Notes under the pieces: model-generated | Seen by the model: only the letters and a program-made list of their open reading frames with translations | Told to the model about the DNA's origin: nothing | The model's database searches: none | Made by a program: the position numbers and the translations under genes | Shown: piece after piece, positions 1 to 38,575 of the stretch | How the letters are laid out: each line of letters begins with the position of its first letter | Numbering within the stretch: position 1 is the stretch's first letter | Origin: Acidobacteriota bacterium | Lineage (GTDB): Bacteria; Acidobacteriota; Holophagae; Holophagales; Holophagaceae | Assembly: GCA_018269025.1 (NCBI GenBank) | Contig: JAFDVN010000147.1 | Span: forward strand, 1-38,575 | Length of the DNA: 38,575 nucleotides | Direction: 5' to 3'

Positions 1-125
1 CATCGGCGGTTTGTTCTCTGTTGCACTTTCCGTCGGGTCGCCCCGCCCTGCCGTTAGCAGGCTCACTGCCCTGCGGAGCCCGGACTTTCCTCTGCCGTGA
101 AGCAGCGACGCCCTAGTCCACCCCC
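1..125 (-). ncRNA. rnpB: RNase P RNA (class A), 5' part, cut by window edge
   Basis: This is the catalytic RNA of RNase P, which trims tRNA 5' ends. On the minus strand the stretch GAGGAAAGTCCGGGCTCC (about 92-75) is the universal 5' P4/CR-I region. The stretch GTGCAACAGAGA followed by ACAAACCGCCGATG (down to position 1) is the conserved CR-II/III region. The spacing and the G/C-rich hairpin between them match bacterial type A RNase P RNA. Only about 125 nt of an expected 350-400 nt are present; the rest lies left of the window. The 5' end is approximate, placed where pairing strand P1 would begin (GGGGGTGGACTAGG). Confidence 0.93.
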
Positions 126-150
126 TCAGGTTATCAGGCTGACCCTAGAT

Positions 151-176
151 ATCGGGACACGCATGCGTGTCCCGAT
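151..176. repeat. Perfect 26-bp palindrome upstream of rnpB
   Basis: The sequence reads the same on both strands, with arms ATCGGGACACGCA and its complement meeting at GCATGC. As RNA it could form an 11-bp stem with a CATG loop. It lies 25-50 bp upstream of the rnpB 5' end and about 90 bp downstream of the tonB-family stop codon. No T-run follows on either strand, so it is not a standard terminator. It could be an operator over the rnpB promoter or a REP-like element. Confidence 0.8.
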
Positions 177-177
177 G

Positions 178-262
178 GAGGCTGGGGGCTGGAGGTTCAA
201 TTCGTCGCGGCCTCCGGCCGCTGCCACGCTGACCTCCGGCCTCCAGTCCCCAGCCCCCAGCC
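178..262. repeat. 7-bp-period repeat array, two opposed arms
   Basis: Right arm (about 238-262): read on the minus strand from the TonB-family stop codon, units run TGAGGCT, GGGGGCT, GGGGACT, GGAGGCC, GGAGGTC. Left arm (about 180-196) holds the complementary orientation (GGCTGGGGGCTGGAGG). The arms could pair into a long hairpin around a G/C-rich centre. It belongs to the dispersed period-7 family seen elsewhere in the window. There is no coding potential. Confidence 0.7.
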
Positions 263-994
263 TCACCGGAGCACGAACTTCAGCGTCAGCAGGAAAGTGG
301 CAGGCACGGCCTGTCCGTTTTGGGTGGCGGGCGCGAAACGCCATTGGCGCGCGGCCTGAAGCGCTGGGATCGTGAACACATCCTGGCCCGACACCGCCTC
401 CACATCCGTCGGCACGCCCGCGGTGTCAATGGTCATGCGAACCACCACCTCGCCTTGGCGATGGGCCATCTTCGCCAGAGGCGGATAGACCGGCGTCACC
501 GAGTGGAGGATGCGCACCGACTCGCCGGACAAGGAGATGGGCCCGCTCGCCGAGGCGTTTTGCCCAGTGGTGCTGGGCCCGGTCGGTTGGGCGGGGGGCG
601 CGGGTGGATCGCCGGAATGATCCTCGGTCGGAAGGACGGGTGGCGTATCCGGGACCTGCTGGGTGACGGGCGGCTTCACCGTGGGGTCCGCGACGGGCTT
701 CGTCGCGGGCTTGACGAAGGGGTGGGCCGGAGCCGGGTTCGCCATCGGCGCGATGAGCACGATGGGCCCGGTGGGCATCACCCGCTTGATCACTTCCGGC
801 GCCGCGTGAGCGGCCCAGAGCACACCCCCTGCAATCACCGCATAGATCGCCGCGGAAACCGAAACGCTGCGGGCGCGATCCGTGGGCGGCGCGAGCGCCA
901 ACACCGCGTGGGGCTGGAGGGTGGGCGGAAGCGCGACCAAGGTGGCGGCCGCATGGGCAGGCCGAAGGCTAGGCTGGGGGGACCGCGTGGTCAT
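263..994 (-). CDS. TonB family protein (energy transducer type)
   Basis: A 243-residue inner-membrane protein built like TonB. It has a cytoplasmic N-terminus (about 1-42), one membrane segment (about 45-66), a proline-rich periplasmic linker (about 75-140) and a C-terminal TonB domain (about 160-243). The motif VYPPLAKMAHRQGEVVVRM and the later ARQWRFAPA are typical of the C-terminal fold. Members pass proton-motive energy from ExbB/ExbD to outer-membrane receptors; no exbB, exbD or receptor lies beside it here. The ATG at 994 is preceded by GGAGG at a good distance. It lies downstream of recO on the same strand after a 221-bp gap. Its stop codon is the first three bases of a period-7 repeat. 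The exact partner is unknown. Confidence 0.82.
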   Translation of the reverse strand: MTTRSPQPSLRPAHAAATLVALPPTLQPHAVLALAPPTDRARSVSVSAAIYAVIAGGVLWAAHAAPEVIKRVMPTGPIVLIAPMANPAPAHPFVKPATKPVADPTVKPPVTQQVPDTPPVLPTEDHSGDPPAPPAQPTGPSTTGQNASASGPISLSGESVRILHSVTPVYPPLAKMAHRQGEVVVRMTIDTAGVPTDVEAVSGQDVFTIPALQAARQWRFAPATQNGQAVPATFLLTLKFVLR

Positions 995-1215
995 GGAAGA
1001 CCTCCGAGAAAGTGCTCCGGAACAGCAGGCGACGACGCGAAATTCGCGTTCGCTTCACGGAATCCAAAGAGCAGGTGCGCCCATCATGGGGCCCCTTTGG
1101 CGTGCGTCAATCGCCCCACGCGAAAAGTCACACGGACTTGATGAACCGCCCTGCGCCGTGACGCGAGCGTGATGAGGAGACGCGTTGACCGGGCCTCGTC
1201 ATCCCTTTCCGTGAC

Positions 1216-1950
1216 TCAAAGGGTGCGGAACAGCACCTCATAGCTCTTCGGTGAGCCACCCAGTTCCATCATGAGGCGGTTCCGCAACAGGGCCGTCACG
1301 GCGGCCTGGGCTTCATCGCCCGGGTCTATCCCTGGAATCGCCTCCCCAGATGCGGACCGGAGGCGCTTGAGATGCTCCCGCGTGCCCTTGGGTAAGGCCT
1401 CGGATGGATCCACCGGCGTGCAGGCGGCGCAGGCCCACCCGCGTTCATCCAGCAGTACCAGCGGAGCGTCCTCATTCCCGCATCGCCCGCAGACGCGCGG
1501 GTGGGGCAGCAGGCCTATGCAGTGGAGCAACCAATGCTCGGCGTAGGCGAGGATGCCGAGGGCGTTGTCGGGATCGCGCTTCAACGCCCGTCCGCACGCG
1601 GAGAGGAGGCGATAGAGCCGCTCATCCTCCATGCCCTCCTTCGCCACGCGATCGAAGAGATCAGCGAGGCAGGCGATGACGAGGCTGGATTCCAGATGCC
1701 CGAGCGTGATGGGGCTGAAGGCCAGCTCGCAGCGTGTCACGCGCCGAAGGTCCGCCTGCTCCTTGCCAAAGAAGGTGACCCTCACCGAGCCGAGCGGTTC
1801 GAAGGCGGCGACCCATTTCGCGGAAGGCTTCTTCGCGCCCTTGGCGAGGCCCGTCACCCGCTCCCCCAGCTCGGTGAGGAAGGACACCACCGCGCCGCCA
1901 TCGGGCAGCAGGGTCGGGCGGAGCACAAGGGCGTCGAAGGTCCGGAGCAC
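1216..1950 (-). CDS. recO: DNA repair protein RecO
   Basis: RecO (244 residues, usual length) helps load RecA on SSB-coated single-stranded DNA in the RecFOR pathway and anneals complementary strands. The N-terminal OB-fold is visible in the opening residues (ALVLRPTLLPDGGAVVSFLT) and the GLAKGAKKP segment. The C-terminal part is helical and carries a four-cysteine zinc site: Cys154, Cys157, Cys174 and Cys177. The ATG at 1950 faces the divergent Spy-like gene across a 94-bp gap that is partly filled by a period-7 repeat. No clear ribosome binding site is seen, perhaps because the repeat occupies the gap. Confidence 0.93.
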   Translation of the reverse strand: MLRTFDALVLRPTLLPDGGAVVSFLTELGERVTGLAKGAKKPSAKWVAAFEPLGSVRVTFFGKEQADLRRVTRCELAFSPITLGHLESSLVIACLADLFDRVAKEGMEDERLYRLLSACGRALKRDPDNALGILAYAEHWLLHCIGLLPHPRVCGRCGNEDAPLVLLDERGWACAACTPVDPSEALPKGTREHLKRLRSASGEAIPGIDPGDEAQAAVTALLRNRLMMELGGSPKSYEVLFRTL

Positions 1951-1962
1951 GCTTCAGTAGAA

Positions 1963-1997
1963 CCCGGCTTCCGGCTTCCGGCTACGGGCTTCAACCT
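1963..1997. repeat. 7-bp-period repeat between divergent recO and Spy-like genes
   Basis: Consecutive heptads on the plus strand read GGCTTCC, GGCTTCC, GGCTACG, GGCTTCA. The array sits 13 bp from the recO start codon and 48 bp from the other start, so it occupies much of the shared promoter space. Confidence 0.75.
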
Positions 1998-2044
1998 CCT
2001 CCGAGCTCGCGTGTCTCATCTGGCGAGGTCATTTGGAGGAAACC

Positions 2045-2506
2045 ATGCGATCCCTCGCCATCCTGCTCGCCACCCTGCCCATGCTCGCCCAGGCGCCCCC
2101 GCCGGTCGCGCCCGACGCTCATCCAAGGGCGAACGCGCTCGGACTCTCGCCAGAGCAGCAAACGCAAATACAGGCCATCCGCCAAAAGCACCTGAGCGCC
2201 CTCAAGGCCGACCACGAGGCGGCCCAGTCCCAACGCCAGGCTTTCCGTGTCGCGATGGAAGATCCCAACACCAGCGAGGCCCAGCTCCGACAAGCCTTCG
2301 ACCAAGTGAACGCGCGGAAGTTCCAGATGCTCGTGGAGCGGCGCGCCATGCGGCAAGAGGTGCGGGCCGTCCTCACGCCGGATCAGCGGGCGAAGGCCGA
2401 CGCCATGAAGGCCCAGTTCCGCGAACGCCACCACGCTCGCATGGAACGCCGCATCAAGATGCTTCAGCACCGCCTGGACCAGGATCAGGGGAATCCGACC
2501 CGCTAA
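2045..2506 (+). CDS. Spy/CpxP-like periplasmic protein
   Basis: A 153-residue exported protein with a short signal peptide (MRSLAILLATLPMLAQA, cleavage near residue 17). The rest is an all-helical, Gln/Arg/Ala-rich domain: a SPEQQTQIQAIRQKH helix, then a helix-rich region ending in a basic tail (about 125-150). The pattern matches the Spy/CpxP LTXXQ-type fold, a periplasmic chaperone or stress and metal sensor family. A TTG 12 nt upstream is in frame, but ATG 2045 has GGAGGA five nt before it and begins the signal peptide. It is the first gene of a tight plus-strand run, with 9 nt to the next gene. The precise role is not known. Confidence 0.72.
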   Translation: MRSLAILLATLPMLAQAPPPVAPDAHPRANALGLSPEQQTQIQAIRQKHLSALKADHEAAQSQRQAFRVAMEDPNTSEAQLRQAFDQVNARKFQMLVERRAMRQEVRAVLTPDQRAKADAMKAQFRERHHARMERRIKMLQHRLDQDQGNPTR

Positions 2507-2515
2507 TCTGGAGCG

Positions 2516-4255
2516 ATGCCGCTCCGAACTGCTCTCGCCGCCTTCTTCGCGCTCGCCCTCTCGGGACAGACTGTCCACTACCGGCAATGGATGGGGGGGC
2601 GCGAGGTGGGCGGCGCGACCGACACCACCAGCGTCGTGAAGGGTGAGCGAACACTCCACCATTCCGAATGGGTGAAGCTGGACCGTTTCGGCTTGGAGAT
2701 CCGCCAGGATCTCGCGATGACCGCGACCAGGGCCGCGGATGGATCGCTCACCTTCGCGTGGTCCGTGAAGCTCTCAAATCTGCCCCTCGAAGGAACGGCC
2801 TCCTGGTCGCCCGTTCGCCCCGGCGCGCTCCGGGTGATGCCGAAAGGCGGGAGCGCACGCGAACTCGCCGTGCCCAAGGACGCCCTCCTTTGGCCCGAGG
2901 ATGAGGACGACGCCCTGCGGAGCGCCGCCAAGCATCGCGCGCCGCTCCGGTACAGCAGCTACAGTTTCGCCACGGACACCTGGGCCATCCGGGATCTCAC
3001 GCCCGCGGGGCCCGATCCGCTTCCCGGTTTTCCCGATGCGGTGAAATTCACTGGCACGGATACCGAAGGCGAAACCTCGGCCCCCGTGACGCTCTGGGCT
3101 TCGCCTGCCGCGGGCGAGTTGAAGGAACACAGCCAACTCGGAGGGCTCGACCTCTGGCTTCAGCGCGCCGAATTGCCTCCGCCTTCCGGCCCGGAGCAGA
3201 CCAGCCTCTTCGAGCGCACCGTGCAGGCGCTTCCTCCTGATCCCTTCCGCGCGTGGCGACCCTCCATCACCGTGCATTACAAAGGCGGCACTCCGCCCAA
3301 TCTTCCGGAGACGCCAAGCCAGATACGCGTCGCTCCAAACACCTGGACCCTGTCCCAGGCGCAACCACCGACTCCGATCGAAGCGACAGAGCCACCGATC
3401 AAGGGAGCCCCGAGCAAGGAAGACGCGCCCTTCCTCGCGGCCACGCCCCTGCTGCAATTCAATGATCCCGCCTTCAAAGGCCTCGTGGCCCGAATGGGAC
3501 TCAAGCCGGGCCTGAGCCGCTGGCAGCTCGCGCAAAGCGTCACCGATTTCGTCTTCCAGTTCATCCGCGAGAAGGACTACAGCGTGGGCTTCGCCTCGGC
3601 GCTGGAAGTCTGCCGTAACCCCAAAGGGGATTGCACCGAACATGGCGTCCTCGCCATCGCCCTGCTCCGCAAGCTCGGCGTGCCTGCCCGGGGCGTGCTT
3701 GGGTGGGTCGCCCTGGACCGCATGCTGGGCATGCACTTCTGGGTGGAGGTGAAGCTCGGGGACCGCTGGGTCCCCGTGGATCCCACGCTGGACGAGGCTC
3801 CAGCCTCCGCCTTCCACATCGCCCTCGGCTCCACCGACCTCGCCGACCTGGGCAGCCTGGGCTGGGATCACCTGATGACGGCCCTGGGCGGCGGCACCTT
3901 CGTGACCGCGCCGATCCCCGCACCGCCGCTTACCGGCAACAGCGTGCTCGCCCCGGATGGCACGCGCCTGACCTGGCCCGGAGCCGCATGGTCCTTCAAG
4001 GAGGGCGTGCTCACGCTCGCCACGCCGGACCATCGCCGTCACGCCTTGCTCGCGCGCACCCGCCCCATTCCCGCGGAGTTGAAAGGCGCGCGAAAACTCC
4101 AGGGCGCGAAGGGCCGCGTGGGGTGGTGGGTGCCCAAGGATCACACCCTCTTCCTGGACCTCGGCGCTCGCCGCTGGCTCCAGATGGATGGCTGTACCGA
4201 ATCCCAGGCCTTCCTCACCCTGGACGCGTTGGAGGTTCACGATGCCGGACGCTGA
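2516..4255 (+). CDS. Secreted transglutaminase-like protein
   Basis: A 579-residue protein with an N-terminal signal sequence (about 1-17). Residues 20-330 form a poorly conserved beta-rich region, followed by a transglutaminase-like core (about 330-430). The catalytic triad is intact: Cys373 in GDCTEH, His407 in MHFWVEV and Asp422 in VPVDPT. Such bacterial proteins are cysteine peptidases or amidases of the papain-like superfamily, probably acting in the periplasm or outside the cell; the substrate cannot be told. The roughly 150 C-terminal residues are beta-rich and unassigned. The start is supported by GGAG just upstream. Its end overlaps the hemerythrin-like start by 14 nt, which suggests translational coupling. 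Confidence 0.83.
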   Translation: MPLRTALAAFFALALSGQTVHYRQWMGGREVGGATDTTSVVKGERTLHHSEWVKLDRFGLEIRQDLAMTATRAADGSLTFAWSVKLSNLPLEGTASWSPVRPGALRVMPKGGSARELAVPKDALLWPEDEDDALRSAAKHRAPLRYSSYSFATDTWAIRDLTPAGPDPLPGFPDAVKFTGTDTEGETSAPVTLWASPAAGELKEHSQLGGLDLWLQRAELPPPSGPEQTSLFERTVQALPPDPFRAWRPSITVHYKGGTPPNLPETPSQIRVAPNTWTLSQAQPPTPIEATEPPIKGAPSKEDAPFLAATPLLQFNDPAFKGLVARMGLKPGLSRWQLAQSVTDFVFQFIREKDYSVGFASALEVCRNPKGDCTEHGVLAIALLRKLGVPARGVLGWVALDRMLGMHFWVEVKLGDRWVPVDPTLDEAPASAFHIALGSTDLADLGSLGWDHLMTALGGGTFVTAPIPAPPLTGNSVLAPDGTRLTWPGAAWSFKEGVLTLATPDHRRHALLARTRPIPAELKGARKLQGAKGRVGWWVPKDHTLFLDLGARRWLQMDGCTESQAFLTLDALEVHDAGR

Positions 4256-4697
4256 ATCGCTGCTCGCCGGAGACCACCGGGAGCTCGACGCTTTTTCGAC
4301 CGAGGCCTTCGCCGCCTTCGCGCGGAAGGATGCCCTCGCCGCCCATGTCGCCCTGGACCACCTCTGGATGCGCCTCGCCGTCCACATCCGCGCCGAGCAC
4401 AAGGTCCTCTTTCCCGCCCTCGCGGGCGCTCCGCCGGAAGTGCAATCCCTCATCCAGGACCTCAAGGTCGAACACGATGTCTTCATGACTGCACTGGCCC
4501 GCTTTCTTCAAGACCTGCGGAAGCCCGACGCGGATCTCCCACCCATCGCCGCCGCCTTCACCGACATGCACGACCTGCTTCAGGCCCACAACCACCGCGA
4601 AGAAACCCAGGTCTACCCCCTGGCGGACGCCGCGGAAGGCCTCACGATCCGGATCAATCAGGAACTCACCTTCCTCCCGGAGCGCTACAGGAAGTAG
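4242..4697 (+). CDS. Hemerythrin-like HHE domain protein
   Basis: A 151-residue four-helix protein of the hemerythrin/HHE cation-binding family, which binds a diiron centre for O2, NO or iron-stress handling. Candidate ligands appear in order: His12 (GDHREL), His48 and Glu52 (HIRAEHKVLFP), His78 (VEHDVF), His116/His118 and Glu120/Glu121 (HNHREETQVYP). I chose ATG 4242 because GGAGG lies six nt upstream and the product begins at the first helix; a longer reading frame would only extend into the preceding gene. It overlaps the transglutaminase end and is probably in the same transcript. It is cytoplasmic, with no signal peptide. Confidence 0.85.
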   Translation: MPDAESLLAGDHRELDAFSTEAFAAFARKDALAAHVALDHLWMRLAVHIRAEHKVLFPALAGAPPEVQSLIQDLKVEHDVFMTALARFLQDLRKPDADLPPIAAAFTDMHDLLQAHNHREETQVYPLADAAEGLTIRINQELTFLPERYRK

Positions 4698-4742
4698 GAC
4701 AGAAGGGCCACTCGTGGGATTCTGGAGGGTCCTGGAGTCGCC

Positions 4743-6659
4743 TTGCCCGCCATCGCCCTCAGCCTCGTTCAAGCCACCAAGCGCTACGGCGTCCGCGCCA
4801 TCCTGGACGGCCTCTCCTTCGGCCTCATGCAAGGCGAGAAGGTCGGTCTCATTGGCCGCAACGGCGCGGGCAAGAGCACGCTCTTCAAGCTCATCTCCGG
4901 CGAAGATCATCCAGACGAGGGGGAGGTCATCCTCACCGGCGGCCTCAGCGTCGCGCGGCTTTCCCAGGAGCCGGACTTCGAGCGGGATGCGACGGTGCGA
5001 GAGGCGCTGGAGTCGGCCTTGGCGGATCATCGCGCGCTGCTGGAACGCCACGCGGCCATCCACGACGCCTTGGCGAAGGAGGACTCCACCAAGCTTCACG
5101 AAGAGTTGGAGGCCATCGAGCACCGCCTCCACCACCTCGGCTGGGATCTCGCGCCGCGCATCCAGGCGGCCGCGACCTTCTGGGGGCTGGACGACCTGAA
5201 TGCGAAGGTCGCCGCCCTATCCGGCGGTTGGCGCAAGCGCGTGGCCCTCGCCCAAGCGTGGCTGCGTCAGCCGGAAGTGCTCGTATTGGACGAGCCCACG
5301 AACCACCTCGACCCCGATCAGGTGGAGAAGCTCCAAGCCTGGCTCCAGACCTTTCCTGGCGCGCTCCTCCTCATCACCCACGATCGCCAGCTTCTCGATG
5401 CCGTCGTGGATCGCATGGTGGAGCTGGAGAACGGCAAGGCCACGAGCTACGACGGCGGCTACAGCGACTACCTGCTCCTGAAGGCCGACCAGGAGTTCCG
5501 GGAAGCGCGCCTCACGGACCACATGCAGAACCGCCTTCGCACGGAGCTGGCGTGGCTGCGGCGCGGCGCGAAGGCCCGCACCCGAAAATCCAAACTCCGC
5601 ATCGAGGAAGTGTTGGATCTCAAGGACGAAGTGGCCGACCGCACGAAGCTCGTGGCCAAACAGGCTCTCGCCTTCCAGAGTGGAAGCAACCGAAGTGACG
5701 CGCTTCTCAACGGCCGGGCCCTGACTTTCAGCTATGGCGGACCCGAACTTCTTGGCGGCCTGGACCTCGTCCTCCAACGCGGCATGCGCGTCGCACTGCT
5801 CGGCCCCAATGGATGCGGAAAGTCTACGCTGCTGAAGCTGCTGCTCGGCGAGTTGAACCCCACCGGTGGGGAGTTGAGCCGTCATCCCAAGCTCAAGATC
5901 ACCACCCTCAGCCAGGGCCGCGGCGAGCTGGATGGCGGCCGCGACCTTGCCTGGAACCTTTGTGAAGGCGCGGCGACGGTGAATTTCGGCGGCGCCATCA
6001 CGGCGACCCATGTCTACCTCTCCCGCTTCGGCTTTTCCGTGCCTGACCAGCGGCGCGACACAGCGAGCCTGAGCGGCGGCGAGCGGAACCGCCTGCTGCT
6101 CGCCAAAGCCATGCTCAGTCCCGCCGACCTGCTGGTGCTGGACGAGCCCACCAACGACCTGGACATCCCCACCCTCCAGAACCTCGAAGACGCCCTGCGG
6201 AGCTTCCCCGGCACCCTGCTCCTCGTGAGCCACGACCGCTTCTTCCTCGACCAAGTGGCGACCCATACGCTCGCCTGGCAGGCGGGCACGCCCCGCTGGG
6301 AACTCTACGAAGGCAATCCGGCGACGGTGCGGGATCTGAGGGCGGCGAGAGGGGCGGAGCAGGCGGCTACAGGCTTCCGACTCCCGGCTACCGAAATCAA
6401 ATCGAGCGCCCCGACAAAGCCCAAAAAACCCGGCCTATCTCAGAAGGAACAGCGGCGGCTCGGAGAAGTCGAAACCGCCATGGCCGGGCTCCACACCCGC
6501 ATCGAATCCCTTGACGCGATCCTCGCCGATCCCGCCGCCTTCCTCACCGCCGACGCACCCGGCCATCAGGCCCTCAAGGACCGGGATGCCGCGAAGGGCG
6601 AGCTTGAGACCCTCGAGATGGAATGGCTTGAATTGGAAGAAAAGCGGAACGAGGGTTAG
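4743..6659 (+). CDS. uup: ABC-F family ATPase, Uup-like
   Basis: A 638-residue soluble protein with two ABC ATPase domains and no membrane segment. Domain 1 has Walker A GRNGAGKST (38-46), signature LSGGW (159-163) and DEPTNHLD (about 183-190). An Arg/Lys-rich interdomain linker follows (about 230-310). Domain 2 has GPNGCGKST (354-362), LSGGE (about 442) and DEPTNDLD (467-474). The EPTNDLD form and the C-terminal coiled coil (about 565-638) point to Uup rather than EttA or YheS. ABC-F proteins act on ribosomes; Uup is linked to ribosome assembly and transposon excision. The start is TTG with GGAG shortly before. Residues about 541-551 are encoded by a period-7 repeat. Confidence 0.87.
   Translation: MPAIALSLVQATKRYGVRAILDGLSFGLMQGEKVGLIGRNGAGKSTLFKLISGEDHPDEGEVILTGGLSVARLSQEPDFERDATVREALESALADHRALLERHAAIHDALAKEDSTKLHEELEAIEHRLHHLGWDLAPRIQAAATFWGLDDLNAKVAALSGGWRKRVALAQAWLRQPEVLVLDEPTNHLDPDQVEKLQAWLQTFPGALLLITHDRQLLDAVVDRMVELENGKATSYDGGYSDYLLLKADQEFREARLTDHMQNRLRTELAWLRRGAKARTRKSKLRIEEVLDLKDEVADRTKLVAKQALAFQSGSNRSDALLNGRALTFSYGGPELLGGLDLVLQRGMRVALLGPNGCGKSTLLKLLLGELNPTGGELSRHPKLKITTLSQGRGELDGGRDLAWNLCEGAATVNFGGAITATHVYLSRFGFSVPDQRRDTASLSGGERNRLLLAKAMLSPADLLVLDEPTNDLDIPTLQNLEDALRSFPGTLLLVSHDRFFLDQVATHTLAWQAGTPRWELYEGNPATVRDLRAARGAEQAATGFRLPATEIKSSAPTKPKKPGLSQKEQRRLGEVETAMAGLHTRIESLDAILADPAAFLTADAPGHQALKDRDAAKGELETLEMEWLELEEKRNEG
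6364..6394. repeat. 7-bp-period repeat inside the uup reading frame
   Basis: Heptads GGCTACA, GGCTTCC, GACTCCC, GGCTACC follow one another here and are translated as roughly ATGFRLPAT. They fall between the second ATPase domain and the C-terminal coiled coil, where a spacer of variable sequence is tolerated. This is the same family as the intergenic arrays. Confidence 0.72.
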
Positions 6660-6960
6660 TTCCACCGATCCATTTGGCCTATTGAGTGCACCCGGAGTAG
6701 AGGCTCCATCTCCGCGAGCTGCGGCGAGCGGGAGAAGGCTCCAGTGGAGCCTTCGATAGATGGAGGGAACGCCTGGCCATCTTTGAGGCTGGGGGAGCGG
6801 CTTCGCTCGGCATCGTGGCACATCGGGCAGCGATTCGAACGGGTCCGGCTTCGCCGTCCCTACGCATTTGAAAATTCGCCGCCTGTGCGGCGTTTTTCAA
6901 ATGCACTCGGGCGTCCGAACCGCTCCGGGTATCCCACGAGGGACTCGCCGACCCACACCC
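6660..6960. other. Gene-free region with hairpins and tRNA-like fragments
   Basis: About 300 bp between uup and the tRNA terminator, with no credible reading frame. Three elements are visible. First, a nested fold at 6704-6765: outer stem CTCCAT/ATGGAG, one inner hairpin (6710-6734) and a perfect 9-bp hairpin (6735-6753). Second, a hairpin at 6795-6808. Third, a long stem at 6864-6904. A 12-bp match to the tRNA-Arg 3' end lies at 6686-6697 and a 13-bp match to its T-arm at 6829-6841. It could be remnants of a duplicated or disrupted tRNA, or an unannotated structured RNA. Confidence 0.55.
6864..6904 (+). terminator. Long stem-loop followed by T-run, possible terminator
   Basis: Arms GCATTTGAAAA and TTTTCAAATGC enclose an inner GCCGC-CTGT-GCGGC hairpin that is followed by GTTTTTC on the plus strand. 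The inner hairpin plus T-run looks like an intrinsic terminator for plus-strand transcription, although uup ends about 200 bp earlier. On the minus strand the stem could also act as a weaker stop beyond the tRNA terminator. Confidence 0.5.
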
Positions 6961-6963
6961 AAC

Positions 6964-6985
6964 AAAAACCCCGCACTGGGCGGGG
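6964..6985 (-). terminator. Intrinsic terminator after tRNA-Arg
   Basis: On the minus strand the stem CCCCGC (6985-6980), loop CCAGT and arm GCGGGG (6974-6969) are followed directly by TTTTT. It begins ten nt after the tRNA CCA end, so it should end the glpD/tRNA transcript. Confidence 0.85.
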
Positions 6986-6994
6986 TCGTTTACT

Positions 6995-7071
6995 TGGTGC
7001 ACCCGGAGCGATTCGAACGCCCGACCTACAGGTTCGTAGCCTGTTGCTCTATCCAGCTGAGCTACGGGTGC
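6995..7071 (-). tRNA. tRNA-Arg (anticodon ACG)
   Basis: A 77-nt cloverleaf on the minus strand. The acceptor stem is GCACCCG/CGGGTGC, the D arm GCTC/GAGC, the anticodon stem ACAGG/CCTGT with loop CTACGAA (anticodon ACG), and the T arm carries TTCGAAT. Discriminator A is followed by an encoded CCA. ACG is normally modified to ICG and reads CGU, CGC and CGA. The tRNA begins 16 nt after the glpD-like stop codon and is followed by a clear terminator. Confidence 0.97.
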
Positions 7072-7087
7072 CGGAAGGATCAGTCTA

Positions 7088-8338
7088 TCAAAACGCCTTG
7101 CCTTGTCCATCCCAAAGCCGCAGGGGCTCGGTCCGGGACGCGGGGCAGGCTTGGCCCGTGAGTTCGGTGGCGAGCCGGTCCATCAGGGCGCGGGCGGTGG
7201 TGAGCTTGCCGCCGAGGACGAGGCTCAGGTTTGACAGGCGCGGATGGGTCTCCAGCACGGCTTCGCGGCTGAGCTTGTCCGTGCCGCCCTTGGCGGCCAC
7301 GAGGGGGCGCACGCCGAGTTCCTCAAAGGCCACCGGAAGCTGTTTCCACGGGATGCCGGGGATAATGCGCCCCAACACGCCGAAGAGATCCGCCCGCTCT
7401 TCCTCGACGATGGGCACCCAGCCCTCCTCCACTTCGCGCTCGGTGGTGCCCACCTGGATGAGGCCATCCCGCGGGATCACGAAGAGGATGCGGCCCTTGC
7501 TCCGCATCATGGCCCAGGGTCGCTCGCAATGCTCTAGGGCCGTGCCCTTGGGGTCGAACCACAGGTGGATGCCGCTGGAGAGGCGCAGGCGTTTTGTCGC
7601 CTCGCCGAACCACTGGGCCATGAACGCATCCATCCAGGGGCCGAGGGCGAAGACGAAGCGCTTGGCGGCCACGGTGCGCGCGGTGCCATCGCGACGATCC
7701 CGCAGCTTCATGGCGGACAGGCCGCCCCCGCCTTCCTCGAAGCCCTCCAACTCATGGAAGTCCAGGAGCGCCGCCGTGCTGGAGGCCAGCATGTCCCGCA
7801 CGAGATCCCGGTCGTGGGTGAGGAGATCGGTGTAGGCGACCGCCCCGCGGAACTTCGTGCCCTTGGCGCGAGGGTCGGCGAAGAAGGCCGCCTTGGGCAC
7901 CGCGCCCAGCGCCAGGGTCTCGGGCCAACCCGGTCGTTCCGAACCCCACCGGTCATAGAAGCCGATGCCGACGCGATGGGTGAAGCCTTCCCAGATCCCC
8001 CGGTGGGGCATCCAGAAGGCTTCCCACCGGCAGCGGCTCGGCGCCAGCCGGGCCCAGGCCGCGCGCTCGTGAAGGCCCTCCTTCATCTGGGCGATGTCGC
8101 CAGTCTGCAAGTAGCGGATGCCGCCATGGAGCAACTGACTGGACCACTGGCTCGTGCCGCCCCCCACCGCGCCCCGGTCCACCACCGCGCAACTCACGCC
8201 CCGCAGCGTCAACTCCCGCGCCAGCGCCGCGCCGTGGATGCCCGCGCCGAGGATGGCGACCTCCACCTCCACCCGCGCGGGCAGTGCGCAGGGCGTGTCG
8301 GGCGGAGCGGGCCAAGGATTGGACGAAGTGTCAGACAT
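7088..8338 (-). CDS. glpD: FAD-dependent glycerol-3-phosphate dehydrogenase-like protein (short form)
   Basis: A 416-residue DAO-fold flavoprotein resembling aerobic glycerol-3-phosphate dehydrogenase, which oxidises glycerol 3-phosphate to dihydroxyacetone phosphate and feeds quinones. The dinucleotide motif GAGIHG is at 31-36, followed by the family motif GTSQWSSQLLHGGIRYL (61-77). The C-terminal part has a GGKLTTAR motif comparable to GGKITTYR in GlpD. It ends soon after, so the roughly 100-residue C-terminal helical domain of classical GlpD (about 500 residues) is missing. The substrate may therefore differ. I chose the ATG at 8338; a frame upstream to 8398 exists but overlaps the divergent peptidase gene. 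It is followed after 16 nt by tRNA-Arg. Confidence 0.75.
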   Translation of the reverse strand: MSDTSSNPWPAPPDTPCALPARVEVEVAILGAGIHGAALARELTLRGVSCAVVDRGAVGGGTSQWSSQLLHGGIRYLQTGDIAQMKEGLHERAAWARLAPSRCRWEAFWMPHRGIWEGFTHRVGIGFYDRWGSERPGWPETLALGAVPKAAFFADPRAKGTKFRGAVAYTDLLTHDRDLVRDMLASSTAALLDFHELEGFEEGGGGLSAMKLRDRRDGTARTVAAKRFVFALGPWMDAFMAQWFGEATKRLRLSSGIHLWFDPKGTALEHCERPWAMMRSKGRILFVIPRDGLIQVGTTEREVEEGWVPIVEEERADLFGVLGRIIPGIPWKQLPVAFEELGVRPLVAAKGGTDKLSREAVLETHPRLSNLSLVLGGKLTTARALMDRLATELTGQACPASRTEPLRLWDGQGKAF

Positions 8339-8389
8339 GGTGGCGCCTGGGCATGGACTCGTCGCACAGTGTGGACCAGGGAGTCCTTC

Positions 8390-9916
8390 ATGCGCCATCT
8401 CGCCGTCGCCCTGCTCGCGCTTTCCTTGTCAGCCCAGGACGCGACTCAAGCCTTGAAAGCCTATGAGCAGCATGGCCGCGCCCACCTGCTGCCCTGGCTT
8501 TCCGAAGTGATCCGCTATCCCACGGTCGCGGGCAACGCCCAGGCATGGGCGGATCAGAAGGTTTGGCTACAGGCGCGGGCCAAGGAGCTGGGCTTCCCCT
8601 TCAAGGACGCCGGGCCAATCTTCGAGATCGAACTTCCGGGACCCAAAGGGGCTCCGGTACTTGGACTTGTCGTCCATGGGGATGTGCAGCCGGTGGACGC
8701 CACTCACTGGAGCTTTCCGCCCTTCGCCGGAACCGTGAAAGGCGGGGACATCATCGGCCGGGGAGCCGCCGACGACAAAGGCCCGCTGGTGCAAGCGCTT
8801 CTCGCCATGAAGGCGCTGGAGCGGAGCGGGCTGAAGCGCACCCACACGATCCGTCTGCTCGTAGGCAGCGACGAGGAAAGCGGATCCAGCGACATCACCG
8901 CCTACCTGAGGGACCACAAAGCCCCGGACTACAGCCTGGTGCTGGACAGCGCCTTCCCGGTCGTCGTCGGTGAAAAGGCCTGGAATGCGCTGTGGGTTCA
9001 GACCGCCCCGGGCGAGCGTCCTGGACACGTCGAGCCTTATTCCGTCTCGGACCTGGAGGCGGGCCTCGCCCCCAGCATCGTGCCCGATCAAGCGAGTGTC
9101 ACCTTGACCTGGAAAGAAGGGATTCCGGCTTGGAAGCCACTCATGGATCGCCTCGCCGAGAAGGCGCTGCCTCCGGGAACCCATCTCTTCTTGAAGGCCG
9201 AAGGGGACCGACTCCGGGTGTGGACCATCGGCAAGGCCGCCCACGGAGGCGTGAACCTGGAAGGAGGGCGCAACGCGCTCATGGCGTTGGCTTCGGTCTT
9301 GGAAGGCGAGCTTCCCACCGGCGGGGCCGACGACTTGCTCGCCTTCGCCCGCCAGGCCGGGTCGAGTCTGTATGGCGATGGCCTCGGCCTCACCGAATCC
9401 GATCCGCTGTGGGGCCGCGCGGCGGTGAATGTGGCGCTCGCGGGTCCCAGTGCCAAGGTGGTCACGCTCGGCGCTCCCACTCCAGGCGCCTGGGCCCTGG
9501 TCATCAACATCCGCACGCCGCCCCCCCTCGTCGGTTCGGTGTTGGAAGACCGTTTGATCTCGCAGGTGAGCGCCTTCAATACGAAGACTGGATCGAAGCT
9601 TGATCCAGGCGGCTATTACCGGGACACGCCCCTGGCGTTCAAGCCAGAAGGCAAGCTCGTGAAGCGCCTCATGGGCGACTACGGCAAGGCCACGGGGGAG
9701 CACCCCGCTCCCGCCATCAGCGGTGGCGGCACCTACGCCAAGCGCCTGCCCAACAGCATCGCCTTCGGCATGTGGTTCCCGGGCAAGCCTTATCCGGGAC
9801 ACGATGTGGACGAAAAGGTGCCCGTCTCCGATCTAGAGCGAGGGGAGAAGGTGCTCATCGAAACGCTGGTGGATCTCGCCTGCGGCGCGCCGATGGTGGA
9901 GCCCTTCAATCCCTGA
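8390..9916 (+). CDS. M20 family dipeptidase, exported
   Basis: A 508-residue zinc peptidase of the M20A (PepV-like) type. The signal peptide is about 1-16 (MRHLAVALLALSLSAQ). Metal and catalytic residues are visible: His96 and Asp98 (VHGDVQPV), Asp128/Asp129 (GAADDKG), Glu162/Glu163 (SDEESGSSD), Asp186 (VLDSAFP) and His471 (GHDVDEKV). A dimerisation or lid domain lies between about 200 and 410. It probably cleaves dipeptides, or removes N-terminal residues from short peptides, in the periplasm. ATG 8390 has AGGGAG upstream and starts the signal peptide; the frame upstream is antisense to glpD and not coding. It is divergent from glpD with only 51 bp between the start codons. Confidence 0.88.
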   Translation: MRHLAVALLALSLSAQDATQALKAYEQHGRAHLLPWLSEVIRYPTVAGNAQAWADQKVWLQARAKELGFPFKDAGPIFEIELPGPKGAPVLGLVVHGDVQPVDATHWSFPPFAGTVKGGDIIGRGAADDKGPLVQALLAMKALERSGLKRTHTIRLLVGSDEESGSSDITAYLRDHKAPDYSLVLDSAFPVVVGEKAWNALWVQTAPGERPGHVEPYSVSDLEAGLAPSIVPDQASVTLTWKEGIPAWKPLMDRLAEKALPPGTHLFLKAEGDRLRVWTIGKAAHGGVNLEGGRNALMALASVLEGELPTGGADDLLAFARQAGSSLYGDGLGLTESDPLWGRAAVNVALAGPSAKVVTLGAPTPGAWALVINIRTPPPLVGSVLEDRLISQVSAFNTKTGSKLDPGGYYRDTPLAFKPEGKLVKRLMGDYGKATGEHPAPAISGGGTYAKRLPNSIAFGMWFPGKPYPGHDVDEKVPVSDLERGEKVLIETLVDLACGAPMVEPFNP

Positions 9917-9920
9917 AACG

Positions 9921-10005
9921 GGCGTCTGGCGTCAGGTTTCAGGCCACCGGCTTCTAGAAGGGAGGCCGTTCGGGAGCCGGTGGCCGGAAGCCGGGAGTCG
10001 GAATT
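9921..10005. repeat. 7-bp-period repeat with two inverted arms
   Basis: Left arm heptads: GGCGTCT, GGCGTCA, GGTTTCA, GGCCACC, GGCTTCT (9921-9955). The right arm (about 9973-10005) carries the complement. The pair GGCCACCGGCT (9942-9952) and AGCCGGTGGCC (9975-9985) is a perfect 11-bp inverted repeat. It starts four nt after the peptidase stop codon and could act as a transcript-end hairpin, though no T-run follows. Confidence 0.75.
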
Positions 10006-10072
10006 CCCCTACCCAGCGTCAAGTTGTCACCGCTTCATCAGGGGCCCACACTGGCGGACAGAGGGGGCCGAC

Positions 10073-11983
10073 ATGACCCAGGCGACGGAAGAGAAACCCA
10101 AGATCGAGCAGGCGGCCCTGAATGGCCAAGGGGGCGCGCAGCTCAGCGAAGAGCAGTCACGCCAAGTCGCGGAAGAAGCCCGCGAGGAAACCTGGCAGGC
10201 GCCCAGCTTTCTCAAGGAAGTCTTCAACGGCAATTTCAACCTGAAGATCCTCACCACCGTTCCCGCCGAAAAGCCGGAACGGCCGGAATTCACTGCCTTC
10301 ATGGGCAAGCTCCGCGCCTTCATGGCGACGGTGGACAGCGACAAGATTGATCGGGATGGGCAGTACCCGCCCGAGGTCGTGAAGGGTCTCGCGGAGCTGG
10401 GCTGCTTCGGAATGAAGATCCCCACCAAGTACGGCGGCCTTGGCTTCAACCAGTGGGAGTACGGCCGGGTCATGGAGCTGATCGGAACCCAGGATGCGAA
10501 TGTCCTGGCGCTCCTGTCTGCCCATCAGAGCATCGGCGTCCCCAACCCGCTCATCCACTTCGGCACCGAGGAGCAGAAGCAGAAGTACCTGCCCCGCATC
10601 GCCAAGGGTGCCGTCTCCGCCTTCGCGTTGACCGAGTCCGAAGTCGGTTCCGACCCCGCCAATGTCCACACGACGCTGACCCGCACCGCCGAAGGTGACT
10701 TCATCTTGGATGGCGAAAAGCTCTGGTGCACCAACGGCACCATCGCCGAACTGTTCGTCGTGATGGCCAAGCACCCGGACACGAAGAAGATCTCCGCCGT
10801 CATCGTGGAGAAGGCCTGGGCGGGCGTGGAGGTCGTCACCCGCTGCCACTTCATGGGCCTGCGCGCGCTGGAAAACGGCATCATCCGCTTCCATCAGGTG
10901 AAGGTTCCCAAGGAGAGCGTGCTCGGCCCCGAAGGCAAGGGCCTGAAGCTCGCCCTCGTCACCCTGAACACGGGCCGCCTCTCCATTCCCAGCGGCGTCA
11001 TGGGCGCGGGCAAGCGCTTCACCCAGGTCGTGCGCGCCTGGGGCTCCAAGCGCTACCAATGGGGTCAGGTGGTGGGCAAGCACGAGGCCGTGGGTCACAT
11101 GGTGGCGGACATCGCCTCCACGACCTACGCCATCGAGGCCATGGCCAAGCTCTGCAACCGCATGGCCGACACCGGCGGCCGGGACATCCGCCTCGAAGCC
11201 GCCATGGCCAAGCTCTGGACGACGGTGGAAGGCTGGAAGATGGTGGACGACACCCTCCAGATCCGGGGTGGGCGCGGCTACGAGACGGCCGACAGCCTTC
11301 GGCACCGGGGCGAGCCAGCCATCCCCATCGAGCGCATCATGCGCGATTTCCGCATCAACCTCATCTTTGAAGGTTCAAGCGAGATCATGCGCCTGTTCAT
11401 CGCCCGCGAAGCGGTGGACACCCACATGTCCCTGGCCTGGCCGCTGGTGAACCCCAAGTCCACCTTTGGCCAGCGCCTCGGGGCCCTGCCCAAGGTCGGG
11501 CTCTTCTACGCGTGGTGGTACCCGACCCGCTGGTTCGGCCTGATGACGCCCTTCAAGCACCACGGCTATGGCAAGCTGGGCAAGCACCTGCGGACCGCGG
11601 AGCGCCTCACCCGCAAGCTGAGCCGCGGCATCTTCCACAAGATGGCGACGAACGGGCCGAAGCTGGAAAAGAAACAGGTGACGCTGTTCCGCGCGGTGGA
11701 CATTGGCGCCGACATCTTCGCCATGGTGGCCGCCGTGCTGAGGGCCGAGGATCTGCGCAAGGCCGGTGCCGCGAATGCCGCCGACGCCGCGATGCTCGCC
11801 GATCTCTTCTGCCGCAACACCGAGCGCCGCATCCGCCGCGCCTTTAAGGCCCTGGGCTCCAACGACGACGCCCTGAAGGTGAGGGTTTCCCGGGGCGTGT
11901 TGGACGGCCGCTTCAAGTGGATGGAATCCGAGCTGCTGGACAGCCCCGAGATCAACAAGCTGGACGCGGCGGATCACGCGTAA
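10073..11983 (+). CDS. Long-chain acyl-CoA dehydrogenase family protein (VLCAD/ACAD9-like)
   Basis: A 636-residue FAD enzyme that introduces the first double bond in fatty acyl-CoA beta-oxidation. After an N-terminal leader (about 1-60) the normal acyl-CoA dehydrogenase core follows: N-terminal helical domain, middle beta domain (ALTESEVGSDPANV) and C-terminal helical domain. Glu433 in the IFEGSSEI segment matches the catalytic base. About 200 further residues follow, as in mitochondrial VLCAD and related bacterial proteins, where this part aids membrane binding and dimerisation. ATG 10073 has GAGGGGG five nt upstream; an upstream in-frame start at 9980 would translate repeat sequence. It is followed by a strong hairpin. 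No electron-transfer flavoprotein genes are adjacent. Confidence 0.88.
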   Translation: MTQATEEKPKIEQAALNGQGGAQLSEEQSRQVAEEAREETWQAPSFLKEVFNGNFNLKILTTVPAEKPERPEFTAFMGKLRAFMATVDSDKIDRDGQYPPEVVKGLAELGCFGMKIPTKYGGLGFNQWEYGRVMELIGTQDANVLALLSAHQSIGVPNPLIHFGTEEQKQKYLPRIAKGAVSAFALTESEVGSDPANVHTTLTRTAEGDFILDGEKLWCTNGTIAELFVVMAKHPDTKKISAVIVEKAWAGVEVVTRCHFMGLRALENGIIRFHQVKVPKESVLGPEGKGLKLALVTLNTGRLSIPSGVMGAGKRFTQVVRAWGSKRYQWGQVVGKHEAVGHMVADIASTTYAIEAMAKLCNRMADTGGRDIRLEAAMAKLWTTVEGWKMVDDTLQIRGGRGYETADSLRHRGEPAIPIERIMRDFRINLIFEGSSEIMRLFIAREAVDTHMSLAWPLVNPKSTFGQRLGALPKVGLFYAWWYPTRWFGLMTPFKHHGYGKLGKHLRTAERLTRKLSRGIFHKMATNGPKLEKKQVTLFRAVDIGADIFAMVAAVLRAEDLRKAGAANAADAAMLADLFCRNTERRIRRAFKALGSNDDALKVRVSRGVLDGRFKWMESELLDSPEINKLDAADHA

Positions 11984-12016
11984 CGAGGCCCTGGTCACGG
12001 AAGTCGCGGGATCACA

Positions 12017-12051
12017 CGGAGGGCGCGGAAGGGATTCTTCCGCGCCCTCCG
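12017..12051. repeat. Perfect 15-bp-stem hairpin in a 9-bp-period repeat
   Basis: Arms CGGAGGGCGCGGAAG and CTTCCGCGCCCTCCG flank a 5-nt loop. The repeat extends on both sides with a 9-bp rhythm (GTCACGGAA, GTCGCGGGA, TCACACGGA from 11995; TTTCTGCGT, CCTCCACGA up to about 12073). It lies 33 bp after the acyl-CoA dehydrogenase stop and may terminate or stabilise that transcript. There is no T-run directly after the stem. Confidence 0.75.
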
Positions 12052-12106
12052 CGCGTTTCTGCGTCCTCCACGACCAGCGGTATGATGGCGGTTTCCCGAA
12101 CCAGCC

Positions 12107-13366
12107 ATGACCGACCGCGCCTCCTTCCGTGCCGCCTTGACCCTGCCCGTGCTCGTGGGGGCGCTGGGTTATTTCGTGGACATCTTCGATCTTCTCCTCT
12201 TCCCCATCATCAAGACCCCGAGCCTGCATGCCTTGGGCATCCCGGTGGCCCAGCAACTCGAAGTCGGCGCGCGGCTCCTGAACTGGCAGATGAACGGGTT
12301 GTTGCTGGGCGGGATCCTGTGGGGTGTGCTCGGCGACAAGCGAGGACGGCGTTCCGTACTCTTCGGCAGCATCGCGCTCTACTCCCTCGCCAACCTCGCC
12401 AACGCCTTCGTCCATGGGATCCCCGCCTACACGGCCTGCCGCTTCCTCGCTGGGCTCGGGCTCGCGGGCGAGCTAGGCGCGGCCATCACGCTCGTGAGCG
12501 AAGCGCTGCCCAAGGAGGCTCGGGGCTACGGTTCCTCTATCGTCGCGGGCGTGGGCATCTGCGGCGCGGTGGTGGGCGGGGTGCTGGGCAAGCTCTTCGC
12601 GACCCACTGGCCGGGCTCCGGGTGGACTTACGCCTATCTTACGGGAGGCATTCTGGGGCTGCTGCTCCTCGGCCTTCGGATGGGCCTCAAGGAAAGCCAC
12701 CTTTTCGAGGAGGTCCGGGACCGCTCGGTTCAGCGGGGGAACTTCCTCTCACTCTTCACCTCAATGGATCGGTTCGGGCGCTTCCTGCGCTGCGTGATGG
12801 TGGGCCTGCCCATCTGGTTCGTGGTGGGCATCCTCGTGGTGAACGCCGAGAGCTTCGCCCCGGCCCTGGGGGTTCGCGGCCCAGTGGAGAACGGCATGGC
12901 GGTGGCGTGGTGCTATGCCGGCGGCGCGCTGGGGGATGTGCTCGCGGGCGCGGTGAGCCAGGCCTTCCGCAGTCGCCGCAAGGCGATCGCGGTCTATCTC
13001 GGAATGGCGGCGGTCTGCATCGCCGCCTTCCTGCTCCAGCGGGGCTTCAGCGCGGGGGCCTTCTACGGGCTCTGCGCGATGCTCGGCTTCTCCTTCGGCT
13101 ACTGGGCCCTGCTCGTCACCGTCGCCAGCGAGCAGTTCGGGACGAACCTCCGGGCGACCGTCACGACGACCGTGCCGAACTTCATCCGCGGCGCCCTCAC
13201 GCCCATGGCCCTCGGATTCCTCTTCCTCAAGGGCCATTTCGGCCTGCTCGGCTCCGCGGCGGCCGTCGGTGGCATCGTTCTGCTCCTAGCCGCCTACTCC
13301 GTCGCGCACATGGAGGAGAGCTTCGACCGGGATCTGGATTTCCTGGAAGTCGAGCAGGAAGGCTAG
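12107..13366 (+). CDS. MFS transporter
   Basis: A 419-residue major facilitator with about 12 membrane segments. The loop 2-3 motif A is seen as GDKRGRRSVL and the fourth helix contains RFLAGLGLAGELGAA, as in the sugar/aromatic-acid porter branch. The FDIFDLLLFP segment in helix 1 carries acidic residues likely to couple proton movement. The substrate cannot be deduced. The ATG at 12107 gives a normal N-terminus directly before helix 1. The stop codon overlaps that of the convergent DUF2752 gene within the tetramer CTAG at 13363-13366. Confidence 0.87.
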   Translation: MTDRASFRAALTLPVLVGALGYFVDIFDLLLFPIIKTPSLHALGIPVAQQLEVGARLLNWQMNGLLLGGILWGVLGDKRGRRSVLFGSIALYSLANLANAFVHGIPAYTACRFLAGLGLAGELGAAITLVSEALPKEARGYGSSIVAGVGICGAVVGGVLGKLFATHWPGSGWTYAYLTGGILGLLLLGLRMGLKESHLFEEVRDRSVQRGNFLSLFTSMDRFGRFLRCVMVGLPIWFVVGILVVNAESFAPALGVRGPVENGMAVAWCYAGGALGDVLAGAVSQAFRSRRKAIAVYLGMAAVCIAAFLLQRGFSAGAFYGLCAMLGFSFGYWALLVTVASEQFGTNLRATVTTTVPNFIRGALTPMALGFLFLKGHFGLLGSAAAVGGIVLLLAAYSVAHMEESFDRDLDFLEVEQEG

Positions 13367-13764
13367 GGACGGGCGATCCAGCCGAACATGCGCGCGAGGC
13401 CATAGAGGACCAGGGCGATGACGAGCAGCCACAGCATCCAAGGCCGGAGACGGGGATAGGGTCGCCCGGTGAAGGCCCACAGGCTCGCGAGCAGCAAGCC
13501 CACGAAGGCGAAGGGACCGAAGGCGTGGTAGTGGAAGGCGAGGCCGAGCTGCCCATGGGCGGTGGCGGCGAAGGAGCGGGTCATGCCGCAGGTGGGACAT
13601 GGCAACCCCGTCATCGCGTGAAAGGCGCAGAAATCCGCCTGGCCCTGCCAGAAGGAAGGCCCCAGGGCGAAACTCAGGGCGATGACGGCGAGGCCGATGG
13701 CCCCCAGAAGCTTCGAGAGGGTCCCTGCGGCCTGCTTAGTGTTTGAGGGGGAGTCCATGCTCAT
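13363..13764 (-). CDS. DUF2752 membrane protein
   Basis: A 133-residue protein with three predicted membrane segments (about 18-36, 78-98 and 108-128). Its signature is [20 protein letters not shown], the conserved motif of DUF2752, with the CPTCGMTR core between segments 1 and 2. The paired cysteines could bind metal or form a disulphide; the family function is unknown. Two start codons, at 13764 and 13758, share the AAGGATGAG ribosome binding site. The start lies 29 nt inside the upstream TM2 gene, so the two genes are probably coupled and act together at the membrane. Confidence 0.8.
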
Positions 13765-14110
13765 CCTTGAGCGCGCCCACGGCGATGAGGATCACATCAA
13801 TGATATGCCACACGCCGCAGCCGCCGAGGGTGATGAGCTTGAGAATCCCGAGCCCAATATGCCCGAGGTAGAAGCGGTCCACGCCGAAGGTGCCCAGGAA
13901 CACGCTCAACAGGAGGGCGATGACCCAGTCCTTCCGCGAGATGAGGCCCGGGATCTCGTCGGCGTTGAACCAGGAGCCGCCCTCGCGCCGGACCAGGGTG
14001 CGCCCGGAGATCTGATCGGCCCGCACCATGGCCTGGAGTTCGCCGAGGCCGTAGGGGCCTTCTTCGCGGCCCATGCGCTGGATGAAGAAGCCGTTCGCCG
14101 TGTCGTTCAT
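13736..14110 (-). CDS. GYF_2 plus TM2 domain membrane protein
   Basis: A 124-residue protein with two parts. Residues about 7-58 form a GYF_2-type domain ([21 protein letters not shown] and a later [12 protein letters not shown]), a small fold that binds proline-rich peptides. Residues 62-112 form a TM2 domain: two membrane helices around the motif [17 protein letters not shown]. The job of TM2 proteins in bacteria is not settled. The coupling to DUF2752 (29-nt overlap) suggests a two-component membrane unit. The upstream SDR stop is 91 bp away on the same strand. Confidence 0.85.
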
Positions 14111-14201
14111 GATCCTGCCTCCGATCCGATTACGGCAGGAAACCCTAGGCGTTCAGGCCTCGGGCTCGGAAATCGGTGAACGGCAGGGCTGTGCCGGTGA
14201 A

Positions 14202-14927
14202 TCAGTACACCGCGTCCGCCCCTCCATCCAGGGGAATGATCGTGCCCGTGGTCCAGGCGCTTTCGTCCGACAAGAGGTGCAGGGCGAGGGCGGAGGCTTC
14301 TTCCGGCCGGCCGAGGCGCTTGAGCGGATTGACCTTCGCCAAGTCCGACAGGTCCCGCGCCGGGTTGGCGCTGGCTGCGAGACGCGCATCCACCATGTCC
14401 GTGTGGATGGGACCCGGCGCGATGGCGTTGCACCGAATCTTTCGGTGCGCCCATTCCAGCGCCAGCACCTTGGCGAGCATGTGCAGCCCGGCCTTGGACA
14501 CGGAATAGGCTGCGGAATCCGGGATCGCGCGCAGGCCGATGTTGGAACCCATCAGCACCACGGAGGCCCCGTCCTTCAGCTTTGGCCCCAGGTGGTGGCA
14601 AAGGAGCCAGGGGCCGCGAAGGTTGGCGGCGATCATGCGGTCGAAGGCCTCGACCGGCGTGGATTCCACGCTCCCCGTGAGCAGTTGCCCCGCGCAAAGC
14701 AGCATCCCATCCAGCGGCGGACAAGCCTGGGCGAAGGTCGTCACGGAAGCCTCATCCGCGTGGTCCAGCGCCGCGATCCGCGCGCCTGCCAGCGTCTCCC
14801 GAAGGGCGCCTTCCCGACGACCGACAAGAATCACCTCGGCGCCCTGGTCCGCCAGGGCCCGCGCCGCCACCCGCCCGATGCCGCTTCCCGCGCCGGAGAT
14901 GAGGATGCGCTTGCCCGCGAAGGCCAT
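14202..14927 (-). CDS. SDR family oxidoreductase
   Basis: A 241-residue classical short-chain dehydrogenase. The nucleotide-binding motif GAGSGIG is at 12-18. The catalytic residues Ser128, Tyr141 and Lys145 (YSVSK) are all present, and ALDHAD near residue 55 is the adenine-ring segment. It reduces or oxidises a carbonyl/alcohol with NAD(P)H; the substrate is unknown (FabG-like length). ATG 14927 overlaps the DUF502 stop by one nt (TGATG) and has GGAGG seven nt upstream, so it is translated from the pgsA-DUF502-SDR message. Confidence 0.88.
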   Translation of the reverse strand: MAFAGKRILISGAGSGIGRVAARALADQGAEVILVGRREGALRETLAGARIAALDHADEASVTTFAQACPPLDGMLLCAGQLLTGSVESTPVEAFDRMIAANLRGPWLLCHHLGPKLKDGASVVLMGSNIGLRAIPDSAAYSVSKAGLHMLAKVLALEWAHRKIRCNAIAPGPIHTDMVDARLAASANPARDLSDLAKVNPLKRLGRPEEASALALHLLSDESAWTTGTIIPLDGGADAVY

Positions 14928-15571
14928 CACGCCTCCGGGAATTTGAAGGTTCCCGTGGCGGTTCGGACGGGCGCGACGACGCCGCCGCTGATGGCCCAGG
15001 TGAGGGCCTGATCCGGCGTCACATCCACCGGTTGCACCTTCGCCGCGTCCACCATCACCACATAGCCGCTCGTGGGATTGGGCGCGGTGGGAATGTAGAC
15101 CGCGACCATCGTCTCGCCGCCGGGCACGGCCCAGGAGCAATCCCGGCGCGCGACGAAGCCCAGGGTCCGCGAACCCGGGTGGGGCCATTCCACGAGGACG
15201 ACTTCCTTGAAGCCGCCGCCCTGTCCGCCCTGGCCGCTCTGGATGGCGTTGATGAGCTGCTTGGTGGCGCCATAGATGCCCTTCACCACGGGCACATTGA
15301 GCATCACATCATCGAGCCAGGTGAGGAGCTGGCGGCCGACGAAGTTGCCGACGAGCGCGCCCACCAGGGCGAGCAGCACCACCGTGGTGATCGCGGACAG
15401 AATCGCCAGCACCCAGAAGGGTGGATCGCCGAAGCCCATGTGGTGGCTCGCCCAGGTGAAGGGAAGCTGATAGATCCCCACGAGAAAGCTGAAGACCCCC
15501 TTCAGGATCCACACCGTCACCACCAGCGGTAGCAGGGTCAGAAGCCCCGCGATGATCCAGCGCCGGGTCAT
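14927..15571 (-). CDS. DUF502 family membrane protein
   Basis: A 214-residue protein with two N-terminal membrane segments (about 5-28 and 52-76) and a soluble C-terminal domain. The features NVPVVKGIYGATKQL and the downstream FKEVVLVEWPHPGSRTLGFV match DUF502, a widespread bacterial family of unknown function related to plant LCV proteins. A glycine/glutamine-rich loop (about 112-120) is present. The start ATG 15571 overlaps the pgsA stop by four nt (ATGA) and has a strong GGAGGGGG ribosome binding site. Confidence 0.88.
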   Translation of the reverse strand: MTRRWIIAGLLTLLPLVVTVWILKGVFSFLVGIYQLPFTWASHHMGFGDPPFWVLAILSAITTVVLLALVGALVGNFVGRQLLTWLDDVMLNVPVVKGIYGATKQLINAIQSGQGGQGGGFKEVVLVEWPHPGSRTLGFVARRDCSWAVPGGETMVAVYIPTAPNPTSGYVVMVDAAKVQPVDVTPDQALTWAISGGVVAPVRTATGTFKFPEA

Positions 15572-16233
15572 TCCCCCTCCTTGCCGGTGAGGCGGCCTTC
15601 GCCGCTGAGCAGGCTCGGTCCCACGGCCTTCCAGAACGCGCGGAAGTAAGAGATCGCGCTCCAGATGGCGAGCAACACCGCCACCCACAGCAGCAGCACG
15701 CCCAGGCCCCAGAAGAAGCTGTAGGGATAGCGGATCGTGATGAAGTGGATGAAGATCGGTTTCTTCGTCCAGGCGTAGCCCCAGGCGTCCAGGCGCGGGC
15801 CGAGGATGAGCAGCGAGATGGCCGCCACCTGGAAGCCGAGCTTCCACTTGCCCACCGTGCCCGCGGCGATGGTGATGCCTTCTTCCGAGGCGATGCCCCG
15901 CAGGCCCGTCACCGCGAATTCCCGGGCCAGAATGATGAACACCATCCACGCCGGCGCGAGGGGGGCGAGGTCGCCGGGACCGCGCAGCTCCACGAGGGAA
16001 ATGAGCGCTCCCGCCACGAGGAGCTTGTCCGCCAGCGGATCCAACAGCTTGCCCAGCGTCGTCACCTGGCTCCAGCGCCGGGCCAGGTAGCCATCCAGCC
16101 AATCCGTGAGAGAGGCAATCCAGAACAGCACGACGCCGATGATCTCGTGGGCCGGGAGCCGGGTGAGCAGCACCACGACCAGCACCGGAACCATGAGGAT
16201 CCGGAGAAAGGTGAGGAGGTTCGGGAAATTCAT
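15568..16233 (-). CDS. pgsA: CDP-diacylglycerol-glycerol-3-phosphate 3-phosphatidyltransferase
   Basis: A 221-residue inner-membrane enzyme making phosphatidylglycerol phosphate from CDP-diacylglycerol and glycerol 3-phosphate. The CDP-alcohol phosphotransferase motif is complete: Asp44, Asp47, Gly48, Ala51, Arg52, Gly61, Asp65, Asp69. Several hydrophobic segments surround it. Length is slightly above the E. coli enzyme (182), with an insert near residues 150-185. ATG 16233 and a GTG one codon earlier are both possible; neither has a clear ribosome binding site because a period-7 repeat begins directly upstream. It leads an operon with DUF502 and the SDR. Confidence 0.9.
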   Translation of the reverse strand: MNFPNLLTFLRILMVPVLVVVLLTRLPAHEIIGVVLFWIASLTDWLDGYLARRWSQVTTLGKLLDPLADKLLVAGALISLVELRGPGDLAPLAPAWMVFIILAREFAVTGLRGIASEEGITIAAGTVGKWKLGFQVAAISLLILGPRLDAWGYAWTKKPIFIHFITIRYPYSFFWGLGVLLLWVAVLLAIWSAISYFRAFWKAVGPSLLSGEGRLTGKEGE

Positions 16234-16236
16234 CAC

Positions 16237-16276
16237 TGGATACAGGCTACCGGCTACCGGCTACCGGCTCCAGGCC
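16237..16276. repeat. 7-bp-period repeat between divergent pgsA and queG
   Basis: Tandem heptads GGCTACC, GGCTACC, GGCTACC and GGCTCCA follow a GGATACA unit. This is the cleanest array in the window. It fills more than half of the 72-bp gap between the two start codons, so promoter elements for both genes must overlap it or lie in the coding sequence of the other gene. Confidence 0.82.
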
Positions 16277-16305
16277 ACAGAGCGCACTACCCTATGGGGG
16301 TGGAC

Positions 16306-17244
16306 ATGTTCGCTTTCAAGGAATGGCTCCGGGCCGAGGCGCTGGCGGCGGGGTTCGCCCGGGTGGGCTTCGCGTCCTGCGAACCCTTCGCGGCCGCACC
16401 ACTGGAGGCTTGGTTCGAGGCTGGCGGCGCGCGGCACCTGCCCTACCTGGACCAAGAGACGATGTTGGATCCCCAAAAACTCTGGCCCCAGGCTAAGACG
16501 GCGCTGGTGGGGTTCTTCCCTTACGCGCGGCCTGAGGCCGTACCGGGCGCGGCGCCGGATTCGCTCAAATTGAGCCGCTACCTGTGGGGCCCGGATTATC
16601 ACGCGATCCTCAAACCCCGCCTGGCGAAGCTGCTCGCCTCCGCCCAGGAACGGCTCCCGGAGCTCGAAGGCCGGGTCTGCGTAGACACGGCACCGCTGAT
16701 GGAGCGGCCCCTCGCTGTGCGGGCGGGCCTCGGCTGGCAGGGCAAGCACACCCTTCTCATCACGGGCAAGGGCGGTTCCTACGGCTTCCTCGGCGTGCTG
16801 CTGCTCTCCGAGGAGCTTCCGCCTGACGCACCCTTCCCCACCGACCAGTGCGGTTCGTGTACGCGCTGCCTGGAGGCCTGCCCCAGCGGGGCCCTGTCGC
16901 CCTTTCGACTCGATCCCAACCGCTGCCTGACCACCTACACCATCGAGACCGAGGCGGAGCCGCCGCCGGAGGTCGCCACCGCGATCCGCGACTCCCGCTG
17001 GGCCGCCGGGTGCGACGCCTGCCAGGAAGTCTGCCCCTGGAACCGCGCGCCCCTCTGGGGCGATCCCGAGCTCTGGGGCCAGCCGAACCGCCTCCACCGG
17101 GAACCCGCTGAAACGCTTCACCTGGGATCAGCCCAATGGCGCGTCCGAACCCGCCGAACCGCCCTCCGCCGCGTCCGGGACCGCCATTGGCGGCGGACGG
17201 TGGATTTAATCCTCGGCCCAAGCGACCCGACGCCCGACGCCTGA
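16306..17244 (+). CDS. queG: Epoxyqueuosine reductase
   Basis: A 312-residue cobalamin and iron-sulphur enzyme that reduces epoxyqueuosine to queuosine in tRNA, the last step of queuosine synthesis. Two 4Fe-4S cluster motifs are visible: CGSCTRCLEACP (Cys182, 185, 188, 192) and CDACQEVCPWN later, plus the NRCLTTYTIE segment. The conserved KNTLLI-like sequence appears as GKHTLLI. ATG 16306 is chosen because GGGGGTGG lies just upstream; ATG 16294 in the same frame is an alternative adding four residues. The last codons and the stop are made of a period-7 repeat. The C-terminus lacks the HEAT-like extension of longer homologues. Confidence 0.9.
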   Translation: MFAFKEWLRAEALAAGFARVGFASCEPFAAAPLEAWFEAGGARHLPYLDQETMLDPQKLWPQAKTALVGFFPYARPEAVPGAAPDSLKLSRYLWGPDYHAILKPRLAKLLASAQERLPELEGRVCVDTAPLMERPLAVRAGLGWQGKHTLLITGKGGSYGFLGVLLLSEELPPDAPFPTDQCGSCTRCLEACPSGALSPFRLDPNRCLTTYTIETEAEPPPEVATAIRDSRWAAGCDACQEVCPWNRAPLWGDPELWGQPNRLHREPAETLHLGSAQWRVRTRRTALRRVRDRHWRRTVDLILGPSDPTPDA

Positions 17245-17259
17245 CGCCTGATGCCTGAG
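17226..17259. repeat. 7-bp-period repeat overlapping the queG stop codon
   Basis: Units CCCGACG, CCTGACG, CCTGATG, CCTGAGC run across the end of queG. The queG stop TGA (17242-17244) belongs to one unit, and each of the following units offers another TGA. The encoded tail is about DPTPDA. Confidence 0.78.
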
Positions 17260-17335
17260 CCCCATTTTCCCCTAGCACCGCCTGGCTTTTTTCCCTCTAA
17301 TAATCCGTTGGCTTATTCAGCGGGAGGCCCCTTCG

Positions 17336-19228
17336 ATGCCCATGAAGCACTGGTCAGTTCAGGACGCCGCGACTCTCTATGGCGTTCGAGAATGGGGCAA
17401 CGGGTACTTCGGCATCAATAGCAAGGGTCATCTCGAAGTGGCGCCGACCCAGGATGAGAACCTCGTGGCCGATGTCCACGAGATCGTCCAGCACCTGCGC
17501 AAGAAGGGCATCCGCACGCCGCTCACCCTGCGTTTCCCCCAGATCCTCGCGGACCGGGTGGAGGAAGTGAACGAGGCCTTCAAGAAGGCCATCCGCGAAT
17601 TCAGCTACGAGGGCTCCTACCAGGGCGTCTATCCGGTCAAGACGAACCAGACCAAGGAAGTGGTCGAGGAGCTGGTAAAGGCGGGCCACAAGTACCGCTA
17701 CGGACTGGAAGCGGGGTCCAAGCCTGAGCTGATGATCGCGCTCAACATGGATCTGCATCCGGACGCTCTCGTCCTCTGCAACGGGTACAAGGACGAGACC
17801 TTCATCCGCATGGCCCTTCTCGCCCGCAAGGCGGGTCGCAATGTGGTCATCACCGTCGAGAAGATGACCGAGCTGCCGCTCATCCTGAAGGTGGCGAAGG
17901 ATCTGAAGGTCGAGCCCCAGATCGGGCTCCGCGCCAAGCTCAACGCGCAAGGCTCGGGCAAGTGGGAGACGAGCGCCGGCGACCACGCCAAGTTCGGCCT
18001 CACCAGCCGGGAGATCCTGGAAGCTGTCGAGGTCATGGACAAGAAGGGCCTGCTGGAGAGCATCGTCGAGCTGCACTTCCACATCGGCTCCCAGATCACG
18101 GACATCCGCAAGGTGAAGGCCGCCATGAAGGAGGCCACCCGCATCTACGCCAAGCTCCGCAAGATGGGCGTGCCCATCCGCTACCTCAATGTGGGTGGCG
18201 GCCTCGGCGTGGACTACGACGGGTCCAAGACCACCTTCAGTTCTTCGATGAACTACTCCATCGAGCAGTACGCGGCAGATGTGGTGTACACAACCAAGGA
18301 CATCTGCACCCACGAGCAGGTGCCCATGCCGGACCTCGTGAGCGAGAGTGGCCGCGCCATCGTTGCCTACCACCAGGTCGTCGTCGTGGACATCATCGGC
18401 CTCATTGACACCACCCACACGAAGTACAAGGTGGAGCTCACCGGCCGCGAACCACAGATTCTCAAGGAGCTGGCCTACACCCGCGACAACATGTCGGTGA
18501 AGAACTTCTCCGAGATGTACAACGATGCCGTCACCCAGAAGGATGAGCTCATTACCCTCTTCAACCTGGGCTATCTATCCCTTGAAGACCGCTCCAAGGG
18601 CGAGACGCTCTACTGGGAGGTCTGCCGCAAACTGAGCAAGCTCCTCGCCAGCAAGTCCGTGAAATACATTCCGGAGGAATTCGAGGACTTCAACACGAGC
18701 CTCGCGGACAAGCTCATCGCCAACTTCAGCATCTTCCAGTCCATGCCGGACCACTGGGCCATCGAGCAGCTCTTCCCGGTCATGCCCCTGCACCGCCTCA
18801 AGGAGCAGCCCACGCTTTGGGCTACGCTCTGCGACATCACCTGCGACAGCGACGGCAAGATGGAGAAGTTCACGGACCTGAAGGATGTGCGCGAGGAGAT
18901 TCCGCTCCACGAGCCCAAGGCCGGTGAGCCCTACTATGTGGCCTTCTTCCTCACTGGCGCCTACCAGGACATCCTCGGCATGCGGCACAACCTCTTCGGC
19001 GCGCCCAACGAAGTCATGGTGCAGGTGGACGAGGACGAGAACTTCAAGATCCAGCATGTGGTCCGCGCCGACACGGTGGATGACATGCTCCGCAGCGTGA
19101 ACTACGACCCCGCCGCCCTCGTCCAGGGCCCGACCCGCAAAGGCCGCGGCGCCAAGGCCGACGCCGCCGAAGCGCTCCGCGCCCTCATGGCCCAGGAGCG
19201 GCAGAACACGACTTATCTGGAGATGTAG
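17336..19228 (+). CDS. speA: Biosynthetic arginine decarboxylase
   Basis: A 630-residue PLP enzyme converting arginine to agmatine, the entry to putrescine and spermidine synthesis. It is the group IV (alanine-racemase fold) type. Lys102 in YPVKTNQ binds PLP. His247/His249 in HFHIGSQ and the GGGLGVDYDG loop hold the cofactor phosphate. Cys503 in TCDSDGK comes from the partner subunit's active site. Length is near that of E. coli SpeA (658). ATG 17336 has GGGAGG eight nt upstream. A TAATAAT stretch at 17298-17304 may be a -10 element, but no good -35 is seen. No other polyamine genes lie in the window. Confidence 0.95.
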   Translation: MPMKHWSVQDAATLYGVREWGNGYFGINSKGHLEVAPTQDENLVADVHEIVQHLRKKGIRTPLTLRFPQILADRVEEVNEAFKKAIREFSYEGSYQGVYPVKTNQTKEVVEELVKAGHKYRYGLEAGSKPELMIALNMDLHPDALVLCNGYKDETFIRMALLARKAGRNVVITVEKMTELPLILKVAKDLKVEPQIGLRAKLNAQGSGKWETSAGDHAKFGLTSREILEAVEVMDKKGLLESIVELHFHIGSQITDIRKVKAAMKEATRIYAKLRKMGVPIRYLNVGGGLGVDYDGSKTTFSSSMNYSIEQYAADVVYTTKDICTHEQVPMPDLVSESGRAIVAYHQVVVVDIIGLIDTTHTKYKVELTGREPQILKELAYTRDNMSVKNFSEMYNDAVTQKDELITLFNLGYLSLEDRSKGETLYWEVCRKLSKLLASKSVKYIPEEFEDFNTSLADKLIANFSIFQSMPDHWAIEQLFPVMPLHRLKEQPTLWATLCDITCDSDGKMEKFTDLKDVREEIPLHEPKAGEPYYVAFFLTGAYQDILGMRHNLFGAPNEVMVQVDEDENFKIQHVVRADTVDDMLRSVNYDPAALVQGPTRKGRGAKADAAEALRALMAQERQNTTYLEM

Positions 19229-19264
19229 GGCCAGGCTGGAGACCGGGGGCTGGAGGGTCAGGCC
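19229..19264. repeat. 7-bp-period repeat between convergent speA and dinB
   Basis: Starts directly after the speA stop TAG. On the minus strand units read CCTGACC, CTCCAGC, CCCCGGT, CTCCAGC, CTGGCCC, and the dinB stop TGA (19260-19258) is part of the first one. GGGCC/GGCCC ends allow a weak hairpin, but there is no T-run. Confidence 0.7.
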
Positions 19265-19743
19265 CAGTCCGCCTTGGGGTGTCCCTCCCGCTGCCAATTC
19301 ACAAGGTCCGTCCCCGGCGCGTGTGTGCCCAACGCGCGCAGGCGCGTGGCGTTCTGACCGCGGTGGTATTGGCTGTGAAAGGCAAGGTGGACCATCAGCT
19401 CGTACAGGGGCTGGGTGAAGGTCTCGCCCGCGAGGTTCGTGTAGGTAATGGCCTCCGATAGATCGGCCTCTTCCCGCAGGCTCAGGTAGGCCCTAAGCGC
19501 GGCGTGGCAAGCTCGGGCGAAGTGGAAGGTGTCTTCGAGGGAGGCATGATCTTCCGCCTTCGGGAAGCCGAGCCCAAGCCCCTGCCATCGGCCCAACCAC
19601 ACCTGTTGGGCGCCGTGGAGGTGGACGAGACGCGCCTTCAGATCCGCATCCGCCCGGGCCGCATCGGAGGCCAGGATCGCCTTCCAATGCTCGGCATCCG
19701 CCCATTCCTGGTGCGCATAGAGGTCACGGATGAGATCGAGCAT
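19258..19743 (-). CDS. DinB family protein
   Basis: A 161-residue four-helix-bundle protein of the DinB/YfiT-like family, which binds a divalent metal through three histidines. Visible candidates are His11 in YAHQEWAD and the pair in HLAFHSQYHRGQ near residue 135, the family hallmark. Many members are thiol-dependent S-transferases or are induced by DNA damage; the exact reaction here is unknown. ATG 19743 has GGAGAG five nt upstream. It is divergent from the SnoaL-like gene with 45 bp between starts and convergent with speA. Confidence 0.85.
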   Translation of the reverse strand: MLDLIRDLYAHQEWADAEHWKAILASDAARADADLKARLVHLHGAQQVWLGRWQGLGLGFPKAEDHASLEDTFHFARACHAALRAYLSLREEADLSEAITYTNLAGETFTQPLYELMVHLAFHSQYHRGQNATRLRALGTHAPGTDLVNWQREGHPKADWA

Positions 19744-19788
19744 GGGCTCTCCGGGCTCCATGTTGGCAGAATGGGGGAGAGGTGACCG

Positions 19789-20205
19789 ATGCTTCGAGCC
19801 ATTCCCGCCGTGCTCTTCGCGACCGCGCTCAGCGCTCAAGCGCCCACCGCGCCTCCCGCCCAACCCAGCGGCATCGAGCTGCTCGTCCAGCGCCAGACCG
19901 ACGCCTACAACGCCCACGACGCCCAGGCCTATGCGACCTGCTTCGCCCCAGATGGCCAGTTCATCCGCCATCCGGGCATCACCGCCATGTCAGGCCGGGA
20001 TGAGATCTACAAGACCTTCGCCAAGTTCTTCCGGGAACACAAGGCCGCGAAGATGCGCGTCCTCTACCGCGCCCAACTCGGCCCCACCACGGTGATCGAA
20101 CACCAGGAGGTGGATGGCATTGAGAAGACGCCCGTCGCTTCTCTCGTCATCTACAGTGTGCGCGGCGGGATGATCCAGGCGGCGTGGTTCGTGAACGCGG
20201 AGTGA
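19789..20205 (+). CDS. Exported SnoaL/NTF2-like protein
   Basis: A 138-residue protein with a signal peptide (about 1-17, ending LSAQA). The mature part is an NTF2-like cone fold recognised from ELLVQRQTDAYNAHDAQAYATCFAPD and the later GRDEIYKTFAKFF. This resembles SnoaL-like/ketosteroid-isomerase superfamily proteins with nuclear-transport-factor folds. Catalytic function cannot be inferred. GAGAGG lies upstream of the ATG. Its stop is two nt before the next gene's ATG, so the two are probably co-transcribed. Confidence 0.75.
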   Translation: MLRAIPAVLFATALSAQAPTAPPAQPSGIELLVQRQTDAYNAHDAQAYATCFAPDGQFIRHPGITAMSGRDEIYKTFAKFFREHKAAKMRVLYRAQLGPTTVIEHQEVDGIEKTPVASLVIYSVRGGMIQAAWFVNAE

Positions 20206-20207
20206 AT

Positions 20208-21107
20208 ATGGCCAGCTCACCTTCCATCCAAACCATCGGCGTCATCGGGTGCGGGCTCATGGGCGCGGGCATCGCGCAGGTGGCTGCGGAAGCGGACTTC
20301 AAGGTCGTGGTGAAGGAGATGGACGCGACCTTCCTCGAAAAGGGACTCGCCCGCATCCATGGCGCGTGGGATCGCGCCCTCACCAAGGGCAAGCTGGACG
20401 CGTCGCGGATGGCTGAGTTGAAGCAGCGCCTCGCCGGCACCACCGACTATCGGGATCTGAAACTGTGCGACCTCGTCATCGAGGCGGTGCCGGAGGTCCC
20501 GGAGTTGAAGCTTGCCGCATTCGCGGAACTTGAAAAGGCGTTGAAAGCGGAGGCCATCCTCTGCTCCAACACCTCCAGCCTGCCCATCGGCACCCTCGCC
20601 GCGCCCCTCTCCCCTTCTCGCCTTTCCAATCTCGCGGGCCTGCATTTCTTCAACCCCGTGCCCGCCATGCCCCTTGTGGAAATCGTGAAGGCGCTGCCGA
20701 CTTCAACTGAAACGATTGAAGCGTTGCGCGGCTTCGTCACCGCCCTTCGCAAGACGCCCATCGTCGCGCCGGATGCGCCCGGGTTCATCGTGAACCGCCT
20801 CCTCGTGCCCTACCTACTGGACGCCATCCGGTGCAGGGAGCAGGGCCTCGCCACCACCGAGGACCTGGATGCCGGGATGAAGCTCGGCTGCGGCCACCCC
20901 ATGGGTCCCCTTCTGCTCAGCGACTACATCGGCCTCGACACCATGGACCATGTGGCGGGCGTGATGTTCGACGCCTTCGGCGAAGCCCGCTTCAAGAGCC
21001 CCGCCCTCCTGAAGCAACTCGTCGCCGCCGGACGCCTGGGCCGCAAGAGCGGATCGGGGTTCTATCGGTGGGAGGGTGACAAGGCTGTGGGCTTCGAATC
21101 AATCTGA
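20208..21107 (+). CDS. 3-hydroxyacyl-CoA (3-hydroxybutyryl-CoA) dehydrogenase
   Basis: A 299-residue NAD(P)-dependent enzyme of the FadB/Hbd family, interconverting 3-hydroxyacyl-CoA and 3-oxoacyl-CoA. The N-terminal Rossmann motif is GCGLMGAGIAQVAA; HFFNPVPAMPLVEIV holds the catalytic histidine region; NRLLVPYLLDAI and GCGHPMGPLLLSDYIGLD form the C-terminal helical domain. Length is typical of the stand-alone enzyme. ATG 20208 has GGAG just upstream, overlapping the end of the preceding gene. It may act with the acyl-CoA dehydrogenase and mvaB elsewhere in the window in acyl-CoA turnover, but these are not one operon. Confidence 0.92.
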   Translation: MASSPSIQTIGVIGCGLMGAGIAQVAAEADFKVVVKEMDATFLEKGLARIHGAWDRALTKGKLDASRMAELKQRLAGTTDYRDLKLCDLVIEAVPEVPELKLAAFAELEKALKAEAILCSNTSSLPIGTLAAPLSPSRLSNLAGLHFFNPVPAMPLVEIVKALPTSTETIEALRGFVTALRKTPIVAPDAPGFIVNRLLVPYLLDAIRCREQGLATTEDLDAGMKLGCGHPMGPLLLSDYIGLDTMDHVAGVMFDAFGEARFKSPALLKQLVAAGRLGRKSGSGFYRWEGDKAVGFESI

Positions 21108-21122
21108 ACCCGAGGAACATCC

Positions 21123-21491
21123 GTGTCCAACCTGAGGACGGTCGAAATCAAGGCCTTCGTGCCCGCCAAGGATCATGCCCTGTCGAAGCGGTTCTACGGG
21201 GATCTGGGCTTCACGATGGCCTCGGACGGCGGAGGCGTCGCCTACTTCCACCACGGCGATTGCAGCTTTCTGCTTCAGGACTACTACCAAGAGGGGTTGG
21301 CAAACAACCTCATGATGCATCTCCTCGTGGAGGATGTGGACGCCTGGCATGCCGACCTGCGGAGAAGGGGAATCGCCGAAACCTATGGGGTCAAGATGAC
21401 TGAGCCCGAGGATCAACCCTGGCGCATCCGGGACTTCGCCCTCGTGGACCCCTCCGGCGTCATGTGGCGCATCGGGCAGAACCTCGCTTGA
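21123..21491 (+). CDS. VOC (glyoxalase/bleomycin-resistance) family protein
   Basis: A 122-residue metalloenzyme-fold protein made of two beta-alpha-beta-beta-beta modules. The first module is about 6-50 (AFVPAKDHALSKRFYGDLGF) and the second about 62-118 (HLLVEDVDAWHADLRRRGI, ending FALVDPSGVMWRIGQN). The GTG at 21123 is preceded by GAGGAA six nt upstream, so I take GTG as the start. Some metal ligands of true glyoxalase appear absent, so it may be a binding or resistance protein. It lies 15 bp after the dehydrogenase and is convergent with the histidine kinase. Confidence 0.8.
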   Translation: MSNLRTVEIKAFVPAKDHALSKRFYGDLGFTMASDGGGVAYFHHGDCSFLLQDYYQEGLANNLMMHLLVEDVDAWHADLRRRGIAETYGVKMTEPEDQPWRIRDFALVDPSGVMWRIGQNLA

Positions 21492-21528
21492 TCAACCTGC
21501 GGCGCGTGCTAGGCACCGCGGAGTCGTC

Positions 21529-22689
21529 TTATTCGCGGATCGGTGTCATCTCGCCCGTTGGATACTGGCGTGGTGCTTCCTCGATGGAATGGTTCGCGGC
21601 CTTTGACTCTGAATCCGAGCACGGCGAGTGATGGATCGGCAATCGGATTCGCGCAAGGGTGCCACCGCCGGCGACCGGCAGTAACTCGAAGCCTTGCTCC
21701 GTTCCATAGAGCAGTTCCAGGCGGGCCAGGGTGTTGGCAGTTCCGATGCCTTGCCGTGGGGAGGCCTGAGCGAGCCCCTCGCCATCGTCTTCCACTTCGA
21801 GGAGGAGCGTCGAACCCTCCGTTCTCGCCCGGAGGATGATCCGCCCCCCGTGGGCTCGGCGGACGAGACCATGCTTGAGGGCGTTCTCCACCTGGGGCTG
21901 AAGCATGAAGCTCGGGACCATGGCGTCCAACAGGCCTTCGGGAATGTCTTCCTCGACCTTGAGCCGATCCTGGAAGCGGATGCGCTGGATGCCCAGGTAA
22001 TCGTGGAGAATCGCCAGTTCCTGCCGAAGGGTGATTTCCTGTTTGCCTCCGAGATCGAGCGTTCGCCGAAGCAGATCACCCAGGCGCGACAGCATCTGAT
22101 CCGCAGCCGCGGGGTCCCGCTCGATGAGGGCGGATACCGAGTGGAGCGTGTTGAAGAGGAAATGAGGCTGGAGCTGCATGCGCAGCACTTGGTTCTGGGC
22201 CTGGGAAAGACGGGCCTCCAACTGGGAGGTATGCAACTCACGGGCCTTGAAGCGCCGGTACATGTCCACGGCCGTGAACGCGCCCATGGCGATGAGGAAG
22301 TCCATGAAGGACAGGTGGAAATACCTCCAGAAGAAGTGGCTGAACTTGGGCCAGATCTCATCCCAGGGGGGATACGGCGCGCCCCGCAATCCCAGGTTGA
22401 TACCGAAGACCACCGCCAGCCCCACCACGGAGAACACGAGGCACATGCCCAAGTGATAGATCCACCTCGGCCAGGTGCTGATGTCTCCCAGCGGGTACTT
22501 CTTGAGGGATTGGATCACCACCAGGACCATGGCCCCCAGGATCAGGTGAAGGAGCACATCCACCACCAGGAGACGCGACAGGTTGACCGGCCCTTCGGAA
22601 AGCACCGTCGCGTCGAGCCCGGCGAAATAGAACCCGATCAGGAGCCATCCGCCCCAATACAGAATCCATCCCTGTTGCCGCCGAATCAT
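21529..22689 (-). CDS. LytS/YehU-type sensor histidine kinase
   Basis: A 386-residue membrane kinase. Residues 1-145 contain about four membrane segments. A coiled stretch leads to the His_kinase domain with LQPHFLFNTLHSV (phosphorylated His176), typical of PF06580 rather than HisKA. The ATPase domain has the N-box QPQVENALKHG (Asn269), DDGEGL and GIGTANTLARLELLYG. These kinases usually act with LytTR-type response regulators on the same operon, but no regulator is adjacent here. The neighbours are a convergent VOC gene and mvaB, 131 bp upstream. The ATG at 22689 lacks a strong ribosome binding site. Confidence 0.88.
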   Translation of the reverse strand: MIRRQQGWILYWGGWLLIGFYFAGLDATVLSEGPVNLSRLLVVDVLLHLILGAMVLVVIQSLKKYPLGDISTWPRWIYHLGMCLVFSVVGLAVVFGINLGLRGAPYPPWDEIWPKFSHFFWRYFHLSFMDFLIAMGAFTAVDMYRRFKARELHTSQLEARLSQAQNQVLRMQLQPHFLFNTLHSVSALIERDPAAADQMLSRLGDLLRRTLDLGGKQEITLRQELAILHDYLGIQRIRFQDRLKVEEDIPEGLLDAMVPSFMLQPQVENALKHGLVRRAHGGRIILRARTEGSTLLLEVEDDGEGLAQASPRQGIGTANTLARLELLYGTEQGFELLPVAGGGTLARIRLPIHHSPCSDSESKAANHSIEEAPRQYPTGEMTPIRE

Positions 22690-22820
22690 GGATAGATCGT
22701 ATGCAAGAACCTGAGGTCAGCAAGGTGGAATAGCCCAGGATTGGGGCGAATTCCTCGTGGATGGGGGTGAATGGGATGGCGGAAAGCCGGATCGGTCCCT
22801 CGTTCCCCTGAAGCCGGGCC

Positions 22821-23741
22821 CTAGGTGCAGGCACCCTTTCCCGGTTTCGCCCCCAAAGCCTGGCCCGCTTTCGAAACGGGCTTCTTCCCCAGGACCGCGC
22901 AAATTTCAGAGCCAACGGTGACGAGGCGATTCAGGTCCACGCCGGTCTCGATGCCCATGCCGCGCAGCATGTAGATCACATCCTCCGTCGCCACATTGCC
23001 GCTGGCGCCCTTCGCGTAGGGACAGCCACCCAGGCCGGCGACGGAACTGTCCACGGTGGCGATCCCCAGTTCCAGCACCGCGAGGAGGTTGGCGAGGGCC
23101 TGGCCGTAGGTGTCGTGGAAGTGCGCCGCGAGCTTCTCGAGCGGAACTACCTTGGCGACGGCCTCGACCATCCCTTGGGCCTTCCGCGGGGTTCCCGTGC
23201 CAATGGTGTCGCCCAGGGAAATCTCAAAGCACCCCATGCGATGGAGGGCCGAGGCGACCCCGGCCACGGCGGAAGGCGCGATCTCGCCTTCGTAGGGACA
23301 GCCAAGCACGCAGGACACATAGCCTCGCACGGGAATGCCCTTGGCCTTCGCCGCCTCCATCACCGGGGCGAAGCGGTCGAGGCTCTCGGCGATGGAGCAG
23401 TTGATGTTGCGCTGGGAGAAGCTTTCGGAGGCTGCCGCGAAGACGGCCACCTCCTCCGCGCCCGCGGCCACCGCGGCCTCGAAGCCCTTGAGGTTCGGCG
23501 TCAGCACGGGATAGCGAACGCCCGGCTTGCGCGTGAGCCCCGCCATCACTTCGGCGGCATCCGCCATCTGGGGCACCCATTTCGGGGAGACGAAGCTCGC
23601 CGCCTCCACCACGGGCAAGCCCGCGTCCGCGAGGCCGTGGATGAGACGAAGCTTGTCCGAAGTCGAAACCTGGATCGCTTCGTTCTGGAGCCCATCCCGG
23701 GGGCCCACATCCACGATCGTCACCCGCGTCGGGAAGGCCAT
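22821..23741 (-). CDS. mvaB: Hydroxymethylglutaryl-CoA lyase
   Basis: A 306-residue TIM-barrel enzyme cleaving HMG-CoA to acetyl-CoA and acetoacetate, the final step of leucine catabolism. The opening [10 protein letters not shown] holds the divalent-metal Asp and catalytic Arg. The HMG-CoA lyase active-site signature [17 protein letters not shown] contains Cys240. Length is that of bacterial MvaB. The ATG lies one nt after the purD stop, so it is translated from a purD-mvaB message. The rest of leucine catabolism is not in the window. Confidence 0.93.
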
Positions 23742-23742
23742 C

Positions 23743-25044
23743 TCACCACCGGTCCTGGACGGTCTTGCCGGCTTCCGCGTGCTGAAGCGCCTTGAGGCCG
23801 ATGTCCTTCCGGGCCTGCATGCCGGGCCAGGCGACCTCCGCGAGATCGCCTTCCGCCTTCTTCCGCGCCTCCGCCAAGGTAGGCGCGCTGGTGGCGAGGT
23901 TCAGCACCCGGCCACCGTTCACCGTCCACCGACCTTCGACCTTCTTCGTCCCCGCGTGGATGATCGCGCACTTCGGTGCCTTGATCTCGATGGGCACGCC
24001 GGTCTTCGGGCGATCCGGGTAGCCTTCGGCCGCGAGCACCACGGTGATGGCGCAGCCAGGCTTCACCTTCACCGCATTCTGATCAAGGCTCCCCTTGGCG
24101 ACCGCCAGCAGGAGCGCCGCGAGATCCTCATCCAAGAGCTGCATGAGCACCTGGGTTTCTGGATCGCCGAAGCGGCAGTTGTATTCCAGGAGCTTGGGCC
24201 CCTCCGCCGTCCACATGACGCCGAGAAAGAGGACCCCGCGCCCCACGAGGCCATCCTTCTGCAGGCCGCGCACGGTGGGCTCCACCAGTTCCTTACGCAT
24301 GCGCTCCGTGTCCTCGGCTCGCACGAATGGAATCGGACCGAATACACCCATGCCGCCGGTGTTCGGGCCTTTGTCGCCTTCGAAGATGCGCTTGTGGTCC
24401 TGGCAGGCGGGCAGCATCAGGTAGGAAGCGTGATCCGCGTCCACATCCACGAGTACATGGAGGCTCAGCTCCATGCCCAGGAGCGGTGCTTCCAGGACGA
24501 CCGTCTTCGAAGCCTCCCCGAAGGCGCCATCCAGGAAAGCCCGAAGGGTATCGAGGGCCTCGGCTTCGGTTTCGGCCAGGACCACGCCTTTGCCGGCGGC
24601 GAGGCCATCGGCCTTGAGGACGATGGGCAGGCCCCAGGCCCAGTTCCGGATCACCGCTTCCCCCGAGGCCCAATCGCCCACGGTCACGGAGGCCGCGGTT
24701 GGAAGGTCGTGGCGTTCCATGAAGTCCTTTGCGAAGGCCTTGGAGCCTTCGAGCCGTGCCGTGGCCGCACCGTGACCGAAAACCGGAATGCCAAGGGCGC
24801 GCACGGCATCCGCCACGCCCGCCACCAGCGGGGCCTCCGGACCGATGACGACGAGATCCGGGCGATTGGCCGCGCACCAACCGGCGACCGCCTTGGGGTC
24901 CGCCGCATCCATCGCGACCCGGGCTCCAAGTTCCGCCAGGGCATCGCTCCCCGGGGCGGAGACGAGATCCACACCCGACCTCTCCTTGAGCTTGAGCGCC
25001 AGGGCGTGTTCACGGCCACCGGAGCCGAGGAGCAGGATCTTCAT
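23743..25044 (-). CDS. purD: Phosphoribosylamine-glycine ligase (GARS)
   Basis: A 433-residue ATP-grasp enzyme that joins glycine to phosphoribosylamine in step two of purine synthesis. The N-terminal [15 protein letters not shown] motif binds the substrate. The ATP-grasp part includes the [13 protein letters not shown] loop and the metal-binding [12 protein letters not shown]. Length is typical. ATG 25044 follows GGAGG at good spacing; a longer frame from 25089 would lack a proper start context. It is divergent from the tonB iron operon across 91 bp. Confidence 0.95.
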
Positions 25045-25098
25045 GAAGCCTCCAGGAACCAGTATCCGACGAGGCGGAAAGAATTTCATTTTTTGCTA

Positions 25099-25127
25099 TT
25101 GCGACTCCGTCTCATTCTCATAGAATC
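25099..25127 (+). promoter_or_regulatory. Likely iron-operon promoter with Fur-box-like sequence
   Basis: A -35-like TTGCGA (25099-25104), 16-bp spacer and -10-like TAGAAT (25121-25126) point into tonB. The spacer contains TCTCATTCTCA (25110-25120), resembling half of a Fur site (complement TGAGAATGAGA). The start codon at 25136 lies only ten bp after the -10, so the mRNA would have almost no leader, and no Shine-Dalgarno is present. The iron role of the downstream genes supports Fur control, but this is inference from pattern. Confidence 0.45.
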
Positions 25128-25135
25128 AAACGGCG

Positions 25136-25846
25136 ATGACCCCTCCTACATCCACCTCGCCCACCGCCGAATCCCTGGCCGATCTCGTCTATCGGGCGCA
25201 GGTGGCCGCGCCAGGCAAGGAGCCCACCCGCCGTTCCCTGGCCCTGGGTTGGAGCGTTTGCGCCTATGCGGCCATCGCCCTGGCTCTGGCGATTGGAGCT
25301 CCGTCGGCCGCGCCCCCGATCGTTCTCCCCAAGCTCGCGGGCACGGTGACGCTCTTTGAAGCTTCTACGGACTCCGCTCCCCGTGACTCTTCTCCAGGGA
25401 AATCATCCGTCCAGCTTCCCTCGCAGACAACGCCGCTCCCCCTGCCCCTGGAGGCCCCCGCCCCGCCGGTTGAAGCAGGCTTCGCACCTCTCCCCTCGAC
25501 CCTTGCTCCCGCCCAACCCGCTCCGCCCGCGCCTTCCGGTTCCGGGAGCGATCACGCACCTGCCACCGCCCCACGGTTCGACGCGGCCTATCTGAACAAC
25601 CCAGACCCCGCTTATCCGGTGGCCTCGCGGCGCATCGGCGAAGAAGGCCGCGTGATCCTCCGCGTGCTCGTCTCAGCGCTGGGGCAGGCCGAGCAGGTCG
25701 AAGTCCGCACCAGTAGCGGTTCTTCCCGCCTCGATCAAGCGGCCCTCTCCGCGGTGAAGCGCTGGCGCTTCGAGCCGGCCCGCCAGGGAGACTCGGCGAT
25801 CCAAGCCTGGGTGCTCGTCCCCATTTCCTTCCACCTCGACGCCTGA
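25136..25846 (+). CDS. tonB: TonB energy transducer (iron operon)
   Basis: A 236-residue inner-membrane protein with cytoplasmic N-terminus (1-33), a membrane helix (about 35-55), a Pro/Ala-rich linker (about 85-145) and a C-terminal TonB domain (about 155-236; DPAYPVASRRIGEEGRVILR and later VKRWRFEPAR). It transmits energy to the receptor encoded 23 bp downstream. No ExbB/ExbD genes lie near. The start has no visible ribosome binding site and lies close behind the proposed promoter, so translation may be leaderless. Confidence 0.88.
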   Translation: MTPPTSTSPTAESLADLVYRAQVAAPGKEPTRRSLALGWSVCAYAAIALALAIGAPSAAPPIVLPKLAGTVTLFEASTDSAPRDSSPGKSSVQLPSQTTPLPLPLEAPAPPVEAGFAPLPSTLAPAQPAPPAPSGSGSDHAPATAPRFDAAYLNNPDPAYPVASRRIGEEGRVILRVLVSALGQAEQVEVRTSSGSSRLDQAALSAVKRWRFEPARQGDSAIQAWVLVPISFHLDA

Positions 25847-25869
25847 GCGCGTCTCCATCCCGGAGTCCC

Positions 25870-27984
25870 ATGCCCACCCTCGCGCCCCGCCTCGCCCTCT
25901 GCCTGGCAAGTCTCTCCGCCCTCGCCCAATCTGCGCCCGCGCCAGACACTCAAGACCAGGCTCTGCCCGAGGTGAAGGTCAAGGCGAAGAAACAGGACTA
26001 CAAGCCTGAAGCCGCTCCCTCTCCCAAGATCACCCAGTCGTTGCTGGACACACCCCAGTCCATCACCGTCGTGCCCAAGGCCGTGATCGAAGACCAGGGC
26101 GTGACGACCCTGAGGGACACGCTGCGCAATGTGGCGGGGATCAGCCTCGCGGCGGGAGAGGGCGGCTCCCAGGGCGACAATCTCACCCTTCGCGGCTTCA
26201 CGGCCCGCAACGACATCTACCTGGATGGCATGCGCGACTTTGGCAGCTATTACCGGGATGCCTTTGACTACGACCAGGTCGAAGTCCTGAAAGGCCCTTC
26301 CTCCATGATGTTCGGCCGGGGCTCTACCGGAGGCGTCGTCAACCAGGTCACCAAATCCCCCAGCCTCAAGCAGGCGGCGGAAGCCGAGCTCATGGGCGGC
26401 AGCGATGACACCCGCCGCATGGCGGCCGATCTGAACCTTCCCATCGCGCCTCATTCTGCCCTGCGCCTCAACGCGGTCACCCAGGATGGCGGCGTGGCGG
26501 GGCGAGACCTCGCCGAGAATCACCGCTCCGGCTTCGCGCCCTCCCTCGCCTTCGGCCTGGGCACCGATACTCGCCTCCGCTTCGACTACTTCCACCTGCA
26601 GGAAAACGACATTCCCGACTATGGCCTACCTTGGGTCTTCAACCGCCCGGCTCCCGTGAACCGAAACGCGTACTACGGATTCCAGGACGCGAACTTCCTC
26701 CGCGCCACCGTGGATCAGTGGACCGCCAAGGTGGAACACGACATTAGCGCGAATGTCACGGTGCGCGATCAGGCTCGTTACGCCCGCGCGACCCGGAACG
26801 CTCAAATCACCGAAGCGAAGATCCTCACCTCCTACACACCCGCCACGCCGGTGGACGCCATGCAGGTGACCCGGAACCAAATTGCCGTGGCCAGCACCGA
26901 GACGATGCTCTGGAATCAACTGGATGTCACTTGGAAGATCGGAGCCGACCGAGTCCGCAACACCCTCGTCGCGGGGATTGAAGGCGGACGCGAGACCTCC
27001 GATCCGATCCGCTACACCTGGACTGGCGTTCCTGGGACGAGCCTGATGGACCCGGATGAGAACCAGCCCTTCGCGGGCACCAGCGCGGTGCGATCCCGGG
27101 TCCAGACGACGGCGGATTCCCTCGCCTTCTATGCCATGGACACCCTGTCGCTAGGAGAACACTTGGATCTCACCGGCGGCTTGCGCTGGGATCGCTTCAA
27201 GGCGGATTACGTCCAATCCGTGGCCCCGGCGGTGAGCCTGGACCGAACGGACGAGATGACGAGCGTGCGCGCGGCGCTGGTCTACAAGCCCGTCCCGTCC
27301 GGGAGCCTTTACCTCTCCTATGGAACTTCCTTCAACCCCTCGGCGGAATCCCTCTCCTTGTCCGCCAAGACTTCGGATCTCGCACCCGAGAAGAATCGCA
27401 CCTTTGAGGTGGGAACCAAGTGGGAATGGGCGGGGGGCAAGCTCACCCTTCGCGGCGCGCTCTATCGCCTGGAGAAACTCAACGCGCGAGTTCCCGATCC
27501 CACCAATTCCGCGCTGAACATCCTCGGCGGCGATCAACGGGTGGATGGCGCCGAGATCGAGATGGCGGGGGCCGTCACGGACCGATGGCAGATCTATACC
27601 GGCTATGCCTTCGCTGACACGGAGGTGGTGTCCACGACCCTGGTGAACACCCAGGGCAACCCCCTCGCCAACGCCCCTAAGCACACCTTCAATCTCTGGA
27701 CGACCTACGAACTCACCGAGTCCTTAACCCTGGGCGGTGGGGCCTCCTTCGTCTCCGAGCGCGCCGCGAGCAGCACCTTGGACGCGGCGACGATGCGATT
27801 GAAGACCGCGCCGGGCTACACCGTGTTCAACGCCATGGCGAAATACCGGCTCTCCCCGCGCTTCGACCTTCAGGCCAACCTCGCGAACCTGGGCAACCGT
27901 GCCTATTTCGATCTCCTCCATCCCGGCCATGTGGTTCCGGGTGCGGGGCGATCCCTCACGATCAGCCTCGCGGCCCGGTTCTGA
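25870..27984 (+). CDS. TonB-dependent catecholate-siderophore-type receptor (Fiu/PiuA-like)
   Basis: A 704-residue outer-membrane beta-barrel protein that imports ferric siderophores. The signal peptide is about 1-20, and a TonB-box-like LPEVKVKAK is near residue 35. The plug domain contains [27 protein letters not shown] and [22 protein letters not shown]. The 22-strand barrel ends with the usual C-terminal aromatic residue (ARF). The plug signature and the piuC gene seven bp downstream favour a Fiu/PiuA catecholate receptor. The ATG at 25870 has only GGAG nearby (CGGAGTCCC). Confidence 0.92.
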
Positions 27985-27991
27985 GGCCCTA

Positions 27992-28672
27992 ATGCTGCTG
28001 ACCCTTCCAGAAGTCCTGACCCGCGAGGAAGTCCTCCGCGCTCGCGACCAGTTGGCGCGCGCGGGATGGAGTGATGGAAGGATCACCGCCGGGCACCAGT
28101 CCGCGCGGGTGAAACGCAACCTCCAACTTCCGGACCATGATCCCATCGCCCGGGAGTTGGGGGAGCGCATCCTCGCCCAGTTGGAGTCCCACCCGCTCTT
28201 TCTCAGCGCGGCTCTGCCCAAGGTCGTCTTCCCCCCCCTGTTCAACCGCTACACGGAGGGGATGGATTTCGGAAACCATGTGGACAACGCCATCCGTCAG
28301 CTTCCCGGGTCCGCGCACCGCATCCGGACGGATCTTTCCGCCACGCTCTTCCTCAGTGACCCAGAGGCCTATTCGGGCGGCCAGCTCATCGTGGAAGACA
28401 CCTACGGTGTTCACGAGGTGAAGCTGACTGCGGGCTCCATGGTGCTCTACCCCTCCAGCAGCCTGCACCGCGTGGCTCCAGTCACGGAAGGCGAGCGCCT
28501 CGCGAGCTTTTTCTGGATCCAGAGCATGGTCCGCAGCGATGAACAGCGGACGCTGCTCTTCGACCTCGACCAATCCATCCAACGGGTGAGGGAAGGTGAT
28601 CCGGATCACCCTTCCCTGGTCCAACTCACGGCGTGCTACCACAACCTCCTTCGCATGTGGAGCGAGCCATGA
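27992..28672 (+). CDS. piuC: PiuC/PKHD-type Fe(II)/2-oxoglutarate hydroxylase
   Basis: A 226-residue iron and 2-oxoglutarate dioxygenase, the same length as E. coli YbiX/PiuC. The metal-binding facial triad is His96 and Asp98 (GNHVDNAI) and His159 ([10 protein letters not shown]). Arg169 (TEGER) should bind 2-oxoglutarate. PiuC genes consistently accompany Fiu/PiuA receptors; the hydroxylation target is unknown, possibly a siderophore. It starts seven nt after the receptor stop and ends in an ATGA overlap with the PepSY gene, so it lies in the same operon. Confidence 0.93.
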
Positions 28673-29289
28673 CGCCCGCCCGGGCCTCCTTCCTTCAAAA
28701 GCTCCGCAAGCTCCACGCGTGGATCGGTCTGGCGGGTTCGGCCGTCGGCCTCCTGTTCGGCATCTCCGGCTTCCTGATGAACCATCGCGCGGTGATGAAG
28801 ATCTCGACGCCGCGCCCCGAGATCCAGCGCGTGCAAATGGAGCTGGCCGAAGCTCCCGCGTCCATCGAAGCGCTCGCATCCGACCTCGCCGCGCGTTATG
28901 GCTATGACGCCTCGCGCGCGCGGTCGAAGGTGCAGGCGGCGAAGCCCAGCCGGTTCCAGGGCGCGGAGGTGGTAGATGCGGAGAAGTGGATGGTCACCCT
29001 TCCCGGCCACGCCCGCTTCCTGAAGGCCACCTATGTCCCAGGTGGGCGCGTGGTGGACCTCGAAGTCGGCCGAACGGGATTCATCGGGGCCGTGGAGCGG
29101 CTTCACAAGGCCGAGGCGGGAGACGCGCCCTGGATCCTCCTGGCGGATGCCTTCGCAGGATCCCTCGTCTTCCTCACCCTCAGTGGAATCCTGTTATGGA
29201 CCCAATTGGACGGCAAGCGCACCCTCGCCACGGGCCTCGTGGCGGGGGGCCTCATCGCGTTGGTCATTGTGGCGAGTCGAGTCTGGTAG
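28669..29289 (+). CDS. PepSY-associated membrane protein (PiuB-like, short)
   Basis: A 206-residue membrane protein. It has a hydrophobic helix about 18-40 ([19 protein letters not shown]), a periplasmic PepSY-like region (about 55-140) and two C-terminal helices (about 155-175 and 185-204). The helix-1 HAWIGL plus later LSGILLW pattern is that of PepSY_TM proteins, whose longer member PiuB is linked to iron uptake and periplasmic siderophore reduction. The start overlaps the piuC stop by four nt. This is a compact version of about 200 rather than 400-500 residues, so the function may be narrower. Confidence 0.78.
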
Positions 29290-29295
29290 GTTCGC

Positions 29296-30057
29296 CTAGA
29301 ATTTCACCGTCTCGCCGGGCTTCATCACGCGCAGGCGCTTGTCGCCCTTGAAGGCCTGCTCCACCTGGGCCGTGGTGGCGAGGCCCGGGAAGGTCGCGTA
29401 GTGCATGGGCACGATGGTGGTCGGGTGGAAGTACTTCTTCACCGCCAAGGCCGCCGTCGCGGGATCTTCCGTGTAGGGCCCGCCGCCCACGCAGAGCAGC
29501 AGGATGCTGGGATGGTAGAGCTCCTGGATGAGGCTCATGTCGCCGAAGATCCAGGTGTCGCCCGTGTGGTAGAGGCTACGGCCATCCTTGAAGGTGAGGA
29601 CGAAGCCTACAGGCCGCCCGGCGGGACTGCTGCTGTGCATGGCCGGGACGATATGAATGGTGATGTCGCCGATGTGGAAGATGCCGCCCACATTGCCGCC
29701 CATCGTCTGCTTCTCCGGAAGGCCGAGGGTCGAGGCGAGCTCGTAGGTCGTGATCACCGGCGCGCCGCTCGCCTTGGCGAGGGCCGCCGTGTCGCCCAGG
29801 TGGTCGCCGTGGCTGTGCGTCACGAGGATCGCGTCCGGCTTGTAGCGGGACAGGTCCTTGAAGGCCGCCGGGGTGCTCGGGTCCTGGGTCAGGAAGGGAT
29901 CGAGCAGCACCTTCGTGCCGCCGGAGGACACGACCTCGAAGGCCGCGTGACCCAGCCAAGTTACCGTGATGGGCTGGGTCTTGGCCGGAGCCTTCTGGGG
30001 CGGAGCCGCGACCAGGGCCGGCGCGAGCAGCATCGGAAGGAAGGAAGGGGCGCGCAT
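29296..30057 (-). CDS. Exported metallo-beta-lactamase-fold hydrolase (UPF0173-like)
   Basis: A 253-residue protein with a signal peptide (about 1-18). Residues 29-250 form a metallo-beta-lactamase fold close to UPF0173 metal-dependent hydrolases (ITVTWLGHAAFEV opening). The metal motif THSHGDH contains His81, His83, Asp85 and His86. Further candidates are in VPAMHSSS, YHTGDTW and VPMHYATF. The substrate is unknown. UPF0173 members are usually cytoplasmic, so the leader is a variation. GGAGG precedes the start. It follows polA by 33 bp and is probably co-transcribed with it. Confidence 0.85.
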   Translation of the reverse strand: MRAPSFLPMLLAPALVAAPPQKAPAKTQPITVTWLGHAAFEVVSSGGTKVLLDPFLTQDPSTPAAFKDLSRYKPDAILVTHSHGDHLGDTAALAKASGAPVITTYELASTLGLPEKQTMGGNVGGIFHIGDITIHIVPAMHSSSPAGRPVGFVLTFKDGRSLYHTGDTWIFGDMSLIQELYHPSILLLCVGGGPYTEDPATAALAVKKYFHPTTIVPMHYATFPGLATTAQVEQAFKGDKRLRVMKPGETVKF

Positions 30058-30090
30058 GGAACCTCCAGGGGACCCAGTGTAGATCCGCCG

Positions 30091-32889
30091 CTACTTCGCC
30101 TCCAGCCAGCTCTTTCCGCTGCGCACTTCGGCGGCGAGCTTCACCTTCAGCGGACCGATGTCTCCGGCGCCTTCCATGGCTTCCTTGAGCTGGGTGGAGG
30201 CGCGCTCGGCCTCTTCCGGTGGCGCTTCCACGAGGAGTTCGTCGTGGACCTGGAGCAGGAGGCGGGACTTCAATCCCTCGCGCTTCAGCGCGGCGTGGAA
30301 GCGCACCATGGCGCGACGCATGAGGTCGGCGGCGGTGCCTTGCACGACGGTGTTGACGGCCTCTCGAAGCCCTTGGGCGCGGAGTCCCTGATTCTGGCTA
30401 TCCAGCTCCGGGATGCGACGGATGCGGCCCCAGTGGGTGCGGACGAGGCCCTCGGCGAGGGCCTTCTCCTTCGTCGCCTCGATCCAGGCGGCGACCTTCG
30501 GCATGCGCTCGAAGTACCGTTCGATGAAGGCCTTGGCCTCCTTCTGGGTGATCCCCAGGGAGGCCGCCAACGCGAAGGCACCTTGACCATAGAGGAGGCC
30601 GAAGTTCACGGCCTTAGAGGCGCTGCGCTGATCGGAGGTGACTTCTTCGAGCGGGATGCCATAGACCTCGGCGGCCGTGCGGCGATGAATGTCCTCGCCC
30701 CGCTCGAAGGCCCCGAGCAGGATCGGATCGTCCGCCAGCGCCGCGACGACGCGCAGCTCGATCTGGCTGTAGTCCGCATCCAACAGCAGCCAGCCTTGCT
30801 CGGGAACGAAGGCCCCGCGGATCGCCCGGCCCTCCGGCGTGCGCACGGGGATGTTCTGGAGGTTCGGATCATTCGACGCGAGCCTCCCCGTGGGCACGGC
30901 GGCGGCGTGGAGCTTGGTGTGGACGCGGCCCGTGACGGGGTTGACCATCAGGGGCAGCGCTTCCACATAAGTGCCGAGCAGCTTTTGCATCTGCCGGTGC
31001 TTGAGCAGCGCGACGGCGATCTCCGCTCCGTGATCCTCCGCCAATTCCTGGAGCACATCCTCATCCGTGCTCGGAGCTTTGGTCTTGCCGGTGCGCTTGA
31101 GGACCGGCAGGCCCAACTTCTCGTAGAGAATCTTGCCGAGCTGAGTGGGGCTGTTCAGGTTGAAGCCTTCACCCGCCAACTCTGTCGCCCGGGCCACAGC
31201 CGCATCGCGCTCCGCGCGCATCTGGACACCGAGCGCATCCAGCACGGAAGTATCGAGACGGACGCCGTTCAATTCCACTTGCGCCAGCACCTCCACGAGC
31301 GGGAGATCCACTTCCGCGTAGAGGCGCTGAAGCTGGGCATCGGTGAGCTTCGCCTTGATCGCGTCGCACAGGCGCAAGGCCAAGTCCGCGTCTTCGGCGG
31401 CGTACTGCACGGCCTGGTCGAAGTCGGCCTCGTCGAAGCGCTTCATGGCTTTGCCCTTGCCGACTACCTCCTCGAAGGCGATGGGCTTGATATCCAGCCA
31501 GCGGGAACTCAGGTCATCCAGGTTGTGGCGGAAGCTGGAATCGAGTACATAACTCAGCACCATGCTGTCATCGGCGAGCCCCATCACCGGAAGCCCATGC
31601 CGCGCGAGCACCTCCAGGTCGTACTTCAAGTTCTGGCCGACCTTCTTCACGGACGCGTCCGCGAAGAGCGGCGCGAGAAGCGTGCGGGCTCCGGCAAACG
31701 GCAGGTTGCGCGCATCAAGGTGGGGCTGGAGCTGCGCCCAGAACGCCGCCGCGTCACCTTGAAGGTCCAGCAGCGATTCCGGGAGGCCAGAGTCCGGGAG
31801 CAGGCCCGGCAATGCGCCATCTGTATCCTTCGCGGCGGGTTTCAAATGCGCCAGGGGCACATAGAGCCCTTCATTCGCTTTCCACGCGAGGGACAGGCCC
31901 ACCATGTGTCCGCGCGTCGCGTCTATGCTCGTCGTCTCCGTATCCAGCCCGAAGCGGCCCGTCGCGCGAATCTCTGCAATGGCGGCTTCGAGATCGGCGA
32001 GGGTGGCCGCGCGATGATAGGTGCGCGACGCGCCGCTGCTGACGGTGGTCGCCGTGAATTCCTTCGTGAGCGTCTGGAAACCGAGATCCTTGAAGGCCGC
32101 GCGGGCCTTCTCCGCGTCCAGGCCCGCGTACTGGAGCTTCGCGGGGGAAGTCGGCAGATCAAGGTCCGTCACGACGGTGACGAGACGCTTCGTCAGATCC
32201 AGCCATTCGGACGCGGTTTCAAGCCCTTCCCGCTGCTTGGGCTTGAGTTCGGCCTTGGCCGCGAGGACGCCCTCCAGACTGCCGTACTTCTCCAACAACT
32301 GGGCCGCGCCCTTCTCGCCGATGCCCGGCACGCCCTTCACATTGTCCGAGGCGTCGCCCAATAGGGATAGGTAGTCCACCACCTGATTTGGGTAGACCCC
32401 CATGCGCGCCTTTACGCCTTCGTTGTCATGCCAGACCTCGCCATCCTTCGTGTTGAGCACGGTGATGCCCGCCGCGTCATCCACGAGCTGGAGCAGATCC
32501 TTGTCCGGACTCACGATCACCGCGCCGAGCCCATCAGCGGCAGCCCGTTTGGCCAGCGTGCCCATCACATCGTCCGCCTCAAAACCTGGCAGTTCGACGA
32601 TGGGGATGTTCATGGCCTCGATGAGTTGGCGGATGAGGGGAATCTGCGGGCGCAGGTCCTCGGGCATGGCGTCGCGGTTGGCCTTGTAGTCTGGATAGAT
32701 CTCGTGACGGAAAGTGGGCTCCGGCGTGTCGAACACCGCCGCGATGTGAGTGGGCTTGTGCTTCTCCAACAACTGGAGCGCGATTCGCGCGAAGGTGTAC
32801 GCCGCGCCGTTCTTCAGCCTCGGATTGGCGAAGTAGCTTCGAAAAATGAAGGCGAAGGTGTCGAGGAGGTAGAGGCGTTCTTCGGGCAT
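30091..32889 (-). CDS. polA: DNA polymerase I
   Basis: A 932-residue enzyme with all three activities. The 5'-nuclease domain is about 1-290 (TFAFIFRSYFA; DADDVMGTLAK-like region). The 3'-5' exonuclease looks active: Asp316 and Glu318 (DTET), Asp424 (NLKYD) and Asp500 with Tyr496 (YAAED). The polymerase domain has Asp706 in DYSQIELR (motif A), the RSASKAVNFGLLYGQG O-helix (motif B) and Asp883 in VHDE (motif C). The numbering matches E. coli Pol I almost residue for residue. It excises RNA primers and fills repair gaps. The start ATG has no strong ribosome binding site. Confidence 0.97.
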   Translation of the reverse strand: MPEERLYLLDTFAFIFRSYFANPRLKNGAAYTFARIALQLLEKHKPTHIAAVFDTPEPTFRHEIYPDYKANRDAMPEDLRPQIPLIRQLIEAMNIPIVELPGFEADDVMGTLAKRAAADGLGAVIVSPDKDLLQLVDDAAGITVLNTKDGEVWHDNEGVKARMGVYPNQVVDYLSLLGDASDNVKGVPGIGEKGAAQLLEKYGSLEGVLAAKAELKPKQREGLETASEWLDLTKRLVTVVTDLDLPTSPAKLQYAGLDAEKARAAFKDLGFQTLTKEFTATTVSSGASRTYHRAATLADLEAAIAEIRATGRFGLDTETTSIDATRGHMVGLSLAWKANEGLYVPLAHLKPAAKDTDGALPGLLPDSGLPESLLDLQGDAAAFWAQLQPHLDARNLPFAGARTLLAPLFADASVKKVGQNLKYDLEVLARHGLPVMGLADDSMVLSYVLDSSFRHNLDDLSSRWLDIKPIAFEEVVGKGKAMKRFDEADFDQAVQYAAEDADLALRLCDAIKAKLTDAQLQRLYAEVDLPLVEVLAQVELNGVRLDTSVLDALGVQMRAERDAAVARATELAGEGFNLNSPTQLGKILYEKLGLPVLKRTGKTKAPSTDEDVLQELAEDHGAEIAVALLKHRQMQKLLGTYVEALPLMVNPVTGRVHTKLHAAAVPTGRLASNDPNLQNIPVRTPEGRAIRGAFVPEQGWLLLDADYSQIELRVVAALADDPILLGAFERGEDIHRRTAAEVYGIPLEEVTSDQRSASKAVNFGLLYGQGAFALAASLGITQKEAKAFIERYFERMPKVAAWIEATKEKALAEGLVRTHWGRIRRIPELDSQNQGLRAQGLREAVNTVVQGTAADLMRRAMVRFHAALKREGLKSRLLLQVHDELLVEAPPEEAERASTQLKEAMEGAGDIGPLKVKLAAEVRSGKSWLEAK

Positions 32890-32923
32890 GGGGACAGTAT
32901 GGAAGGAAATGAGACCAGGGTTT

Positions 32924-33004
32924 ATCCGCAGATTCCGCCGATTACGCAGATGAAGGACTTAAAGCACTCAGCAGTTGAATCGGCGTCATCGGCGTAATCT
33001 GCGG
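32924..33004. repeat. Inverted 9-bp-period repeat between polA and PhyH genes
   Basis: The left arm (32924-32953) has units CCGCAGATT, CCGCCGATT, ACGCAGATG. The right arm (32974-33004) has AATCGGCGT, CATCGGCGT, AATCTGCGG. The arms are near-complementary over about 30 bp with a 20-bp centre and could form a long hairpin. It lies just upstream of polA on its strand. It resembles the 9-bp family at 12017 in layout, not in sequence. Confidence 0.75.
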
Positions 33005-33019
33005 ACCCATTGCTCTTTA

Positions 33020-33646
33020 TCAGAACCACGCCCATTCGAGCCCACCCGGTAGATCGAAGTCCGCCCATTCGAGGTGCAGGACGCGGCGGGGCGCGCGGGT
33101 GCGTGGTCGTTCGGAGGCGTGGAGGAGGAGCGGGTTCATGAGGATCGCGTCGCCGCGTTGGGCGTGGAGGGCGACGGGATCTCGTTCCTCGCCCCGATGG
33201 CTGCCGGGTTTCACGAGAAGCGGGCCTGTATCCGAGCCTGAATCATCCAGATGAAGGCGCAGGCTTCGCACTTTCGCGACGAAATCCAGCGGCGCCTGAA
33301 CCTGCCAAAACGGGCCTTTATCCACCCAGCCGTCAAACCCCACCACGGCCTTCGGCGTCTTCACCGCGAAGGTCGTGTCCCGGTGCCAGCCAATGTCCCA
33401 CGCCTGTCCTTCGCCTTTCGCCATGAGCAGGGCCCGCACGACGCGTGAGCCGGGGCCGAGGCATTCCCCCATTCGTGTCGCAAGGTCCGTCGCGGCGAGC
33501 CACGCGTTCAACGGCGCGAGCGGAACCGGTCGGCGCGAAGGCGTGGTGATCCACGGCAGCGCAGCCTCCAGGGCCGCGAGGGACGAGTTCTCCACCGCCT
33601 GGGGCCAATGCCACCACCCTTCCCGTTCCAGCGCCTCGAATTCCAT
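33020..33646 (-). CDS. Phytanoyl-CoA dioxygenase (PhyH) family protein
   Basis: A 208-residue Fe(II)/2-oxoglutarate oxygenase of the PhyH family. The metal triad is His88 and Asp90 (GWHRDTTF) and His176 (LLLHASERP). Arg187/Arg188 (APRRVLHLEW) should bind 2-oxoglutarate. These enzymes hydroxylate lipids, antibiotics or small molecules; the substrate is not clear. The ATG at 33646 is divergent from the reductase gene with 35 bp between the starts, and no ribosome binding site is obvious. Confidence 0.85.
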   Translation of the reverse strand: MEFEALEREGWWHWPQAVENSSLAALEAALPWITTPSRRPVPLAPLNAWLAATDLATRMGECLGPGSRVVRALLMAKGEGQAWDIGWHRDTTFAVKTPKAVVGFDGWVDKGPFWQVQAPLDFVAKVRSLRLHLDDSGSDTGPLLVKPGSHRGEERDPVALHAQRGDAILMNPLLLHASERPRTRAPRRVLHLEWADFDLPGGLEWAWF

Positions 33647-33681
33647 GGTTGGATTGTCTCGTCCATGCGAGGAGAAGCGCC

Positions 33682-34335
33682 ATGCCGAAACTCAGGGTCG
33701 AATGCTTCTCCATCTCGCTCGATGGCTTCAGCGCCGGGCCAGACCAGAGCCTGGAGAACCCGCTTGGCGTCCGGGGGCCGGAGCTCATGGAATGGGTGTT
33801 CCCCACACGGTATTTCAAGGCGATGCACGGCGGCGGTGGCGAACGCGGCGAGACGGGCGTGGACAATGCCCAGGCTAAACGAGGTTTCGAGAACATCGGC
33901 GCGTGGATCCTGGGGCGCAACATGTTTGGCCCCGTGCGCGGGCCCTGGCCCGACGAGAGTTGGAAGGGATGGTGGGGCGAAGAACCGCCCTACCGCGTGC
34001 CGGTCTTCGTGCTGACGCATCATCCGCGGAAGCCGCTGGAGATGGCGGGCGGGACGACCTTCCATTTCGTCACCGGCGGCATCCAGGAGGCCTATGGCCG
34101 GGCCTTCGAAGCAGCAGGCGGAAAAGATGTGCGCCTCGGTGGAGGCGTTGCGTCCGTCCGCCAGTACCTCCAGGCTCGCCTCGTGGATGAGCTGCATCTC
34201 GCGCTCCGTCCGGTCCTGATGGGAGGCGGAGAGCCGCTTTTTCAAGGCCTCGACCTCCATGCCCTGGGCTTTGAGGTCGTGGAGACGCTGCCCGGCGAGC
34301 GCGCCACCCACCTTCGGCTCCGCAAGCGCGGCTAG
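33682..34335 (+). CDS. RibD C-terminal/dihydrofolate reductase-like family protein
   Basis: A 217-residue NADPH-dependent reductase-fold protein. It opens with MPKLRVECFSISLDGFSAGP, and the segment AWILGRNMFGP matches the cofactor-binding pattern of the RibD_C/DHFR-like family. A later VTGGIQEAYGRA and LVDELHLALRPVLMGGGEPLF complete the fold. It is a stand-alone member, not a riboflavin gene; the substrate is unknown. I chose ATG 33682 because GGAG lies seven nt upstream. It is followed by a hairpin and the TetR promoter. Confidence 0.85.
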   Translation: MPKLRVECFSISLDGFSAGPDQSLENPLGVRGPELMEWVFPTRYFKAMHGGGGERGETGVDNAQAKRGFENIGAWILGRNMFGPVRGPWPDESWKGWWGEEPPYRVPVFVLTHHPRKPLEMAGGTTFHFVTGGIQEAYGRAFEAAGGKDVRLGGGVASVRQYLQARLVDELHLALRPVLMGGGEPLFQGLDLHALGFEVVETLPGERATHLRLRKRG

Positions 34336-34350
34336 GGTGGGGTCGGCCAG

Positions 34351-34367
34351 AGGGGGTTCGCCCCCCT
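34351..34367 (+). terminator. Short GC hairpin before the TetR promoter
   Basis: Stem AGGGGG, loop TTCG, stem CCCCCCT. It lies 16 nt after the reductase stop and directly before the TetR gene's -35 box. There is no T-run, so it is a weak terminator at best. Confidence 0.4.
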
Positions 34368-34394
34368 TGACATTACGAACGATCGTTCTATTTT
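34367..34394 (+). promoter_or_regulatory. tetR promoter with embedded palindromic operator
   Basis: A consensus -35 TTGACA (34367-34372) is followed 16 bp later by a -10-like TATTTT (34389-34394). The spacer contains the perfect palindrome GAACGATCGTTC (34377-34388), the size and shape of a TetR-family half-site pair. A repressor bound there would cover both boxes, implying autoregulation of the downstream TetR gene and its hydrolase partner. Confidence 0.72.
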
Positions 34395-34413
34395 GAAGGA
34401 TCGAGGGAATGTC

Positions 34414-35043
34414 ATGCACACCACTACCTCCTCCAAAGGCGCCACCACCCGGGAGGCCATCCTCCAGGAAGCCATGCAGATGGCCTCCGAACTGGGCCTG
34501 GAAGGCCTGAGCATCGGCAGGCTGGCGGAGGTGACGGGGCTGAGCAAGGCGGGGCTCTTCGCCCATTTCGGCTCCAAGGAGGAGCTTCAACTCGCCACCC
34601 TCAAGGCCGCCCGGGACAGGGTGGCGCTGGAGGTGTTCATCCCCGCCTTCAAAGCGCCGAGGGGCCTCAAGCGCCTCGTGGCGGTGTGCGATCGCTGGCT
34701 CGCCTACGCCGAATCGGAAGTCTTCCGGGGCGGCTGTCCCATCGCCGCCGCGAGCGCCGAATTCGATGGGCGGCCCGGGCCCGTGAAGGACTACACGGCA
34801 GAGTGCATGGCGGAGCTGCGCCAGACCCTCGCCCGCCTGATCCGCGAAGCCAAGGCCAGTGGTGAACTCTCCAAGGACGCCGACCCGGAACAGCTCGCCT
34901 ACGAGTTTCACGCCCTCGCCCTTGGAGCAAATGGGGCCTACCAGCTCTTCGGCGATCCTTCAGCATTCGCCATGAGTCGCCGGGCCATCAAGGACCGGCT
35001 CCGCGCCTTCACCGCCCCTGGAACCCGGCTCGCGCCGCTGTAG
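34414..35043 (+). CDS. TetR family transcriptional regulator
   Basis: A 209-residue regulator. The N-terminal helix-turn-helix is about 12-58 (REAILQEAMQMASELGLEG, then LAEVTGLSKAGLFAHFGSKEEL). The C-terminal ligand and dimer domain is about 80-200, with a GGCPIAAASAEFDGRPGPV segment like the TetR_C_16/YcdC-type groups. It probably represses its own promoter (palindrome at 34377) and the hydrolase gene 11 nt downstream, with a small-molecule ligand. I chose ATG 34414, which has GAGGGA five nt upstream; the TTG at 34393 would lie on the -10 box. Confidence 0.9.
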   Translation: MHTTTSSKGATTREAILQEAMQMASELGLEGLSIGRLAEVTGLSKAGLFAHFGSKEELQLATLKAARDRVALEVFIPAFKAPRGLKRLVAVCDRWLAYAESEVFRGGCPIAAASAEFDGRPGPVKDYTAECMAELRQTLARLIREAKASGELSKDADPEQLAYEFHALALGANGAYQLFGDPSAFAMSRRAIKDRLRAFTAPGTRLAPL

Positions 35044-35054
35044 TGGAGGCTGCC

Positions 35055-35966
35055 ATGAACCTGAAACTCCGCCTCCTCCGCGCCGCCTTTCGCGCCACGG
35101 ATGCCCTCGCGCCGGAACTCGCTCGACGAGGCGCGCAGAGATTATTCACGAGGCCTCCCCGCCATGCGCCACCGACTCAAGAACGCGCCGCGCTGCGACG
35201 AGGCGAGCCCTTCTCCTTCCAGAGCGGAGGTCTGAAGCTGCGCGGCTGCGCCTGGGGCGAAGGTCCCCGGGTGCTGCTCGCCCACGGATGGGGTGGGCGC
35301 GGTGGGCAGATGCACGCCTTCGTCGAGCCCTTGGTGGAAGAAGGTTATTCGGTTCTCGCCTTCGATGGACCGGGCCATGGCCGGTCCGAAGGCCATACGG
35401 CCAGCGTCCCGATGTTCGCCCGGGCCATGCAGGATCTCGCGGCGATCCAGGGCCCTTTCCACGCCGTCCTCGCCCACAGCTTCGGTGGGGCGACGGCGAC
35501 CTACGCCCTGAGCCACGGCTTGCCCGCCTCCCGCGCCGTGCTCATCGCCGCGCCGGAGGGGCCGGAAGGCTTCTATCGGGAGCTGCTCACCGCCCTCGGT
35601 TTTTCCGAGTCGCGGCAAGAGGCCTGCCTTCGCGCCATGGAGCGGGATTACGGACTCCGACTCGTGGACATCCACGGTCCCACCCGCGCGGCGGATATCC
35701 GCATCCCGGGCCTCGTCATCCACGACACGGGGGATCGCGAAGTGCCCTTCCATCACGGCGAGGCCTACGCGGCCGCGTGGCCCGGCGCGAAGCTGATGCG
35801 CACCGAGGGCCTGGGCCACCGGCGCATCCTGCGCGATCCAGGCGTCATCGCCGCAGCGATGGCCTTCCTCCGGGAGGGTGCACCCATAGCGACGGGACCT
35901 TTACATGGGTGCGGACCCCGTAGCCTGGAGGCCTACTTGTTCCAGCGGGAGCTGCGCTACGCCTGA
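35055..35966 (+). CDS. Alpha/beta hydrolase
   Basis: A 303-residue alpha/beta-hydrolase-fold enzyme. The oxyanion-hole motif HGWGGRGG is at 77-84. The nucleophile is Ser142 in AHSFGG, the acid Asp227 (HDTGDREVP) and the base His255 (GLGHRRIL). Substrate unknown; esterase, lipase or thioesterase are possible. ATG 35055 has GGAGG five nt upstream. It is probably regulated with the TetR gene. After the usual last helix a 25-residue tail follows, encoded over an inverted repeat (GCACCCAT/ATGGGTGC at 35880-35912). Its end overlaps the convergent SDR by ten nt. Confidence 0.87.
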   Translation: MNLKLRLLRAAFRATDALAPELARRGAQRLFTRPPRHAPPTQERAALRRGEPFSFQSGGLKLRGCAWGEGPRVLLAHGWGGRGGQMHAFVEPLVEEGYSVLAFDGPGHGRSEGHTASVPMFARAMQDLAAIQGPFHAVLAHSFGGATATYALSHGLPASRAVLIAAPEGPEGFYRELLTALGFSESRQEACLRAMERDYGLRLVDIHGPTRAADIRIPGLVIHDTGDREVPFHHGEAYAAAWPGAKLMRTEGLGHRRILRDPGVIAAAMAFLREGAPIATGPLHGCGPRSLEAYLFQRELRYA

Positions 35967-36802
35967 TCCAGCTTGTAGGCTTTACGCAGGATGCGCTCCC
36001 ACCATGCTGAGGGAAGAAGCGCCTTGGCCTTGGCGGCCCAGAAGGCATCCTTGCCGATGACGACGCGGCGGGGCGGGTGCTTCTTCGCGAGGGCCCGGGC
36101 GATCTTCTCGGCGCAGGCCGCGGCGGAAATGGCGTGGCGCTCGCCCATGGCCTGTCGGGCGTTCATGGAGCGTTTCAGGATTTGTTCGTAACGGGTGCCT
36201 TTCGCCCGTTCGGGCAGGTCGCCCCAGACCTTCACCAGCGTAGTGCGGAACTCGGTGCGGATGGCGCCCGGCTCCACGAGGATCACCGGGATCTCGTCGC
36301 CGATCTCCAACCGGAGCGTTTCGGCGAGGGCCACCACCGCATGCTTGCTCGCGTTGTAGGCCCCGGCGAGGGGAATCGAAAGCCGACCCAACAGGGAGGC
36401 GACCTGGACGATGCGGCCTTCACCCTTGGCGGCATTCGCCCGAATGACCGGCACAAACGCCCGCGTCACCTCGTGGAGCCCGATCACATTCGTTTCGAAT
36501 TGGGCGCGCAGTTCATCCGGCGTCAGGAGCTCCAGCGGACCCACCTGTCCATAGCCCGCGTTGTTCACGAGGCCAATGAGGCGCAGGTCGCGACAGGCCT
36601 CCACGGCGGCGGTGATGGAGTCCGGGTCCACCACATCCAAGGAAATGCATCGCAGGTCCGCCCCGGGATGAAGCGGGTCCAGCGCTTCCACCTTCCGCGC
36701 CGTGGCCACCACGCCGTAACCCCGCTTCCGAAGTTCGCCCACAAGGGCCTGTCCGATGCCGCTGGAACAGCCGGTGACGAGAATCCAGGGTCGCGTGTCC
36801 AT
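35957..36802 (-). CDS. SDR family oxidoreductase (KR-like)
   Basis: A 281-residue classical short-chain dehydrogenase. GCSSGIG (11-17) binds NAD(P), NNAG is at about 80-83, and catalytic Ser136, Tyr149 and Lys153 (YNASK) are intact. A basic residue pattern after beta-2 (ATARKVEAL) suggests NADP. The C-terminal extension (about 225-281) carries hydrophobic and basic stretches and may associate with membrane. The substrate is unknown. A terminator hairpin just upstream separates it from the gene behind. It is convergent with the alpha/beta hydrolase. Confidence 0.88.
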   Translation of the reverse strand: MDTRPWILVTGCSSGIGQALVGELRKRGYGVVATARKVEALDPLHPGADLRCISLDVVDPDSITAAVEACRDLRLIGLVNNAGYGQVGPLELLTPDELRAQFETNVIGLHEVTRAFVPVIRANAAKGEGRIVQVASLLGRLSIPLAGAYNASKHAVVALAETLRLEIGDEIPVILVEPGAIRTEFRTTLVKVWGDLPERAKGTRYEQILKRSMNARQAMGERHAISAAACAEKIARALAKKHPPRRVVIGKDAFWAAKAKALLPSAWWERILRKAYKLDQA

Positions 36803-36821
36803 CGTTCCAGCCTAAAACAGG

Positions 36822-36843
36822 AAGGGCCCCTCGCGGGGCCCTT
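36822..36843 (-). terminator. Intrinsic-type terminator
   Basis: On the minus strand arms AAGGGCCCC and GGGGCCCTT enclose a GCGA loop; CCTGTTTTAG follows. It lies 17 nt after the small secreted protein's stop codon and should end that transcript before the SDR. Confidence 0.72.
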
Positions 36844-36859
36844 CGGGGAAGTAGGTGGC

Positions 36860-37159
36860 CTACTTCTTCTTCGCGGCCTTGGCGGGCTTCTCGGCCTTCT
36901 CCGCCTTCGCGCCACCCTTCACCTCGACCTTCGTGGCGGTCATGGTGTAGGTGATGGTCACCTTGTCGCCCTTCTTGACGGCGGTGCCCGCAGGGACATT
37001 GATCTGCCAGAGGTCCTTGCCCTTCTGAACCGTGACCACATCGCCCTGCACTTCCGTGACAGGGCCCGTCACCTGGTAGGTCTTGGCGCCCGCGGCGGCA
37101 AGGACGGAGGCGCCGAAGAAGGCGCTGGCGAGGAGGAGGGATGAAGCGAACTTGCGCAT
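36860..37159 (-). CDS. Small secreted Lys/Ala-rich protein
   Basis: A 99-residue protein with a signal peptide (about 1-24, MRKFASSLLLASAFFGASV). The mature part has a small beta-rich domain (about 28-80: TYQVTGPVTEVQGDVVTVQKGKDLWQINV, an OB- or SH3-like pattern) and a C-terminal tail of Lys/Ala/Glu repeats (GAKAEKAEKPAKAAKKK). I do not recognise a family. ATG 37159 has AAGGAG upstream, but that site lies in a hairpin arm (37169-37194). It follows ccsA by 52 bp on the same strand. Confidence 0.72.
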   Translation of the reverse strand: MRKFASSLLLASAFFGASVLAAAGAKTYQVTGPVTEVQGDVVTVQKGKDLWQINVPAGTAVKKGDKVTITYTMTATKVEVKGGAKAEKAEKPAKAAKKK

Positions 37160-37168
37160 GGGGAGGCT

Positions 37169-37194
37169 CCTTGGGGTTGATTGGGCCCCCAAGG
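37169..37194 (-). promoter_or_regulatory. Hairpin masking a ribosome binding site
   Basis: On the minus strand CCTTGGGG and CCCCAAGG form a perfect 8-bp stem with a 10-nt loop. The 3' arm contains the AAGG of the AAGGAG ribosome binding site for the small secreted protein. Folding would hide that site. No T-run follows, so it is not a terminator for ccsA. Confidence 0.55.
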
Positions 37195-37211
37195 TAGCAC
37201 TCCCAGGCGGA

Positions 37212-38135
37212 TCAATACATCTGCTTGTTCACGCCGTTCACATCCCCTTGGTCCGTCGGGGGCGGCTCGGTGTAGACATGCATGGACTGGCTCTTGGTGG
37301 GCAGGTAGCCCATGCCGAAGTAGGTGAAGGCGATGAAACCCCAGGCCACGAGGCTCAGCTTGATGGCGGGCCGTCCCTTCCACTTCGTGTGCTGCATGTG
37401 GAGCACACCGGCGTAGATGAGCCAGGTGATGAGGCCCCAGTTCTCCTTGGGATCCCAGCTCCAATAGTCGCTCCAGGCGAACTTGGCCCAAGTGCCGCCG
37501 GTGATCAGCCCGGCGGCGAGGAAGACGAAGCCCGCACGGATCCACTTGATGGTGAGCGCTTCGAAATCAATCTCCGTCGCGCCCAGGGCGCGGGCCCAGA
37601 AGGAACCCGGCTCCATCGCGCGCGCGCCCGGCTTGATCAGGGCGAGGATGCCCAGCACGAAAGCCACGGTCACGCAGGAGTAGCCGCAGAAGTAGATGGT
37701 CACATGGGGCAGGAACCAGCCGCTGTTGAGGGCGGGCGGCAACTGAATGATCTCGATGTCCTGCTTGTGAAGCGCGTAACCCAGTGCTCCCAGGATGAGC
37801 AGGTTGGCGATCACGCCCAGGAAGCGCACTTTCTTGATCCACTCGACCGCCACCATCAGGCCGCCAAAGATGAAGCCGAAGTAGATGAGGCTTTCATAGA
37901 AGGTCTTGAAGGGCGGTCTCCCGGCCTCGATGCCACGGCCGATGAGAGTGTAGGCGTTCAGCACCCACGCGGCGAGAAAGAGAACGCGGGCCGCCTGGTA
38001 GATGCGATCCTTCTCGTCCTTGAGCTTCGGAGCCCACAGGCTCGCCAGATAGGCGAGAAAAGCCAGGGTGTAGGCGATGAGGGTGAGTTTGAAGGGCCAT
38101 TCGGCCTTGGCGAAGTGCGAATACATCTCGAACAT
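37212..38135 (-). CDS. ccsA: Cytochrome c biogenesis protein CcsA/ResC
   Basis: A 307-residue integral membrane protein with about eight hydrophobic segments. The heme-handling WWD-type motif appears as WSDYWSWDPKENWGLITW near residue 230, flanked by histidines in the LHMQH and PHVTIYF segments. With ResB it forms the system II heme transport and ligation machine that attaches heme to apocytochromes c outside the membrane. Its start overlaps the resB stop (TGATG). GTG one codon before the ATG is an alternative start. Confidence 0.93.
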   Translation of the reverse strand: MFEMYSHFAKAEWPFKLTLIAYTLAFLAYLASLWAPKLKDEKDRIYQAARVLFLAAWVLNAYTLIGRGIEAGRPPFKTFYESLIYFGFIFGGLMVAVEWIKKVRFLGVIANLLILGALGYALHKQDIEIIQLPPALNSGWFLPHVTIYFCGYSCVTVAFVLGILALIKPGARAMEPGSFWARALGATEIDFEALTIKWIRAGFVFLAAGLITGGTWAKFAWSDYWSWDPKENWGLITWLIYAGVLHMQHTKWKGRPAIKLSLVAWGFIAFTYFGMGYLPTKSQSMHVYTEPPPTDQGDVNGVNKQMY

Positions 38136-38575
38136 CACGCGCCCCCTTCCGTCTTATGACCGGCCCGTTTCTTCAACCAGGGCTTCAAGTAGAACATCCA
38201 CAGCGCGCCGCCGATGAGGCAGATGAAGCCCAGGTAGGTGAGCCAAAGCCCCGGTTCGTAGACGACCATGATGCCGCTCACGGTGGAATCCTTCGGGTCG
38301 TAGTTGCTCTGGTAGAACCAGTGGCCCCGGAAGACGAGCGGGTCGTTCACGCTGACTTCCTTCCGGGCCAGTTCATGCCCGTCCTTGTCCTCGATGACGA
38401 GCACGCTGCGGAAATCCTTCGGCTCGGCATCCTTGGCGTGGTAGCTGAGACCGATGCGGTTGTCGAAGTAGGTCGTGCCTTGCGACGGCGAGCCATCTGG
38501 GCTCTTCGCGGCGAGCCAATGGGTTTCGGACTTGCCGGAATCGGGATCGGTGATCGTCACCTGGATAGCCGGATC
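38135..38575 (-). CDS. resB: Cytochrome c biogenesis protein ResB, C-terminal part (cut by window edge)
   Basis: Only the last 146 residues are in the window; the frame stays open to the right edge (DPAIQVTITDPDSGKSE at the start). The periplasmic domain includes VNDPLVFRGHWFYQSNYDP, a ResB hallmark, and the final membrane helix is LWLTYLGFICLIGGALWMFYL followed by a basic tail. ResB forms the system II cytochrome c synthase with CcsA, with which it overlaps. An apparent GTG start at 38560 is internal. Confidence 0.9.
   Translation of the reverse strand, partial: DPAIQVTITDPDSGKSETHWLAAKSPDGSPSQGTTYFDNRIGLSYHAKDAEPKDFRSVLVIEDKDGHELARKEVSVNDPLVFRGHWFYQSNYDPKDSTVSGIMVVYEPGLWLTYLGFICLIGGALWMFYLKPWLKKRAGHKTEGGA

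What the first reader, a model, noticed from the sequence alone, without database searches (positions are those of the whole stretch)
6364..6394. Repeat of the intergenic family inside uup
The array falls exactly in the tolerant linker before the C-terminal coiled coil of an otherwise conserved ATPase and keeps the frame. It encodes a short spacer. This suggests insertion or expansion, so the linker length may vary among strains and affect Uup action.
Basis: partly seen in the sequence, partly recalled or inferred. Interest (0 to 1): 0.5.

Follow-up and report, generated by a model that had tools for sequence, protein, structure and literature searches.

The report
Heptad repeat inside a Uup linker
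A short seven-base repeat that is scattered between the genes of this bacterium also sits, in frame, inside a floppy linker of a ribosome-associated type of ATPase and adds at most one residue to it, so it is most likely a tolerated by-product of a repeat-spreading process rather than a length switch.

Summary
Window 6365-6392 is four heptads, GGCTACA GGCTTCC GACTCCC GGCTACC, of a GGCTNCN family dispersed between genes of this Holophagaceae MAG. It is in frame and encodes residues 541-550 of a Uup-like ABC-F ATPase. AlphaFold gives pLDDT below 50 at 542-563; the C-terminal domain starts at 565. Chance is unlikely: 5 of 4000 synonymous shuffles of uup make such an array.

The linker is 40 residues here and 39 in 35 of 50 sequences read, so the array adds one residue at most. 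None of the other 49 carries it. Uup of another genus (G055) has a different heptad array (CAAGTCY) as a 51-nt in-frame insertion in another turn; same-genus G058 lacks it. An ABC-F paralogue of G055 has such an array in its own C-terminal linker. So arrays do enter genes, and in-frame copies in disordered segments persist.

Best reading: a probably neutral in-gene member of a known kind, intergenic heptanucleotide repeat arrays (Xanthomonas, Nostoc, Beggiatoaceae). The spreading mechanism is unidentified; Y1 transposases and reverse transcriptases do not track it.

The parts
4743..6659 (+). Uup-like ABC-F ATPase gene (638 aa), host of the array
   Evidence: two ABC_tran stretches, ABC_tran_Xtn, ABC_tran_CTD; best NCBIfam hit Uup, 466 bits, below its cut-off of 900
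6365..6392 (+). four-unit heptad array GGCTACA GGCTTCC GACTCCC GGCTACC (codons 541-550, AATGFRLPAT)
6366..6431 (+). predicted disordered linker (residues 542-563, pLDDT below 50)
6435..6641 (+). ABC transporter C-terminal domain, residues 565-633, mostly helical in the model
1966..1993 (+). intergenic heptad array of the same family
9972..9999 (-). intergenic heptad array of the same family, includes the GACTCCC unit
16245..16279 (+). intergenic heptad array of the same family
17228..17249 (.). heptad array of the GACGCCT flavour at the 3' end of a predicted gene

Best explanation
The tract is one copy of a heptanucleotide repeat (GGCTNCN) that this genome carries in dozens of arrays, normally within a few bases of gene ends and pointing into the spacer. 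Shown: family membership, frame, location in a predicted disordered linker, absence from the relatives read, at most one residue of net length, and a separate in-frame heptad insertion into the same gene in another genus. Inferred: heptads arise or spread by strand slippage or template switching seeded by short matches; inside genes only frame-preserving copies in disordered loops and linkers escape selection; in this uup the copy overwrote, or entered with the loss of, an equal length of linker because linker length is under selection. The resulting AATGFRLPAT spacer is probably neutral for Uup.
For: Dispersed family: 97 exact three-unit matches against 10 control; 56 period-7 arrays in 431 kb; lags 4, 5, 8, 10, 11 give 0-1, lags 9, 12, 15 give 14, 7, 7 and lag 14 gives 33, same threshold. 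Position: median 7 bp from the nearest predicted gene, 63 of 69 within 50 bp, 60 of 69 pointing away from it. Coding depletion: exact three-unit arrays 49 in 44.8 kb intergenic against 2 in 337 kb deep coding. Linker. Arrays inside genes: G055 Uup has 51 nt more than same-genus G058 at 80% DNA identity, and 48 of 50 sequences have the shorter 25-residue stretch; MoaC of this genome is 6 residues longer at an array than its same-genus orthologue; an ABC-F paralogue of G055 carries about eight heptads in its C-terminal linker. Length constraint: 35 of 50 linkers are exactly 39 residues.
Against: The nearest relative is only about 73% identical in Uup, so the event at this site cannot be watched. 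Length neutrality sits awkwardly with plain slippage, which changes length in steps of seven. The aminotransferase array is also length-neutral, and its relatives already have a peptide close to what heptads encode, so convergence of codon choice is possible there. The orthologous ABC-F linker of G059 shows a decayed array in the same register and of equal length, so some in-gene arrays may be old. Slippage itself was not tested.
Confidence: 0.75

Rival explanations
1. One reading: the array is a length-variable spacer (steps of seven codons) that tunes Uup action among strains.
For: Frame is kept and the site is a linker before a coiled-coil domain. Unit number varies among arrays of the genome. 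G055 Uup is 17 residues longer at a heptad insertion.
Against: The linker here is one residue above the mode. Of 49 relatives read one differs by seven residues and it has no heptads. The G055 insertion is in a different turn, and 17 residues is not a multiple of seven. Strains of this species were not available.
Confidence: 0.06
2. A transposable element (MITE, REP or Rickettsia-palindrome-like) inserted in frame; heptads are its ends.
For: 34 of 59 neighbouring intergenic array pairs face each other, and 16 that I picked share core ends GGCTACRCGGTTGG...CCAACCGCGTAGCC.
Against: The uup copy is a lone array with no inverted partner or core nearby. In G033, G031 and G043, 7 of 17 array groups are facing pairs and none encloses that core. 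With two mismatches the core-end pattern is no commoner than its control, 60+42 against 46+50. Y1_Tnp is absent from G000, G031 and G033, though present in G043 and G055; RVT_1 is absent from G000, G043 and G055, though present in G031 and G033. No target-site duplication is obvious at the G055 insertion (by eye).
Confidence: 0.1
3. Chance: GC-rich low-constraint linker codons happen to look like the repeat.
For: 5 of 4000 synonymous shuffles of uup give such an array, because the peptide permits it. The linker peptide is under weak constraint.
Against: 0 four-unit arrays in 20 shuffles of 337 kb coding against 2 seen. Rare codons are used. The peptide that permits it is in none of the other 49 sequences. 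Four other arrays lie in the same window.
Confidence: 0.05
4. A conserved functional Uup linker motif.
For: None found.
Against: None of the 49 relatives read carries the peptide or the array.
Confidence: 0.01

Closest known systems
Heptameric G-rich repeats of Xanthomonas (GGGAATC) and Nostoc (GGGGA(C/T)T), Rehm et al. 2015, PMC4692102 (abstract, introduction and passages read)
   Same: Seven-base degenerate units, dispersed, mostly intergenic. They sit within 50 bp of gene ends, on the sense strand after stops and the antisense strand before starts (here 37 of 43 and 23 of 26). A minority overlap genes there (11% in Xcc, 7% in Xac, more in Nostoc).
   Different: The unit GGCTNCN has only GG runs, so the quadruplex of longer G runs proposed there does not fit this flavour. 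There is no sharp peak at four units. One genome of the family, G055, has a further alphabet that the other 76 lack.
TAACTGA direct repeats of Beggiatoaceae, MacGregor 2015, PMC4679880 (passages read)
   Same: Heptamer arrays, intergenic, patchy across taxa, close relatives may have none, no spreading mechanism known.
   Different: There a single unit whose related heptamers are rarely repeated, mostly just upstream of start codons; here a variable unit with arrays at both gene ends.
Rickettsia palindromic elements (recalled; only a search listing seen)
   Same: Short repetitive DNA that enters protein genes in frame at tolerated sites.
   Different: Those are, as I recall, palindromes of about 100-150 bp; the uup tract is a 28-nt direct array without a palindrome.
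Variable linkers and CTD extensions of ABC-F ATPases, PMC6723617 (passages read)
   Different: Heptad repeats do not appear in the passages read.

Membership tests
Bacterial heptanucleotide repeat arrays | period of seven bases, several tandem units | tested here: met
   four units in uup; period-7 excess in the genome sample
Bacterial heptanucleotide repeat arrays | dispersed in the genome and mostly intergenic | tested here: met
Bacterial heptanucleotide repeat arrays | near gene ends, sense after stop and antisense before start (Rehm et al.) | tested here: met
   for intergenic copies; the uup copy is inside a gene
Bacterial heptanucleotide repeat arrays | preference for four units | tested here: inconclusive
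   intergenic matches 31 of three, 33 of four, 18 of five units; some arrays match on both strands and count twice
Quadruplex-forming heptad repeats | runs of three or more G in each unit | tested here: not met
   GGCTNCN has runs of two G; the G055 flavour GGGACTT has three
REP/RAYT or other Y1-transposase elements | palindromic unit plus a Y1 transposase in the genome | tested here: not met
   no Y1_Tnp in G000 (only 76% complete), G031 or G033; the uup array has no inverted partner
Uup (NF050005) | score over the curated cut-off | tested here: not met
   466 bits against 900
ABC-F with Uup-type C-terminal domain | two ABC_tran domains and ABC_tran_CTD over its cut-off | tested here: met
   CTD 45.1 bits against 32

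The most novel reading that the evidence does not exclude
An unidentified activity writes heptad alphabets, partly genome-specific, into DNA with fixed polarity outward from gene ends, and can overwrite sequence without changing its length. ABC-F proteins are repeatedly hit (Uup here, Uup and a paralogue in G055), so heptads act as a source of new in-frame linker peptides.
Probability: 0.12. Interest if true: 0.7.

Novelty: new member of a known kind. Interest (0 to 1): 0.33.

Why it matters
Intergenic heptad arrays are known from several phyla, but their origin is open. Here 62 of 77 genomes of one family lack exact GGCTNCN triplets, one genome has a further alphabet that 76 lack, and two alphabets have entered the same gene in frame at different tolerated places. 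Array-rich and array-poor genomes of one genus, such as G055 and G058, make the question of how heptads arise directly testable. It also shows a route by which non-coding repeats become protein linkers.

Tried and rejected
Y1 transposase (13 of 77 genomes; G043 and G055 have it, G000, G031 and G033 do not) and reverse transcriptase (23 of 77; G031 and G033 have it, G000, G043 and G055 do not) as the spreading enzyme: neither tracks the five array-rich genomes. Rfam on six loci with paired arrays: only a tRNA at gathering thresholds. A longer element with the core ends: in the listed matches (102 in all, the first 100 or so listed) facing core ends lie about 40-115 bp apart, none at insertion-sequence distance; with two mismatches the pattern is no commoner than its control. 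Base-pair co-evolution of the two arms (51 pairings, 147 unit pairs): free positions agree more than dealt at random (positions 4 and 7: 0 of 1000 shuffles reach it; 5: 6; 2: 44), but about as much as neighbouring units of one arm (36-47% against 44-47% at positions 5 and 7), so a conserved hairpin is neither shown nor excluded.

Slips and limits. One search read minus-strand loci unreversed (redone); one search missed two orthologues through too strict a pattern (redone). Gene calls are my own ORF-plus-codon-bias calls, not annotation. The 431 kb sample of this genome was chosen because it holds arrays listed, so densities are not genome averages. One search dropped 10 arrays inside genes and 9 without a gene on both sides before its counts. 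The reversed-pattern control can itself hit other heptad alphabets (G120, G132, G155). Of 77 family genomes, 50 Uup sequences, own included, were read; of the other 27, six had a full-length match that I did not fetch, the rest showed fragments or no match of that rank. G000 is 76% complete, so absences in it are weak.

Full report
What is there. At 6365-6392 (+) the window reads GGCTACA GGCTTCC GACTCCC GGCTACC, inside the 638-codon ORF 4743-6659. The ORF encodes a Uup-like ABC-F protein: two ABC_tran stretches, ABC_tran_Xtn and ABC_tran_CTD at residues 565-633. NCBIfam ranks Uup first but below its cut-off, 466 against 900 bits. The array covers codons 541-550, AATGFRLPAT. AlphaFold2 with 16 sequences gives mean pLDDT 82.7 and pTM 0.47; one of its two segments below 50 is 542-563, between helix 526-542 and the C-terminal helices 567-594 and 606-637. 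The organism is a Holophagaceae MAG, judged from names: 8 of the 9 nearest Uup records are labelled Holophagaceae, one Bacillota.

Is it more than chance? The family is dispersed through the genome. Exact matches to three GGCTNCN units (overlapping ones counted) number 50 forward and 47 reverse, against 4 and 6 for the reversed pattern. In 431 kb of this genome chosen for holding arrays, period-7 arrays number 56 at a threshold where lags 4, 5, 8, 10 and 11 give 0-1; lags that are multiples of three give 3-14 and lag 14 gives 33. Exact three-unit arrays number 49 in 44.8 kb of intergenic and 2 in 337 kb of deep coding DNA; four-unit arrays with at most one mismatch number 39 and 2, and 0 in 20 rounds of synonymous shuffling. 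Shuffling uup alone gives such an array in 5 of 4000. Four of the ten codons are rare (GCT twice, ACA, CGA), yet 16 of 626 windows of uup are as rare or rarer.

The family. Of arrays with three or more units in that sample, 69 have predicted genes on both sides; 10 inside genes and 9 at stretch edges were set aside. The 69 sit a median of 7 bp from the nearest gene, 63 within 50 bp. After stops 37 of 43 are on the sense strand and before starts 23 of 26 are on the antisense strand; 60 of 69 point from the gene into the spacer. This is the placement that Rehm et al. (PMC4692102; abstract, introduction and passages read) describe for heptads of Xanthomonas and Nostoc. Of 59 neighbouring array pairs 34 face each other, though some of the rest are one array matched on both strands. 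Sixteen pairs that I picked share core ends GGCTACRCGGTTGG...CCAACCGCGTAGCC. With up to one mismatch the core-end pattern has 20 listed matches, nearly all at such pairs; with two it is no commoner than its control, 60+42 against 46+50. In G033, G031 and G043, 7 of 17 array groups are facing pairs and none encloses that core; by eye several enclose hairpins, in L306 one followed by a T run as in a terminator. So the pair looks like a consequence of placement, not proof of one element.

Distribution. In 77 family genomes GGCTNCN triplets occur in 15, with 44 or more matches in five: G000 97, G031 86, G033 117, G043 44, G055 124, with controls of 10, 12, 1, 8 and 14. In 297 genomes drawn from the phylum 51 have a match and 13 have 20 or more; of these G206 has 37 against 16 control, and three genomes without matches have 19-36 control matches, probably another alphabet. 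A second alphabet, AAGTNNC, has 49 matches in G055, none in the other 76 family genomes, and 5 control matches in all; G055 has both alphabets. Y1 transposases occur in 13 of 77 genomes, G043 and G055 among them but not G000, G031 or G033. Reverse transcriptases occur in 23 of 77, G031 and G033 among them but not G000, G043 or G055.

I read 50 Uup sequences, own included, from the 77 genomes. From YEG to LSQKE the length is 34 in 1, 37 in 2, 38 in 4, 39 in 35, 40 in 7 and 46 in 1; own is 40. The stretch from SHDR to the YEG motif is 25 in 48, 24 in own and 42 in G055. In these 50 segments only own has a GGCTNCN array (three or four units, at most one mismatch) or the peptide, and only G055 has a strict period-7 tract. 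The one 46-residue linker (G058) is seven residues above the mode, but its extra 21 nt are not heptads. So length variation in seven-codon steps by heptads is not seen, and the array here replaced about its own length.

Do arrays enter genes? Yes. Uup of G055 (another genus) has CAAGTCY heptads in 51 nt more than same-genus G058, 80% identical in DNA, in the turn NGAG/TPLWELYEG. In G055 an ABC-F paralogue carries about eight heptads in its own C-terminal linker; its G059 orthologue, 84% identical in DNA and of equal length, shows a decayed version in the same register, while G056 and G057 do not show it clearly. In this genome MoaC is six residues longer at an array than its same-genus orthologue; 29 relatives were aligned and one, G053, has a smaller extra stretch there. 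An aminotransferase carries three exact heptads with no length change against its three closest relatives, whose peptides already read (S/T)GFHLP, so convergence of codons is possible. Other copies overlap gene ends.

Mechanism. Shown: dispersed family, edge placement with polarity, patchy occurrence, a genome-specific second alphabet, in-frame presence in a predicted disordered segment, one insertion with an empty counterpart. Inferred: heptads grow and move by slippage or template switching at short matches, and selection keeps only frame-safe copies. MacGregor (PMC4679880, passages read) and Rehm et al. mention the proposal that heptamers favour polymerase slippage; I did not test it. Length neutrality in uup is the least explained point: equal loss under selection for linker length (35 of 50 at exactly 39) or direct overwriting are both open.

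Effect on Uup. [quoted passage not shown] With nearly unchanged linker length and predicted disorder, a change in Uup action is not expected; it was not tested.

Verdict. A real, in-frame, in-gene member of an intergenic heptad repeat family; new member of a known kind, probably neutral. Among the papers listed by searches (listings of 2 to 25, from up to 381 papers) no title dealt with such repeats in Acidobacteriota; that is no proof of absence from print.

Noticed in passing
L096:5302-5456, L079:5118-5248, L098:942-1081 and 13 more rows of A1: Facing heptad pairs around shared core ends GGCTACRCGGTTGG...CCAACCGCGTAGCC, some with an inner GTCAGCCTACGA...TCGTAGGCTGAC hairpin; no Rfam match in the six loci searched, no longer copy seen.
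   Followed up: partly
L304-L308, L313-L315: In G033, G031 and G043 heptad arrays stand on one or both sides of hairpins between genes; in L306 and L308 the hairpin is followed by a T run as in a terminator (by eye).
   Followed up: partly
L272:2044-2108: About eight CAAGTCY heptads in the C-terminal linker of a second ABC-F protein of G055; the G059 orthologue has a decayed copy in the same register.
   Followed up: yes
L080:2422-2449: Heptad array inside MoaC of this genome with six extra residues against the same-genus orthologue.
   Followed up: yes
window 23913-23944: Another period-7 tract (CACCGTTCACCGTCCACCGACCTTCGACCTTC) inside a predicted gene on the minus strand; not checked against orthologues.
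   Followed up: no
L280:2325-2426: A predicted G055 gene without a Pfam or NCBIfam match carries two different heptad arrays in a proline-rich stretch.
   Followed up: no
L272-L283: G055 has several further heptad alphabets (GATTGAC, AATCGNA, GACTCTC, CCCACAG).
   Followed up: no
G120, G132, G155: Three genomes of one genus elsewhere in the phylum hit only the reversed control pattern (19, 34 and 36 matches), which suggests yet another heptad alphabet there.
   Followed up: no
L160 (G058): Uup linker seven residues longer than the family mode without heptads.
   Followed up: partly
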